A stretch of DNA of 64,000 nucleotides, from positions 186,001-250,000 of the forward strand of contig NZ_JAPJBQ010000002.1 in assembly GCF_026421305.1 (NCBI RefSeq), written 5' to 3'. Below the pieces are notes generated by a model. The model was not told the origin of the DNA. It ran no database searches and worked only from the letters and a program-made list of their open reading frames with translations. Numbering within the stretch: position 1 is the first letter of the stretch; each line of letters opens with the position of its first letter. This document shows positions 1-64,000 of this stretch, piece after piece. This stretch comes from Dyella silvae. Lineage in GTDB: Bacteria; Pseudomonadota; Gammaproteobacteria; Xanthomonadales; Rhodanobacteraceae. A program made the translations under genes and the position numbers.

Positions 1-6
1 CCATCC

Positions 7-501
7 ATGAAAACCTTGCGGACCGCCGTCATGTTGTTGGGTGCGCTGACCCTGTCAGGCCCGCTGTTGGCCTCGCCGCTACACGATCACGCGGCGCACG
101 CCTCTCTTGATGGCACGCAAGTGCAGGTGCCGTCGGTGCGTTGGAAGGTCGATGCGCCGCTTCAGGATGGCATGGGGCGCATTCACCAGGCTTTGGAAGA
201 ATTGCGCCATTACGAGATGGGGCATATGAGTGAGGCCATGGCGCAGGACCGTGCTGGCCTGATTCTGGAAGCGGGGGCGTACATCTTTGCCCACTGCAAA
301 CTGGAGCCCCAGCAGGACGCTGTACTCCATGACATGTTGGTGCCTTTACTCGCCGCCGCACAGAAGCTGAAGGAGCATCCGCAGGATATGAGCGAGGTCG
401 CCGCCATGCGGAAGGCCGTGGTGAATTATCCGCGCTACTTCGATGATCCTGGATGGGATGCGAATGCTGCATCGTCACACGCGGCCCACGATGAACACTG
501 A
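7..501 (+). CDS. Small secreted protein, His-rich ends, next to copper genes
   Basis: Predicted 164-residue exported protein of unknown function. Residues 1-22 form a signal peptide (basic start, hydrophobic core, cleavage after Leu-Leu-Ala). The mature part begins with a His/Asp-rich stretch (LHDHAAHA) and ends with HAAHDEH, so both termini could bind metal. The middle is helical and contains HYEMGHM (about residues 68-74), a Met/His cluster, and a single Cys in FAHCKLE. It converges on the TonB-dependent copper receptor gene, which supports but does not prove a copper-related periplasmic role. The gene is complete, but its ribosome-binding site and promoter lie outside the window, so the start could not be checked. 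No firm family recognised. Confidence 0.75.
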   Translation: MKTLRTAVMLLGALTLSGPLLASPLHDHAAHASLDGTQVQVPSVRWKVDAPLQDGMGRIHQALEELRHYEMGHMSEAMAQDRAGLILEAGAYIFAHCKLEPQQDAVLHDMLVPLLAAAQKLKEHPQDMSEVAAMRKAVVNYPRYFDDPGWDANAASSHAAHDEH

Positions 502-505
502 ATAG

Positions 506-527
506 GGAGGCGCCCAAGGGCGCCTCC
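506..527. terminator. Inverted repeat between convergent genes
   Basis: A 10-bp perfect inverted repeat, GGAGGCGCCC and GGGCGCCTCC, with two bases between the arms, lies just after the stop of the small secreted protein and 14 bases before the end of the copper receptor gene on the other strand. It could end transcription in both directions, but there is no T-run. Confidence 0.5.
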
Positions 528-540
528 ATCGTGTCGGGCT

Positions 541-2649
541 TTAGTACTTGACGTCGAGCTTCAGCCAGATGGTCCTGCCCGGTTCGTTGACCCGCAGGGT
601 GTTGACGTAACCCACCAGACCCACGTTCGCTGCGTTGACATGTTCGGCGTACGTCTTGTTGAAGAGGTTGTCGATACCGGCACTCAACGTGGCCTGACGG
701 TTGATCCGATAACCGCCATTGAGTGAGAACACGCCGAACCCTGCGCTAGGCCCCAGGTCCTGCCCAACGATATTGCCCTCACCTACGGCAACGCGATGCT
801 GGGCGGCAACGATGCGCCAAAGACCGCCCACCGACCACACGCCGGTGTCATAAGTGAGGCCAAAGCGTGCCTCTAGTGGTGGCATCTGTGGCAATGGCTG
901 ATGATCGGTGCGGTTCTCGCCCCATGCCCAGGCCAGCGTAGTGTCAGCTTTCCAGCGGTCGTTGAAGGCGTATGCCAGACCGGCTTCGGCACCTGCGGTA
1001 CGGGCGTTGATGTTGCGCGCCTGGCCTGCGTTCATGCCGCTGGGATAGTCGATGAGGATGAAGTCGTGAACCTCGCCGACATAACCTGAGACCCAGGCCT
1101 TCAGGTTGGTATCGCGATACTGCAGGCCGACATCGAGCTGGGTGGTTTTTTCCGGCTGTAGCTTGAGAAAGCTGTTGAGGCTCTTGTCTACGTGCCGGCC
1201 GAACAATTCCCAATAGTCGGGGAAACGTTCCACGTGACCGATGCCGGCATAGACCGTAGTGGGTGATGCGGCCAGGTCATGCTCATAGCGGATAAACCCC
1301 GACGGCATGGTGTCGTTGCGGCTGGCATCGACAAGGCTGACCGGCATGTGCATGCCGCCACCCATCGACATGCCACCCATGCCGGTCGAGCTGGTCGTCG
1401 TCGTCAGGTCGTAGCCGCGTGCCTGCGCATGATCGACGCGAGCGCCGCCGATCAGCCGGTTGCGTTCGGCCAGTTGCCAGGTGAGTTCGCCGAATGCTCC
1501 GAGCGATCCCATTCGGGCGTCGCGGTGGCGCGGTTGGTCGCGATAGTAGGGCAGCATGCCGCCGGCAGGCCCGCCCATGCGGCCCGTGTGCACATTGCTG
1601 GAGCCGTCGATGCCCGCCTGCAGCTTCCAGGTTTCGCTCCAGTCGAAGCTGGCTACTACGCGTCCGCCCACCGTGCGCCGGTCGACGTCGCTGGCCATTG
1701 GCATTGGCATCATGCTGGCGGGATCGGGTTGGCGCAGCGTGTAGTTGTCCATCACATGATCGGCATAGTTGTAATAGAGCTGCGCCTCGATGCGATTGAA
1801 TACCGCATCGGGGCGATCATGCTCGAACTTGAGGCCGACACTCTCGCGCAGGAATTGCGCGCCATCCATGCTGCTGAACGCGTAGGCGGCCTGGCCGTTG
1901 CCTTTGCCGGCAGATAGTTCCACTCGGGTGTTGTCGTCGGGTGTCCAGCCGAGTGCGGCGTCGACGTTCCAGCGATCCCAGCGTGAGTGCACGCGGTTCC
2001 CATCACCGTCTTCATAATCTTGCGAGTGCGTGTGATTGGCGCTGACATCCATGTAGACGTCCGGGGTCCCGGCGCGTGCATCGATCATCTGGTCGTTGCG
2101 ACCGAATGAGCCACCCAGGAGGCTGCCCTCGAATGATGCGGTGGTGGTCGTGTAACGCTTGAAGTCGCGCTCGAACAACACGGTGCCGGCGGAATTGCCT
2201 GGCCCGTACAGCACTGTCTGAGGCCCTTTGATCACGGTGACACGATCGTAGAGCTGGGGCGAGATGTAGGCCGTGGGTGGGTCCATGCGCCCCGGACAGC
2301 CGCCGCCGATCTGCCCACCGTCGATCAGGATATTGATGCGGGAACCGACCATGCCGCGCAGCACCGGATCACCGTTGCTGCCGCCCTTGCGAATGGTGGA
2401 GAAGCCCGGGATCGTCTTGAGCAAGTCGGCGCCATCGCTTGCCGGTACGGGCTGTCGTGGGGCCTTGGGGTCAGTGATGACGGTAAGTGGGCTTTCCTGC
2501 ATCGGTGCAGTGACGACGATGGTGGGAAAGGTTTGCACGTTGTTGTCGGCCAGTACGGAAGGCACGACGGCATACAGGGCGGCAGAGATCAGGTAAGGGA
2601 GTGGTCGCGCAGCAAAACACGCGCGTCCCTGCGTGGAACGAACAGACAT
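541..2649 (-). CDS. oprC: TonB-dependent copper receptor (OprC/NosA type)
   Basis: Outer-membrane beta-barrel receptor that imports copper using TonB energy. I chose the start beginning MSVRSTQG (702 residues) because the upstream in-frame ATG adds 12 residues before a normal signal peptide ending in SVLA. The plug domain follows (ILIDGG, VIKGPQTVLYGPG). In this numbering Cys118 and Met122 form CPGRM and His298/Met300 form HVM. These match the CxxxM and HxM copper-site pattern known for the Pseudomonas receptor OprC. Met-rich loops (MMPMPM and a Gly/Met/His stretch) also suit copper. The protein ends with the aromatic-rich strand typical of outer-membrane barrels. It lies downstream of a DUF2946 gene on the same strand, a common pairing. 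The symbol is by family resemblance. Confidence 0.92.
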   Translation of the reverse strand: MSVRSTQGRACFAARPLPYLISAALYAVVPSVLADNNVQTFPTIVVTAPMQESPLTVITDPKAPRQPVPASDGADLLKTIPGFSTIRKGGSNGDPVLRGMVGSRINILIDGGQIGGGCPGRMDPPTAYISPQLYDRVTVIKGPQTVLYGPGNSAGTVLFERDFKRYTTTTASFEGSLLGGSFGRNDQMIDARAGTPDVYMDVSANHTHSQDYEDGDGNRVHSRWDRWNVDAALGWTPDDNTRVELSAGKGNGQAAYAFSSMDGAQFLRESVGLKFEHDRPDAVFNRIEAQLYYNYADHVMDNYTLRQPDPASMMPMPMASDVDRRTVGGRVVASFDWSETWKLQAGIDGSSNVHTGRMGGPAGGMLPYYRDQPRHRDARMGSLGAFGELTWQLAERNRLIGGARVDHAQARGYDLTTTTSSTGMGGMSMGGGMHMPVSLVDASRNDTMPSGFIRYEHDLAASPTTVYAGIGHVERFPDYWELFGRHVDKSLNSFLKLQPEKTTQLDVGLQYRDTNLKAWVSGYVGEVHDFILIDYPSGMNAGQARNINARTAGAEAGLAYAFNDRWKADTTLAWAWGENRTDHQPLPQMPPLEARFGLTYDTGVWSVGGLWRIVAAQHRVAVGEGNIVGQDLGPSAGFGVFSLNGGYRINRQATLSAGIDNLFNKTYAEHVNAANVGLVGYVNTLRVNEPGRTIWLKLDVKY

Positions 2650-2727
2650 GATGGTTTCCGTTATCACAGGCCATGGGGCGCCCACGCGGCGGTTTGCCGC
2701 GATAGGCGAAAGGCAAAAAAGTGAGAT

Positions 2728-3087
2728 TCAGCGCTGTGAAGTAACGGGTGGGCCGCGCGGTGCGGCGGCCAGTACGAAAGGCTCCGTGCCGGAATGCACG
2801 TGGAGCAGGTGAGGGCAGTCTGCCGACGGGGAGCACATCGGCAACGACAAGCCAGAGCCCGGCATGACGGGGCTGTGGCTGAGCAAACCGCAATAGCCAC
2901 ATTTTTCCATCGATCCCGAATGCGGGGACGACGGCAGGGAATGATCGCGATGCGGACCACAACCCATCACCATCGATGACTCGGCATCCATGGTGATGGT
3001 CTGGGATATCACTGGCGCCACGATGGTGAGCCAGAGGGCCATCATGGCCACCCAAGCTATCCAGCGAGGGGTCCGAAGGCGTGTCAC
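2728..3087 (-). CDS. DUF2946 family protein
   Basis: A 119-residue protein with one N-terminal hydrophobic segment (about residues 10-28, signal peptide or anchor) and a Cys/His/Met-rich mature part including CGYCGLLSH, the recognisable motif of DUF2946 proteins. The start is a GTG preceded by AGGAAA at good spacing. It lies 78 bases upstream of the copper receptor start on the same strand, so they are probably co-transcribed. Proteins of this family often sit beside TonB-dependent copper receptors; their biochemical role is not established. Metal binding or copper handling in the periplasm is inference from context and residue content. Confidence 0.8.
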   Translation of the reverse strand: MTRLRTPRWIAWVAMMALWLTIVAPVISQTITMDAESSMVMGCGPHRDHSLPSSPHSGSMEKCGYCGLLSHSPVMPGSGLSLPMCSPSADCPHLLHVHSGTEPFVLAAAPRGPPVTSQR

Positions 3088-3524
3088 TTGGTTTCCTGTA
3101 GGGCTTTACGCCCTTCTTGTAGCGTCTTCATCATCCCATGTGACGCCAAGTGCCAGTGTGCGGCACGCCGTCGCGGCGTAATGAGCGATAAAGGATGGTC
3201 AATCGCACAGGCGTGATTGGCATGTCTTTATGCAAACCATCGATAGAACCAACCGAGGGGATGGTGGGCATCAGGCGATGCCGATGCTGGCGAGTTACAC
3301 CGTCAGTGCTGCCACATGGCAGCAGCATCGCTGGCGCAAGTCAAAACGAGGTGTGGGTGACGCTGACGAAGTGTTACTCACCGTTTGGCCGTCCGAGCCA
3401 AAGTGGACGCCTGGGTTGCGGATCACGTGCTTTCCATACAGGCATGACGTGAAGGCTCCGGGAAAGGGCGACTTTCCGTGGTGGGGCATGTTCTACTTAT
3501 ATGCCCCATCCAACGAGGTGTCCC
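3088..3524. other. Divergent intergenic region upstream of DUF2946 and tpx
   Basis: About 437 bases between divergently transcribed genes. It must hold both promoters, but I could not fix convincing -35/-10 pairs. The clearest structure is the inverted repeat at 3482-3508 next to tpx, listed separately. Open frames here (for example 3230 onward) run into tpx out of frame and look like chance. Confidence 0.5.
3482..3508 (+). promoter_or_regulatory. Inverted repeat just upstream of tpx
   Basis: TGGGGCAT (3482-3489) and ATGCCCCA (3501-3508) form a perfect 8-bp inverted repeat separated by 11 bases, ending 16 bases before the tpx start codon and just ahead of its GAGG ribosome-binding site. It could be a regulator operator or an mRNA hairpin in the 5' leader. 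Two 8-bp half-sites with centres 19 bases apart would fit a dimeric regulator. No regulator can be named from the sequence. Confidence 0.45.
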
Positions 3525-4025
3525 ATGTCCCAAGTTACGCTGAAAGGCAATCCGGTCCAGGTCGATGGCCATTTCCCCGCCAAGGGCGAGGCGGCACCCG
3601 CATTCTCGCTGGTCGGCAAGGACCTGGCCGACGTGACGCTCGCCAACTTCGACGGCAAGCGCAAGGTGCTGAATATTTTCCCCAGCATCGATACGCCCAC
3701 CTGTGCTACCTCGGTGCGCCGCTTCAACGAGAAGGCGAGCCAGCTCGATGACGCGGTGGTGCTGTGCATTTCCGCCGACCTGCCGTTTGCGCAGGCGCGT
3801 TTCTGTGGCGCCGAAGGCTTGAACAACGTCGTTACGCTCTCCACGCTGCGTGGCCATGATTTCCTGAAGAACTACGGCGTGGCGATTGCATCCGGCCCGC
3901 TCTCAGGTCTGGCGGCACGTGCCGTGGTGGTGCTGGATGGCCAGAACAAGGTCGTGCACAGCGAGATGGTGAGCGAGATTGCCCACGAGCCGAACTACGA
4001 CGCGGCGCTGGCCGCACTGAGTTGA
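3525..4025 (+). CDS. tpx: Thiol peroxidase (2-Cys peroxiredoxin, Tpx)
   Basis: A 166-residue peroxidase that reduces hydroperoxides using thioredoxin. The start MSQVTLKGN was chosen over an ATG eight codons upstream because GAGG sits correctly before it. The peroxidatic Cys lies in [15 protein letters not shown], the Tpx-type signature with Thr three residues before the Cys. The resolving Cys lies in QARFCGAEG. The conserved LSTLRG and [12 protein letters not shown] stretches are present, and the length is normal for the family. It is a single gene followed by a strong terminator. An inverted repeat directly upstream may control it. Confidence 0.95.
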
Positions 4026-4042
4026 TCCCGACGCACATGCAT

Positions 4043-4073
4043 GAAAAAGGCCGGGGGTTCCCGGCCTTTTTTT
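4043..4073. terminator. Bidirectional intrinsic terminator, tpx / azurin
   Basis: AAAGGCCGGG and CCCGGCCTTT form a stem around a short GGTT-type loop, with A residues on one side and a run of seven T on the other. It lies between the convergent tpx and azurin genes and can serve both. Confidence 0.85.
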
Positions 4074-4098
4074 GTGCGGTTGCTTAAATAAGGTGCGT

Positions 4099-4548
4099 TT
4101 ACGGTGCCAGCGTGAGCGTGCCCTTCATCAGCGTGGCGTGACCCGGGAACGTGCAGAAGTAGGTATAGGTTTCGCCAGCCTTGAGCTTGGACACCGGGAA
4201 GGTGACGCTGTCGGATTCGCCGCCACCGATCAGCTTGGTGTGGGCCATCACACGCGTGTCGCCGGCTTTGACGTAGTTCTGGTCGGCGCCGGCCTTCATA
4301 CCATCGGCGATGATGCCGGGCTCGTCGGCTTCCGTGCCAAGCACCCAGTTGTGTCCCATGGAGGCCTTGGCCAGCTTGCCGGTGTGCTTCAGCGTCACGG
4401 TGAACTGCTTGCAAGTCTTGGCAACCGTGATGCTCTTCTGGTTGTACTGCATGGCATCGTTGCCCTCGATGGTGGCGGAGCAATCGGCGGCCCACAGGGG
4501 CGAAGAGGACAGGCCGAGCAGGGTGAGGGCAAGGACTTGGCGGATCAT
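4099..4548 (-). CDS. azu: Azurin (periplasmic blue copper protein)
   Basis: Small electron-transfer cupredoxin, 149 residues with a signal peptide ending in PLWA; the mature protein starts [11 protein letters not shown], close to known azurins. Copper ligands are visible: His in MGHNW, and Cys, His and Met in [14 protein letters not shown]. The disulfide pair (ADCS and KTCKQF) is present. The frame is open further upstream, but the start MIRQVLAL has a GGAGTTA ribosome-binding site and a proper signal peptide, so the longer version is rejected. Close to tpx and the copper receptor, it fits a copper and redox neighbourhood; its electron partner is not shown. Confidence 0.95.
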
Positions 4549-4683
4549 CGGGTAACTCCGGGGATGTGTGTAGGGACAGCCGAACAATTGCGCCAGCTCA
4601 TGCCTATAGCGCTGACCTGGATCAGTTGAACGAGACAAACTCGATCTGTGCGACCACTTGCCGCGTACATACCCCGAGAAAAC

Positions 4684-4712
4684 AAAAGCCGGGCATAGCC
4701 CGGCTTTTGTAC
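4684..4712 (-). terminator. Terminator downstream of gapA
   Basis: AAAAGCCGGG and CCCGGCTTTT form a perfect 10-bp stem with a five-base loop, followed on the minus strand by further T residues. It lies 25 bases past the gapA stop and is flanked by A/T on both sides, so it could also act toward the azurin promoter region. Confidence 0.8.
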
Positions 4713-4733
4713 TTACAGCTTCGAGAGAGTGGT

Positions 4734-5747
4734 TTACTTGGCGGCCATCAGCGCGACAGTCATGTCGAGCATGCGGTTGGAGAAGCCCCACTCGTTGTCG
4801 TACCACGACAGTACTTTCACCAGCGTGCCTTCCATGACGCGCGTCTGCGTGGCGTCATAGGTGGACGAGGCCGGGTTGTGGTTGAAGTCGATCGACACCA
4901 GCGGCTGGGTGTTGACGGCCAGGATGCCCTTCAGCGGGCCATTGGCGGCGTCGCTGATGACCTGATCGATCTCTTCCTTGGTGGTCGGGCGCGCAGCGTC
5001 GAACACCAGGTCCACCACCGACACGTTGATGGTCGGCACGCGCATGGCGAAGCCGTCCAGCTTGCCGTTGAGTTCCGGCAGCACCAGGCCCACCGCGGCG
5101 GCGGCGCCGGTCTTGGTCGGGATCTGGCTCATCGTGGCCGAACGGGCGCGGCGCAGGTCAGAGTGGTAGACGTCCGTCAGCACCTGGTCGTTGGTGTAGG
5201 CGTGGATGGTCGTCATCAGGCCGCGCTGGATGCCGATCTTCTCGTGCAGCACCTTGGCCAGCGGAGCGAGACAGTTGGTGGTGCAGGAGGCGTTGGAGAT
5301 CACTTCCAGCTTGGAGGTGAGCTTGTCGTCATTGACGCCCATGACGAAGGTGCCGTCCACGTCCTTGTCGCCAGGAGCGGAGATGATCACCTTCTTGGCG
5401 CCGGCGGCGATGTGCGCGCTGGCCTTGGCCTTGGAGGTGAACAGGCCGGTGCACTCGAGCACGACGTCGACGCCCAGGGCGCCCCACGGCAGCTTCGACG
5501 GATCACGCTCGGCGCAGACCTTGATGCGGTCGCCGTTGACGATCAGGTCGCCGCCGTCCACGGACACGGTGCCCGGGAACTTGCCGTGCGCGGTGTCGTA
5601 CTGAGTCAGGTGCGCATTGGTCTCGGCATTGCCGAGGTCATTGATCGCAACGATCTGGATTTCGTTGGTGCGACCGGCTTCGTACAGCGCGCGCAGAATG
5701 TTGCGGCCAATGCGACCGTAACCGTTGATGGCGACCTTAATGGCCAT
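4734..5747 (-). CDS. gapA: Glyceraldehyde-3-phosphate dehydrogenase
   Basis: NAD-dependent glycolytic enzyme, 337 residues. The N-terminal nucleotide fold has [15 protein letters not shown]. The catalytic Cys lies in [12 protein letters not shown], and the conserved [15 protein letters not shown] motif is near the C-terminus. A GGAGGA ribosome-binding site precedes the ATG. It is transcribed alone and ends in a strong hairpin terminator. pyk, fba, tkt and pgk all lie within 12 kb, although on mixed strands, so this is a dispersed glycolysis neighbourhood rather than one operon. Confidence 0.98.
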
Positions 5748-5939
5748 GGGACAGCGTCCTCCGGAGTGAGGTGACGAAAATGGCGGCTGTGGGACCGCCG
5801 TAAAACCGTCATTTTAGCCTGAACCGGGGTGTGGGCTCATCCGTAGGGCCCATTTGCCGCGCCGGGGCTGTTCAGGGAAGCCCTAACGCGTTTGAATCAC
5901 GGCTTTCCGGCCAAGCCTGGGCCGATCAAGGAGAACCAC

Positions 5940-6410
5940 ATGAGTGACGCTGAGCAGACCGTCGAAATCACCCTGGAACAGATCGCCGACTACGAGTTCA
6001 AGGTTCGCTTCGATGACACCGCTATCCCCGACCTGATCACCGACGAGACATCGCCGCTGGGCCACGACGGCGGCCCCAACCCGTCGCGTCTGCTGGCGGC
6101 CGCAGTCGCCAACTGCCTGAGCGCCAGCCTGCTGTTCGCCCTGCGCAAGTACAAGAACGCCCCGGGCACCATCGGCGCGAAGGCAAAGGCCACCCTGGCG
6201 CGGAACGAACACGGCCGCTGGCGCATCACCCATATCAGCGTGGATCTGCAGCTGGCAGACAAGGCGGAGCTGCTCGATCACCTCGATCGCGTACTCGCCC
6301 AGTTCGAAGACTTCTGCATCGTGACCCAGAGCGTGCGCCAGGGCATTAGCGTGGACGTGAGCGTGCGCGATGGAGACGGCAACACGCTGCCAGTACCGAA
6401 CGCGGGATAA
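5940..6410 (+). CDS. OsmC family protein
   Basis: A 156-residue protein of the OsmC/Ohr superfamily. Recognisable parts are the Gly-Pro-rich segment GHDGGPNPSRLLAAAVANCLS, holding the first conserved Cys, and a second Cys in EDFCIVTQSVRQG. Members with this Cys pair are thiol-dependent hydroperoxide reductases, but this branch is poorly characterised, so peroxide reduction is inference. The start at MSDAEQTV has AAGGAG at ideal spacing; an in-frame ATG 16 codons upstream is less likely. It is followed closely by a secreted nuclease gene on the same strand. Confidence 0.88.
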   Translation: MSDAEQTVEITLEQIADYEFKVRFDDTAIPDLITDETSPLGHDGGPNPSRLLAAAVANCLSASLLFALRKYKNAPGTIGAKAKATLARNEHGRWRITHISVDLQLADKAELLDHLDRVLAQFEDFCIVTQSVRQGISVDVSVRDGDGNTLPVPNAG

Positions 6411-6483
6411 GGCGAAACTTGCGCCGGACTGTCACGCGGCTGTGGCAGACTCCCAGGTTCCCCTTTCAAACGCCGATGCCCTT

Positions 6484-7293
6484 ATGCCGTCACTGCGCCG
6501 CTCGATGACCGTGGCCCTTCTTGGCCTTGCCCTTACGCCTGCCGTGCAGGCCTGGGGGGCATTGGGGCATAGCATCGTGGCCGATCTGGCACAGCGGCAC
6601 CTCAGCCCGACGGCAGAGGCCGAAGTGGAGCGGCTGCTTGCGCCGGAACACACCAAGTCGCTGGCCGATATTGCCAGCTGGGCAGACGAGATCCGCAACG
6701 ATCCCGCGCAGAACGCGCTGTGGAAGCAAACGCGCGCCTTGCACTATGTCGACTTCACCGCCGGCGACTGCAGCTACACGCCGCCGCGCGACTGCAAAGA
6801 CGGGCAATGCGTGGTCGCCGGTATCGATCACTACGTGCAGGTGCTTGGCGACAAGACCCAGCCGGATGCCAAGCGGCTTGAGGCGCTGAAGTTCGTGGTG
6901 CATTTCATCGGCGATGAGCATCAGCCGCTGCACGGCGGTTCCCGCGACGACAAGGGAGGCAACGCCTACCAGGTGCAGTTCAACGACAAGGGCACCAACC
7001 TGCACAGCGTGTGGGACTCGGGCATGCTCAAAACGCACGGCCTGGAATGGAAGCCCTATGCAGACGAACTGGAGGCCCGTGGTCCGGTGACGCTGCCCGC
7101 GCCCATCCCGCCGTTCGATAACGCTTACGCGCAGTGGGCCGAAGAGTCGTGCGTCGTCTCGCGCGACATCTACCCGAATGGCCACAATATCGATCAGGCC
7201 TACGTCGACAAGGAGTTGCCGGTGGCCGAACTGCGGCTGCGGGAGGCTGGCCGGCGGCTTGCCGAGGTACTCAATCTGGCGCTGTCGCGCTGA
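6484..7293 (+). CDS. Secreted S1/P1-type nuclease
   Basis: Zinc-dependent single-strand nuclease/3'-nucleotidase family, 269 residues. A signal peptide ends in AVQA so that the mature chain begins with Trp (WGALGH); in this family the N-terminal Trp itself binds zinc. Further ligand motifs are WADEIRN, HYVDF, HFIGDEHQPLH and NLHSVWDSG, giving the His/Asp set for three zinc ions. Cys pairs (DCSYTPPRDC) could form disulfides. The frame extends upstream into the OsmC gene but the signal peptide fixes the start at MPSLRRSM. Likely acts in the periplasm or outside the cell, in nucleic acid turnover. Confidence 0.92.
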   Translation: MPSLRRSMTVALLGLALTPAVQAWGALGHSIVADLAQRHLSPTAEAEVERLLAPEHTKSLADIASWADEIRNDPAQNALWKQTRALHYVDFTAGDCSYTPPRDCKDGQCVVAGIDHYVQVLGDKTQPDAKRLEALKFVVHFIGDEHQPLHGGSRDDKGGNAYQVQFNDKGTNLHSVWDSGMLKTHGLEWKPYADELEARGPVTLPAPIPPFDNAYAQWAEESCVVSRDIYPNGHNIDQAYVDKELPVAELRLREAGRRLAEVLNLALSR

Positions 7294-7689
7294 GTTGGTG
7301 GGCTATCCCGGATGGCCCGCAGCCGCCCTGGCGATACCTGATTGCTTGAGCGGAAGTGTCACGCTTCTGCGTACTTATTGAACAGTTTTGCTGCACCGCG
7401 GTGGCGGTAACTGCCCCCGCGAGGCGCGCTTAGGCGGACTTCGCCAGACCGTCGCGCGATGACCGGCGTCTGGTTTTCGAGTGGATTCGCAGTGGGTGCC
7501 CGATGACACCAGTGTTTGGGCGTTTCGACGTCCGCAGAGCAGACCAGTGCGTGTCGCTCGCTCCACCTTCGTTGTACTTTGGTGATACCAGTGGTCGGTG
7601 GTGGTTCGCATGCCACAAGCAGTCCACTTGGATGACAAAAACCACGCGTCAAATGTCGTCAAAAACCCTCTGGCGCACGCCGTTGGTTT
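7294..7689. other. Gene-free stretch upstream of pyk
   Basis: Roughly 400 bases with no convincing gene on either strand. Short frames here lack ribosome-binding sites, and the long minus-strand frame is the shadow of pyk extended. I see no strong terminator after the nuclease gene. A small RNA or long regulatory region is possible but nothing in the sequence shows it directly. Confidence 0.4.
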
Positions 7690-7704
7690 TGCTAGTCTCG
7701 ATGT

Positions 7705-7705
<1 letters not shown>
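7690..7705 (+). promoter_or_regulatory. Extended -10 promoter element at pyk start
   Basis: TGCTAGTCT at 7690-7698 matches an extended -10 (TGnTAnnnT). A transcript starting 6-8 bases downstream would begin at or next to the pyk ATG at 7705. No Shine-Dalgarno sequence is visible before that ATG, so a leaderless mRNA is plausible. The -35 region is weak. Confidence 0.4.
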
Positions 7706-9177
<1,472 letters not shown>

Positions 9178-9203
9178 GCTGATTCGCTCCAAGGGAGGGG
9201 CGA

Positions 9204-9758
9204 ATGAAGACAAGCTTGCACACGGTGCTTTGTATTGCGATCAGGTTGGGCGCCGTACTCATGGCGGTCGGTCTGATTGAACAATGGCCACGCTTGTTGC
9301 TGACCCAAGCAGATGGGCGTGTTTCCGTTGCCGCAATTGCCTTTGATCTTCTGGGTCTTCTGTTGGCGTTTGTTTTATGGATACGGCCAGGGTTGCTGGC
9401 TTGGTGGGCGGCAGGCAATGCGCATCGCGAAACGCTTGATGTCCAGATCAGCGCTATGCAGTTGCAATACATCGCCCTATCCGTGGCCGGCGTCTACAAG
9501 CTTATTTCTGGTCTTTCTGGCGTTCTGGCGCATGGCTTGAATCTCCTTGAATATCAACATGCGCTGGATGCTAGCGGGGTGCCGGTGTCGCTCCCACCCT
9601 ACGAGAAGACGCTGTTTGTCGAGTACATCGTGGCGACCATCGCGGGGCTGGCCCTGACGCTCGGTGCACGTGGTCTGACCGGTTACCTTCAACGCATCCG
9701 TGGCGGCAACTCCCCTATGGTGGCCAGCGAACAGGTTGACGACGTCAGCAACGGCTAA
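9204..9758 (+). CDS. Hypothetical membrane protein, about four TM segments
   Basis: A 184-residue protein not recognised as any named family. Four hydrophobic segments can be seen (about residues 7-28, 45-70, 95-118 and 135-158), joined by short loops, with a charged C-terminal tail ending QVDDVSNG. GGGAGG lies at proper spacing before the ATG. It follows pyk by 26 bases on the same strand and is probably co-transcribed, but a functional link to pyruvate kinase is not evident. Inner-membrane location is inferred from hydrophobicity only. Confidence 0.75.
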   Translation: MKTSLHTVLCIAIRLGAVLMAVGLIEQWPRLLLTQADGRVSVAAIAFDLLGLLLAFVLWIRPGLLAWWAAGNAHRETLDVQISAMQLQYIALSVAGVYKLISGLSGVLAHGLNLLEYQHALDASGVPVSLPPYEKTLFVEYIVATIAGLALTLGARGLTGYLQRIRGGNSPMVASEQVDDVSNG

Positions 9759-9797
9759 ACTGGCGATACGCCGCTTACCGCGGTTTGGGAGATGGTC

Positions 9798-10244
9798 ATG
9801 GATACGAAGCTTCTACCGATCTTTTCGGCCGCCGCGCTGGCGGTAGGCATCCTGGGTTCTCCGGCGATGGCTCAGTCGCAGGCGCGCCTGGTGGGGCCGG
9901 ATCACATCCAGTCGTACTGGATCATGCTCAACACGAAGGTCGATGCGGACATTCCCAACAGCGGCCGCAACATGGACAAGCCGGGCTGTGTGGCGGTGAC
10001 CTTTATGATCGGCACGGACGGCGTGCCGCAGAACGTCACGGTGCGCAAGGTGGTGCCGGTGAGTGATCTGGACTCGGTGGCCAAGAGCGTGGTCACCAAC
10101 CTCCGTTACGGCCCTGCGCTGAAGAACAACACGCATGAGCCGGTCAATACCTATTACATCGTGCCGTTCAACCTGCCGGCCGATCAGGCCCAGCGGCAGG
10201 CCATCATCGACGCCTGCAAGCTGCCGGGCTACGACCAGGCCTGA
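9798..10244 (+). CDS. Periplasmic TonB-C-like protein
   Basis: A 148-residue exported protein with a signal peptide ending in PAMA. The mature part resembles the C-terminal TonB/energy-transducer domain: GCVAVTFMIGTDGVPQNVTV is the typical beta strand-turn with a following helix (VAKSVVTNLRYGPA). It has no membrane-spanning proline-rich arm, so it is not a full TonB. GGGAG six bases before this ATG supports it over an in-frame ATG two codons upstream. Role unknown; stand-alone TonB-C proteins are common in xanthomonads. Two Cys residues in the mature part could pair. Confidence 0.8.
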   Translation: MDTKLLPIFSAAALAVGILGSPAMAQSQARLVGPDHIQSYWIMLNTKVDADIPNSGRNMDKPGCVAVTFMIGTDGVPQNVTVRKVVPVSDLDSVAKSVVTNLRYGPALKNNTHEPVNTYYIVPFNLPADQAQRQAIIDACKLPGYDQA

Positions 10245-10380
10245 GGCCTCCGCCGGCCGTTCAGGGGCGCTCCGGGCCCCGGGCGGCCAGATGCCATATA
10301 CTTGCGGCCTTTGAGCCTCGCCGCCCCTACGGGGCGGCATCACCTTGTGCGGCCCACACCGCCTAAGTACCGGAGTTGTC

Positions 10381-11388
10381 ATGAGCATCGAAGATCTCGA
10401 AAGCGTCGCCCTGGCTATGGTTGCGCCCGGCAAGGGCATCATCGCCATCGACGAATCGACCAACACCATCAAGAAGCGTTTCGAGGCCGTTGGCATCGAG
10501 AACACGGAAGAGAACCGCCGTGCCTACCGTGAGCTGCTGCTCACCGCGCCGGGCCTCAACGAGCACATCTCCGGTGCGATCTTGTACGACGAAACCATTC
10601 GTCAGTCGACGAAGGACGGCGTGCCGTTCACCCAGATCATGAAGAAGAACGGCATCATCCCGGGCATCAAGGTCGACAAGGGCCCGGTGCCGCTGGCCGG
10701 CTTCCCGGGCGACGTGGTGACCGAAGGTCTCGACGGCCTGCGTGAGCGCCTCGCCGAATACGTGAAGCTGGGTGCCCAGTTCGCCAAGTGGCGCGCCGTG
10801 ATCAACATCAGCGAAGACAACCCGTCGTCGACCGCCATCGAAGCCAACTGCCACGCGCTGGCCCGCTACGCCGCCCTGTGCCAGGAAGCTGGCCTGGTGC
10901 CGATGGTCGAGCCGGAAGTGATCATGGACGGCGACCACAGCATCGAAGTCAGCTACGAAGTGCACGAAGCCGTGCTGCGCAGCCTGTTCAATGCGCTGTA
11001 CGAGCAGAACGTGATGCTGGAAGGCACCATCCTGAAGGTCAGCATGGTCATTCCGGGCAAGGAAGCGGACGAGCAGGCCGAGGTCGATGAAGTCGCCGAC
11101 GCCACCGTGCGCGTGCTCAAGACCACCGTGCCGGCGACCCTGCCGGGCATCGTGTTCCTCTCGGGCGGCCAGACCGACGAGCAGTCCACCGCTCACCTCA
11201 ACGCCATGAACCGCATGGGCCCGCACCCGTGGCCGCTGAGCTTCTCGTACGGCCGCGCCATGCAGCAGGCCGCGCTGAAGCTGTGGTCCAAGGACATGAA
11301 GGCCAACTACGTGGATGCCCAGAAGACCGTTCTGGCCCGCGCCAAGGACAACGGCCTGGCTGCGCTGGGTCAGTGGAGCGCCAAGTAA
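10381..11388 (+). CDS. fba: Class I fructose-bisphosphate aldolase
   Basis: Cleaves fructose 1,6-bisphosphate to two triose phosphates through a lysine Schiff base. It has 335 residues of the eukaryote-like class I type: KGIIAIDESTNTIKKRF at the N-terminus, KWRAVINI, VEPEV, and the Schiff-base Lys in ILKVSMVIPG, corresponding to the LLKPNMV stretch of animal aldolases. FLSGGQ and SFSYGRAMQ are phosphate-binding segments. The start was set at MSIEDLES with a CGGAG ribosome-binding site; a longer in-frame start 12 codons upstream lacks support. It is monocistronic with a strong terminator. Confidence 0.96.
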   Translation: MSIEDLESVALAMVAPGKGIIAIDESTNTIKKRFEAVGIENTEENRRAYRELLLTAPGLNEHISGAILYDETIRQSTKDGVPFTQIMKKNGIIPGIKVDKGPVPLAGFPGDVVTEGLDGLRERLAEYVKLGAQFAKWRAVINISEDNPSSTAIEANCHALARYAALCQEAGLVPMVEPEVIMDGDHSIEVSYEVHEAVLRSLFNALYEQNVMLEGTILKVSMVIPGKEADEQAEVDEVADATVRVLKTTVPATLPGIVFLSGGQTDEQSTAHLNAMNRMGPHPWPLSFSYGRAMQQAALKLWSKDMKANYVDAQKTVLARAKDNGLAALGQWSAK

Positions 11389-11416
11389 GCGATCGCTTTT
11401 CATCACTGCAAAAGAA

Positions 11417-11448
11417 AACGGGCGCCTTTCGGCGCCCGTTTTTGTTTT
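11417..11448 (+). terminator. Intrinsic terminator after fba
   Basis: AACGGGCGCC and GGCGCCCGTT form a perfect 10-bp stem with a TTTC loop, followed by TTTGTTTT. The A-rich left side lets it also serve the minus-strand beta-barrel gene that ends 15 bases further on. Confidence 0.88.
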
Positions 11449-11463
11449 AACTCACCTGAAGAA

Positions 11464-12081
11464 TCAGAAGCGGTATTCCGCGCTGACGCTGTACAGGTTG
11501 GTCGGCAGGTGGATGTTCTTGTCGCTCTGGCTACCGTCGTAGTAGTCCCAGTTCAGACCCACGCTGATGTTCTTGTTGATGTTGTAGCCCGCGCCAACGC
11601 CAGCGTAGTAGCGAGTGCTGTTGAACTTGACCGACTGCGGGTTGTACTTGTCGTCGGTGAGGCCTTCACCCTTGGCGAAGAAGGCACCGCCGCGCACTTC
11701 GCCGTACCAGCTCGGGCTGAAGTTGTAGCGCAGGTTCAGACCGGCGGTTGCGCCCTGCAGCTTGGACTGGCCATTGCTGCCGTTGTAGTTGGCGTAGTTC
11801 TGGGTGTACGGGCTACGCGCATCGGCACGGCCCAGGTAGACATAGCCAACTTCCGCGCCGATGGTGGCGTCGGGATTGATGGCGAAACGGTAGCCACCCT
11901 TGATGCCGCCGGCGAAATCGCCATTGTCATAAGGGCCCTTCTGCACATGTCCGTAACCGGCGTTGGCGCCGACGTACCAGCCCGGCTGGGCATTTCCGGT
12001 GGTGGCGTCCTGGGCAAACGCGGCAGGGACGACCGCCAGACCGGCGGTAGCAAGGGCAAGGGCAAGAATGGTGTTCTTCAT
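11464..12081 (-). CDS. Outer-membrane beta-barrel protein
   Basis: A 205-residue protein with a clear signal peptide ending AAFA, then alternating polar/hydrophobic strands rich in Gly and aromatic residues (GWYVGANAGYGH, GGYRF, GAEVGYVYLG, LNLRYNFSP) and a terminal Phe in SAEYRF. This is the pattern of an eight-strand OmpA/OmpX-like barrel. AGGAG lies ten bases before the ATG. Function is unknown; small barrels of this kind are often structural or stress-related. It stands alone between two plus-strand metabolic genes. Confidence 0.85.
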   Translation of the reverse strand: MKNTILALALATAGLAVVPAAFAQDATTGNAQPGWYVGANAGYGHVQKGPYDNGDFAGGIKGGYRFAINPDATIGAEVGYVYLGRADARSPYTQNYANYNGSNGQSKLQGATAGLNLRYNFSPSWYGEVRGGAFFAKGEGLTDDKYNPQSVKFNSTRYYAGVGAGYNINKNISVGLNWDYYDGSQSDKNIHLPTNLYSVSAEYRF

Positions 12082-12336
12082 GGGGTACTCCTCTTTGTCT
12101 TATTTGGGCCAGGACACGCGGCCGGGGGTTCGGTCATTGCGTGGACTGGGCACCTCATGCCGACGGTGCTGGTGCTTAGATGGGGCGAGGGCCTCAGAGT
12201 TTCAATACCGGTTAGTGCACTATTAAGGCTGAGTTAATTCGGCGCATGGGTCAGCTGCGGGTCAGTGGCGACAGCAGGACGCGGGATCGGCGACAATAGG
12301 CGCTTTTATTGCCGCCTTTTCCCGGAGACCTCTTAG

Positions 12337-14340
12337 ATGACAACCCGCCGCGAACTCGCCAATGCCGTGCGCGCCCTCGCCATGGACGCCGTGGAGCAGG
12401 CCAAATCCGGCCACCCGGGCATGCCCATGGGCATGGCGGATATCGCCGAGGTGCTGTGGAACGACTTCCTCAAGCACAACCCGACCAATCCTAAGTGGTT
12501 CAACCGCGATCGCTTTGTGCTCTCCAATGGTCATGGTTCGATGCTGCAGTACGCACTGCTGCACCTGACGGGTTACGACCTGCCCATGGATCAGCTGAAG
12601 AAGTTCCGCCAGCTGCATTCCAGGACGGCCGGCCATCCGGAAGCCAGCGAAACCCCAGGCGTGGAGACCACCACCGGTCCGCTGGGCCAGGGTCTGGCGA
12701 ACGCGGTGGGTTTTGCGCTTGCCGAGAAGGTGCTGGCGGATCACTTCAACCGTCCGGGCCACGAAATCGTCAATCACCACACCTATGTGTTCCTTGGCGA
12801 CGGCTGCCTGATGGAAGGCATTTCCCACGAAGTCGCTTCGCTGGCCGGTACCTGGAAGCTTGGCAAGCTGGTGGCGATCTATGACGACAACGGCATCTCG
12901 ATTGACGGCGAAGTGCACGGCTGGTTCACCGACAACACGCCGGAGCGTTTCGAAGCCTATGGCTGGAACGTGATTCGTGGCGTGGACGGCCACGACGCCG
13001 ACGCCATCAAGAAGGCCATCACGGCCGCCACCAGCCAGAACGAAAAGCCCACGCTGATCTGCGCGCGCACCATCATCGGTTTCGGCGCACCGCACAAGCA
13101 GGGCAAGGAAGAGAGCCACGGCGCGGCGCTGGGCAAGGATGAAGTTGCCGCCACGCGCGATGCGCTGGACTGGCGCTATGCGCCGTTCGAGATTCCGGCG
13201 GACATCTACGCCGGTTGGGATCACAAGAAGGCCGGCGCCGAACGTGAGCAGACATGGCATGACGCAGTCGCCAAGTACTCGGCTGCGTTCCCCGAGATGG
13301 CGGCTGAATTCAATCGTCGCGTGTCTGGCGAACTGCCCTCCGACTGGGCCGCGAAGTCGCAGGCATACGTCGAGAAGATGCAGGCCGACGGTCCGGACGT
13401 CGCTTCGCGCAAGGCCTCGCAGATGGCCATTGAAGCCTTTGCGCCGATGCTGCCGGAACTGATCGGCGGTTCCGCCGACCTGGCCGGTTCCAACCTCACC
13501 AAGTGGAAGGGCAGCGTCGATGCCGGCAACGGTCATCAGGCGAACGGCAACTATGTCTACTACGGCGTGCGCGAGTTCGGCATGAGTGCGATCGCCAACG
13601 GCCTCGCGCTGCATGGCGGCTTCATTCCATACGACGCCACCTTCCTGGTGTTCTCCGACTACGCGCGCAACGCGGTGCGCATGAGTGCGCTGATTCCTGC
13701 GCATGCGATCCACGTGTACACGCACGACTCCATCGGCCTTGGCGAAGACGGCCCGACCCATCAGCCGGTCGAGCATCTGGCCTCGCTGCGCTACATCCCG
13801 AACAACCAGGTGTGGCGTCCGTGCGATGCGACGGAGTCGGCAATGTCGTGGAAGCTCGCCATCGAGCGCAAGGGCAACCCGTCGTGTCTGGTGTTCTCGC
13901 GCCAGAACCTCAAGCCCCAGCAGCGTACGGCGCAGCAGGTGGCTGACATTGCTCGCGGTGCTTATGTGCTGTCTGATCCGCAGGACACCAAGTTCAAGGC
14001 CATTCTGATCGCCACCGGTTCCGAAGTGGAACTGGCGATGGAAGCAGCCCGCACGCTGGCGCAGCAGAACGTGCCCGTGCGCGTGGTATCGATGCCGTGC
14101 ACGGAAGTGTTCGATGCGCAGCCGCTGGAGTATCGTGAAGCGATCCTGCCGGGTTGGTGTCGTGCGCGCGTGGCGGTGGAAGCCGCGACTTCCGACTTCT
14201 GGCGCAAGTACGTGGGCCTGGATGGTGACGTGGTCGGCATGACGACCTTCGGTGCCTCGGCGCCGGCGCCGCAGTTGTTCGAGCACTTCGGTTTCACCGT
14301 GGCCCATGTGGTCGATGCGGTGAAGCGCGTGATCGACTAA
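12337..14340 (+). CDS. tkt: Transketolase
   Basis: Thiamine-diphosphate enzyme of the pentose phosphate pathway, 667 residues, normal length. Visible motifs: [11 protein letters not shown] near the N-terminus, [11 protein letters not shown], the ThDP-binding [18 protein letters not shown] ending in [10 protein letters not shown], and the pyrimidine-domain segments [17 protein letters not shown] and [15 protein letters not shown], with the catalytic His and the Glu that activates ThDP. GGAGA precedes the ATG. A large minus-strand frame overlapping nearly the whole gene is a codon-usage shadow. A strong terminator follows. Confidence 0.98.
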
Positions 14341-14360
14341 GCCGTTTCACATGTTGACGA

Positions 14361-14392
14361 GAAAAAGCCGCGGCGTACCGCGGCTTTTTCTT
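14361..14392 (+). terminator. Intrinsic terminator after tkt
   Basis: A 13-base arm GAAAAAGCCGCGG pairs with CCGCGGCTTTTTC across a four-base loop, followed by more T residues, 20 bases past the tkt stop. Confidence 0.88.
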
Positions 14393-14471
14393 TGCATGAC
14401 AAACCATGGGGCAGGCGACGTCGCTGGCGGTCGGCGTTAGGCTTGGTGCTTTCGATGAGCAGGCTGGCCTC

Positions 14472-15020
14472 ATGACGCCCCATACCCCTTTGCGACGCGA
14501 CCACGTGCGTCAAATGGCTGTTTACAACCGCTGGATGAACGACAAGGTCTACGCCGCGGCCGCAAGCCTTTCGTCCGAAGAAGTCATGGCCGATCGCGGC
14601 GCGTTCTTTGGCTCGATCCACGGGACGCTCAGCCACATCGCCGTGGCCGACATGATCTGGTTGCAGCGCTTCGCGCGTCATCCCGCCGGTTATGCGGCGC
14701 TTGACCCCGTGCGAGGGCTGCCGATTCCGCGTGACCTCGCCGCCAGGCCGTTTGGCGATCTTGCCGCGCTCACGGAACATCGGCGCTTTCTCGATGGCGT
14801 GATTGAAGCGTGGGCGGACACGGTGACAGAAGCGGATCTGGACCACGCGCTGGATTACGTGAATACCCGAGGGGACAGCTTCCGAAAGCCGTTCTTTTTC
14901 CTCGTCATGCATTTCTTCAACCACCAGACCCATCATCGCGGGCAGGTGACGACGCTGCTGACGCAGGCCGGCGTGGACGTGGGGCCGACGGATCTGTCGA
15001 TGCTTATCGCCGAGGTCTGA
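14472..15020 (+). CDS. DinB family metal-binding protein
   Basis: A 182-residue four-helix-bundle protein of the DinB/YfiT superfamily. Three His residues expected to bind a divalent metal are seen in LSHIAVADMIW and HQTHHRGQV, the latter being the family's C-terminal signature. I chose MTPHTPLRR over an ATG 22 codons upstream because the upstream part does not belong to the fold. Members are often bacillithiol- or glutathione-type transferases or DNA-damage-linked, but the function of this one cannot be told from sequence. It appears to be monocistronic. Confidence 0.85.
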   Translation: MTPHTPLRRDHVRQMAVYNRWMNDKVYAAAASLSSEEVMADRGAFFGSIHGTLSHIAVADMIWLQRFARHPAGYAALDPVRGLPIPRDLAARPFGDLAALTEHRRFLDGVIEAWADTVTEADLDHALDYVNTRGDSFRKPFFFLVMHFFNHQTHHRGQVTTLLTQAGVDVGPTDLSMLIAEV

Positions 15021-15065
15021 TCCACCAGCGATGCGCACAAGTGCGCTCCTGCAAATGACAGCCGC

Positions 15066-15698
15066 TTACGCCGCGAGGAGCGTGGCGAGATGTTCCGGAT
15101 CACGCGCCAGCGCATGCGCTCCGGCCTTTTCAAGTTCGGCGCGGGAACCAAAACCCCACAACACGCCGATGCCCTGCACACGATTGGCTACCGCGCCGTC
15201 GATGTCGAAGTGGCGGTCGCCGATCATCACCGTCTGTTGCGGTTCCGCACCGAAGTCCTCCAGCGCGGCGGCGATCATGGTCGCCTTCTCGCTGTGCGCG
15301 CTGGAAGGGTCCGGACCGTACAATCGGCTGAATGCGCTGCCAAACGGCAGGTGTTCAATGATCGGACGAGCATGCCGCTCCGGCTTGCTCGTCACCACGG
15401 CCAACGTGTGGCCAGCGGCCTGGAGGCGCTCGATCATCGGCGCAATGCCCGGATACACCGTGTGCTCGCGCCAGCCGATGGCGTGGAAGCGTTCATGGTA
15501 GTAATCCACGGCTTGCTCAATGCGATCGTGGTCATGGTCCAGCAGCGGCGCGAAGCTGTGACGCAGCGGCGGGCCGATCCAATGCCGCAAATGAGCAGGG
15601 TGCGCCACACCCAGCTGCGTCAGCGCATAGCGGACGCAGCCCAGGATGCCGATCTCCGAATCGATCAGCGTGCCATCAAGATCGAACAGACAGAGCAT
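15066..15698 (-). CDS. HAD-superfamily hydrolase (phosphoglycolate-phosphatase-like)
   Basis: A 210-residue phosphatase-type HAD protein. Motif I is FDLDGTLIDSE at the very N-terminus, motif II is VVTSKP, the conserved Lys is in HSEKATMI and motif IV is MIGDRHFDIDGA. The cap domain between motifs I and II is helical, as in Gph/PpaX-like enzymes. Its ATG shares a base with the pgk stop codon (TAATG), so it is translationally coupled to phosphoglycerate kinase. The substrate is uncertain: phosphoglycolate or another small phosphate ester. A repair role for side products of glycolysis is inference from the coupling. Confidence 0.88.
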   Translation of the reverse strand: MLCLFDLDGTLIDSEIGILGCVRYALTQLGVAHPAHLRHWIGPPLRHSFAPLLDHDHDRIEQAVDYYHERFHAIGWREHTVYPGIAPMIERLQAAGHTLAVVTSKPERHARPIIEHLPFGSAFSRLYGPDPSSAHSEKATMIAAALEDFGAEPQQTVMIGDRHFDIDGAVANRVQGIGVLWGFGSRAELEKAGAHALARDPEHLATLLAA

Positions 15699-16876
15699 TA
15701 CTTGCCTGCGCGAGCCTTCAGTGCCGCCACGGCCGGCAGTTCCTTGCCTTCGAGGAATTCGAGGAAGGCGCCGCCGCCGGTGGAGATGTACGACACATCC
15801 TTCTCGATGCCGTACTTGTCGACCGCCGCGAGCGTGTCGCCGCCGCCGGCAATGGAGAACGCCGGCGATGCAGCCACCGCGCGGGCCAGCGTCTCGGTAC
15901 CGTGACCGAAGGCGTCGAACTCAAACACGCCGACCGGGCCGTTCCATACGACGGTGCCGGCCTTGGCGATCATCTCGGCGTAACGGCGAGCGGTTTCGGG
16001 GCCGATGTCCAGGATCATTTCGCCGTCCTTGACCTCATCCACCGCCTTCACCGTGGCCGGTGCGTGGGCGGAGAACTCCGGCGCCACCACCACGTCCACC
16101 GGCACGGGCACATCCGCATTGCGGCGCTTGGCTTCGGCGATGACCTTCTTGGCAGCCGGAATGAGATCCGGCTCGTACAGCGAGTTGCCGACGGAGTAGC
16201 CCATGGCGGCGATGAACGTGTTGGCGATGCCGCCACCGACGATCAGCTGATCCACCTTGCCAATCAGGTTCTCCAGCAGCGTGAGCTTGGTGGACACCTT
16301 GGAGCCGGCCACGATGGCCAGCAACGGACGGGCAGGGTGTTCCAGTGCCTTGCCCAGTGCGTCCAGCTCGGCCGACAGCAGCGGACCGGCAGCGGCGATG
16401 GGAGCAAACTTGATCACGCCGTGCGTTGAGGCCTGGGCGCGATGTGCGGTGCCAAAAGCGTCCATGACAAAGATGTCGCACAGCGCGGCATACTTCTTCG
16501 ACAGGGCTTCGTCGTCCTTGCCCTCACCGACGTTCATGCGGCAATTCTCAAGCACCACCACTTCGCCGTCGGCGACGTTGACGCCGTCGAGGTAGTCAGC
16601 CACCAGGCGCACCGGCTGGCCGAGCTTGTCGCTCAGCCATTTGGCGACCGGGGCAAGCGAGGACTCGGCGTCGAACTGGCCTTCCTTCGGGCGGCCCAGA
16701 TGCGACAGCACCATCACCTTGGCACCGGCATCACGGGCGGCCTTGATGGTCGGCAGGGCAGCGTCCAGGCGCTGGGTGGAGGAGATGTGGCCGTTCTCGA
16801 TCGGCACGTTCAGGTCTTCGCGGATCAACACGCGCTTACCGCGCAGATCAAGATCGCTCATGCGGGTGACGGACAC
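15698..16876 (-). CDS. pgk: Phosphoglycerate kinase
   Basis: Glycolytic ATP-generating enzyme, 392 residues. N-terminal substrate domain: [26 protein letters not shown], and [13 protein letters not shown]-terminal nucleotide domain: [31 protein letters not shown] and the Gly-rich [16 protein letters not shown]. The start is a GTG with AGGGAG seven bases upstream; an internal ATG five codons later lacks a ribosome-binding site at proper distance. The stop overlaps the start of a HAD phosphatase gene. Confidence 0.97.
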
Positions 16877-17014
16877 GGCGGAACTCCCTTACTTGGATTC
16901 ATGGATGCGGACGCCCGTGGGCGCGAATCGCGTATTGTCCCGCCCGGTCTCCGGTGATGCAAACCGCATGGCAGGTATCCTAGGCGGCGGTTATATCCCC
17001 AAGAGGACAAAGCG

Positions 17015-17680
17015 ATGGGCCAGGACCTGGTGTTGTATGGCTATTGGCGCTCCAGCGCGGCCTATCGGGTGCGTATCGCCCTGAACCTGAAGGGGTTGGC
17101 TTTCGAGTCGCGGCCCATCCATCTGGTCAACAACGGCGGTGAGCAGCATGGCCCGGACTATCGGGCGCTCAATCCGCAGGAGCTGGTGCCGTGCCTGGTA
17201 GACCAGGGGCAGGTGTTCACCCAGTCCATGGCGATCATCGAATACCTCGACGAAACCCGGCCCCAGCCGCCGTTGCTCCCGGCTGATGCGGCCGGACGTG
17301 CCCGCGTAAGGGCCTTGGCGCAGGTCGTGGGTTGCGATGTCCACCCGCTGGGCAATCTTCGCGTACTGCAGCACCTGGTCACCCAGTTCGGGGCGGACGA
17401 CAGCGCCAAGGGTGTGTGGTCACGGCACTGGATCGGCGAAGGTTTCCGGGCGCTGGAGACCATGCTGGCTGGGGATGTGGCCACGGGGCGTTTCAGCCAC
17501 GGCGATACGCCGACGCTCGCCGACGCCTGCCTGGTGCCGCAGGTCTACAACGCCGTGCGCTGGAAGCTGCCGATGGATGACTATCCGACGATCCGGCGCA
17601 TCTACGACGCTTGCCAGGCGATGGAGGCCTTCCAACAAGCGGCCCCTGAAGCGCAGTCCGACGCACCTGCGCCGGGTTGA
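17015..17680 (+). CDS. maiA: Maleylacetoacetate isomerase (zeta-class GST)
   Basis: Glutathione-dependent isomerase of the tyrosine/homogentisate pathway, 221 residues. The N-terminal thioredoxin-like domain has the zeta-class motif SSAAYRVRIALNLKG with the catalytic Ser-Ser. NPQELVPCLVD and QSMAIIEYLDE bind glutathione, and the C-terminal helical domain has DTPTLADACLVPQVYNA. AAGAGGA precedes the ATG. No other tyrosine-degradation genes lie in the window, so the exact substrate rests on family resemblance. Confidence 0.9.
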   Translation: MGQDLVLYGYWRSSAAYRVRIALNLKGLAFESRPIHLVNNGGEQHGPDYRALNPQELVPCLVDQGQVFTQSMAIIEYLDETRPQPPLLPADAAGRARVRALAQVVGCDVHPLGNLRVLQHLVTQFGADDSAKGVWSRHWIGEGFRALETMLAGDVATGRFSHGDTPTLADACLVPQVYNAVRWKLPMDDYPTIRRIYDACQAMEAFQQAAPEAQSDAPAPG

Positions 17681-17693
17681 TGGCGGCATGACG

Positions 17694-17716
17694 CGCGGGG
17701 CGGCACGCGCCCCGCG
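17694..17716. terminator. GC-rich hairpin between convergent maiA and pilU
   Basis: CGCGGGGCG and CGCCCCGCG form a perfect 9-bp stem with a five-base loop in the 46-base gap between the convergent genes. There is no T-run, so termination by it alone is uncertain. Confidence 0.45.
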
Positions 17717-17726
17717 GCCTGAAGGG

Positions 17727-18842
17727 TCAGAAACCGAGCCCGTAGGGGTCGTTGCCGACCAGTTCGGTGCTTTCCGAATTGCCGCTGTCGGACAGGCGAA
17801 TCTTGAGCGCCAGGCCGTCACGCGAGTCGGCCTTGTTCAGGGCCTCGTCGAGTTCGATGCGGCCTTCCTTGTAGAGGCGGTACAGCGACTGGTCGAACGT
17901 CTGCATGCCTTCCTGCAGGCTGCGGTCCATCGCTTCCTTGACGTCGTGCACCTGGCCGCGGCGGATCATGTCGCGGATCAGCGGCGTGTTGAGCAGCACT
18001 TCGGTAGCGGGCAGGCGGCGACCGTCTTTGCCCACCACCAGACGTTGGCTGATCACGGCGCGCAGGTTGAGCGCCAGATTCATCAGCACGTTCTTGTGGG
18101 CCGATTCCGGGAAGAAGTTGAGGATGCGTTCCAGCGTCTGGTCGGCGTTGTTCGAGTGCAGCGTGGCCAGACACAGGTGACCGGTTTCCGAGAAGGCGAT
18201 GGCTGCCTCCATGGTGTCGGTGTCGCGGATCTCACCGATCATGATCACGTCCGGCGCTTCACGCATCGCGTTACGCAGGGCTTCGTGGTAGCTGTGCGTA
18301 TCCAGGCCGACTTCGCGCTGGTTGACGATCGACTTCTTGTGGCGGTGCAGATACTCGATCGGATCCTCAATGGTGAGGATGTGGCCCGACGAATTCTGGT
18401 TGCGGTGGTCGAGCATGGCGGCCAGCGTGGTCGACTTGCCCGAGCCGGTGGCACCCACCACCAGGATCAGTCCGCGCGGCTCCATGATCAGCTCGCGGAA
18501 GATGCTCGGCAGCTGCAGCTGGTCGATGCTGGGAATTTCGCTCTTGATGGCACGGATAACCATGCCCACTTCGCCGCGCTGCTTGAACACGTTGATGCGG
18601 AAACGGCCGGCTTCTTTCACCGCCAGCGCCATGTTCAGTTCCAGGTCGCGCTCGAACTGCGGTACCTGGCCCTCGTCCATCAACGAGTAGGCGATTTTCT
18701 TGACCATGCCGCTGGGCAGGCCGGTATTGCCCAGCGGGTAAAGCTTGCCCTCGACCTTAATGTTCACAGGGGCACCCGTCGTCAGGAACATATCCGACGC
18801 GCCCTTGTCAACCATAAGCTTGAGGAAATAACCAATGTCCAC
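17727..18842 (-). CDS. pilU: Type IV pilus retraction ATPase PilU
   Basis: Cytoplasmic hexameric ATPase of the PilT/PilU family, acting with PilT to retract type IV pili. 371 residues, longer than a typical PilT, with the PilU-like N-terminus (KGASDMFLTTGAPVNIKVEGK). Walker A is GATGSGKSTT, the Asp box ILTIEDPIEYLH, Walker B VIMIGEIRD, and the His box TGHLCLATLHSNNA. The start is GTG with AGGGG upstream. pilT, often the neighbour of pilU in Pseudomonas, is not in the window. The next gene upstream is divergent. Confidence 0.93.
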   Translation of the reverse strand: MDIGYFLKLMVDKGASDMFLTTGAPVNIKVEGKLYPLGNTGLPSGMVKKIAYSLMDEGQVPQFERDLELNMALAVKEAGRFRINVFKQRGEVGMVIRAIKSEIPSIDQLQLPSIFRELIMEPRGLILVVGATGSGKSTTLAAMLDHRNQNSSGHILTIEDPIEYLHRHKKSIVNQREVGLDTHSYHEALRNAMREAPDVIMIGEIRDTDTMEAAIAFSETGHLCLATLHSNNADQTLERILNFFPESAHKNVLMNLALNLRAVISQRLVVGKDGRRLPATEVLLNTPLIRDMIRRGQVHDVKEAMDRSLQEGMQTFDQSLYRLYKEGRIELDEALNKADSRDGLALKIRLSDSGNSESTELVGNDPYGLGF

Positions 18843-18925
18843 TCGAATCCCCTAATCCCGCGTGCATTGCTAAAGTCGATTATGCCCGCCCACAATACGC
18901 TGTGACACTCCGAGAGGACTGAGTG

Positions 18926-19522
18926 ATGGTGCACATCTTTTCCCCGCCGTCGGGGCGCCCCAAGGGCGTTCGTACGGCGGTTTCGACGTTGACGCTGGCT
19001 ATGACCCTGGCACTGGCCGGTTGCGCGACCACGCCGCCGCCGGACGGGGCCATGAATCTGGCCCAGGTGCAGCTGCAGGCTGCCCGCGACGCCGACGCGG
19101 CCGATTACGCCCCGGTGGACCTGGGCTTTGCCCAGAACAAGTTCCAGCAGGCGCAGGGTGCTATGGCCAAGCGCGACTACGACCAGGCGGCCCTGCTGGC
19201 TGACGAAGCGCGTGCGGACGCCGAGCTGGCGCGTGCCAAGGCCCGCCTGGCCGCTGCGCGTGCGCAGATCCAGAAAAAAACGTCTGCCAACGAGCAGCTG
19301 CGCGAGCAGATCGAGCAAACGCTGTCGGACCAGCAACAGCAGAGCCAGAGCCAGGCCGCGGGCCTGCCGGCCCAGCAGCAGACCATGGACATGCCGGCAC
19401 CGCCGAGTTCGGCGCTAGGCGAGCCCATTCCCCAGGGGCAGGGCTTCGAGACCATTCCGCAGAGCCCGAATCCCGCTCAGCCGGTGCCCCAGTCGAACAC
19501 TGACCAGGGAGGTCACCTATGA
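18926..19522 (+). CDS. DUF4398-type lipoprotein
   Basis: A 198-residue lipoprotein. The lipobox LALAGC gives a lipidated Cys at about residue 36, after an unusually long signal region with a basic segment. The mature part has a helical Ala/Gln-rich repeat region (AQNKFQQAQGAMAKRDYDQA, then DEARADAELARAKARLAAAR) resembling DUF4398, followed by a Gln-rich coil and a Pro/Gln-rich disordered tail. GAGAGGA lies seven bases before the ATG; a GTG one codon earlier is also possible. Its stop overlaps the start of the next gene (ATGA), so the two proteins are made together. Function unknown; envelope location inferred. Confidence 0.85.
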   Translation: MVHIFSPPSGRPKGVRTAVSTLTLAMTLALAGCATTPPPDGAMNLAQVQLQAARDADAADYAPVDLGFAQNKFQQAQGAMAKRDYDQAALLADEARADAELARAKARLAAARAQIQKKTSANEQLREQIEQTLSDQQQQSQSQAAGLPAQQQTMDMPAPPSSALGEPIPQGQGFETIPQSPNPAQPVPQSNTDQGGHL

Positions 19523-20145
19523 AATCCTTGACCCTCCGACTCTCCGCGCTGCTCTTGGCGTTCGCGGCCGCAGGCATGGCCCATGCGTCGAAGGACGACA
19601 TGGACGTCTCCCGCCTGACCGGCAGCCTGGATCAGCTTGCCAGTGATCCGGCGCTGGGCGGCTACGCCCAGGCCGAACAGGCCCGCGCGCGCGACGCCAT
19701 CAATCAGCTTGCCCAGGCGCGTTCGCGTGATCGCGCGCATGCGCTCTACATCGCCGAGCGCCGCGTGGATCTGGCCCGCGCCACCGCCCAGCTGCAGGAC
19801 GCCCAGCTGCAAATGGGCAAGCTGGATCGCGAACACGACCAGATCCAGCTCGATGGCAGCCGTCGCGAGACCGAGATGGCTCGTCGCGAGCTCGAACGCC
19901 AGCGTCTGCAGTACCAGGCGGCGCAGGAAGAGGCTGCGCGCCAGGCGGCTGCCGGTGCCGAGGCGACCGCCCAGGCCCAGGCTGAAGCCGCGCAGGCCAA
20001 GAAACTGGCGGCTGCACAGGCCAAGGTGGCCAATGCTGCCAAGAAGCAGGCCGACCTGGCTGCTCAGGCCGCACGCGCCATGCGCTCGCAGATGCAGGGC
20101 GATAGCAGGTCATCCGACAGTTCGTCCAAGGACTCGGGCAAGTAA
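19519..20145 (+). CDS. Periplasmic coiled-coil protein (DUF4398-like partner)
   Basis: A 208-residue protein with a signal peptide ending AHAS, then almost continuous helix. Residues about 60-195 are very rich in Ala, Gln, Glu and Arg with heptad character (ARRELERQRLQYQAAQEEAA) and the protein ends in a Ser/Lys-rich tail. It is translationally coupled to the lipoprotein gene by an ATGA overlap. The two look like a pair in which a membrane-bound and a soluble helical protein associate; in other bacteria such pairs sit upstream of OmpA-domain genes, but none follows here. Function not recognised. Confidence 0.8.
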   Translation: MKSLTLRLSALLLAFAAAGMAHASKDDMDVSRLTGSLDQLASDPALGGYAQAEQARARDAINQLAQARSRDRAHALYIAERRVDLARATAQLQDAQLQMGKLDREHDQIQLDGSRRETEMARRELERQRLQYQAAQEEAARQAAAGAEATAQAQAEAAQAKKLAAAQAKVANAAKKQADLAAQAARAMRSQMQGDSRSSDSSSKDSGK

Positions 20146-20561
20146 ATTCGCCCGGTTTCCAGAGCGGAACTTGCGAAGGCCGGCCGGGTAGCACCGCCGG
20201 CCTTCGTGTTCCCGGTCGAAGCGTGAGAAGGGACAGCTTGTCGCGTCTCTTTTGCCCCGCCCCCTAAGTCTCTCGTTGTTGTTGCGTAAAAGACTGTTCT
20301 GGCAGCCTTTTTTAACAATTCTTCTGCGGGTCCCTAGTCCGTTTGTGACGCTTGCATGACCCGAGGACCGGGAGTAGGGTCAAGTTCCCAGGGGGCACCT
20401 TCGCGCCCTGGGTCACTGACCTGAATCATGCACTCATCCCTCCCCTCCATCGTTCTCCATGGACCGGTTGACCGGCATGGATCGCGGGTGTGTGCGTGTG
20501 ATTCATCGTCTGCGGGCGCCACTCCCAGGCACCCGCTGTTCTCTCCAGAGGAGGTTGAATC
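20146..20561. other. Gene-free stretch with a terminator-like hairpin
   Basis: About 416 bases. The first part holds the hairpin at 20174-20206. The rest includes an AT-richer patch around 20270-20330 (TTTTTTAACAATTCTTCTG) that could contain the promoter of the DUF465 gene, followed by about 200 bases of leader without a recognisable gene. No riboswitch or RNA family was recognised. Confidence 0.4.
20174..20206 (+). terminator. Terminator-like hairpin after the DUF4398 pair
   Basis: CGAAGGCCGGC and GCCGGCCTTCG form a perfect 11-bp stem with an 11-base loop, 28 bases past the coiled-coil gene. Only a short TGTT follows, so strength is uncertain. Confidence 0.55.
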
Positions 20562-20789
20562 ATGTTTGAAAACCAGCAGCGTGATGATGTCGAAGCTTTG
20601 ATGAAGGCCGATGCGGAATTCCGCCGGCTTTACCAACATCACCAGGAGCTCGACAGTAAGGTGCACGATGCCGAAATCGGCGTGCTTCCCATCGATGACA
20701 TGACGTTATCGGGCATGAAGAAGGAGAAGCTCCACGCGAAGGAGCGACTCCAGCGCATGTGGGACACCCGAGCGCACCGCATCAACTGA
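20562..20789 (+). CDS. DUF465 (YdcH-like) small protein
   Basis: A 75-residue helical protein. It matches the DUF465 pattern: an N-terminal helix with FRRLYQHHQELDSKV and a second helix ending in KKEKLHAKERLQRMW, predicted to make a short helical hairpin or coiled coil. GAGGAGG precedes the ATG at good spacing. YdcH-like proteins are widespread and of unknown function; a DNA or RNA-associated or regulatory role has been guessed but is not shown here. It appears to be monocistronic. Confidence 0.88.
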   Translation: MFENQQRDDVEALMKADAEFRRLYQHHQELDSKVHDAEIGVLPIDDMTLSGMKKEKLHAKERLQRMWDTRAHRIN

Positions 20790-20811
20790 ATCTGCGAGGT
20801 TTCGCATGAAC

Positions 20812-20855
20812 GCGGCCCCGGCGCCCTCCCGAAAGGGAACGGCTTCCGGGGCCGC
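20812..20855 (+). terminator. Hairpin after the DUF465 gene
   Basis: GCGGCCCCGG and CCGGGGCCGC form a perfect 10-bp stem around a 24-base loop that itself contains CCCT/AGGG. It overlaps the start of the tandem repeat at 20851-20890. No T-run follows. Confidence 0.45.
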
Positions 20856-20890
20856 AGTGCATTTGGGGAAGCCGCAGTACATTTGGAGAA
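20851..20890 (+). repeat. 20-bp tandem repeat upstream of cbs
   Basis: GCCGCAGTGCATTTGGGGAA is followed directly by GCCGCAGTACATTTGGAGAA, 18 of 20 positions identical. It lies 84 bases before the cbs start. Two adjacent near-identical 20-mers could be a pair of regulator-binding sites, or a chance duplication. A TATTAT at 20915-20920 could be a -10 element for cbs. Confidence 0.6.
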
Positions 20891-20974
20891 GGGAAGGGGA
20901 CAGGGTGGCTCGGTTATTATCAGCGCCTCATTCGGTCGCTTGAGGGCGGCTGAGATTTACAGCCAGGAGTCCCC

Positions 20975-22345
20975 ATGACGGTCAACCAAAGTGTCCTTGA
21001 ACTGATCGGACGTACCCCGATGGTACGCGCGCAGCGCCTGGACGTCGGACCGTGTGAACTGTTCCTCAAGCTGGAAAGCGCCAACCCCGGCGGTTCGGTC
21101 AAAGACCGCATTGGCCTGTCGATGATCGAAGGCGCGGAGAAGGCCGGAAAGATTCGCCCGGGCGATACGCTGGTGGAAGGCACTGCCGGCAACACCGGTC
21201 TGGGCCTGGCTCTGGTGGCACAGCAGAAGGGCTATCGCCTGATTCTGGTGGTGCCCGACAAGATGAGCCGCGAGAAGATCTTCAATCTCAAGGCGATGGG
21301 CGCCGAGGTCGTGCTCACCCGGTCGGACGTGGCCAAGGGCCATCCTGAGTACTACCAGGACATGGCCGAGCGTATCGCCCGCGAAACGCCAGGCGCCTAC
21401 TTCATCAACCAGTTCGGCAACCCGGACAACCCGGCGGCGCATATCGCCACCACGGGCCCGGAGATCCTCGAGCAACTGGACGGCAAGGTCGACGCCATCG
21501 TGGTCGGCTGCGGCTCGTCGGGCACGCTGAGCGGCCTGTCGAAGTTCTTTGCGCAGCACTCGCCGAACACCGACTTCGTGCTGGCCGATCCGGTCGGATC
21601 CATCCTGGCCCAGTACATCAACGAGGGCACGCTTTCGACGAAGTCCGGTAGCTGGATGGTCGAAGGCATCGGTGAGGATTTCTTGCCCAGCATCAGCGAT
21701 TTCACGCGCGTGAAGAAGGCCTATGCGATCCCCGACAAGGAAAGCTTCCTGACCGCGCGCGAATTGCTGGCGAAGGAAGGCATTCTCGGCGGATCGTCCA
21801 CCGGCACACTTCTGGCAGCCGCGTTGCGCTATTGCCGCGAGCAGACCACGCCCAAGCGCGTCGTGACGCTGGTGTGCGATACCGGTAACAAGTACCTGTC
21901 GAAGATGTACAACGACTACTGGATGCTCGATAACGGGTTTATCGCCCGTGAGCAGCACGGCGATCTGCGCGATCTGCTGCTGCGCCCGTTCGCCCAGCGC
22001 GACACCGTGGTGGTGGGGCCGGGCGAGCTGCTGATGACGGCGTACACGCGCATGAAGCTTTATGACGTGTCGCAGCTGCCGGTGATGGATGGCAGCCGCC
22101 TGGTGGGCATCCTGGACGAGTCCGACGTGCTGATGCACGTGCACGCGGACGAAACCAGGTTCCGCGATCCGGTGTCTACGGCCATGATTACCAACCTGCA
22201 GATGCTGGACGTGCGATCGCCGATCGAGTCGCTGCTGCCCGTGTTCGAGCGCGGCCACGTGGCCATTGTGGTCGATGGCGAGCAGTTCCTGGGCCTGATT
22301 ACCCGGATTGATCTGCTGAACTATCTACGCCGCAAGGTGCATTGA
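20975..22345 (+). CDS. cbs: Cystathionine beta-synthase with CBS domain pair
   Basis: PLP enzyme joining serine (or O-acetylserine) and homocysteine to cystathionine, first step of reverse transsulfuration. 456 residues. The PLP fold covers about 1-320: Schiff-base Lys in GGSVKDRIGLS, phosphate loop GTAGNTGLGL, GCGSSGTLSG and GGSSTGTLLAAAL. The last ~120 residues form two CBS regulatory motifs (QRDTVVVGPGELLMTAYTRM and MLDVRSPIESLLPVFERGHV). AGGAG precedes the ATG. A cystathionine gamma-lyase-type gene, often directly adjacent in xanthomonads, lies 9 kb downstream, separated by glmS and sugar-nucleotide genes. Confidence 0.94.
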   Translation: MTVNQSVLELIGRTPMVRAQRLDVGPCELFLKLESANPGGSVKDRIGLSMIEGAEKAGKIRPGDTLVEGTAGNTGLGLALVAQQKGYRLILVVPDKMSREKIFNLKAMGAEVVLTRSDVAKGHPEYYQDMAERIARETPGAYFINQFGNPDNPAAHIATTGPEILEQLDGKVDAIVVGCGSSGTLSGLSKFFAQHSPNTDFVLADPVGSILAQYINEGTLSTKSGSWMVEGIGEDFLPSISDFTRVKKAYAIPDKESFLTARELLAKEGILGGSSTGTLLAAALRYCREQTTPKRVVTLVCDTGNKYLSKMYNDYWMLDNGFIAREQHGDLRDLLLRPFAQRDTVVVGPGELLMTAYTRMKLYDVSQLPVMDGSRLVGILDESDVLMHVHADETRFRDPVSTAMITNLQMLDVRSPIESLLPVFERGHVAIVVDGEQFLGLITRIDLLNYLRRKVH

Positions 22346-22482
22346 ACCAAGCCTGGACGCGCGGTCAGGATGAAGCATCCGGCCGCCCGTCCATTGCCAT
22401 GAAAGTTTGTTGAAATCGGGTACCCGCAAAGTCGCGGTTTGCGATGCGATGGATCGCACCCGTTTTCCAGGAGTAATAGCTC

Positions 22483-24312
22483 ATGTGTGGAATTGTTGCC
22501 GCCGTTGCCCAACGTGATGTGGCGCCGCTGCTGATAGCCGGCCTGAAGGCGCTTGAATATCGCGGATACGATTCAGCGGGCATTGCCGTGCTTGACCATG
22601 GTGATGTTCATCGCGTTCGTGCCAAGGGCAAGGTTCGTGAGATGGAGTCGCTGTATCTCGCCAACCCGTTCCCCGGTGGTACCGGCATCGCGCATACGCG
22701 TTGGGCTACACACGGCGTGCCCAATGAAGCCAATGCGCATCCTCATACCGCTGGCAACGTGGCGCTGGTGCACAACGGCATCATCGAGAACTACGCAAGC
22801 CTGAGGGCGGAACTGCAAGCAGGTGGCCACGTGTTTACGTCGGAAACCGACACCGAGGTCATGGCCGCGCTGATCAGCGAGCGCGTGGAATCGGGCATGA
22901 GCTTGCGTGAAGCAGTGACGGCGACCGTGCGCGGGCTGGAAGGCGCCTATGCCATCGCTGTGGTCAGCAGCAAGGAGCCCGGCCATGTGGTGGGTGCACG
23001 CCACGGCGCACCGCTATTGGTGGGCGTGGGCATTGGTGAGCACTTCCTGGGCTCGGATGCGCAGGCGCTTATTCAGGTCACCAACAAGATCATCTATCTC
23101 GAAGAGCATGACGTCGTCGAGATCACGCGCGACCACGTGCAGATCTACGGCCGCGACGGCAAGCCGGTCGAACGCGCCGTGCACGAAAGTGAACTCTCTA
23201 CCGATGCCGTGGAACGTGGCGAATACCGCCACTACATGCAGAAAGAAATCTTCGAACAGCCGCGCGCGGTGGCCGATACGCTGGAGGCGCGCATTGGCCC
23301 CAATGGCGTGTTGCCGAATATCTTTGGCGTCGGCGGCGATGAACTGCTGGCCAAGGTGAAGGGTCTGCACATCATTGCTTGCGGTACCAGCTATCACGCC
23401 GGCCTTGTCGCCAAGTACTGGATTGAGGAGTACGCACGCCTGCCGGTCAACGTGGAGGTGGCCAGCGAATATCGCTATCGCGAAGCCGTGGTGCCCGAGG
23501 GCACGCTGTTCGTGGCGATCTCCCAGTCAGGCGAAACGGCGGACACCTTGGCAGCAATGCGCGAGTCGCGTCGCCGTGGCTATCTCGGCACGCTGGCGAT
23601 CTGCAACGTACCTGAGTCCTCGGTGGTTCGCGAAGCCGATCTCAAGCTGATGACGCGCGCAGGTCCGGAAATCGGAGTCGCTTCCACCAAGGCGTTCACC
23701 ACGCAGCTGGCGGCCCTCGGTTTGCTGACCTTGCAACTGGCTCATCAGCGAGGCCTGGATGGCGAACGCCACGCCGACCTTGCCTCTCAGCTGCAACGCA
23801 TGCCTTCGATGATCGAAAAGGCACTCGAACTCGAGCCGCAAATCATCGAGCTGGCAGAGCACCTGATTCATCGCCAGCATGCGCTCTTCCTCGGGCGCGG
23901 CGTGCAGTATCCGGTGGCGATGGAAGGTGCACTCAAGCTCAAGGAAATCTCCTACATCCACGCCGAGGCCTATGCTGCCGGCGAGCTCAAACACGGCCCG
24001 TTGGCGCTCGTGGACGAAGATATGCCCGTCATCGCCGTCGCACCGAACGGCCCACTGCTGGACAAGCTCAAGTCGAACCTGCAGGAAGTGCGTGCGCGCG
24101 GCGGCGAACTGCTGGTATTTGCCGACGGCGAGGCCAGCATGGACGGCAATGCATCCCGCGGTGCCATCTTGCGCATGGATGGTGGCGGGGAATTCATCGC
24201 GCCGGCCGTATTCACTGTGCCCATGCAGTTGCTTGCGTATCACGTGGCGGTACTGCGTGGCACCGATGTGGACCAGCCGCGCAATCTGGCCAAGTCGGTG
24301 ACGGTGGAGTAA
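22483..24312 (+). CDS. glmS: Glutamine-fructose-6-phosphate aminotransferase
   Basis: Makes glucosamine-6-phosphate, the entry to UDP-GlcNAc for peptidoglycan and LPS. 609 residues. The catalytic Cys is residue 2 (MCGIVAAVAQRDV) after Met removal. The amidotransferase domain has HTRWATHG and HNGIIENY. Two SIS isomerase domains follow: CGTSYHAG with SQSGETADTL, and GRGVQYPVAMEGALKLKEISYIHAEAY. The C-terminus PRNLAKSVTVE is conserved. AGGAG lies before the ATG. The leader shows no recognisable glmS ribozyme, as expected outside Firmicutes. Confidence 0.97.
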   Translation: MCGIVAAVAQRDVAPLLIAGLKALEYRGYDSAGIAVLDHGDVHRVRAKGKVREMESLYLANPFPGGTGIAHTRWATHGVPNEANAHPHTAGNVALVHNGIIENYASLRAELQAGGHVFTSETDTEVMAALISERVESGMSLREAVTATVRGLEGAYAIAVVSSKEPGHVVGARHGAPLLVGVGIGEHFLGSDAQALIQVTNKIIYLEEHDVVEITRDHVQIYGRDGKPVERAVHESELSTDAVERGEYRHYMQKEIFEQPRAVADTLEARIGPNGVLPNIFGVGGDELLAKVKGLHIIACGTSYHAGLVAKYWIEEYARLPVNVEVASEYRYREAVVPEGTLFVAISQSGETADTLAAMRESRRRGYLGTLAICNVPESSVVREADLKLMTRAGPEIGVASTKAFTTQLAALGLLTLQLAHQRGLDGERHADLASQLQRMPSMIEKALELEPQIIELAEHLIHRQHALFLGRGVQYPVAMEGALKLKEISYIHAEAYAAGELKHGPLALVDEDMPVIAVAPNGPLLDKLKSNLQEVRARGGELLVFADGEASMDGNASRGAILRMDGGGEFIAPAVFTVPMQLLAYHVAVLRGTDVDQPRNLAKSVTVE

Positions 24313-24360
24313 CCGTCACCATTGCACTGCTGGGTTGGTGCAATCTACAAGTGTTCCCAA

Positions 24361-24387
24361 CAGGGACGCCCGAATGTGGCGTCCCTG
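24361..24387. terminator. Hairpin between convergent glmS and sulfotransferase genes
   Basis: CAGGGACGCC and GGCGTCCCTG form a perfect 10-bp stem with a seven-base loop, between the two stop codons. T-rich sequence follows on the plus strand only weakly, so it is a probable rather than certain terminator. Confidence 0.55.
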
Positions 24388-24396
24388 GCGGTTATC

Positions 24397-26118
24397 TTAG
24401 GTCTCGCCAAGAGCCGTGAGCACGTTCGCGCTAAGCACGGTGATGGGCAAGATACGGCCGTTGGTGTGGTCCTGATCAATGAACCACGCAATGTGTTCCT
24501 GTACCAGTGAGGCCGCAAGACAGTATCTGCCTGGTACGTCTGGTAGCCGCACGTGCATGCAGGTCAGTGCGTAGGCGCCCGGTGCGAGGTCGCCAGGCAG
24601 ATCCGTGCGTGCGCCGTCCGCCACCACGACTCTCCCCGTTTCTGTGAGCCAGCGATAGGAAAGTTTGACCGGATAGCGGCCCCGGGAGTGCCAGGTTTCC
24701 GTACTTTGGTTGGTGAGCTTGACCTGCAGTAGCAGGTCTGTGCCTAGCGGCGCCAAGTCAACGGAGGACATCACGTCCAGAGACGAGCGAAATGTCGTCA
24801 GCGCCTTGCCGGTCGCGCTAAAAGCACGTGCAGAAATGGTTTCCTCGTTGGGGAGCTTGCGGCACCAGGCAGCACCTTCTGACGTGCTTTCAATGCCGAG
24901 ATCTATATCGAGCAGAACCTTCCCCTCGAAATGTTGGGTGGCATAAGCCAGTGCGTTGAAGCTTGCGGCGGCATGCCGCCAATGGAAGCAGCCGTCGTAG
25001 TGGGAGGATGTGGGTGTGAGCGCGGCATCGACAGAATAAGCGCCGGGGCCCAGGCGATTTAGCGTGCTGAATCGAATGGTGTAGCTGCCCGGGGCCAAGG
25101 AATAGATGTCGCCAAGCAGTAGCGAGTTGGTGCCGAAGGCAAGTGATCCGTGCTCATCCTTGATGGCGATACCGGCGCTGACCTGATCGAGTGCCTCTCG
25201 CGCGGTGACATGAAACAGTACATCCATCATTTCGCCAGTCATGACCTGGCCTGGCCCGGAGACCCTGCCGATGATCTCGACTGCATTGATCTGGCAGCGA
25301 AGGTCCCCGAAGTCTTGTTTGACTGGCTCTGGGCAGTGCTCGGTTTCGTTGCTGTCCTCGTTGGCGGCGCTTGATAGATCGGGATGGCCCTCTGCTGCCA
25401 GGCCAGCCGACGAAATGAATCCACGGCGATCACGCTTGAAGCGGGAATGCGCATAGGAATAAAGGGCGATCTCCGGCTCAAGCAGATTCTCGATGGCGCG
25501 GCGCTGGCCGGTCGTCAGGTCGCTTGGCTGCAAACGACGGGAGGTGACATTGAGCTGCTCGGCCCACGCTAGCGGCCACCGGAACTTGGCGCAGAGCATG
25601 CTGCAGAAATCTTCCATCTCCTCTTGAACGCCAACGAGCGCGAACTGATCGATGGCTATTTTCGATGCTGAGAATTTCTCATCCGTGCTCAGGCGTGTTT
25701 GTGCCGTTGTGCCGAGCGGATAGAGCATCTCCATTTGTGTCATGGGAGCGTTTGCCGGCACCTGCGAGAGGTGCTCGATATAGGTCTCCAGATCTCCGGC
25801 ACGTTGGCATGCGTCGACAAGCAAGTTGTCTACATCAAATTTGTTGTAGAAGTACTCCGAGAGAAAGCGGTCAACGGGATCTCTCAACACCGTGACGGCC
25901 AATCGCTCAGGGGGAATGATGTCGGCTTGCCGCGCAATGAAATGGCCGCTGATGACCGCAGTATCGCGCCATTGCAGTAATGCCTCTTCCAGCATCATGC
26001 CTTGCAAGGGCGGGCTCACCGATTCCTCACCCAATTGATCGACAAAGAAGCGGCGGAGCGCCGTTCCCCCGGTCTTAGGCAGGTGCAGATGCAGAAGCTT
26101 TATCTTTTTGTCGGCCAT
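24397..26118 (-). CDS. Sulfotransferase fused to Wzt_C-like and beta-sandwich domains
   Basis: 573 residues in three parts. (1) Residues 1-225: PAPS-dependent sulfotransferase, with 5'-phosphosulfate loop HLPKTGGTAL (12-21) and 3'-phosphate motif VLRDPVDRFLSEY (77-89). (2) Residues about 273-405: a domain like the C-terminal sugar-binding domain of Wzt. Compare IKDEHGSLAFGTN and LGPGAYSVDAALTPTSSH with IRDRLGQAMFGTN and LGVGSYSVSVALSSTETH in the wzt product of this window. (3) Residues about 458-550: an Ig-like beta-sandwich with repeated Trp and PG turns (LAPGAY, DVPGRYCLAASLV, HIAWF). No signal peptide, so cytoplasmic. Likely sulfates the O-antigen, with the Wzt_C-like part binding the chain end; this is inference. 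The DNA is less GC-rich than the flanks, suggesting transfer. No ribosome-binding site is evident. Confidence 0.85.
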   Translation of the reverse strand: MADKKIKLLHLHLPKTGGTALRRFFVDQLGEESVSPPLQGMMLEEALLQWRDTAVISGHFIARQADIIPPERLAVTVLRDPVDRFLSEYFYNKFDVDNLLVDACQRAGDLETYIEHLSQVPANAPMTQMEMLYPLGTTAQTRLSTDEKFSASKIAIDQFALVGVQEEMEDFCSMLCAKFRWPLAWAEQLNVTSRRLQPSDLTTGQRRAIENLLEPEIALYSYAHSRFKRDRRGFISSAGLAAEGHPDLSSAANEDSNETEHCPEPVKQDFGDLRCQINAVEIIGRVSGPGQVMTGEMMDVLFHVTAREALDQVSAGIAIKDEHGSLAFGTNSLLLGDIYSLAPGSYTIRFSTLNRLGPGAYSVDAALTPTSSHYDGCFHWRHAAASFNALAYATQHFEGKVLLDIDLGIESTSEGAAWCRKLPNEETISARAFSATGKALTTFRSSLDVMSSVDLAPLGTDLLLQVKLTNQSTETWHSRGRYPVKLSYRWLTETGRVVVADGARTDLPGDLAPGAYALTCMHVRLPDVPGRYCLAASLVQEHIAWFIDQDHTNGRILPITVLSANVLTALGET

Positions 26119-26314
26119 TTATTTAGTGCAAGTTATTGTAAATGCTTGTTTTTGTCGTTTTGGTTGGTACCGGGGCAGCCGCGGCAAAGCTAGCCGCTGC
26201 TCACCTCGCGATACGAACGCCTGACATGCATCAATGGTTGACGTAAGGATGGCGTAAGCATCAAATTTTTGCGAGAGCTTTCGCATATTTCTATGAGCGG
26301 TCTGTACAAGGGGC

Positions 26315-26350
26315 AAAAAAAAGCCGTGCGGCGCGTGCACGGCTTTTTTT
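26315..26350 (-). terminator. Terminator of the rmlBACD-xanB operon
   Basis: AAAAAAAGCCGTGC pairs with GCACGGCTTTTTTT across a short GC-rich loop. On the minus strand the stem is followed by a run of T, 19 bases after the xanB stop. It separates this operon from the sulfotransferase gene. Confidence 0.88.
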
Positions 26351-26368
26351 GGTCACGCTACGTAAGGG

Positions 26369-27790
26369 TCAGGATCGACCGTAGACATCCTCGATGCGAA
26401 CGATGTCATCCTCACCAAGGTAGCTGCCTGATTGAACCTCAATCAGTTCAAGCGGCACCTTTCCGGGGTTCCGGAGGCGATGCACGCTGCCGAGCGGAAT
26501 ATAGGTGCTCTGGTTTTCGCCAAGGAGGAATACCCGTTCGTCACACGTGACTTCAGCAGTGCCTGAAACGACGATCCAGTGCTCAGCGCGATGGTGATGT
26601 TTTTGCAGGCTGAGTGCCGCCCCTGGCTTTACGACAATACGTTTAACCTGGAAGCGCTCCCCGGATTCGATGGAGTCGTAGCTACCCCACGGACGGCGAA
26701 CAATGCGATGGAACGAGTGCTCGCTTCGGCCCGCTGCCTTCAACTCGTCCACGACGCGCTTGACGTCCTGCGCGGCATCGCGATGCGCGACGAGCGTGGC
26801 ATCAGGCGTGGTGACGACAATCAGGTTGTCCACACCGACCGTCGCCAGCAAGTGGCGCTCATGTGAGCGAAGCAGAGAGTTGCTCGTATTTACCGTGATG
26901 GTATCGCCTTCACGCAGATTACCTTGCGCGTCACGCGCCCCGGCGAGCCACAGTGCTGACCATGAACCAATGTCGCTCCAATCGCAGGAGACAGGAATGA
27001 CGGCGGCCCGAAGCGTTTTCTCCATGACTGCATAGTCGATGGAGTTGTCGGGAACCCTGGCGAACGCTTCGGCGTCGATACGAACGAAATCGAGGTCCGC
27101 CTTTGCCGATTCATAGGCGATTCGCACGGCCTCGAGCATGTCCGGGGCGTATTGCTCGAGTTCCTCAAGGTAACGAGAGGCTTTGAACATAAACATGCCC
27201 GAGTTCCAGTCGTAACCGCCATCGGCAAGGTAAGCCTCGGCTGTAGCGAGTGCTGGCTTCTCGACGAACTGTGCGACTTGGTATGCACCATCGTCGATCA
27301 CCTCGGCTCGACGGATGTAGCCAAAGCCGGTTTCAGGACGATCGGGGCGAATACCGAAAGTAACCAGCCAGCCAGCGTTTGCAGCGGGGAGCGCGAGATG
27401 AACCCCTTCCGAAAAGCTATCAGCATCACCGATCAGGTGGTCGGCCGGCAGCACCAGGAGGATCGCATCGGGGTCGCGTTTGACTGCTTGCAGCGCGCCC
27501 AACGCGATGGCAGGTGCCGTATTGCGCGCCACTGGCTCAAGTACGATGGTGGCGTTCTTGACGCCGGTCTCAAGTAGCTGCTCGGCTGCCAGAAAGCGAT
27601 GGTCCTCACTCGCCACCACGATGGGGGCGGCCACGTCCGGCAGCAATCGTGTGCGCTCCACTGTCTGCTGGAACAAGGTGCCTTGCCCAGTCAGAGACAG
27701 GAACTGCTTGGGAAGATTCTTGCGTGACACGGGCCACAGGCGAGTGCCGCTACCGCCGCTGAGGATGAGTGGAATCAGCATGTTAGTCAC
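26369..27790 (-). CDS. xanB: Mannose-1-phosphate guanylyltransferase / mannose-6-phosphate isomerase
   Basis: Bifunctional type II enzyme, 473 residues, making GDP-mannose and interconverting mannose-6-P and fructose-6-P. Nucleotidyltransferase N-terminus IPLILSGGSGTRLWPVSRKNLPK; VLPADH and FVEKP are conserved. The C-terminal cupin isomerase domain has RPWGSYDSIE, KPGAALSLQKHHHRAEHWIVVSGTAEV and ENQSTYIPLGSVHRLRNPGK. The GTG start overlaps the rmlD stop; an ATG three codons later (27781) is equally possible. Its partner xanA, adjacent in Xanthomonas, is about 20 kb away here. GDP-mannose feeds gmd/rmd in the same window. Confidence 0.94.
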   Translation of the reverse strand: MTNMLIPLILSGGSGTRLWPVSRKNLPKQFLSLTGQGTLFQQTVERTRLLPDVAAPIVVASEDHRFLAAEQLLETGVKNATIVLEPVARNTAPAIALGALQAVKRDPDAILLVLPADHLIGDADSFSEGVHLALPAANAGWLVTFGIRPDRPETGFGYIRRAEVIDDGAYQVAQFVEKPALATAEAYLADGGYDWNSGMFMFKASRYLEELEQYAPDMLEAVRIAYESAKADLDFVRIDAEAFARVPDNSIDYAVMEKTLRAAVIPVSCDWSDIGSWSALWLAGARDAQGNLREGDTITVNTSNSLLRSHERHLLATVGVDNLIVVTTPDATLVAHRDAAQDVKRVVDELKAAGRSEHSFHRIVRRPWGSYDSIESGERFQVKRIVVKPGAALSLQKHHHRAEHWIVVSGTAEVTCDERVFLLGENQSTYIPLGSVHRLRNPGKVPLELIEVQSGSYLGEDDIVRIEDVYGRS

Positions 27791-28722
27791 GATCCGTTGA
27801 GTGCCAGTTGGTGCAGAGCCATGAATAGGCCCTGCTGCCAGGTGGGAAGTGTAAAGGCGAAACGCTGTTCAAAATCCGAATTATCTAGCACGGAATAAGC
27901 GGGGCGCCTGGCCCGAGTGGGGAAATCGGCCGTCGCAATGGCCTGAACTACGGGGCGGCGTTCCATAAGGCCGACGTCAAGCGCGGTATCGAAGATCGCC
28001 GAGGCAAAACCATGCCACGAGGTCTCGCCATTGGCGACCAGATGGTGCGTGCCTTCCGATTCCCGGCGCTCATCGTCGCGTGCGGCATGCCATTGTTGTA
28101 GTGCAGCAAGACTTCCGGTGACGAGAAGGCTGGTCGGTGTGGGGCTGCCAACCTGGTCAGCAACCACGCCCAACTGGTCTCGCTCGGCGCCGAGGCGAAG
28201 CATGGTGCGGAGAAAGTTATGGCCATGTGCTGAGTAAACCCAGGACGTGCGAAATATGAAGTGTCGCGCGCCGCTGGCTCGCAAAGCTTTCTCCCCGGCG
28301 AGCTTGCTTCGCCCATAGGCTCCCAGGGGGGCTGTGGGCGCATTGATCGCATAGGGGCTGGTGCTCGACCCGTCAAAGACATAGTCAGTCGAGTAGTGCA
28401 CAACCAGCGCATGATGCCGTTGCGCCCAGTCACCGAGCACACCCACAGCTTCACCATTAATGAGGGTGGCGAGCCCTTCCTCGTCCTCCGCCCGATCTAC
28501 GGCGGTATAAGCCGCTGCGTTGACGATCACTGTTGGCTGCAGCTTGTCCAATGCCTTTGTCAGGGTGCCCGGCACCGCCAGGTCGACTGCTTCGATGGCA
28601 CTACCGTCGAAGCATTGGCCATCACGACTGGCAACGGTCAGGCTGCCCATGGCAGCCAATCCGCCGTGTTCGATGAAGCTGCGGCCAAGCTGCCCGTTCG
28701 CGCCGAGCAACAGAATGTTCAT
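27787..28722 (-). CDS. rmlD: dTDP-4-dehydrorhamnose reductase
   Basis: Last step of dTDP-L-rhamnose synthesis, NAD(P)H-dependent. 311 residues from [13 protein letters not shown], which overlaps the rmlC stop by ATGA; a longer frame upstream is out of the family. Motifs: nucleotide-binding GANGQLGRSF, NAAAYTAVDRAEDE, STDYVFDGSS and YGRSKLAGEKAL (the catalytic Tyr and Lys). The C-terminal half is typical. Part of the rmlB-rmlA-rmlC-rmlD-xanB operon with overlapping genes throughout. Confidence 0.95.
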   Translation of the reverse strand: MNILLLGANGQLGRSFIEHGGLAAMGSLTVASRDGQCFDGSAIEAVDLAVPGTLTKALDKLQPTVIVNAAAYTAVDRAEDEEGLATLINGEAVGVLGDWAQRHHALVVHYSTDYVFDGSSTSPYAINAPTAPLGAYGRSKLAGEKALRASGARHFIFRTSWVYSAHGHNFLRTMLRLGAERDQLGVVADQVGSPTPTSLLVTGSLAALQQWHAARDDERRESEGTHHLVANGETSWHGFASAIFDTALDVGLMERRPVVQAIATADFPTRARRPAYSVLDNSDFEQRFAFTLPTWQQGLFMALHQLALNGS

Positions 28723-29276
28723 GCCACATACTCGGGAAGATGCTGGGGCGCGATATCGGTCAACAGTGGCGCCTTGCTGTCCTTGTCCGACAACAGGGGC
28801 TCGGCGATGGGCCAATCAATGCCGATAGCGGCGTCGTTCCAGCAAATGGCGCGGTCGGCTGAGGGCTCGTAGAGCGCCGTGCATTGATAGGTAAACACGG
28901 CCATCTCGGACAGCACGCAGAATCCGTGCGCATAGCCCTCGGGAATCCAGAAATGCTTGTGGTTTTCACCCGTGAGCATCACTGCAGTCCACTGACCAAA
29001 CGTGGGTGATCCCCGGCGTATGTCTACTGCGACGTCATACACCTCGCCCTGCAAGACGCTGACCAGTTTGCCCTGCGGGTTGGGCCATTGGTAATGCAAT
29101 CCGCGCAACACGCCTCGCGCGGAACTCGAAACGTTGGTTTGCACGAAACGGGCATCGATGCCCAATTCGTGATATTTCGCCTGGTGGTAACTCTCGTAAA
29201 AGTAACCGCGAGGATCACCAAAGACCCTGGGTTCGATGACCTGTACGCCAGGCAGGGATGTCAGACTTGCTTTCAT
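28719..29276 (-). CDS. rmlC: dTDP-4-dehydrorhamnose 3,5-epimerase
   Basis: Cupin epimerase, 185 residues, third step of dTDP-L-rhamnose synthesis. Conserved [31 protein letters not shown] (with the catalytic His), [27 protein letters not shown] and [14 protein letters not shown]. Its ATG overlaps the rmlA stop and its stop overlaps the rmlD start. Confidence 0.96.
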
Positions 29277-30160
29277 GGTGCCCAGTCCTGCGTCGCCAAA
29301 TCATTCAGGTATTGCCCGTAGCTGTTTTTGATCAGCGGTGCCGCCAGACGTTGCAGCTGTTCGCGGTCGATCCATCCATTGATGAATGCCACTTCCTCAG
29401 GGCAACACACCTTCAGACCCTGCCGCTTCTCGATGGTCTCCACGTAGTTGCCCGCTTCCATCAGCGACTCATACGTGCCGGTGTCCAGCCATGCATACCC
29501 GCGACCCAGTTGCTCCAGGTGCAGCTGACCATCCTTGAGGTAGTGACGATTGAGATCCGTGATCTCCAGTTCGCCACGTGCCGATGGCTTTAGTTCTGCG
29601 GCGTAATCGCAAACCATGTTGTCGTAGAAATACAGTCCGGTAACGGCGTAATGGGACTTGGGTTTCGCCGGCTTCTCCTCCAGGCCGATGACCCGACCCT
29701 GGCCGTCGAACTCTGCGACGCCATAACGCTCTGGGTCCTTTACCCAGTAACCAAACACCGTGGCGCCTTTATCACGTGCCGATGCGCGCTTGATGCGATC
29801 GGTGAGGCCGACGCCATAGAAAATGTTGTCGCCCAGCACCAGGCAGCTCGGTGCTCCGGCGATGAACTCGCGACCAATCAGAAAAGCCTGCGCAAGCCCG
29901 TCGGGTGAGGGCTGCACGGCGTACTGAATATTGATACCCCATTGCGATCCATCGCCCAGCAGACGCTGAAAAAGCACTTGCTCATGGGGCGTATTGATCA
30001 CCAGAATTTCGCGGATGCCGGCCAGCATGAGCGTTGCCAATGGGTAGTAAATCATTGGCTTGTCGTAAACCGGCAGCAACTGTTTGCTGACGGCCTGCGT
30101 GATCGGGTAGAGCCGTGTGCCGGAGCCACCAGCGAGGATGATGCCCTTTCTGATACTCAT
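29273..30160 (-). CDS. rmlA: Glucose-1-phosphate thymidylyltransferase
   Basis: First step of dTDP-L-rhamnose synthesis, 295 residues. N-terminal [17 protein letters not shown] is the nucleotide-binding signature; [34 protein letters not shown] and [14 protein letters not shown] are conserved. Overlaps both neighbours by ATGA, so tightly coupled with rmlB and rmlC. Confidence 0.96.
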
Positions 30161-31227
30161 GCACCCATCCTCTCCAGGCGATAACTGCCATCCAGTACAC
30201 GCCGGGTCCAGGCCTGGTTGGCGAGATACCAGTCAACCGTTTCGGTAATGCCGGTTTCGAAAGTCCTGGAGGGGCGCCAACCTAGCTCGCGCTGAAGCTT
30301 GCTCGAATCGATCGCATAGCGGCGATCATGGCCCGGGCGGTCTTTCACGAAAGTGATGAGCGACTCGCGGCGGGCGCCATCAGCCAATGGCTCCCGCTGA
30401 TCCAGCAGAGCGCAGATGCTCTTCACCACGGAAATATTTTCCCGCTCGGCGTTGCCACCGATATTGTACGTTTCACCTACACGCCCGGCCTCAAGCACAC
30501 GCTGGATAGCCGTGCAGTGATCGCTGACGAACAACCAGTCGCGCACATTCAGGCCGTCCCCATAGACAGGCAGCGGCGCGCCTTGCAGCGCCTTCTGGAT
30601 AATCAGTGGGATCAGCTTTTCCGGAAACTGATAAGGCCCGTAATTGTTCGAGCAATTCGTCGTCAGTGTCGGCAGGCCATAAGTGTGATGGAACGCACGG
30701 ACCAGGTGGTCAGACGCTGCCTTGGAGGCCGAATAGGGTGAATTCGGGGCAAAGGGCGTGGTTTCTGTGAACTTGCCCTCCGATCCGAGTGATCCGTAAA
30801 CCTCGTCGGTCGATACGTGCAGAAAGCGGAAGGCGTCGCGTGACGGCTCGCCGAGCTGTTGCCAGTAGTCGCGGACGCACTCAAGCAGGGCAAGGGTGCC
30901 TACAACGTTGGTCTCTATAAACGCAGCGGGCCCATCGATGGAGCGGTCGACATGCGATTCCGCCGCGAAATTCACAACGGCGCAGGGGCGATGCCGCTTC
31001 AGCAGCTGCGCCACCAACGAGCGATCGCCAATATCGCCCTGCGTGAAAACATGCTGATCGTTTCCGGTCAGGGAAGACAGGGTGTCTAAATTGCCGGCGT
31101 AAGTCAGCTTGTCCAGATTGACGACGCAAAATCCATTGCCAATGGCCTGCAACACGAAGTTCGCGCCGATAAATCCTGCCCCGCCGGTCACGAGTATGGT
31201 CTTCGGCTCACTTTGTTGAATATTCAT
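30157..31227 (-). CDS. rmlB: dTDP-glucose 4,6-dehydratase
   Basis: NAD-dependent extended SDR enzyme, 356 residues, second step of dTDP-L-rhamnose synthesis and first gene of the rmlBACD-xanB operon. [11 protein letters not shown] binds [27 protein letters not shown] and [13 protein letters not shown] hold the catalytic Thr/Asp/Glu and Tyr-x3-Lys; [11 protein letters not shown] binds substrate. AGGGA lies five bases before the ATG. Confidence 0.96.
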
Positions 31228-31477
31228 TTAGTCCCTATCTATGCAGCCACATTGGTGGCATCCCAAATGGGCGGGGCCGACAACGAGATGCTGCCGCAAA
31301 CATCGCATAATGATGCCTGTTATCACCCGCCCGACCAAGCAAGTTCCCAGGAGATGGCCGAGCCACCGGGTGCCGTGCGTTAAGCCGTCGTTTGAGGTCG
31401 GCGTATCGGCGGGGAAGGGCAGAGGGTAAGATATGTCCCTTTACCTACCTGAGTAGCCTTATAGGGGCGTGGACGTT

Positions 31478-32644
31478 ATGAAAACCGGTGACAAGCGACC
31501 AAAGATGGGCCTGGGAACATTGGCGATTCACGCTGGCCAGAGTCCCGATCCGAGCACCGGCGCGATTATGACGCCCATCTACGCCACCTCGACCTATGTC
31601 CAGGAGAGCCCCGGCAAGCATAAGGGCTACGAATACTCCAGGACGCAAAATCCTACGCGCATGGCGTACGAGCGCTGTGTGGCAGCCCTGGAAGGCGGGG
31701 AGGCCGGCTTCGCTTTCGGCTCCGGTCTGGCCGCTGCGGCGACCACCCTGGACTTGCTGGATAGCGGCAGCCATGTGATCGCCATGGATGACCTGTACGG
31801 CGGCACCTATCGGCTTTTCGAGCGGGTACGCCGCCGCTCCGCGGGGCTCGACTTCAGTTTTGTCGATCTGAATGACGAAGCAGCGCTCAAGGCGGCACTT
31901 AAGCCCAATACGCGGATGATCTGGGCGGAAACCCCGACCAACCCCATGCTGAAACTGGTCGACCTGAGCAAGGTCGCGAAGTTCGCCAAGAAGCATGGCC
32001 TGATCCTTGTGGTGGACAACACGTTCTGCTCACCCATGCTGCAGCGCCCGCTGGAGCTTGGCGCGGACTTGGTCCTGCATTCGGCCACCAAGTATCTCAA
32101 CGGCCATTCCGACATGGTGGGTGGCGTTGTGGTGGCAGGCAGCGAGCACCTGGCAGAGCAGATGGGGTTCCTGCAGAACTCAGTTGGCGCTGTGGGTGGG
32201 CCATTCGACTCGTTCCTCGCCATGCGTGGCTTAAAGACGCTCCATCTTCGAATGAAGGCGCACTGCGAGAGCGCGCTGGAACTGGCCCGCTGGCTTGAAG
32301 CCCATCCCCAGGTGGACCGGGTTATCTATCCCGGGCTCAAGAGCCATCCTCAGCATGCCCTTGCCAAGCGCCAGATGGATGGCTTCGGCGGCATCATTTC
32401 CATCGAAGTAAAAGGCGGCTTGCGCAAGGCAAAGCGCATGCTTGAGCGTTGCCGCCTGTTTGCGCTTGCGGAGTCGCTGGGCGGTGTTGAGAGTCTGATC
32501 GAGCATCCGGCCATCATGACTCACGCATCGGTTCCGGCAGCCAATCGGAAGCGTCTTGGCATCAGCGACAGCTTGATTCGACTGTCCGTGGGCGTTGAAG
32601 ACTTGGCAGATCTTCGTGAAGAACTGCAAGCAGCTCTTGCCTAA
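31478..32644 (+). CDS. metB: Cystathionine gamma-lyase / gamma-synthase family PLP enzyme
   Basis: Cys/Met-metabolism PLP enzyme, 388 residues. Conserved YEYSRTQNPTR, FGSGLAA, DDLYGGTYRLF, VVDNTFCSPMLQRP, the PLP-Lys motif HSATKYLNGHSD and ESLGGVESLIEHPAIMTH. Whether it works as a gamma-lyase (reverse transsulfuration with cbs) or gamma-synthase cannot be told from sequence; in Xanthomonas the gene at this site, bordering the LPS cluster, is usually called metB or cystathionine gamma-lyase. The ATG start has AGGGG ten bases upstream; a GTG at 31469 is closer to it and less likely. It marks one edge of the O-antigen cluster. Confidence 0.93.
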   Translation: MKTGDKRPKMGLGTLAIHAGQSPDPSTGAIMTPIYATSTYVQESPGKHKGYEYSRTQNPTRMAYERCVAALEGGEAGFAFGSGLAAAATTLDLLDSGSHVIAMDDLYGGTYRLFERVRRRSAGLDFSFVDLNDEAALKAALKPNTRMIWAETPTNPMLKLVDLSKVAKFAKKHGLILVVDNTFCSPMLQRPLELGADLVLHSATKYLNGHSDMVGGVVVAGSEHLAEQMGFLQNSVGAVGGPFDSFLAMRGLKTLHLRMKAHCESALELARWLEAHPQVDRVIYPGLKSHPQHALAKRQMDGFGGIISIEVKGGLRKAKRMLERCRLFALAESLGGVESLIEHPAIMTHASVPAANRKRLGISDSLIRLSVGVEDLADLREELQAALA

Positions 32645-32659
32645 GCCGTCGCCGGGGCA

Positions 32660-34081
32660 GTGAGTATGGAAAAGGCAGGAATGACATCGGCAAGTGGCAT
32701 GCGTCGTATGGCGCTCGCGCTTTTGCGGGCGATAGGTCGCATGGGTTCGACGTCGTTGTATTCCAGGATTTCTGCCTGTTTACCCAAGGCACTCAAGGCA
32801 CGCGTGCACCGGTCCCTGCTAAGCGCTGCGGCCGGTCCACAAACAACGCTGGTTTTTCCTGCAGGCGCTCGTGATAGCCAGGGCGAACCCGCTTCGACGC
32901 CCATGCCACAAGCGGTGGCAGTCCCTCAGGAAGTCCTGCAGGGGCACGGCGTCAATCTGATCGGGTACGTGCGTGGCGGATTGGGGCTGGCGGAGAACGT
33001 TCGTTCCTTCGCGAGGGCCTTGCGCGCCAGGCGCTTTCCTATGGCGCTGATCGACGCCAACGTGCTCGAAGAGAGTCGCAACACCGACGACTCGCTCGCG
33101 CCCGATACCGAGCGCGACGCACAGCATGAGATTGACGTCTTCTTCGTCAATCCAGATCAGTTGCGTGATGCCATCCAGGCCGTTCGCGGCAGCGATGCGC
33201 ACTATCGAATCGGCTATTGGTTTTGGGAGCTGGAAGAGATTCCGGAACAGTGGCTGCCTTCCATTGATCTTGTCGACGAGATTTGGGTCTCTTCCGAGTT
33301 CGTCAAAGCTGCTTTCGCGAAAGTCACGGACAAGCCAATCACGCTGATTCCGATGGCGGTCGAAGTCGATACAAGTCAGTTGTCGGGGGTGAAACGGGGG
33401 GAGTCCGAAGCAGGGCCGTTCACGTTTCTTTTCAACTTCGACTTTCATTCGTACGTCGAGCGGAAAAACCCTTGCGCTTTGATCGATGCTTTTCGCTTGG
33501 CCTTTCCGGCTGAAAGAAGCGATGTGCGTCTGATCATCAAGTCGATCAATGGTGAGTTGTTCCGGAGGCAGTACTACCAGCTTTTGTCACGTGCCGCGGA
33601 GGATCGCCGCATTGTGGTCAGTGATGGTTTTGTATCGCGTCACCAGATGCTCGAGCTGGTGAATGGGGTGGATGCCTACGTATCTCTCCATCGATCAGAA
33701 GGTTTTGGCCTGGGTCTCGCCGAGTCCATGTATCTCGGTAAAGCCGTCATTGGCACGGGTTACTCCGGCAACCTTGAATTCATGAAGTCCGATAACAGCT
33801 GCCTTGTGGATTTCTCCATGACGCGCCTGAGGCAGGGTGATTACGTTTATGGCGAGGGTCAGTATTGGGCAAATCCCAATATCGAGGACGCTGCACGATA
33901 CATGCGGAAGCTCGCAGACGAACCCGAGTTCGGAAGCGCTTTGGGGCATAGGGCCGCTGAATACATGCGCCTGCACCATTCGCACAAGCAAAGCAGTGAT
34001 GTGGCTATTCGGCGGCTTCAGCAGATCCAGCGAAAGCTTGGTCTGGAGGTCGCGGTCGCCGAAAAAATTGGGGAGCAGTGA
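32660..34081 (+). CDS. GT4-type glycosyltransferase, first gene of O-antigen cluster
   Basis: 473 residues. After a basic, partly helical N-terminal extension (about 1-95), the Rossmann-like acceptor half starts at GVNLIGYVRGGLGLAENVRSF, followed by GYWFWELEEIPEQW. The donor half has FLFNFDFHSYVERKNP and the GT4 EX7E-like signature SEGFGLGLAESMYLGKAVIGTGYSGNLEF. Cytoplasmic, nucleotide-sugar dependent; the sugar is unknown, with rhamnose or mannose plausible from the precursor genes here. The start is uncertain: GTG 32660, ATG 32666 or ATG 32681, the last with AAGG upstream. Confidence 0.88.
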   Translation: MSMEKAGMTSASGMRRMALALLRAIGRMGSTSLYSRISACLPKALKARVHRSLLSAAAGPQTTLVFPAGARDSQGEPASTPMPQAVAVPQEVLQGHGVNLIGYVRGGLGLAENVRSFARALRARRFPMALIDANVLEESRNTDDSLAPDTERDAQHEIDVFFVNPDQLRDAIQAVRGSDAHYRIGYWFWELEEIPEQWLPSIDLVDEIWVSSEFVKAAFAKVTDKPITLIPMAVEVDTSQLSGVKRGESEAGPFTFLFNFDFHSYVERKNPCALIDAFRLAFPAERSDVRLIIKSINGELFRRQYYQLLSRAAEDRRIVVSDGFVSRHQMLELVNGVDAYVSLHRSEGFGLGLAESMYLGKAVIGTGYSGNLEFMKSDNSCLVDFSMTRLRQGDYVYGEGQYWANPNIEDAARYMRKLADEPEFGSALGHRAAEYMRLHHSHKQSSDVAIRRLQQIQRKLGLEVAVAEKIGEQ

Positions 34082-34110
34082 ATGACGTTTAGTTACGCGG
34101 AAGAGCATTT

Positions 34111-34905
34111 ATGAACGAGATGCTTGAGGCAGTCTGGCGCTATCGCCATTTCATCGTATCGTCGATCAAGAATGATCTGCGTTCGCGCTTTGCGCGAAGC
34201 AAGCTGGGTGCTCTATGGATGATCCTGCAGCCTTTGGCGCAGGTGGCGATCTACTCGCTTGTGCTTTCCCGCATCATGTCGGCGAAATTGCCAGGTATTA
34301 GCAATCCCTACGCATACTCAATCTATCTGCTGGCTGGCATGCAGGGCTGGTCGTTATTCAATGAGATCGTCAGCCGGTCGCTGACGGTGTTCGTGGACAA
34401 TGGCCGCCTGCTGAAGAAGATCGTCTTCCCAAGAGTCTGCCTTCCCCTCATTACGGTGGGTTCGGCTCTTGTGAACAACGTCATGTTGTTCCTGGTCATG
34501 ATCGTCGTCTTTGCCATGCTCGGCCATTTCCCTGTCATCGCGCTGTTGTGGATGCCGGTGCTCATGGTGATTACCGCTGCTTTCTCGCTCGGGTTGGGGC
34601 TTTTGCTGGGCGTGCTGAACGTGTTTGTGCGTGACATTGCACAGTTCATGATGGTGGTGCTGCAGCTTTGGTTCTGGCTCACCCCGGTGGTGTACATGGC
34701 GTCGATTGTTCCGCCTAGCCTGCACTCGCTCATGCAGCTCAACCCGATGTACTGGATTATCGATGGATACCAGCAAACACTGGTTTACGGGCACGGCCTG
34801 GACGCCATGAACTTCGTTCCGGTAGTGATTGCATCACTGGTACTGCTTGTCATCTCGCTGTTCTTGTTCCGCAAAGCAGCTCCGGACATGGTGGACGTGC
34901 TATGA
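34111..34905 (+). CDS. wzm: O-antigen ABC transporter permease
   Basis: Inner-membrane half of the ABC-2 polysaccharide exporter, 264 residues with about six TM segments. RSRFARSKLGALWMILQPLAQVAIYSLV at the N-terminus is the family signature, and QLWFWLTPVVYM near the C-terminus is conserved. The ATG has GGAAGAG upstream. Its stop overlaps the wzt start by ATGA. It exports a finished undecaprenyl-linked chain to the periplasm, showing this O-antigen is made by the ABC-dependent rather than the Wzx/Wzy route. Confidence 0.96.
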   Translation: MNEMLEAVWRYRHFIVSSIKNDLRSRFARSKLGALWMILQPLAQVAIYSLVLSRIMSAKLPGISNPYAYSIYLLAGMQGWSLFNEIVSRSLTVFVDNGRLLKKIVFPRVCLPLITVGSALVNNVMLFLVMIVVFAMLGHFPVIALLWMPVLMVITAAFSLGLGLLLGVLNVFVRDIAQFMMVVLQLWFWLTPVVYMASIVPPSLHSLMQLNPMYWIIDGYQQTLVYGHGLDAMNFVPVVIASLVLLVISLFLFRKAAPDMVDVL

Positions 34906-36194
34906 CGGATGCAGCGCTCACCGTAACGAATGTCGGCAAGTCGTATCGCGAATATGGTAGCGAATGGCGCCGTTTTGGCATGTGGTTTGGCTTGCGCTCC
35001 TCTCGCATTAAGGAGCACTGGGTTCTTCGGAATATCAATTTCGTTGTTCGCCGTGGCGAGGCGGTGGGCATTGTCGGGCAGAACGGCGCTGGCAAAAGTA
35101 CGCTATTGAAGATCGTCACCGGTACGCTGGGTGCGACGGAAGGTGGCGTTACAGCGAGCGGCAGGATTGCAGCCATCCTTGAACTCGGCATGGGCTTCAA
35201 TCCCGATCTGACGGGTCGCCAAAATGTAGAGCACAGCGCGGGGCTTATGGGTTTCTCGCGTAGTCAGATTCAGATGCTGCTACCTGAGATTGAGGCGTTC
35301 GCGGAGATTGGCGCGTACTTCGACGAGCCCATGCGGACCTATTCCAGTGGTATGCAAATGCGTGTGGCCTTTAGTCTGGCCACAGCCATGCGCCCGGATG
35401 TGCTTATCGTCGACGAGGCCTTGTCGGTAGGCGACGCCTACTTCGTCCATAAATGTTTCAAGCGGATCCGGCAGTTTCGTGAAGAGGGGACCACGCTGCT
35501 TATCGTGTCCCACGACAAAGGGGCGATACAGGCACTTTGTGATCGGGCTGTGATGCTCGAAAAGGGACAGCTGATTGCCGATGCGTCGCCGCAAGAGGTG
35601 ATGGACCTCTACAACGCACTGATCGCGGAAAAGGAGAACGGCTCCATCCGCCAGGTCAGTGCTGCCGATGGGCAGACGGCCACTACGTCGGGCACCGGAG
35701 AGGCCACCGTAGAGCGCATCTGGCTACAAGATGACCAAGGGCGTTCGCTGGAGTACGTGGGCGTCGGAGATCCTGTTGACCTGGTCATTCGCGTGCGCGT
35801 GAATGCACCGATCGAGCAGCTGGTCATTGGTTACATGATCCGCGATCGGCTTGGTCAGGCCATGTTTGGCACGAATACGTCGTATGCCGAGCAGGTGATC
35901 GAAAATGCCAATCCGGGGGACGAGTTTGAATTGCATGCGCGTTTCGCCATGAACCTGGGCGTGGGCAGCTATTCGGTATCCGTGGCCTTGTCCAGTACGG
36001 AAACGCATTTGGTCGACAATTTCGAGTGGCGCGATCTGGCGCTCATCTTTACCGTGGCCAATACGCAACGCGCCCCGTTCGTTGGATCTACCTGGGTCCC
36101 TCCTCAGGTGACTATCGACTGCAATGGCCAAAATATGTCGTTGGAGTCTGCCTCTGATGCGCAGGGCGGGCCACGACTGGTCACTGGCCGATAA
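34902..36194 (+). CDS. wzt: O-antigen ABC transporter ATPase with C-terminal Wzt_C domain
   Basis: 430 residues. The ATPase part has Walker A GQNGAGKST (59-67), signature YSSGMQMR (147-154), Walker B VLIVDEAL (167-174) and SHD (203-205). Residues about 268-402 form the Wzt_C beta-sandwich. In E. coli O9a and similar systems this domain binds the modified non-reducing end of the chain and so selects finished polymers for export. Presence of the domain predicts that the chain here carries a terminal modification. The same type of domain is fused to the sulfotransferase at 24397-26118. Translationally coupled to wzm. Confidence 0.95.
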   Translation: MTDAALTVTNVGKSYREYGSEWRRFGMWFGLRSSRIKEHWVLRNINFVVRRGEAVGIVGQNGAGKSTLLKIVTGTLGATEGGVTASGRIAAILELGMGFNPDLTGRQNVEHSAGLMGFSRSQIQMLLPEIEAFAEIGAYFDEPMRTYSSGMQMRVAFSLATAMRPDVLIVDEALSVGDAYFVHKCFKRIRQFREEGTTLLIVSHDKGAIQALCDRAVMLEKGQLIADASPQEVMDLYNALIAEKENGSIRQVSAADGQTATTSGTGEATVERIWLQDDQGRSLEYVGVGDPVDLVIRVRVNAPIEQLVIGYMIRDRLGQAMFGTNTSYAEQVIENANPGDEFELHARFAMNLGVGSYSVSVALSSTETHLVDNFEWRDLALIFTVANTQRAPFVGSTWVPPQVTIDCNGQNMSLESASDAQGGPRLVTGR

Positions 36195-36237
36195 TGGATT
36201 GGAAGGCAGCATTTCAACGGAATTCGAGGTAATAAGC

Positions 36238-37859
36238 ATGAAAGATGACGAGCAGTCGAAACAAGATCGCGTTGCAGAACCGGCTTCGTTATTTCCGGTT
36301 AGCGCATCACTATCTATCGACGAGCTAATGCGGCGCGTACGTGCAGAAGTTGAGCGCCGCCGTCTCCTCTCGAGAGAAGAGGATGCCGGACGTTCTGTTG
36401 AAAATGATGGCCAGCAGCGCTTGCCTCGTTGGAATGGTTTTGGCTCCAGACTGCCGGTAAAGGACAGCTACCGCCTCGCCGAATTCTTGCAGCTGTGGGA
36501 CGAAGAATTCGTCTCGACCGTTTACCGGGTTGTCCTGCGTCGCCCAGCGGATCAACAAGGCTACAAGCATCATCTTGATGCCCTGCGATCTGGGCAGCGG
36601 AGTCGTGTGCAAGTGCTCGGCAGCATCCGGTTTTCCGAGGAGGGCCAGCGCCTGGGCGTCCATATCGACGGTCTGCTCATCCCCTATAGACTGCAAAACC
36701 TCCGCCGCATTCCTCTCATCGGTCGATTGGCTTCATTTGGCCTGACGCTCGTTCGTCTGCCGAATCAGCTGCAGTCGTTGGCCACGCATTCCGGACGGAC
36801 GTCCCAGGCGATGGTTGGTCTGGTTGGGCGAATCGAAGAGACCCTTGAGCAGCATTTCAAGGTTATCCATGAAGATCTCGATGAGCGCGCCAATGCCACA
36901 ATGCAACGCGTCATTGAGGCGAGACAGGCCACGCTAGCGCGCGATTTGTCTGAGATACGAGAAGACATTCGCGCTTTGCGCGCTGAGCTCGCCCACGTAA
37001 AAGCGAAGTACGAAGCTCATCAGGGGAGCTGGCGCGACGTTTCTCCCAATTCGTTGGTCTCGGCAGTTAATGAGAGCCGCCGCGGCCTAATCGATCTGCA
37101 GAGGAAGTTGATGACCTTGGCATCGTCGAACCCGGTGTCAGGTTCTGCTGGAGTGCAGGGCACGTCAGAGGCAGCCACTTCCATTCTTGATGCGGAGTAC
37201 ACCTCGTTTGAGGACACGTTCCGTGGCACCAGGGACGACATCAAGAAGCGTGCTGAACATTATCTCGATCACCTCGCAGCTGCAGGAGTGACGCCATCTT
37301 CTGGTTTGGTGATTGATTTGGGATGCGGTCGCGGCGAATGGTTGGAGCTGCTTCGTGAGCGGGGATATCAAGCTCGCGGCGTTGATATGAATCCGGTGAT
37401 GCTGGATGACTCGATCGCACATGGTCTCGATGTGGTAGAGGCAGATGCGCTGACATACCTGCGTGGTCTGTCGGATGCCTCGGTGGCGGCTATTACGTCC
37501 ATGCACCTCGTTGAGCACTTGCCTCAGGCAGTATTGATCCAGTTGCTTGACGAGGCTATGCGTGTTCTTAAGGACGGTGGGCTCTTGGCGCTCGAAACGC
37601 CTAATCCGGAGAACATCACGGTAGGCGCCTGCTGGTTCTATATGGATCCGACGCACCGCAACCCTATTCCGCCCCCGCTATTGCAGTGGACCGTTACCAA
37701 TCGTGGTTACGTCGATGCAACGATTCACCGCCTCAAGGAGCATCGTGGCGTATCGCAGTTGGAAACTGTGCCGGCAGATCAGCCAAATGCGTCGCAGATG
37801 AATGAAATGATCGGATGGTTCACCGCTGCGCCGGATTACGCCATCGTGGCGCGAAAAGC

Positions 37860-37863
<4 letters not shown>
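36238..37863 (+). CDS. DUF4214 / coiled-coil / SAM methyltransferase
   Basis: 541 residues. Residues about 76-140 resemble DUF4214 (FLQLWDEEFVSTVYRVVLRR then FSEEGQRLGV); 196-292 form a long charged coiled coil; 355-460 is a SAM methyltransferase with motif I VIDLGCGRGEWLELL, GVDMNP and MHLVEHLP. The start MKDDEQSK has GAGG at good spacing; the frame extends back inside wzt but that is out of family. Its place between wzt and rmd suggests it methylates the end of the O-chain. The coiled coil could act as a molecular ruler as in WbdD, although here it precedes the catalytic domain; both are inference. Its stop overlaps rmd (ATGA). Confidence 0.87.
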
Positions 37864-40797
<2,934 letters not shown>

Positions 40798-40852
40798 TTG
40801 GCTTGGTATAGGCAGTGGTACTCGAAGATTGATGGGAAGGACGGGGTAGGGC

Positions 40853-42889
40853 GTGACGAAGCAACTCAATGTGGTCATTATCGATATGCAGCCAATCACC
40901 CCGGCGGTGGGTGGCGGGCGGCAGCGCTTACTCGGGCTTTATCACGCCCTCGGGCCCAATATTGCTGCCACTTATGTCGGAAGTTACGACTGGCAGGGTG
41001 AGCCCAAGCGCGAACACCAGCTCACTACCGGGCTGCGGGAGATTGTGGTTCCGCTGAGCGATGCTCATCATGCCGCCGCCAAGGCGGCATCCGATCGTAT
41101 ACATGGCCGGGTGGTTATCGATTGCCTCTTTCCGAAACAAGTTCATCTCTCGCCTGAGTTTCTCACGGTGGCGCGTGAGCACATGGCCAAAGCCGATGTC
41201 GTGGTCTTCTCCCATCCGTGGGCGTTCCCCCCGCTCGCTGATTCCCTTTCTCCCGCGCAACTGGTGGTGTACGACTCGCAAAACGTCGAGGCGGTTCTGC
41301 GAACGGATCTGCTTGGCGATCTGACTGAAGCAGCGGATGTCTTGCAGACGGTAGTCGAAGCTGAGTACGACCTTTGCCGGCGGGCAGATTTGATCCTCAC
41401 GTGTTCGCACGATGATCGGCAAACATTTGCAGCACTTTTCGATCTGCCCATGTCGAAGTTGCGCATCGTTCCAAATGGGATTTTCGCCTTCGATGCAGCG
41501 CCGGCGAATAAACAAACGCGAGCAGCTGCGAAAGCCGAGCTTGGGTTAGATCAGTCGGTATGTATTTTTGTGGGCAGCAACTACGGCCCCAACAATGATG
41601 CCGCGCACTACATAGCCACAGAGCTCGCCACACGGTTTGCCGACGTGTGCTTTGCCATTGTCGGGGGGTGCAATGCAGCACTGCAGCAGGTGCCGATTCC
41701 CGGGAACGTAAGGACGCTCGGTGTGCTGGATGAGGCCGAAAAGCGTTTATGGCTTACGGCTGCGGATGTGTCGCTCAATCCGTTGTCCCAGGGTTCGGGA
41801 ACCAGCATAAAGATGTTTGACTTCATGGCGGCTGGTGTTCCGGTGCTTACGACGGCGCCGGGTGCGCGCGGCATCATTCAGACGGGAAGGGCGGCGTTTC
41901 GGCTCGCGTCTCGTACACAGACGCCTAAGGCACTACGGGAGCTGCTGGCTCATGCGGAGCAGCGTGATGAGTTGGCAGGGAATGCGCGCAAGCTTGTCGA
42001 AAATCACTACGCATGGGAACGCATTTCGCCTCGCACAGGAATGCTTCTACGCGCTTTCTATGCCGCCAAGCACGAGGGACGGAAGTCGTTTTCCGTCATT
42101 ATTCCCAGTTATGAAAGGCCCGGTCACCTCGATAGGTTGTTCGAACGCCTGGAGGCTCAGACAGAGCGGAGCTTTGAAGTCATTGTGATCGATCAGTCGG
42201 CCTCGCCCTGGCATGGCTCGACTAAGCCCTGGACCTTTCAGCTCACCTACGTACATTCGCCCGTAAAAGGGGCAGTGGTGTCACGTAACACCGGAGGAGA
42301 ACTGGCCACCGGTGCGGTGATCGCATTTACGGATGACGATTGTGAGCCGCTGCCCGACTGGCTGCGCCACGCATTGAGGCTCCTGGAGCAGCCCGATGTG
42401 GTCGGAATAGAAGGACGAGTCGAATCGGACCACTTGGATGATCCCGAGTGGCGCTCTGTCAGCAACGTCAATTTCGCCGGGCTCGGCTTCATGACCGCGA
42501 ACCTGCTCGTGCGCAATGAAGTGTTTCAAGCCCTCGACGGCTTCGACCTGGCTTTCGACGAGCCACATTTTCGCGAAGACACTGAGTTTGGCTGGCGTAT
42601 GCAGACTTTGGGGAACGTCCCGTACAGTAACGACGTCAGAGTGTTCCATCCTGCGCATCGTAGAGACCAGGTTCGTGAATCGTCTGCCGAGCGAAACAAG
42701 TTCTTCGAGAAAGATGCTCTGTTGTACCGAAAGCACCGCGGGCGCTATATCGAACTTCTGTTGGCCGAAGGGCATTGGCAGAATACGCCCGGCTTCTGGG
42801 AGAATTTTGAGCGCGGTGCCAACAAGTACGCCGTCGAGTTGGGCGAGGAGCTCATGCAGTATCGGGACCTGTATCGGGCCACCTTGTAG
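40853..42889 (+). CDS. Bifunctional glycosyltransferase, GT4 fused to GT2
   Basis: 678 residues. Residues 1-405 are a GT4 enzyme (AVGGGRQRLLGLYHAL, VVYDSQNVEA, IVPNGI, FVGSNYGPNND, SQGSGTSIKMFDFMAAGVPV). Residues about 412-640 are a GT-A GT2 enzyme (FSVIIPSYERPGHLDRLF, VSRNTGGELATGAVIAFTDDDCEP with the metal-binding Asp cluster at 494-496, and HFREDTEFGWRM). Fused transferases can build a two-sugar repeat with alternating linkages. The GTG start has GGTAGGGC upstream; it lies 55 bases after the previous transferase. Last gene of the plus-strand O-antigen operon. Confidence 0.92.
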   Translation: MTKQLNVVIIDMQPITPAVGGGRQRLLGLYHALGPNIAATYVGSYDWQGEPKREHQLTTGLREIVVPLSDAHHAAAKAASDRIHGRVVIDCLFPKQVHLSPEFLTVAREHMAKADVVVFSHPWAFPPLADSLSPAQLVVYDSQNVEAVLRTDLLGDLTEAADVLQTVVEAEYDLCRRADLILTCSHDDRQTFAALFDLPMSKLRIVPNGIFAFDAAPANKQTRAAAKAELGLDQSVCIFVGSNYGPNNDAAHYIATELATRFADVCFAIVGGCNAALQQVPIPGNVRTLGVLDEAEKRLWLTAADVSLNPLSQGSGTSIKMFDFMAAGVPVLTTAPGARGIIQTGRAAFRLASRTQTPKALRELLAHAEQRDELAGNARKLVENHYAWERISPRTGMLLRAFYAAKHEGRKSFSVIIPSYERPGHLDRLFERLEAQTERSFEVIVIDQSASPWHGSTKPWTFQLTYVHSPVKGAVVSRNTGGELATGAVIAFTDDDCEPLPDWLRHALRLLEQPDVVGIEGRVESDHLDDPEWRSVSNVNFAGLGFMTANLLVRNEVFQALDGFDLAFDEPHFREDTEFGWRMQTLGNVPYSNDVRVFHPAHRRDQVRESSAERNKFFEKDALLYRKHRGRYIELLLAEGHWQNTPGFWENFERGANKYAVELGEELMQYRDLYRATL

Positions 42890-43227
42890 CCTGTCCTACA
42901 TCTCCGGCGCTGTTCCAATCGACATAACGGAAGCCCCATAGACGGGTCGATAACGATCACGAAGGAATGACTGAGTCGACCTCTGCGTCAGACCATCGAT
43001 GTGCTCCGGCATCGTCATCCTTTGGCTAAGAGCATCCGACGACGCGTGTGTCCTCGCGGGACGCTTGATCATTTGATGTGTTTTGGCAATCGGCGCTTGC
43101 TGGCACCGCTCAAAATCTGGTCGCCGCCAATCTGAATAGTCAGTGGTACCCGCACAGTTGGTGGTTTCTGAGCAAATGGCTCAGGACGGAGGGATTCTTG
43201 GCATCATTCGATGCCAAGAATCTGTCG
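42890..43227. other. Intergenic stretch between convergent transferase genes
   Basis: About 338 bases. It holds the hairpin at 43193-43222. A short frame from 43078 runs antisense into the GT-C-like gene and has no ribosome-binding site; I do not call it. No IS end or clear gene remnant could be proved. Confidence 0.4.
43193..43222. terminator. Perfect 13-bp hairpin after the GT-C-like gene
   Basis: GATTCTTGGCATC and GATGCCAAGAATC with a four-base loop, starting five bases beyond the stop of the minus-strand membrane transferase. There is no T-run on either strand, so it may protect the 3' end or assist factor-dependent termination. Confidence 0.6.
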
Positions 43228-45243
43228 TCAATCTCCGATGTCGACCTTCGACAGCGAAATGGAGAGGCGACGAGAGTCGCCTGCGGGATACCCGAGATCC
43301 GCAGGAAGTTTGATCTCGTTACCCTGAGTTAACTTGATGAGCAACTGGCCATTGGTCGCTTCCAGGCAGCGAGACGGCACGACCACCTTATAGGGCTTGA
43401 TGGCGTCGCTTGTTACGTCGAAGTTCGCGGCCTGGCAGTCGTTGATCGTCACGTTGGTGGGCAAATGCTTGTAACCATCGAATGCTCTCAACCAAAGAGT
43501 GACGCTCAGGTCGCTCTTGGGGACATTCAAGGGAATCGCTATCAACGATTCTTGACCTACGGCCCACGTGCCCCACGACTCGGGCTGTGCAAACCCTGAC
43601 TTCAGGACAAGTTGACCAAGACCGCTTGTTGTGGGGTAGACAGATGAATGGGTGCCATAGACGCACCGATGTTTGCCCGCGAGCACTTCGCCGGCCCCGG
43701 CCTTTGCCGCTGGCCCAGCGGGCCGTCCGTTCGGGAAGGCAATCGCTGCATTAAGTCCGCAGACGGATGCAATCGACTCACCCGGGCGGGCGACGGTCAA
43801 CATGACGAAGCCCGATTCATCAGTTGATGGGACACTGACTGTCTGGGGGCCATCCCACCCTTCTGTGCCCCGGATCCTTTCGTACAGGATCTCCGCGTCC
43901 CAAGGTATCAGCCTTGGTGCATTCTGGATAAAGAAATTGGCTGCTGGCTGGAGGCGGAGATAATAGACATTCGCCGGAAGACCGGCGAGCCGAATCGTCC
44001 AAAGCAGCTGAAAGCAAAGCGCAGCCACGCACAGGCTCATGAGGTGCCGTGACTTTGGACTCAGCTCCGCCATCATGAACGTCGATAGCGCAATGAAGGG
44101 AGCAATGAGCCAGGTCGAATAACGAATGGGGCCCATCGAGCCGGCGTTCCAGTTGATCTGTGCGAGTGTGGGCAGGGCCGCCAAAGTGCATGCCAGAATT
44201 GCTCCGGCGACGCATAACATCGTACTTCTGCGGCCTTTCTCCCGATAGAAATAGCAGGCCGTGAGAATGGGGATAAAAAGTGCGATGGGCGACCAGAAGA
44301 AAAGCCCCTGATTGGGATCGACAAACACTGACAAAAGCCTGGACAGGCTGATCAGTGATCTATCCAGGTAACCACCGCCAGCGATAAGGCTGAATACTCT
44401 GAATTTCCAGAAGTAGAAGAGGAATGGCGCGGCGAAAACCAGTGCGCCTGGAAGCAGACGCAGACCTAGTCGGACGGTTTGCTGGATCCGTTCCGCACCG
44501 GACCGCCATATGGTCACCAGATCCCAGATACCAAACGGCACGATAAAGAAGATGACCGATGGATTCTGCCAGGAGGCCATGGCCAGGCTTACGAACGCGA
44601 ATCTGCGCGCGCCTCGAAGCATCGCTACAAAGGAGCAGAATGCGAGGCTGGCCGTAAAGACCTCTGGGTGCGGCCAGTTGATGTAGTAGATACCGACCGT
44701 CAGCAACAGAACCGCGAGCGTCGTGAGATATACCGCGGGCTGCAGGCGAAGCCAGCGCTGTGCAAACAGAGCGGCACCGACCAACAAAAAAGTGTTGAAA
44801 ACAATAAACGCGTTAAGAGGGTTCAGCCCGAACAGCTTCAATAGCCAGAAAAAGGGCGCGCTTAGTGCGGCGTACCCAAAGAAGTGGCAGCCATAAATTT
44901 TACCGTCGCGCGAGGTATAGAGGCATGCCTGTCCGGTTGGCTTTGATGAGAGCACCTTGCCCAGCTCTTCGCTCGAAGCCTTGTCGAGGACTTGAGTGCG
45001 TCCAGGCGCTGCCTGAATCTTATTAAGGTAAGCCAGGTCACGCAGGTTAAGCGCCGGACCATGCCCTTTCGCAAAAGACATGAGTTGGAGGAAGTACTCT
45101 TTTCCATCGCCATACATCGCGGGAGTAGCGACGGCCGCAAAACCCAGCGAGATCACGAGGATGATCCACGGAAGCCAGCCGGCCGGGTTCTCGCGTGTTG
45201 GCTTCGAGTGAATCAACCCTCCAATCATTCGGTCACCGTGCAT
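43228..45243 (-). CDS. Polytopic GT-C-like membrane glycosyltransferase
   Basis: 671 residues with about 10 TM segments in the first ~415, then a soluble beta-rich domain of about 250 residues. The first periplasmic loop has YGDGKEY with Asp46 and Glu49, the place where GT-C enzymes keep a catalytic acid. Other loops contain INWPHPEVF and MGPIRYSTW. The C-terminal domain includes QPESWGTWAVGQ, resembling sugar-binding beta-sandwiches fused to GT-C proteins. Probably uses a polyprenyl-phosphate sugar in the periplasm. Its start overlaps the SMR-like gene by 11 bases; an ATG five codons later is also possible. No characterised close relative recognised. Confidence 0.75.
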   Translation of the reverse strand: MHGDRMIGGLIHSKPTRENPAGWLPWIILVISLGFAAVATPAMYGDGKEYFLQLMSFAKGHGPALNLRDLAYLNKIQAAPGRTQVLDKASSEELGKVLSSKPTGQACLYTSRDGKIYGCHFFGYAALSAPFFWLLKLFGLNPLNAFIVFNTFLLVGAALFAQRWLRLQPAVYLTTLAVLLLTVGIYYINWPHPEVFTASLAFCSFVAMLRGARRFAFVSLAMASWQNPSVIFFIVPFGIWDLVTIWRSGAERIQQTVRLGLRLLPGALVFAAPFLFYFWKFRVFSLIAGGGYLDRSLISLSRLLSVFVDPNQGLFFWSPIALFIPILTACYFYREKGRRSTMLCVAGAILACTLAALPTLAQINWNAGSMGPIRYSTWLIAPFIALSTFMMAELSPKSRHLMSLCVAALCFQLLWTIRLAGLPANVYYLRLQPAANFFIQNAPRLIPWDAEILYERIRGTEGWDGPQTVSVPSTDESGFVMLTVARPGESIASVCGLNAAIAFPNGRPAGPAAKAGAGEVLAGKHRCVYGTHSSVYPTTSGLGQLVLKSGFAQPESWGTWAVGQESLIAIPLNVPKSDLSVTLWLRAFDGYKHLPTNVTINDCQAANFDVTSDAIKPYKVVVPSRCLEATNGQLLIKLTQGNEIKLPADLGYPAGDSRRLSISLSKVDIGD

Positions 45244-45595
45244 GCGAGGCGGCGAGCGTGATCAGGCCAGTCGCAATGAAGCCAAGCGCAATAAGGTCAA
45301 GTGCGGTGGCCTTGCTATCCGTTGCCGAGTTGGAGAACGCAAGCCAGGTCAGGAGAATCTGCGTGCCGAAGGTAATGATCGCGTAGGCGACAAAGGGGGG
45401 CAGTTTTCGCAGGATGACTGCGTAGAGCACGAACGAGCCGCCGTAAAGAACCAGTGCGCCACCACCATGGGTCATTGCGCTTCGATTAATCAGCGCGGCC
45501 CCGTCGCCTGAGGTCGACGCGCTTCTGAGCAGGAGTGTCGCACCGGTATTGGCCAGAATGGCCAATAGCATCTGGATAATGGTGAATGGTGTCAT
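45233..45595 (-). CDS. SMR-fold small membrane protein (flippase-like)
   Basis: 120 residues, four TM helices, of the small multidrug resistance/ArnE-F fold. Segment LLAILANTGATLLLRSA aligns with the first helix of EmrE (ILAEVIGTTLMKFS), but the essential Glu14 position is Asn here. LPPFVAYAIITFGTQILL matches the third helix region. Without that Glu a proton-coupled drug exporter is unlikely; a lipid-linked-sugar flippase, as for ArnE/ArnF, suits the position between a UbiA-type and a GT-C-type gene. 58 bases downstream of the UbiA gene, 11-base overlap with the GT-C gene. Confidence 0.82.
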   Translation of the reverse strand: MTPFTIIQMLLAILANTGATLLLRSASTSGDGAALINRSAMTHGGGALVLYGGSFVLYAVILRKLPPFVAYAIITFGTQILLTWLAFSNSATDSKATALDLIALGFIATGLITLAASHAR

Positions 45596-45653
45596 TCAGC
45601 GTCGCTCGCTTTGCATGTGTTGATTCGGCGACATCGTTAGCCGCCGGCGTACA

Positions 45654-47102
45654 TCAGTGAATGGTGGCCAGTACCGCTACGATGGCGCCAAGAACAAAGA
45701 TCACTCGGCTGGTTCTGTCCGTGGCGGCGAAGATGACCGGGTCATCGTGCATGGCGCCGCGATGGGCGATGATCCAGATTCGGCTGATCCAGTACAGAAG
45801 CATCGGGCACAGCATCCAGAGAAACTGTGGGTGCCTGTAGAGCTCCTCACTCGCCGTACTGTTGATGTACAGGGCGAGCACGAGCACGCTCAGATAGCCA
45901 CTGGCTCCGCCGAGCGATGCGAGAAGCTCATAGTCTGTGGTGAGGTAGCCGCGGCCATGGGCCTGGCTTATTCCCCGTTCTCGCTGAGAGTTCAATTCGG
46001 TGTAACGCTTCAGAATTGCCAGACTCAGGAAAAAGAACATCGAGAAGGCGAGCAACCAGAACGACGGAGCCACCCCAATGGCAGCGGCGCCCGCAATGAT
46101 GCGAATGGTGTAAAGCGCAGCCAACACCACCACATCCAACATGGCTATCTGCTTGAGCCGGAGCGAGTAGGCAGTCGTCAGTACGTAGTAAATCAGCAAG
46201 GTCAGGGCAAATTCCGGAGAGAGTGCCCATGCGCCGCCCAGAGACAACAGTGTCAGCAGAGGTGCGGCAATCATTCCGCCGAGGATGGGCAGATGGCCAG
46301 ATGCGAATGGTCTGTTCCGCTTGCGCGGGTGCCGTCGATCGGCGGTCAGGTCAAGAAGGTCATTGACCAGATAAACGCTGGAGGCACAGATGCCGAAAAG
46401 AAGGAAAGCTACGCCCGCGTGTACGACAGCAGAGGGTACGAGTAACAAGTGCGCGACCACGAGCGGTACAAACACGAGCAGGTTCTTAAGCCATTGATGA
46501 AGGCGAAGTGCCCTGATCCATGCCAGTGCGCTCGGGCGCTCCGCCTCGAGCTCATGGACCGCCTCGCATACCGTTGCGGCTTTCGCTGCCAGATCGCTGT
46601 TGGCATTGACGACATAGGCCTGGCGAGCGTGCTTCCAGACCTTCATGTCGCGAAGCTCGTTTCCAGCGTAGTCAAATCCTCGGCTGCCAAAGCGAGCCAC
46701 AAGTGCCTCGGCCTTATGTGACCCAGCGAGATTCCGATCACCGTCACTAGCCATGACTTCTTCAAACAGCCCGAGCTCGGACGCTACGGAGTCGGCCAGG
46801 AGTCTGTCTGAAGCCGTGCAGAGCACGCGCGGACGCGAGTCCGTTGTCCGGAGAAGCTCAAGGACGCGCTGGTCGTACGGAAGGTTGGCGTTGTCGAGGG
46901 CGACGCGATGGGCGATTTCGCGCTTCAACTGGGCCCTGCCGCGCATAAGCCAGACAGGCACCAGCAGAGATAGCCAAGGGGCTTTTCCAAGCATCGCCAA
47001 TAAAGATTCAAGCAAAAGGTCACTGCGCAGCAGCGTGCCATCGAGATCGACACATAGTGGAACAGTGGCCGGCGCTTCTTGCGCATGGGGAGATGTCTTC
47101 AA
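45654..47102 (-). CDS. HAD-UbiA fusion, polyprenyl-phosphate phosphoribosyltransferase-like
   Basis: 482 residues. Residues about 15-190 are a HAD phosphatase (LCVDLDGTLLRSD, LCTASD, SHKAEAL, YAGNELRDMKVW). Residues about 195-482 are a UbiA integral membrane transferase. Its first Asp motif is NDLLDLTADRRHPRKRNRP, close to that of decaprenyl-phosphate phosphoribosyltransferase (Rv3806c type) rather than quinone-type UbiA; the second region is YSLRLKQIAMLDVVVLA. Likely reaction: 5-phosphoribose from PRPP to polyprenyl phosphate, then dephosphorylation by the HAD part; inference. TTG start directly after a strong GGAGGA; no nearer ATG preserves the HAD domain. First gene of a three-gene cassette. 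Confidence 0.85.
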   Translation of the reverse strand: MKTSPHAQEAPATVPLCVDLDGTLLRSDLLLESLLAMLGKAPWLSLLVPVWLMRGRAQLKREIAHRVALDNANLPYDQRVLELLRTTDSRPRVLCTASDRLLADSVASELGLFEEVMASDGDRNLAGSHKAEALVARFGSRGFDYAGNELRDMKVWKHARQAYVVNANSDLAAKAATVCEAVHELEAERPSALAWIRALRLHQWLKNLLVFVPLVVAHLLLVPSAVVHAGVAFLLFGICASSVYLVNDLLDLTADRRHPRKRNRPFASGHLPILGGMIAAPLLTLLSLGGAWALSPEFALTLLIYYVLTTAYSLRLKQIAMLDVVVLAALYTIRIIAGAAAIGVAPSFWLLAFSMFFFLSLAILKRYTELNSQRERGISQAHGRGYLTTDYELLASLGGASGYLSVLVLALYINSTASEELYRHPQFLWMLCPMLLYWISRIWIIAHRGAMHDDPVIFAATDRTSRVIFVLGAIVAVLATIH

Positions 47103-47292
47103 GCTTCCTCCAGAAGAACATTTAGATCGCGTATGAACGATGCCGCAGTCGGGTTACGCCCATGAGGGCGATGGGTGGTGATCCGGGTCCCCTTTCTTTA
47201 GTCGCGGGCCGCCCTTTCAGGAGACCCTCCCACCATCTGGACCGCTCTGGGTCTTGCCACGTACTGGATTCAATCCGGTGCCGCCTCGTGTT

Positions 47293-48636
47293 TCACGAGG
47301 TAAGCAAATTGCCGATCTCTTTTGTGCGGCGCTCCATCAATGCCACGTCGCCACGGCTTTCCACATTGAGCCTTAGTAGCGGCTCGGTGTTTGAGCTACG
47401 CAAATTGAATCGCCAATCGCCGAAATCGGCACTCACACCATCAGTGTAGTCCACGGTGGGTTGGCTGCCTGCGTAGAAATCCATGACCTTCGCAATGGCG
47501 GCTTTGGCATCAGCGACTTTGAAATTGATTTCGCCACTGCACGGGAAGGCCGCCATACGATCCTCCACCATCTGGGCCAGAGACTGTCCCGTCGAAGAAA
47601 TCAGACTGGCGATCAGAAGCCAGGGGATCATCCCGGAGTCGCAATAGGCGAAGTCGCGGAAATAGTGATGCGCACTCATCTCGCCACCGTAGATGGCATT
47701 TTCGGAGCGCATCCGCTCTTTGATGAACGCATGGCCGGTCTTGCTCATCACCGGGATGCCGCCGGCGGCTTCCACCATCTCGATGGTGTTCCAGGTAAGG
47801 CGAGGGTCGTGGATGATCTTGGCGCCTGGGTGCTTGCGCAGCAGGGAGGCAGCCAGCAAGCCTACGAGGTAGTAGCCTTCGATGAAGCGGCCCGTGGCGT
47901 CGAAGAAGAAGCAACGATCGAAATCGCCATCCCAGGCCACACCAAAGTCGGCGCCACTGTCGATCACCGCTTTGGCGGTGTCATGGCGGCATTCGGGCAG
48001 CAGCGGATTGGGGATGCCGTTGGGAAAATTGCCGTCCGGCTGGTGGTGCACCCGGATGAATTCAAAGGGCAGGTGCGGAGCCAGCGCGTCGACCACCAGG
48101 CCAGCGCCGCCATTGCCGGCGTTGACGACAATCTTCAGTGGCTTGAGTGTGTCCCGCTCAAGATAGCCGAGCAGGTGTTCAACGAAGGCGGACCGATCAT
48201 GGTGCGTGCGCACGTTACCGGTCGGCGGCAGCTCGGGCACGGGCTGCTCGCAGGCGTCGCGAATCGCGAACAGGCCGGAGTCGCCGCTGATGGGGCGCGA
48301 GCCCTCACGCACCAGCTTCATGCCGTTGTAGTCCATGGGGTTATGGCTGGCGGTTACCATCACACCACCCGCTGCCTTCAGATGAGCTGTCTGAAAGTAG
48401 ACTTCTTCGGTACCGCCCACGCCGATGTCGATCACGTCGCGTCCGCCGCGGCGAAGACCTTCGGCCAGTGCAGACTGAAGGCCTGGGCTGCTTAGCCGCA
48501 CATCGCGACCAAGCACGACAGGGCCAGCATCGAGCTGGTTGGCCAGCGCAAAGCCGATGCGCTGGGCCAGTGTTTCGTCGAGTTCATCGGGAACCCGGCC
48601 GCGAATGTCATAGGCCTTGAAGCAACGCAGATCCAT
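47293..48636 (-). CDS. xanA: Phosphomannomutase / phosphoglucomutase
   Basis: 447 residues, alpha-D-phosphohexomutase family; supplies mannose-1-P (to GDP-mannose) and glucose-1-P (to dTDP-glucose). [14 protein letters not shown] at the start, phosphoserine loop [18 protein letters not shown], metal loop [15 protein letters not shown], sugar loop [11 protein letters not shown] and the C-terminal phosphate loop [21 protein letters not shown] lies before MDLRCFK; an earlier in-frame ATG lacks support. Stands alone beside etfA, far from xanB. Confidence 0.95.
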
Positions 48637-49001
48637 TACAGCGACTTCCTTACAAGCGATCATCGGGGAGGCTGGCGTCGTCGTGGCCAACGCATCTTTT
48701 GGAGCTGGTCGTGTTGACTGCCTGTCGTGGGACAGGAGTCACGGCTCCCCGAGGTTGGCCGGGGAAAGGCCGTGCACACGTCAGCCCAAAGGCTAGAGTT
48801 TACCTGCTCCCCGGCGGGAGGGCATGCGCGGCAAGGCGGTAGAGGTCGCGCGCTTCACCAAGGGGGTAAGCGCATCGCAGGCGCCTGGGCGGGGCTTGCA
48901 ACGCGGCGCGCAGGTGCGGCGCGTCACCGGGCGACTTGGCCGGACCTCAGGGGTAGTGCCCAAGGGAGGTGGATTCCCCGCCCTTGGGCACCATGTGAAG
49001 A
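48637..49001. other. Gene-free stretch between xanA and etfA
   Basis: About 365 GC-rich bases. It holds the hairpin at 48956-48991 after etfA and must contain the xanA promoter, which I could not pin down. Short frames here look like chance. Confidence 0.4.
48956..48991 (-). terminator. 11-bp hairpin after etfA
   Basis: GTGCCCAAGGG and CCCTTGGGCAC, a perfect stem with a 14-base loop, begins 10 bases past the etfA stop on the minus strand. No T-run follows. Confidence 0.5.
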
Positions 49002-49946
49002 TCAGCCGATGGCTGCTTCCAGCTCCGGAATAATCTTGAACAGATCGCCCACGAGGCCGAGATCGGCGATCTCAAAAATCGGCGCTTCGCCATCCTTGTT
49101 GATTGCCACAATCGTGCCGGCATCCTTGATGCCCGTCAGATGCTGGATGGCGCCGGAGATGCCGATGGCCATGTACAGCTCAGGGGCGATGATCTTGCCC
49201 GTCTGGCCGACCTGCAGGTCGCTCGGCACGTAGCCTGCATCGACCGCAGCGCGCGAGGCACCCACGGCGGCGCCGATCTTGTCGGCGAACTTGAAGATGA
49301 TGTCGAAGTTCTCCTTCGACCCCACGCCGCGGCCGCCGGAGACCACCTTGCTGGCGCTCTGCAGGTCCGGGCGGTCGCTCTTGCCCGACTGCAGTTCGAC
49401 GAAGCGGGTGTGTGAGGGCAGGGCGACGTCGATGTTCAGTGCCTCGACCGGTGCGCTGTTGGCGCCAGTGGCGGCAGCGGCCCACGACGCGGTGCGGATG
49501 GTGGCGACCACCGTGCTACCCGCGTCGGCTTCGACGGTGATGATGGCGTTGCCCGCGTAGATGGGACGCTTGAAGGTGTGTGCACCTTCGACGCTCATGA
49601 CATCACTGACCTGCGCTACGCCGAGCAGTGCGGCGACGCGCGGCAACACGTCTTTGCCGAACGTGGTGGACGGAGCAAACACGTGGCTGTATCCGGCAGC
49701 GGCCTTGGCGATCTGCGGGGCCAGCACGGCGGCGAGCGGATGTGCGTTCTCTGCGCGGGCGATGGTGAGCACGCGGCTCACACCTTCGATCTTTGCAGCT
49801 TCGGCGGCGATGGCGTCGACGCTATCGGCCAGCACCAGCACGTCAATGGCTTCCGGCTTGATGGCTGCAGCGGCGCTCACGGCGCGCGCGGTGGAGGAAT
49901 TGAGTTTGCCGCCCAGGTGTTCGGCGATGACGAGGATCTTGCTCAT
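49002..49946 (-). CDS. etfA: Electron transfer flavoprotein alpha subunit
   Basis: 314 residues, binds FAD and passes electrons from acyl-CoA and other dehydrogenases to ETF-QO. The C-terminal FAD domain shows [49 protein letters not shown] and [23 protein letters not shown]. Downstream of etfB by 21 bases. In xanthomonads etfA is the housekeeping gene bordering the LPS cluster, as here. Confidence 0.97.
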
Positions 49947-49967
49947 GTCATGTCTCCGTGAGGCTGC

Positions 49968-50714
49968 TTAGAGCAGACCCTTCTGCTTCAGCGCCGCGAC
50001 CAGTTCGGCCGCATCCTTCACCATCACGCCCTTGCTGCGCTTGGCCGGCGCGGCGTAATGCGTGGTCTTGAGGTGGTCGTTGGCCGCCACACCCTGCGAG
50101 GCGAACTCGATGGTGTCGATCGGCTTGGACTTGGCCTTCATGATGTCCGGCAGCTTGATGAAGCGCGGCTCATTGAGGCGCAGGTCAGTGGTGATGACCG
50201 CAGGCAGCTCGGCTTCAATCACTTCCAGGCCGGCATCGACTTCACGGGTCACCGTGGCTTTGCCGTTGGCAATCTCGACCTTGCTGGCAAACGTGGCCTG
50301 CGGGCGATCCCAAAGCGCAGCCAACATCTGGCCCGTCTGGTTGGCATCGTCGTCGATCGCCTGCTTGCCCAGGATCACCAGGCCCGGCTGCTCTTTCTCG
50401 ATCAGCTTCTGGAACACGCGGGCTGCGGTGAGCGGCTGCACGGCATCAGTGGTCACGACGTGAATGGCGCGGTTGGCACCCATGGCCAGACCGTTGCGCA
50501 AATGAGCGGTGAGATCGGCCGGGCCGATACCTACCACGACCACTTCCTCGGCTACACCCTTCTCGCGCAGGCGCAGAGCTTCTTCAAGGGCAATATCGTC
50601 AAACGGGTTGGCAGAAAGCTTGACGCCATCCGTCACCACGCCAGTGCCATCGGGTTTCACCTGAATGCGGACGTTGTAGTCCACGACGCGCTTGTAGCCG
50701 ACCAGAATCTTCAT
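49968..50714 (-). CDS. etfB: Electron transfer flavoprotein beta subunit
   Basis: 248 residues, partner of EtfA; binds AMP. MKILVGYKRVVDYNVRIQVK start with AAGGAA upstream, NPFDDIALEEALRLRE, LGKQAIDDDANQTGQMLAALW and the signature VITTDLRLNEPRFIKLPDIMKAKSKP. The longer frame upstream is rejected on ribosome-binding site and family start. Confidence 0.97.
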   Translation of the reverse strand: MKILVGYKRVVDYNVRIQVKPDGTGVVTDGVKLSANPFDDIALEEALRLREKGVAEEVVVVGIGPADLTAHLRNGLAMGANRAIHVVTTDAVQPLTAARVFQKLIEKEQPGLVILGKQAIDDDANQTGQMLAALWDRPQATFASKVEIANGKATVTREVDAGLEVIEAELPAVITTDLRLNEPRFIKLPDIMKAKSKPIDTIEFASQGVAANDHLKTTHYAAPAKRSKGVMVKDAAELVAALKQKGLL

Positions 50715-51022
50715 CAGCGGTTCCTTCGAAATGCCGAGCGCCACAGGGCGCAGGAATTGGTACAAGCGCACATTCTAACCTGTGGGCAGGCTCAGTGCTC
50801 AGGCGTATGGTTCCCCGCGATGGCCGGGCCTGGGTGGTTGCCAGAAGGGGCGCGGATACCGCCCAGCCAAGGGGGAAGATTGGGGGCGGGGGTGGTGCTC
50901 ACCGAGAACCGGGCCTGCAAGGCACTGAGCGCGTTCGCCAGGCGGTTTGGTCGGGTGGGGTCAGGGCGATATCATGCAGGCTCTCAAAGCCGACGCTTTC
51001 TGGGGCGAGCATCCAAAGGTGT
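50715..51022. other. Divergent intergenic region, etfB / GT2
   Basis: About 308 bases between divergent genes, with several G-runs around 50870-50910. It should hold the etfB promoter (not located) and the plus-strand promoter candidate at 50947-50975. No gene is seen. Confidence 0.4.
50947..50975 (+). promoter_or_regulatory. Candidate sigma70 promoter for GT2 genes
   Basis: TTGGTC and TATCAT separated by 17 bases, about 48 bases upstream of the first GT2 start. The spacing is ideal and the -10 is good; the -35 matches four of six. Confidence 0.45.
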
Positions 51023-52003
51023 ATGTCAGATCCGCGACTATCGATTGTACTGTGCACCTATAACGGCGTTGCGTTTCTGCCGCAGCAGCTTGAAAGCCTG
51101 CTCAATCAGACACGCCTCCCAGATGAAATCGTCATCGGCGACGACAGTTCGCTCGACCACACCTGGGACCTGCTGCAGACATTCGCCGGGCGGGCTCAGT
51201 CTTCGGGTGTCGACGTCAAGCTGGTACGACACGCGACGAATCTGGGCTACGTTGGAAACTTCTCGGCCATGTTGCAACAGGCCACGGGCGACCTGCTGTT
51301 CCTGAGCGATCAGGACGATGTCTGGCGCGCGGATAAGCTGGAGGTCATGGCAAGCCGCTTTCAGCAAGATCGTTCGCTGGTCCTTTTGCACAGCGATGCG
51401 CGCCTGGTCGACGAGAAGGGTGACAGCTTGCGGGCCGGTCTCTTCGAGTCGCTTGAACTCAGTGAGATCGAGCGTCAAAGGGTACGGGCAGACGCCGCTT
51501 TCGACGTGTTGCTGCGACGAAACATCGTGACCGGTGCCACAGCGGGCATGCGTCGCATCGTGGTCGAGAAGGCGCTGCCGATTCCGTCCGGGTGGGTCCA
51601 CGACGAATGGCTGGCGCTCGTTGCCTCGGTTATTGGTCGCGTCGATTTCATCGATGAGCCGCTCATTGATTATCGGCAGCATGGCAACAACCAGATCGGC
51701 ATCCAAAAGCGAACCTGGAAGAAGCGACTCGATGATCTGTTGCTGCCCCGTGCCAAGGAGATTGGGGGGAAAGTGGCGCGGCTTGGGGGCTTCGCCGATC
51801 ATCTTCGTACTATCGATCCTTTTCCGGCACATCAGCTCGAGCGCGTAAAAGACATGCAGGCACATCTTCTTGTTCGCGAGCAGATTCGTGGCGTGCGGGT
51901 CGGCAGGCTGATGTCCATTTGGCGTGAATACGCCAATGGCAGATATCGGCGATATGACACCGGTGCACGTGGTGCACTTCGTGATTTTCTAAGACGCGAT
52001 TAG
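51023..52003 (+). CDS. GT2 glycosyltransferase (rhamnosyltransferase-like)
   Basis: 326 residues. GT-A fold with LSIVLCTYNGVAFLPQQLES, IVIGDDSSLDHTWDLL and the FLSDQDDVWRADKL motif; DQDDxW is common in rhamnosyltransferases and related GT2 enzymes. ATGRRI-type acceptor region and HDEWLALVAS follow. AAAGGTGT precedes MSDPRLSI; the upstream in-frame extension is discarded as low-complexity. Sits between etfBA and the ETF-QO gene, outside the main cluster. Confidence 0.9.
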   Translation: MSDPRLSIVLCTYNGVAFLPQQLESLLNQTRLPDEIVIGDDSSLDHTWDLLQTFAGRAQSSGVDVKLVRHATNLGYVGNFSAMLQQATGDLLFLSDQDDVWRADKLEVMASRFQQDRSLVLLHSDARLVDEKGDSLRAGLFESLELSEIERQRVRADAAFDVLLRRNIVTGATAGMRRIVVEKALPIPSGWVHDEWLALVASVIGRVDFIDEPLIDYRQHGNNQIGIQKRTWKKRLDDLLLPRAKEIGGKVARLGGFADHLRTIDPFPAHQLERVKDMQAHLLVREQIRGVRVGRLMSIWREYANGRYRRYDTGARGALRDFLRRD

Positions 52004-52039
52004 CCTCATTTTGTGCGGTGAATTCGCACAGAACCCTGC

Positions 52040-53005
52040 ATGCAACAACTTAGCAAAGAGCTTCCATTCATGCCCATGGTGAAAGGCGAACGCGTCGCCA
52101 TCCTGCTTTGCACTTTCAACGGTGAGCGCTACCTGCCCAGGCAGCTGGATTCCATCCTGGCGCAGGATCACAAGGACTGGGTCATCTACGTTTCCGATGA
52201 TGGCTCGACCGACGGCACGCTTTCGATTCTGCAGAGCTATCAGCAACGGCTGGAGAGTGGGCGTCTGGTCATTCTGCAGGGGCCGCGCGCTGGATACGCG
52301 GCGAATTTCATGTCGCTTTTGCATCAACGGGCCGATGGCGACCATTACTACGCCTTCTGCGACCAGGACGACTGCTGGGACCCGGACAAACTGTCTCGCG
52401 CACTGGCGTGGATGCGCCTGCAGCCCGCGGATGTTCCCGCGCTTTACTGCGGCAGGACTCGTCTGATGAACAACGACGAGCAGACCATCGGCTACTCGCC
52501 GCTTTTTGGTCGGGAGCCAAGCTTCAGGAATGCCCTGACGCAGAGTCTCGCCGGCGGTAACACGATGCTGATCAATGCCAGTGGGCACGCGTTAATGGCA
52601 CGTACGCCGCCGGGCGTACGCGTTCAATCGCACGACTGGTGGGCCTACTTGTTAGTGACCGCCTGCGGTGGGCGTGTTCACTACGATTCGAAGCCGTCTC
52701 TTGGTTACCGGCAGCATGGCGAGAACCTCATTGGTTCGAACGCGGGTATGCGTGATCGGCTCGCCCGTCTCTGGCACATGCTTGAAGGCAACTATCGCGA
52801 GTGGAATGACGCGAACCTGGCACTGCTGCAGCCATTTGATGCCAGCCTCACCCCGGAGAACCGCCTTGTGCTTGCGCTGTTCAAGGGCATGCGTGGTACA
52901 GGCTTCTTCAAGCGACTGTCGTCGCTTGTCCGTGGGGGCTTCTATCGGCAGACCCTGGCGGGCAATGTGGGCATGGTCGTCGCGGTCGCACTGCGCCGCT
53001 TCTGA
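52040..53005 (+). CDS. GT2 glycosyltransferase, second of pair
   Basis: 321 residues. VAILLCTFNGERYLPRQLDS, VSDDGSTDGTLSIL, AFCDQDDCWDPDKL and HDWWAYLLVTACGG give the same family as the preceding gene, so the pair may have arisen by duplication. Start uncertain: ATG 52040 has no ribosome-binding site, while ATG 52070 follows AAAGAG. Probably adds rhamnose or a related sugar to LPS core or O-antigen; inference. Confidence 0.88.
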   Translation: MQQLSKELPFMPMVKGERVAILLCTFNGERYLPRQLDSILAQDHKDWVIYVSDDGSTDGTLSILQSYQQRLESGRLVILQGPRAGYAANFMSLLHQRADGDHYYAFCDQDDCWDPDKLSRALAWMRLQPADVPALYCGRTRLMNNDEQTIGYSPLFGREPSFRNALTQSLAGGNTMLINASGHALMARTPPGVRVQSHDWWAYLLVTACGGRVHYDSKPSLGYRQHGENLIGSNAGMRDRLARLWHMLEGNYREWNDANLALLQPFDASLTPENRLVLALFKGMRGTGFFKRLSSLVRGGFYRQTLAGNVGMVVAVALRRF

Positions 53006-53022
53006 TGTAGGTCCGAAAACAG

Positions 53023-53047
53023 TGACGCCCCGTTGATCGGGGCGTCA
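53023..53047. terminator. Bidirectional hairpin, GT2 / ETF-QO
   Basis: TGACGCCCCG and CGGGGCGTCA, perfect 10-bp stem with five-base loop between two convergent stop codons. No long T-run. Confidence 0.6.
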
Positions 53048-53067
53048 TGTCGAATGCTCTGGCGGGC

Positions 53068-54669
53068 TCAGAGATTCTGGTAGTTCGGACCCGAGCCACC
53101 TTCCGGCGTCACCCAGTTGATGATCTGGTACGGGTCTTTGATATCGCAGGTCTTGCAGTGTACGCAGTTGGCAGCGTTGATCTGCAGGCGCTTGCCCGCT
53201 TCATCTTCGACCATCTCGTAGACGTTGGCCGGGCAGAAGCGGGTGCAGGGGTTGCCGTACTCCACTGCGCACTTGGTAACGCACACGTTGGTGTCGGATA
53301 CCTGCAGGTGGATGGGCTGGTCTTCGTCGTGCTCGGTGGCGGCGAAGTACACGCCGGCCAGCCGGTCGCGTGGCGCCAGTTCGCGTTGCACGTAATCGCG
53401 CTTGGGCTCTTCCTGCTGACCCAGCTTGTGCAGCGACGACCAGTCGGCCTTGTTCTTCAGCGTCCACGGGGAGGCGCCGCCGATGGCCGTTTCCCACGCG
53501 GCATTGAGCATGCCGAACCACAGGCCCTTCTTGAAGGCGGGCTTGATGTTGCGCACCTTCTTCAGCTCAGCCATCACGTCCGAGGCCCGCAGCCTGGCGT
53601 CGAAGCCGGCCGGGTTCAGCGCGTTGGCGGCCAGGTGTTCGGCGGCCAACATGCCGCTCTTGATCGCCTGGTGGGTGCCCTTGATCTTGGGCACGTTGAG
53701 CAGGCCGGCGGTGTCGCCAATCAGCAGGGCGCCCGGCATTTCCACCTTGGGCAGCGATTGGTAGCCACCGGTGACAATGGCGCGCGCGCCGGCTGACAGG
53801 ATGGTGCCGCCTTCCAGCAGCGACTTCACCGTCGGGTGGTTCTTCCACTGCTGGAAGGCTTCCCACGGCTGGTAGTTGGGGTCGGTGTAATCCAGGCCGC
53901 TGACATAGCCGAGGGCGATGCGGTCTTTGTCCAGGTGATACAGGAAGCTGCCGCCGTAGGTGTGACTGTCGGCGGGCCAGCCGAAGCTGTGCACGATCTT
54001 GCCCGGCGTGACGCGACCCGCTGGCAATTGCCACAGCTCTTTGATGCCGATGGAGTAACCCTGCGGGTCGCTGTCCTTGTCCAGCGCGAAACGCTTGATC
54101 AGCTGCTTGGTGAGGCTGCCACGCGCGCCCTCGGCAAATACGGTGACCTTGGCCTTGATGTCGATACCCTGGGTGTAGCTCGGCTTGTGCGAACCATCCT
54201 TGGCCACGCCCATGTCGCCGATGCGCACGCCAGCGACCGAGCCGTCTTCGTTGAAGACGGTGTCGGCGGCAGCAAAGCCCGGGAATACGTCAACGCCAAG
54301 CGCTTCGGCCTGCGGTGCCATCCAGGCACACATCGCGCCCAGCGACACGATGATATTGCCGTGATTATTCATGCCTGGGGGCACCGGCAGCTTGCGCGCG
54401 CCGGTCTTGCTGAGCAGCCAGAACTCATCCTCGGTGGCCGGCACACAAATCGGCGGCGGATTGTCGCGCCAGCCTGGCAACAGCGCGTCCAGCGGCTGCG
54501 GTTCAATGACCGCGCCGGACAGAATTTGCGCGCCGATGGTCGAGGCCTTCTCGATGACGCATACGCTCAGTTCCGGCTTGAGCTGCTTCAGGCGGATGGC
54601 AAACGAAAGCCCGGAAGGGCCTGCGCCAACGACGACAACGTCATATTCCATGGTTTCGCGGTCGCTCAT
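53068..54669 (-). CDS. etfD: Electron transfer flavoprotein-ubiquinone oxidoreductase
   Basis: 533 residues, membrane-associated FAD and 4Fe-4S protein passing electrons from EtfAB to ubiquinone. N-terminal VVVGAGPSGLSFAIRLKQL binds FAD. The C-terminal iron-sulfur domain has Cys in EYGNPCTRFCPANVYE and NCVHCKTCDIKDP. It is functionally linked to etfBA, but the two GT2 genes separate them. Full length for the family. Confidence 0.96.
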   Translation of the reverse strand: MSDRETMEYDVVVVGAGPSGLSFAIRLKQLKPELSVCVIEKASTIGAQILSGAVIEPQPLDALLPGWRDNPPPICVPATEDEFWLLSKTGARKLPVPPGMNNHGNIIVSLGAMCAWMAPQAEALGVDVFPGFAAADTVFNEDGSVAGVRIGDMGVAKDGSHKPSYTQGIDIKAKVTVFAEGARGSLTKQLIKRFALDKDSDPQGYSIGIKELWQLPAGRVTPGKIVHSFGWPADSHTYGGSFLYHLDKDRIALGYVSGLDYTDPNYQPWEAFQQWKNHPTVKSLLEGGTILSAGARAIVTGGYQSLPKVEMPGALLIGDTAGLLNVPKIKGTHQAIKSGMLAAEHLAANALNPAGFDARLRASDVMAELKKVRNIKPAFKKGLWFGMLNAAWETAIGGASPWTLKNKADWSSLHKLGQQEEPKRDYVQRELAPRDRLAGVYFAATEHDEDQPIHLQVSDTNVCVTKCAVEYGNPCTRFCPANVYEMVEDEAGKRLQINAANCVHCKTCDIKDPYQIINWVTPEGGSGPNYQNL

Positions 54670-54838
54670 GGCGGACTCCAGCTGATCGTATGCGGCAGTT
54701 TCCGTTCCCGGACGTATGGAACGGTCAAACCGGCATTGTCCGGATTCGGGCAGCGACGGGCAACGGACGCCGGTCAGATCCTTGCAATCCTTTCATCCCT
54801 GGTGGTGATAATCACCTCCAGGAAGATCCACGGAAGAC

Positions 54839-56242
54839 ATGATGAACCTCCACCAGCCATCGATCAGTGATCTCGACCTGCGCCGGGCGACCATGTGCCA
54901 GCTATTGCATTGGCTTGCCGTCGAGCGGGTGCAGCCACAGGGGCTGGCCGAGACGTATCTGGAGGCCATTGAGCGCGTCAATCCGCAGCTCAATGCCTAT
55001 GTCGGTGTCAGTTCGGCCATGCTGCAGGAGCAGGCGCTGGCGGCGCAGCATCGCCGTCGCGACGGGGTCATCGGCCGGCTGGATGGTATTCCGGTGGCGC
55101 TCAAGGACAACTTCGACGCCGCCGGCTGGCCAACCCGTGCCGGCCTGGCAGGGCGGCGCAAAGTCGCGACCGAGGATGCCCATGTGGTGGCCCGTCTACG
55201 CGCTTCCGGGGCCGTGCTGGTCGGCAGGACCAACATGGACGAAGGCGCGCTCGGTGCGGTGACAGACAACCCCCACTACGGGCCGACGCACAACCCGCAT
55301 CGCCACGGCTACACCGCGGGTGGTTCGTCCGGTGGCGCCGCAGCCGCTATCGCTGCGGGTCTGGCGGTGGCAGCAGTCGGTTCGGACAGCCTGGGGTCGA
55401 TACGTATTCCCGCCAGCTACTGTGGTGTCTATGCGCTGAAGCCAACCCATGGCGAAATCTCCGCGCGCGGCATGGTGCCGGCCGCGCGACGGCTCGATAC
55501 GGTGGGGCTACTCGCACGTAGCGCCGATGACCTGACCGTGCTGCTGCAAGTGCTTGCCGGTTATGACGCCGATGACCCGCGCTCGCGGCGCCGGCGCGTG
55601 GCGTTGTCGCCGCCGGACTGGGAGCCAGGTCGCCTGCGCGCGGGTTTCCTGCCTAATCTCGCCGCCCTCGGTGTGCAGCCCGACGTCATTGCCGTGTTTG
55701 AGGCGGCTTTGGCCAAGTGGCCGCATGAGTTGGGCGAGCGGCGGACGGTGGATTTTTCCGATTGGGATTTCGCCCGCACGCGCCGCGCCGGCCTGCTGCT
55801 GATGGAAGCGGAAATGCTTGGGACATTCGCCGCTGATCTTGCCGACACCGATCATCGCGTGTCCGAACATTTTCGTCGGCTGCTGAGTTACGCGGCCGGC
55901 AAGAGCGCCGCAGATTACGCATGTGCCGATCGCGTACTCGATGCCGCCACGCTCAAGATGCGCCGGCTGTTCGCTCAGATCGACGTGCTGGTGTTGCCCA
56001 CCACGCCGCAGGGCGCTTTCCCGCTGGACGGCCTGGTGCCGGATTCGCAGGCAGACCTGACCAGCTTTGCCAGCCTGGCCGGATGTCCCGCCGTGAGCAT
56101 CCCCATGGGCTACCTGCCCGATGGGATGCCGATCGGGTTGCAGCTGGTGGGCGCGCGAGGGTCGGATCTGCGGCTGCTTGAGCTTGCTTCGGTATGTGCC
56201 GCGACGCTGGATGTGGAACCGACGTTCCCGGGCATCCACTGA
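54839..56242 (+). CDS. Amidase signature family hydrolase
   Basis: 467 residues. Triad by family pattern: Lys89 (VALKDNFD), cis-Ser163 (GGSSGGAAAAIAAG) and Ser187 (GSDSLGSIRIPAS), with the expected 24-residue gap between the two Ser. The usual Gly before Ser187's SIR motif partner is Leu in one position, a mild deviation. AtzF/GatA-like fold, but no gatB or gatC nearby, so not the tRNA amidotransferase; the substrate is unknown. The second Met (54842) has slightly better ribosome-binding-site spacing. Confidence 0.9.
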   Translation: MMNLHQPSISDLDLRRATMCQLLHWLAVERVQPQGLAETYLEAIERVNPQLNAYVGVSSAMLQEQALAAQHRRRDGVIGRLDGIPVALKDNFDAAGWPTRAGLAGRRKVATEDAHVVARLRASGAVLVGRTNMDEGALGAVTDNPHYGPTHNPHRHGYTAGGSSGGAAAAIAAGLAVAAVGSDSLGSIRIPASYCGVYALKPTHGEISARGMVPAARRLDTVGLLARSADDLTVLLQVLAGYDADDPRSRRRRVALSPPDWEPGRLRAGFLPNLAALGVQPDVIAVFEAALAKWPHELGERRTVDFSDWDFARTRRAGLLLMEAEMLGTFAADLADTDHRVSEHFRRLLSYAAGKSAADYACADRVLDAATLKMRRLFAQIDVLVLPTTPQGAFPLDGLVPDSQADLTSFASLAGCPAVSIPMGYLPDGMPIGLQLVGARGSDLRLLELASVCAATLDVEPTFPGIH

Positions 56243-56267
56243 TCTGCATCGCGGTCGGAAGGTAGAT

Positions 56268-56900
56268 GTGAGCTTGTTCGATGATGTGTCGCGTGAGGGC
56301 TGGCAGCAGTTGCCGCTGCCGGGTGCCGAACTGTCGTTGTGGCCGCATTGGTTGGATGGTGCGCAAGCCGATGCACTACTCGAAGCGTTGCTCGCCACCG
56401 TACCCTGGGAAACCCATCGCATCCGCATCTTTGGGCGTGAGGTCGATTCGCCTCGTCTGAGTTGCTGGATGGGCGATGCCGACGCGACCTACGTTTATTC
56501 ACGTACGCGCTTCGAACCCCACCCATGGACGCCGGCGTTGACTGCATTGCGTGCGCAGATCGAAGCGGCCTGCGGCGCGCGCTTCAATAGTGTGCTGGCG
56601 AATCTCTATCGCAGCGGCCTGGATTCCATGGGCTGGCACAGCGACGATGAGCCGGAACTGGGGAGGCACCCCGTGATTGCTTCCTTGAGCCTGGGGGCCG
56701 TCCGTCGCTTTCGGCTGAAGCCGCGCCGCCCGGAGAACGCAGGCGACGTCTGCGCTATGGAATTGGGGCACGGCAGCCTGCTGCGCATGGCAGGCGATAC
56801 TCAGCGGCTGTATCTGCACAGCCTGCCGAAGACCAGCGCGTCGATCGGGCCGCGCATCAATCTCACCTTTCGCTGGGTCGATGCCGCGCTGCGCGCGTGA
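56268..56900 (+). CDS. alkB: AlkB-type 2-oxoglutarate/Fe(II) dioxygenase
   Basis: 210 residues, repairs alkylated DNA or RNA bases by oxidative demethylation. Fe ligands: His and Asp in GWHSDDEPELG and His in LYLHSLPK; 2-oxoglutarate Arg in GPRINLTFRWV. The start is a GTG with GGAAGG upstream; the nearby ATG reads straight into a stop. Short ALKBH2/3-like form. Follows the amidase by 25 bases on the same strand. Confidence 0.92.
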   Translation: MSLFDDVSREGWQQLPLPGAELSLWPHWLDGAQADALLEALLATVPWETHRIRIFGREVDSPRLSCWMGDADATYVYSRTRFEPHPWTPALTALRAQIEAACGARFNSVLANLYRSGLDSMGWHSDDEPELGRHPVIASLSLGAVRRFRLKPRRPENAGDVCAMELGHGSLLRMAGDTQRLYLHSLPKTSASIGPRINLTFRWVDAALRA

Positions 56901-56933
56901 ACACGCGAAGGCCGGTCAGCGGAGCCGCGAAGC

Positions 56934-57557
56934 CTAGTTTGCGTGCGTGCTGTGAGGATCGAGCGGCTGCTGCAGCGTCCACGCCACCAGTTGTGATGCG
57001 AGCGCATCACTCGCCTGCCCAAACGCTGTCACCACCTGCGGCACCGCCGCGCCGCCCACCGCCTGAGTGATCTCGAAGCGTCGAGTCGCCACGATGCGCA
57101 GGCCGTTGGTTTGCACCAGCCGCGCATCAAGCCGGATGACGACCACAGGCTGTCCGCCCTGATATTCGGACTGGAATGCTCTCAGGTCACCGGCCAACAT
57201 GTAGTCCGCTTGCAGGCTGTCTTCATCGCTGCTGAGCCCGGAAACGCGTCCGTCATCGCGGAACGCATCCATCCACCGGTTTCGCAAAAGTTTGGTGGCG
57301 TTATCGCTCCAGCGCGCGCCCTTGTACACGTTGATCTCATCGCCCTGAGGGAGCACCGCGATACGCGCGCTATCGAGCATGCGCTCGGCTTGCGGTGTGT
57401 CGATTCGCAGGGTCCAGTTCACTGACGCTGCCTGCGCATGCGGCAATGGCGTCGCGGGCAGGCGATAGATGTTCTGTGGCTCCGACTTCGGTATTACCGA
57501 ACAGGCTGCAAGCAGGGCGGCGGCTGCCCAAAGGGAAAGGCGGACGGGCAACCTCAT
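56934..57557 (-). CDS. ABC-type transport auxiliary lipoprotein (PqiC-like)
   Basis: 207 residues with lipobox LLAAC (signal peptide about 1-18). The mature domain IYRLPATPLP, LRIDTPQAERMLDSARIAVL and YKGARWSDNATKLL is the pattern of periplasmic lipoproteins found at the end of MCE transport operons. Its ATG overlaps the MlaD-type stop (ATGA). Probably helps lipid transfer at the outer membrane. Confidence 0.88.
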   Translation of the reverse strand: MRLPVRLSLWAAAALLAACSVIPKSEPQNIYRLPATPLPHAQAASVNWTLRIDTPQAERMLDSARIAVLPQGDEINVYKGARWSDNATKLLRNRWMDAFRDDGRVSGLSSDEDSLQADYMLAGDLRAFQSEYQGGQPVVVIRLDARLVQTNGLRIVATRRFEITQAVGGAAVPQVVTAFGQASDALASQLVAWTLQQPLDPHSTHAN

Positions 57558-58492
57558 GGCACAAACTCCTTGTTGCGATCACGGCCGAGCAGGAAGCCGG
57601 CCGGGTTGTCGTCGAAACGGTGCGAGATGCTGCGCAGCGACGCCGCCGCGTCACGCAGTTCGCGCACGGCGGGCCCCAGTTCGCTGAAGCCCTGCATGCC
57701 GCCGCTGATGGCGGCGCTATTGTTGTTGAGCAGGCGATCGATATTGGCGCTGGAGCGCTCCAGCGAGGCCATCGCATTGCGTGCGCTGTCCAGGGTGGCA
57801 CGCCCCTGATTGTCGACCAGTCCATTGGCGTGGCGGACCAGTTCGTCCGTCTGCGCCAGCGTGTCATTGGCCTGCTTGCTCGCCTGCGCCAGTTGCTGCA
57901 GCAGCACCTTGATGTCGTCGCGCTGGTTCGCAATGGCACCGGTGGCCTTGTCCAGGTGATCGAGCGTGCGGCTGATGCGGTCAATGTTCTCGGGCGAGAG
58001 CATCTGATTGGCGCGGGCGACCACTTCGTTGATGTTGAGCACCAGATCCTCGCCATTGGCGAGCAGGCGGCTTAGCGGCGATGGATCGGCCACGATGACG
58101 GGTAACTGATCGTCCTTGCCTTCCAGCATCGGGCTCTGCGGCGAGCCGCCGCTGAGCTGGATGATGGCCAGCCCGGTCACGCCGGTGAGTGCCAGCTTGG
58201 CGTGCGTGTCCTGTCGCACCGGTGTGTCGGCAGCCAGGCGAATTGTGGCAAGTACTTTTCGGGGGTCCTGTTTGTCCAGCCGCAGCTGGGTGACATCGCC
58301 CACCTTGATGCCGTTGTATTGCACCGCACTGCCTTTTGACAGGCCCGTCACCGCCTCGTCGAACACGACCTGGTAATCGGCAAACTGCCGGTCGGAGCTG
58401 GACTTGGCCAGCCACAATGCGAACAGCAGGGCAGCGGTGACCACGATCACCGTGAACAAGCCAATCAATACGTGATGGGCGCGGGTTTCCAT
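57554..58492 (-). CDS. MCE/MlaD-family substrate-binding protein
   Basis: 312 residues. N-terminal TM anchor (LIGLFTVIVVTAALLFALWLA), then the MCE domain (YQVVFDEAVTGLSKGSAVQYNGIKVGDV, DTHAKLALTGVTGLAIIQLSGG), then a long helical region rich in Gln/Asn/Leu repeats (IDRISRTLDHLDKATGAIA, LLQQLAQASKQANDTLAQ). Longer than E. coli MlaD (183), like the Pqi/Yeb or Ttg2C-extended types. One-base gap from the ATPase gene. Confidence 0.93.
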   Translation of the reverse strand: METRAHHVLIGLFTVIVVTAALLFALWLAKSSSDRQFADYQVVFDEAVTGLSKGSAVQYNGIKVGDVTQLRLDKQDPRKVLATIRLAADTPVRQDTHAKLALTGVTGLAIIQLSGGSPQSPMLEGKDDQLPVIVADPSPLSRLLANGEDLVLNINEVVARANQMLSPENIDRISRTLDHLDKATGAIANQRDDIKVLLQQLAQASKQANDTLAQTDELVRHANGLVDNQGRATLDSARNAMASLERSSANIDRLLNNNSAAISGGMQGFSELGPAVRELRDAAASLRSISHRFDDNPAGFLLGRDRNKEFVP

Positions 58493-58493
58493 G

Positions 58494-59291
58494 TCACTTC
58501 ACCTCGTGCGCTTCTTCGGCAGCGCGGCCGCGGGGGCCGTGGAAATACGATTGCACCCACGGGTCGTTGTACTGAGCGACCTCGTCGAGTGGGCCAACTA
58601 CCAGCACCTTTTTCTGCGACAGCACGGCCACGCGGTCGCAGATGGTGTAGAGCGTGTCCAGGTCGTGGGTGACCAGGAACACCGTAAGACCCAGCGCGTC
58701 GCGCAGGGTCAGAATCAGCTGATCGAAAGCGGCGGCGCTGATGGGATCCAGCCCCGCCGTGGGTTCGTCCAGAAAAAGGATCTCCGGATCGAGCGCCAGC
58801 GATCGCGCAAGCGCCGCACGCTTGACCATGCCGCCCGACAGCTCGGACGGATACTTGGTTTCCGCGCCGGCCGGCAATCCCGCCAGAGCTAATTTGACGC
58901 CGGCGAGCGTTTGCGCGTCTGGACGGGTCAGCCCCCCGTGCTCGATCAACGGCATGGCCACGTTCTCCACAATATTGAGCGAAGAGAACAGGGCACCGTT
59001 CTGGAACAACACACCGAAGCGGCGCTCGAGTTGCGAACGCTTCTCCGGAGGAAGGCTCAGCAAGTCCTGGCCAAACACATGCACCTGGCCCGAAGTAGGG
59101 CGGCGCAACCCGACAATGCTGCGCAGCAAGACGGACTTGCCCGTGCCCGAGCCACCGACCACGCCAAGGATTTCGCCACGGCGCACGTCAAGATCGAGAT
59201 GCTCGTGCACCGTCTGCGTGCCGAAACGATTCACCAGGTTGCGCACCTGGATGACGTCGTCCTGCGGTGAAGGTTTGAGTACGGCGTTCAC
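58494..59291 (-). CDS. ABC transporter ATPase of MCE system (MlaF-like)
   Basis: 265 residues starting at a GTG that overlaps the permease stop (GTGA). Walker A GGSGTGKSVLL, Q-loop VLFQNGALFSSL, signature LSGGMVKRAALARSLAL, Walker B EILFLDEPTAGLDP and VTHDLDTL. Drives phospholipid transport together with the permease and MCE protein. The open frame further upstream overlaps the permease and is rejected. Confidence 0.95.
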   Translation of the reverse strand: MNAVLKPSPQDDVIQVRNLVNRFGTQTVHEHLDLDVRRGEILGVVGGSGTGKSVLLRSIVGLRRPTSGQVHVFGQDLLSLPPEKRSQLERRFGVLFQNGALFSSLNIVENVAMPLIEHGGLTRPDAQTLAGVKLALAGLPAGAETKYPSELSGGMVKRAALARSLALDPEILFLDEPTAGLDPISAAAFDQLILTLRDALGLTVFLVTHDLDTLYTICDRVAVLSQKKVLVVGPLDEVAQYNDPWVQSYFHGPRGRAAEEAHEVK

Positions 59292-60433
59292 CAGCCCATC
59301 TCCATATAGAACAGCGCGGCTACCGCATCGAGCAGAATCACCACGAAAATCGACTGCACCACGGCGGAGGTCGTGTGCTCGCCCACCGACTCGGCGCTGC
59401 CGCTGACCTTGAAGCCTTCGAGGCAACCGATGACAGCGATAAGGAAGGCAAAGATCGGGGCCTTGACGATGCCCACCAGGAAGTGCCGCACGCCGATATC
59501 CGACTTCACCAGGCCGACAAACATCACCGGCGGAATATCGAGCACCAGGGCGCAAACCAGGGCGCCGCCCACCAGGCCCGACATCATGGCGAGGAACGTC
59601 AGCATGGGCAGCGAGGCCAGCATGGCCAGCACGCGTGGCAACACCAGCAGTTCCATGGGGTCGAGGCCCAGGGCGCGGATAGCGTCGATTTCTTCGTTGG
59701 CCTTCATCGAACCGATCTGCGCGGTGAACGCGCTGGCAGTGCGGCCGGCGAGCAGAATGGCGGTAAGCAGCACGCCGAACTCGCGCAGGAACGAAAACGC
59801 GACCAGGTCCACCGTATAGATCGTCGCGCCGAAGTCGGCCAGCACCGTGGAGCCGAGAAATGCCACTACGGCGCCCACCATGAAGGTGAGCAGCGCCACG
59901 ATAGGCACCGCGTCGAGGCCGGTTTGCTCCACATGCGCTACCAATGACGTGACGCGCCAGCTGCGGGGCTGCACGATGGTCCGGGCCAAGGTTTCCAGGG
60001 TGAGCCCGATGAAGCCGAGCAGACGTCTCTGCTGGTGCCAGACGTGTTCCATGGTGCCGCCGATGCGGGCGAGCACTTCGGTGGCGGAGTTCTGCCGCCG
60101 TACTGGCTTCGGCCTCTGGTAGTCGGCCATCGCCAGGCCGATGGTTTGCAGCAAGGCGCGTTGGGCGGTGGGCAAGGTGGGTTCTGCGGTGGCGAGGTCA
60201 CCTAAGCGGGCAGCACCCAGCAGGTTGACCAGCAGGGAGGCACCTGCGGTGTCCAGGGCGCCAAGGGCGCTCAGGTCGATCGCGGTGCTGTCGCTCAGCA
60301 GTGCCTTCGTCGTGGCGACTACTTTTTCCAGGGTGGCGTAGTGGGCCAATGTCCAGTCACCCGCCACGCGCAGGCGTGGGGGTGTGAGGGTGGCATCGAG
60401 TTGTGCGCTTCCTGTCGCCATCGATGTGCTCAT
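59288..60433 (-). CDS. MCE-system permease with N-terminal STAS domain (MlaE-like)
   Basis: 381 residues. Residues about 10-100 form a STAS-like domain (LRVAGDWTLAHYATLEKV, IDLSALGALDTAGASLLVNLL), which in E. coli is the separate protein MlaB. The rest is the MlaE permease, with ILLAGRTASAFTAQIGSMKANEEIDAIRALGLDP as the family signature. First gene of a four-gene operon (permease, ATPase, MCE protein, lipoprotein), all overlapping or adjacent. Start chosen at MSTSMATG; an ATG 12 codons upstream is possible. Confidence 0.93.
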   Translation of the reverse strand: MSTSMATGSAQLDATLTPPRLRVAGDWTLAHYATLEKVVATTKALLSDSTAIDLSALGALDTAGASLLVNLLGAARLGDLATAEPTLPTAQRALLQTIGLAMADYQRPKPVRRQNSATEVLARIGGTMEHVWHQQRRLLGFIGLTLETLARTIVQPRSWRVTSLVAHVEQTGLDAVPIVALLTFMVGAVVAFLGSTVLADFGATIYTVDLVAFSFLREFGVLLTAILLAGRTASAFTAQIGSMKANEEIDAIRALGLDPMELLVLPRVLAMLASLPMLTFLAMMSGLVGGALVCALVLDIPPVMFVGLVKSDIGVRHFLVGIVKAPIFAFLIAVIGCLEGFKVSGSAESVGEHTTSAVVQSIFVVILLDAVAALFYMEMGW

Positions 60434-60624
60434 GGGGCCGATCTTAGTGGAGTGTGGCGCACGGTACATGACGAATGAAAGGCGCCGGTCAGCGCGGGAG
60501 GCGGTGCTGCGTTTCCCTGATGTCGCTGCGGACGATCGTGCCCCGTGCGCCGAATTCCGCTAAATTGCCAAAGATAACGCCCGAACTCTGGGGCTCTCCG
60601 GTCAAGAGCTAAGTAAAACAACGT

Positions 60625-61527
60625 ATGTCTTCCTTGTCCTATCTGGATGCGCTCGAAGCCGAAAGCATCCACATCTTCCGCGAGACGGCCGCTGCTTTTG
60701 AGCGGCCGGTGATGCTCTATTCCATCGGCAAGGACTCCTCGGTCCTGCTGCATCTGCTGCGCAAGGCGTTTTACCCGGCGAAGCCTCCGATGCCGCTGCT
60801 GCATGTGGATACCACCTGGAAATTCCGCGAGATGATCGCGTTCCGTGATCAGGTGGCCGCCGCAGGCGATGTGGAAGTGCTGGTGCACATCAACGAAGAG
60901 GGCGTGCGGCAGGGCGTTTCGCCGCTCACCCACGGCTCGGCAGTGCATACCGATGTGATGAAAACGGCTGCGCTGAAGCAGGCGTTGGACAAATATGGCT
61001 TCGATGCCGCCATCGGCGGTGCCCGTCGCGACGAAGAGAAGTCGCGGGCCAAAGAGCGCGTGTTCTCGTTCCGCAATGCCCAGCATCGCTGGGATCCCAA
61101 GCACCAGCGGCCGGAGCTGTGGCACACCTACAACACGCAGATCCGCAAGGGCGAAAGCGTGCGTGTATTTCCGCTATCGAACTGGACCGAGATGGATGTA
61201 TGGCATTACATCCGTCGCGAGCAGATCCCCGTGGTGCCGCTGTATTTCGCCAAGCCCCGGCCGGTGGTGGAACGTGATGGGGCGTTGATCATGGTCGATG
61301 ACGAGCGTTTCATCCTGCGTGAAGGCGAGCGCGTCGAGATGCGTGACGTGCGTTTCCGCACCCTGGGATGCTACCCCTTGACCGGTGCGGTGGCGTCCGC
61401 TGCCGACACGCTGGACAAGATCATCGACGAGATGGCGGCCTCCCGTAGTTCCGAGCGCCAGGGCCGGGTCATCGATCACGATGCGAGCGCATCGATGGAG
61501 CGCAAGAAGCAGGAGGGGTACTTCTGA
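60625..61527 (+). CDS. cysD: Sulfate adenylyltransferase subunit 2
   Basis: 300 residues, ATP sulfurylase small subunit. PP-loop motif [47 protein letters not shown] and [12 protein letters not shown]. Works with CysN to form adenosine 5'-phosphosulfate. The stop overlaps the cysNC start (TGATG). No strong ribosome-binding site is seen. cysH, cysI and cysJ are absent from the window. Confidence 0.96.
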
Positions 61528-63419
61528 TGGCGATGACGGAGCACACGGCCGCCACCGTGCAGAACAGCACCAACCTGTTGCGCTTCATTACCTGCGGCAG
61601 TGTCGATGACGGCAAGAGCACCCTGTTGGGGCGGCTGCTGTACGACGCCGGGATGGTCCCGGAGGATCAGCTCGCCGCGCTGGCGCGCGACAGTCGCAAG
61701 TTGCACACCGATAGTCCGGACGCGCTGGATTTCTCCCTGCTTACCGATGGTCTCGACGCCGAGCGGCAGCAGGGCATCACCATCGATGTGGCCTACCGCT
61801 ATTTCCATACGCCACGACGCAACTTCATCGTGGCGGACTGTCCTGGGCATGAGCAGTACACCCGCAACATGGCCACGGGTGCTTCCAACACTCAGTTGGC
61901 GGTGGTGCTGGTCGACGCGCGAAAGGGTTTGCTGCCGCAGACGCGCCGGCATACCTATATCTGCGCCTTGATGGGCATCCGCCAGGTGGTGCTGGCGGTG
62001 AACAAGATGGATCTGGTCGACCATCGCGAAGACATCTATGCGGCCATTGCCCATGAGTACCGGGAGCTGGCCGCGCAGCTGGGCATCGGCAGCGTTCATT
62101 GCCTGCCCGTAGTGGCACCGGCCGGCGATAACGTCGGGGAGCGCTCGGCGCGTATGTCCTGGTATCGGGGCCCCTGTCTGCTCGAACTACTGGAGGCGGC
62201 CGACACCGCCGCAACGCAGGCCGTCGAGTTCCGCATGCCGGTGCAGTGGGTCAACCGGCCCGATGCCTCGTTCCGGGGTTATGCCGGCACCATCAGTGGT
62301 GGACGCGTCGCCGTGGGTAGCGAAATTGTGGTGCAGCCGGCGATGCGCCGTGCCCGCGTGGAGCGCATCGTCACCGCGGACGGCGATCTGGCGCACGCGA
62401 CGGCCGGGCAGGCGGTGACGCTGACGCTCGATCGCGAGGTCGACGTAAGCCGGGGCGACGTGATTGCCGACGCCGCGCGTCCCGCGCCGGTCGCCGATCA
62501 GTTCGCCGCCCACGTGCTGTGGATGGGTGACGAACCACTGCTGCCCAACCGCGCCTACTGGCTCAAGATCGGTTCGCGTACCGTCAACGCCCGCGTTACG
62601 ACTATCAAGCACAAGGTGGATGTGAACACGCAGGCCGAGCTGGCGGCCCGCCGTCTGGAGCTCAACGAAGTCGGCTACTGCAACATCGATCTGGACCATG
62701 CGATTGCCTTCGAGTCCTACGTGGACGATCGCACCCTGGGCGGTTTCATCCTGATCGACCGGCAGACCAACGCCACCGTCGGCTGCGGCATGCTCGACTT
62801 TGCCCTGCGCCGCGCCGCCAATGTGCACTGGCAGCACACCGACCTCGACAAGGAGGCCCGTAGTGCCAGCAAGGGTCAGCAGGCGCGCTGTCTGTGGTTC
62901 ACCGGCCTGTCGGGAGCGGGCAAATCCACCGTGGCAAACCTGGTGGAACGCCGGCTGCACGCTCTGGGCTATCACACCTACATGTTGGACGGCGACAACC
63001 TGCGCCACGGCCTGAACAAGGACCTGGGCTTCACGCCGGAGGCGCGCGTGGAGAACGTGCGCCGCGTGGCCGAGGTGGCGCATCTGATGGTCGACGCGGG
63101 TCTGATTGTGCTGGTTTGCGTGATCTCTCCGTTCCAGAGCGAACGCCGCTTCGCACGCCATCTTTTCGACCAGGGCGAGTTTCTCGAGGTGTTTGTCGAT
63201 ACGCCGCTGGCGGAGTGCGAGCGCCGCGATCCGAAGGGGCTGTATCGCAAGGCGCGCGCCGGCGAGATCGTCAACTTCACGGGCATCGACTCGCCCTACG
63301 AAGCGCCTGAACGGGCAGAGTTGCATCTGCACACGTCGGGGTTGCGGCCGGAGCAGTTGGCCGAGCAGGTGGTGGAGCAATTGCTTGCGGGCATGACCGA
63401 ACACGGTCATCGCGCGTAA
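61527..63419 (+). CDS. cysNC: Bifunctional sulfate adenylyltransferase subunit 1 / APS kinase
   Basis: 630 residues. CysN part (1-~445): GTPase with [35 protein letters not shown] and NKMDLVDH. CysC part (~450-630): APS kinase with [35 protein letters not shown] and [22 protein letters not shown]. Makes PAPS from sulfate and ATP. PAPS feeds sulfate assimilation and any sulfotransferase, including the one at 24397-26118. Confidence 0.97.
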
Positions 63420-63437
63420 TCCCTCGCGTTCAGAGCC

Positions 63438-63463
63438 GTCATCCCGGCCGTCACCGGGATGAC
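63438..63463. repeat. REP-like palindrome downstream of cysNC
   Basis: GTCATCCCGG and CCGGGATGAC form a perfect 10-bp inverted repeat with a six-base loop. The arm resembles intergenic REP elements of many proteobacteria. It may protect or end the cysDNC transcript. Only one copy was noticed in this window. Confidence 0.5.
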
Positions 63464-63569
63464 GTCATCGAGGAAAATGCCCCATGCGGGGCGCCGCGTG
63501 ACGGTGCATGCTGCGCTGCACGACCTATCCACCTATACGGCTACGCACGGTTCCAGGCGATCGCTTGGC

Positions 63570-63599
63570 TTGGAATGTCACGGTGCGCCCGGCGATAAT
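63570..63599 (+). promoter_or_regulatory. Candidate promoter of gcvT
   Basis: TTGGAA and GATAAT are 18 bases apart, ending 27 bases before the chosen gcvT start. Good match to sigma70 boxes. No glycine riboswitch pattern is recognisable in the leader. Confidence 0.45.
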
Positions 63600-63625
63600 A
63601 TTTCTTTCCCCAAGGCATGACTGCG

Positions 63626-64000
63626 ATGACCGAGAAGACCGTACTCAATGACACCCACCGCGCGCTGGGCGCGCGCATGGTCGATTTCGGCGGCTGGGAC
63701 ATGCCGATCAACTACGGCTCGCAGATCGAGGAGCATCACGTGGTGCGCCGCGACGCCGGCATGTTCGATGTGTCTCACATGACCGTCGTAGACCTGCATG
63801 GGCCGCGCACCCGTGAGTTCCTCCGCCACCTGCTCGCCAACAGCGTCGACAAGCTGAAGGTGCACGGCAAGGCGCTGTACTCCTGCATGCTCAACGAGCA
63901 GGGCGGCGTCATCGACGACCTCATCGTCTACTTCCTGGGCGAGGAGTTCTTCCGTCTGGTGGTGAACGCTTCCACCCGCGAAAAGGATCTGGCATGGATC
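63626..64000 (+). CDS. gcvT: Glycine cleavage system T protein (partial, cut by window end)
   Basis: First 125 residues of aminomethyltransferase, which takes the methylene group of glycine to tetrahydrofolate. [24 protein letters not shown] is followed by [14 protein letters not shown] and [18 protein letters not shown], all conserved. ATG 63626 has AAGG about nine bases upstream; an ATG three codons earlier (63617) is too close to it. The frame is open to the last base of the window. Confidence 0.93.

Follow-up and report, generated by a model that had tools for sequence, protein, structure and literature searches.

A predicted PAPS-type sulfotransferase joined to a Wzt_C domain and an Ig-like domain in Dyella silvae, probably an accessory enzyme of an ABC-exported O-polysaccharide

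Wzt_C domains serve the exporter as the quality-control reader of the finished O-antigen. The protein described here has in common with the carbohydrate-binding domain of Wzt (Aquifex aeolicus 8dky/8dku; Klebsiella O12 type 5hno) the sequence family, the fold and, in the fusion of this locus, the Asn, His and Trp contacts, whereas a sulfotransferase stands in place of the ATPase and the methyl-pocket positions are occupied by Ala and Asp. The terminators WbdD and Klebsiella ORF6-O7 are reported to carry a coiled-coil ruler, the O7 terminator also having an Ig-like carbohydrate-binding module (CBM) (PMC11231755). The fusion would likewise be a modifying enzyme associated with an ABC-exported O-polysaccharide, and it has an Ig-like domain as the O7 enzyme does; unlike these terminators, it is a sulfotransferase and not a methyltransferase or kinase, its model shows no ruler, and the exporter module occurs without it. 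Polysaccharide sulfotransferases have been reviewed, with mention of bacterial ones (PMC11625862). With the heparan sulfate 2-O- and 6-O-sulfotransferases (HS2ST and HS6ST) the fusion shares the PAPS-binding loop, the 3'-phosphate segment and the GH histidine, and differs from them in being bacterial and joined to two beta-sandwich domains, a glycosaminoglycan acceptor not being expected. Also, the rhizobial LpsS sulfates LPS, an activity that is only predicted for the fusion; unlike the fusion, LpsS is annotated as a member of the Stf0 family (PMC12445080).

The window analyzed here is the whole stretch of 64,000 nucleotides from Dyella silvae, and its relevant features are collected in Table 1. 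The open reading frame singled out by the initial annotation is real, is flanked by glmS and manC, and its product (P0001) is confirmed as a PAPS-type, HS2ST/HS6ST-like sulfotransferase joined to a true Wzt_C domain and an Ig-like domain. No ABC_tran match was found in the protein (Pfam, E 1), which sets it apart from a Wzt exporter subunit. This three-domain arrangement is new and rare, its parts being already known; a full-text literature search, covering titles and the starts of abstracts of open-licence papers, returned no description of a sulfotransferase-Wzt_C fusion, and nothing was returned among open-licence papers for PF14524 or Wzt_C together with a sulfotransferase. The low G+C content that had been taken as a sign of acquisition was counted correctly (26 of 60 bases in the line at 25801, against 39 of 60 at 62281), but these lines are not representative: the fusion gene has 58.2% G+C, the adjoining polysaccharide locus (26369-48690) 57.7% and the remaining window 63.0%. 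Since gene and locus have nearly the same value, the reduced G+C is a property of the whole locus, and it was rejected as a sign of single-gene acquisition.

Table 1. Coordinates of the fusion gene, its domains and the neighboring genes, counted from the first letter of the window
Feature	Position	Strand	Evidence
Fusion protein sulfotransferase - Wzt_C - Ig-like domain, P0001	24397..26118	minus	573 aa
Sulfotransferase domain, residues 1-240	25399..26118	minus	Pfam just below cut-off; HS6ST/HS2ST profile matches; Foldseek
Presumed 5'-phosphosulfate-binding loop, residues 12-19 (HLPKTGGT)	26062..26085	minus	H12, T16 and G18 invariant in 13/13; aligns with HS6ST HIQKTGGT
Presumed 3'-phosphate-binding segment, residues 76-88	25855..25893	minus	R79 and S87 invariant in 13/13; aligned with HS2ST/HS6ST
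His59, proposed catalytic base	25942..25944	minus	G58-H59 invariant in 13/13; aligned with the GH of HS2ST
Wzt_C carbohydrate-binding domain, residues 268-399	24922..25317	minus	Pfam Wzt_C (PF14524)
C-terminal Ig-like domain, about residues 443-560	24439..24792	minus	Model pLDDT 93; Foldseek
manC	26369..27790	minus	Next gene upstream of the fusion, same strand; TIGR01479 2e-210
Glycosyltransferase (GT4-like)	32660..34081	plus	
wzm, ABC-2 permease	34111..34905	plus	Pfam ABC2_membrane 2e-22
wzt, ATPase with C-terminal Wzt_C	34902..36194	plus	Pfam ABC_tran 1.5e-19, Wzt_C 1.6e-34
DUF4214 - charged region (resembling a coiled coil by eye) - methyltransferase	36124..37863	plus	Pfam Methyltransf_23 2e-16, DUF4214 2e-9
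NAD-dependent sugar-nucleotide SDR adjoining gmd	37815..38807	plus	rmd by position only
gmd, GDP-mannose 4,6-dehydratase	38804..39781	plus	TIGR01472 5.4e-128, 427 bits (cut-off 415)
Two glycosyltransferase genes (39778-40797; 40853-42889, GT4+GT2)	39778..42889	plus	Pfam
cysD-cysNC, sulfate activation to PAPS	60625..63419	plus	NCBIfam

The genes around the fusion comprise manC, rmlA, phosphomannomutase, gmd, wzm, wzt, a methyltransferase and glycosyltransferases; other genes of the locus are presumably rmlB, rmlC, rmlD, metB and rmd, names given from the look of their sequences, and the SDR adjoining gmd reached no NCBIfam cut-off. The two glycosyltransferase genes downstream of gmd would be the probable polymerase. 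For the methyltransferase next to wzt, the true start probably lies inside the reading frame, and Pfam matches of coiled-coil type, below the cut-off, fall within 234-332. Also, the window encodes a 671-aa protein on the minus strand (43228-45243) that neither Pfam nor NCBIfam assigned to a family with confidence.

For the sulfotransferase domain, the single-sequence Pfam comparison fell short of the assignment made in the initial annotation: Sulfotransfer_2 at residues 3-95 scores 20.8 bits against a cut-off of 22, below the gathering score, and a Gal-3-O sulfotransferase family 20.9 bits against 27. The assignment is borne out by a profile built from 13 rows, four of them divergent proteins without Wzt_C, which matches the solved chains of HS6ST (4.5e-21) and HS2ST (2e-15). 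Moreover, a Foldseek comparison with the fusion model matched HS6ST (5t03/5t05). Fourteen columns are invariant in all 13 sulfotransferase domains, among them H12, T16, G18, G58-H59, R79 and S87. Residues 12-19 and 76-88, which we take to be the 5'-phosphosulfate-binding loop and the 3'-phosphate-binding segment, are placed such that both the PAPS-binding loop and the Arg and Ser contacting the 3'-phosphate are present. From the alignment, His59 is proposed as the catalytic base, and the HS2ST residue facing it would be His142, the putative base described for that enzyme (PMC6094399). Sulfate transfer by P0001 is a predicted activity.

The Wzt_C domain is identified by PF14524 at residues 268-399 (E 8.4e-19, 68.4 bits against a cut-off of 30.4). 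The two motif pairs on which a kinship with the Wzt of the window had been suggested are both present, and the two proteins resemble each other more than chance would allow, as judged from searches of a one-sequence database with blastp (E 5e-10, 32% over 98 aa) and phmmer (1.2e-12); these are the only two Wzt_C domains of the genome. In addition, a profile matched the Aquifex Wzt domain with an E of about 1e-20. The full-length fusion was modeled with AlphaFold from 9 sequences, giving a model of moderate confidence (pLDDT 69.4), whose top three Foldseek matches are RbmA chains with a low TM-score. The same model matched the solved Wzt domains 8dky, 5hno and 2r5o, with TMt 0.65 and rmsd 2.9 for 5hno_A; for 8dky_A the TMt is higher (0.77), but the rmsd over 170 columns reaches 10.8. 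Thus, the beta-sandwich fold of the solved Wzt domains is found in the modeled fusion, in agreement with what had been expected of its structure.

The binding pocket of this domain differs from that of the exporter, with the N, H and W contacts kept. The cap-binding residues described for the Aquifex domain (PMC9445017) were mapped through an HMMER alignment, the chain numbering being one ahead of that of the paper, as judged from residue types. Asn313, Ala348, His355 and Trp362 correspond to N331, A366, H373 and W380, and all are kept in the window fusion. On the other hand, the positions of L300 and T346, which according to that description line the 3-O-methyl pocket, are replaced in the fusions by Ala (Gly in G280; genomes are given as G numbers) and Asp (Asp364), respectively. 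Among the 57 distinct rows of the pocket comparison, three were truncated copies of fusions and were excluded, leaving 10 fusions and 44 other Wzt_C domains, these 44 being best-scoring loci and not a random sample, called exporters from the length of the reading frame and the start of the sequence. In this set, the Ala/Gly and Asp pair is present in 10/10 fusions and 0/44 other domains, whereas Asp at the T346 position is not diagnostic alone because it occurs also in 4/44 of the others. Regarding the sugar contacts, N313, H355 and W362 are all preserved in 7/7 fusions whose genomes also encode a Wzt_C exporter, and one or more of them are broken in 3/3 fusions from genomes without it, Trp362 being kept in 9/10 fusions. 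This split counts as one event because the three broken cases form one clade. A weaker form of the initial idea survives, in that the contact split would favor an epitope common to fusion and exporter.

The C-terminal domain has no Pfam match, and it was modeled confidently from 20 sequences (pLDDT 93) as the Ig-like sandwich that had been predicted. Foldseek relates it to CARDB, NBR1 and ILRUN domains and to porphyran- and agarose-binding CBMs, with a TM to query of 0.43 to 0.51. A second architecture was observed at L054:1456-2694 (G431), where a sulfotransferase is directly joined to the same Ig-like domain and no Wzt_C was found. The domain is present as well in an FkbM methyltransferase and in short proteins whose N-terminal parts are alike (L057, L058, L060, L048). 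Also, several large proteins that appear multi-spanning by eye end in a domain matching the Ig-like profile (L027:16736-18706, L033:5170-7107, L033:14668-16749, L119:2531-4498); they sit near polysaccharide loci and matched no Pfam family at the thresholds used.

The fusion is rare, with a total of 10 genomes found. The full-length protein is encoded in 9/233 genomes of the Rhodanobacteraceae, the one of the window included, the full-length relatives having 38-45% identity. A sample of the order (299 genomes) gave four full-length rows, of which only G280, from another family, was new, and in the samples of the class (369 genomes) and the phylum (398 genomes) no full-length fusion appeared at E 1e-15 besides that of the window. 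A scan of named genomes with two peptide patterns recovered five loci, corresponding to G061, G068, G059, G067 and G082, of which G061 and G059 are labeled as the same genus as the window. In a tree that left out the three truncated copies, the Wzt_C domains of the fusions form their own clade of 10 with a support of 100/99, the bootstrap being not fully settled; recent copying from the neighboring wzt was rejected on the grounds of this separate clade. Carriage by plasmids was likewise rejected, as none of the 12 matching plasmid records covered more than 38% of the query. The phages searched gave no match to the fusion, and of 170 stretches in viral contigs that fit the peptide pattern none was confirmed. 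From its sparse spread, acquisition of the gene is plausible.

The genomic context supports a tie between the fusion and an ABC-exported polysaccharide. Each of the 10 fusion genomes carries gmd, and a permease of the Wzm type lies at a distance of 2.5 to 7.4 kb from it. Within the family, gmd (E 1e-90) is present in 9/9 fusion genomes against 111/210 of the family genomes (hypergeometric 0.0027), and within the genus in 3/3 against 6/20 (0.018), both values being without correction for kinship. The fusion gene is at most 19 kb from gmd in 7/10 genomes, while gmd is more than 1 Mb away in G186 and G079 and on another contig in G067. Wzt_C exporters, in turn, are no commoner in family genomes with the fusion (6/9) than in those without it (173/221), and because of this the link to capped-chain export is carried by gmd and gene position only. 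The sugar involved is probably D-rhamnose. Regarding the sulfate donor, the window genome has two APS kinases, and cysNC lies near the fusion also in G069, G079 and G082. Linked PAPS genes were rejected as evidence specific to the fusion, since exactly two APS kinases are found in 18/20 genomes of the genus irrespective of the fusion (one in G047, three in G049); for the same reason, cysD-cysNC indicates capacity only.

The initial annotation had gone further and proposed that sulfate added by the sulfotransferase caps the chain and terminates it, the Wzt_C domain of the exporter recognizing the sulfated end. The same type of domain in both proteins and the contacts that are intact where a Wzt_C exporter is present agree with this proposal, although, as noted, the split of seven against three amounts to a single clade. 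The comparison with genomes in which the fusion was not found tells against it. The order wzt - methyltransferase - SDR - gmd - two glycosyltransferase genes recurs in G145 and G117, and G152 shows part of it, with Wzt, a methyltransferase homolog and gmd present; the identities to the Wzt of the window are 76%, 72% and 75%, respectively. In the family scan, which scored the best five candidates per genome, no full-length fusion was found among the best 5 of 8 in G145 and in G117, nor among the 2/2 candidates of G152. The wzm gene was seen in G145 and was not picked up in G117 by the gene picker at the locus. Moreover, the exporter of G152, the closest in one comparison of exporters, differs from that of the window in only one of the 10 pocket positions, although an exporter may change its ligand without a change in these ten positions. 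Conversely, G079, G082 and G067 have a fusion and no other Wzt_C above the cut-off, the sole extra match at E 10 being a 14-bit fragment in G082, whose assembly has a completeness of 91% and consists of about 250 contigs; short ATPases of 249 and 247 aa were found in G079 and G082, respectively. The pocket for the cap is altered in 10/10 fusions, and the model, of moderate confidence, shows no long helix like a coiled-coil ruler, the longest one having 25 residues; a crude heptad score placed no protein above its shuffles. Based on these observations, sulfate as the required terminator is not supported, and that sulfate forms the chain end read by the exporter appears very improbable. The comparative data speak against the fusion being needed by the CBM-bearing exporter, and the fusion looks like an optional decorator because related bacteria in which it was not found have the same set of export genes. 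Most likely, the role of chain terminator belongs to the methyltransferase beside wzt, which with its weak matches of coiled-coil type is the better candidate. Such a gene is found there in the window, in G061 and G069, where it is an FkbM methyltransferase that adjoins wzt, and in G145, G117 and G152, where homologs of the window gene have 51%, 50% and 42% identity, respectively. The methyltransferase of the window would then be the likely cap enzyme of the O-antigen.

Considering the above, P0001 is probably an accessory O-sulfotransferase that docks on an ABC-exported, gmd-dependent O-polysaccharide, and not the terminator required by the exporter, which would most likely be the methyltransferase next to wzt. 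We infer that in the cytoplasm its Wzt_C domain, perhaps helped by the Ig-like domain, would dock the enzyme on the lipid-linked O-polysaccharide, and that the PAPS-dependent transfer would place sulfate, prior to export, on a sugar located at the non-reducing end or close to it. P0001 would thereby decorate O-antigens that depend on gmd, are ABC-exported and probably contain D-rhamnose, although its acceptor could be other than the O-polysaccharide. A version of the latter option, in which the sulfotransferase serves a different glycan or glycolipid and has taken over the Wzt_C domain as a general beta-sandwich module, seems unlikely; the large distance of the gene from gmd and the exporter in 3/10 genomes and the degenerate contact residues of three fusions speak for it, and the presence of gmd in every fusion genome, and its proximity in most of them, against it.

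A further reading, which overlaps with that of an accessory O-sulfotransferase, is that the Wzt_C domain binds the chain end itself, capped or, through Asp364, uncapped, so that only chains in the right state at their end would receive sulfate, the fusion competing with the exporter or with the methyltransferase. It draws on the contacts being intact in 7/7 fusions that coexist with a Wzt_C exporter against 0/3 of the remaining, and on the replacements shared by all fusions at the two positions that line the Aquifex 3-O-methyl pocket (PMC9445017). Against it stand the occurrence of the same Asp in a few other domains and the lack of enrichment of Wzt_C exporters with the fusion, and we regard this reading as tentative, possible and somewhat doubtful.

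Finally, an equally tentative extension is that the Wzt-type domain, its pocket rebuilt, lets the enzyme sense the state of the non-reducing end of the O-chain and sulfate only chains in that state ahead of the exporter, so that two proteins would inspect the same end. A literature search of open-licence papers returned no case of Wzt_C used for end-reading by a sulfotransferase. A tailoring enzyme that bears a Wzt_C domain with its own conserved pocket is then a natural test of whether the reader module can bring enzymes to chain ends as well. Moreover, the acceptor of a Sulfotransfer_2-like enzyme can be guessed from the domain attached to it, and for Dyella-like bacteria this would mean that sulfated O-antigens are possible.
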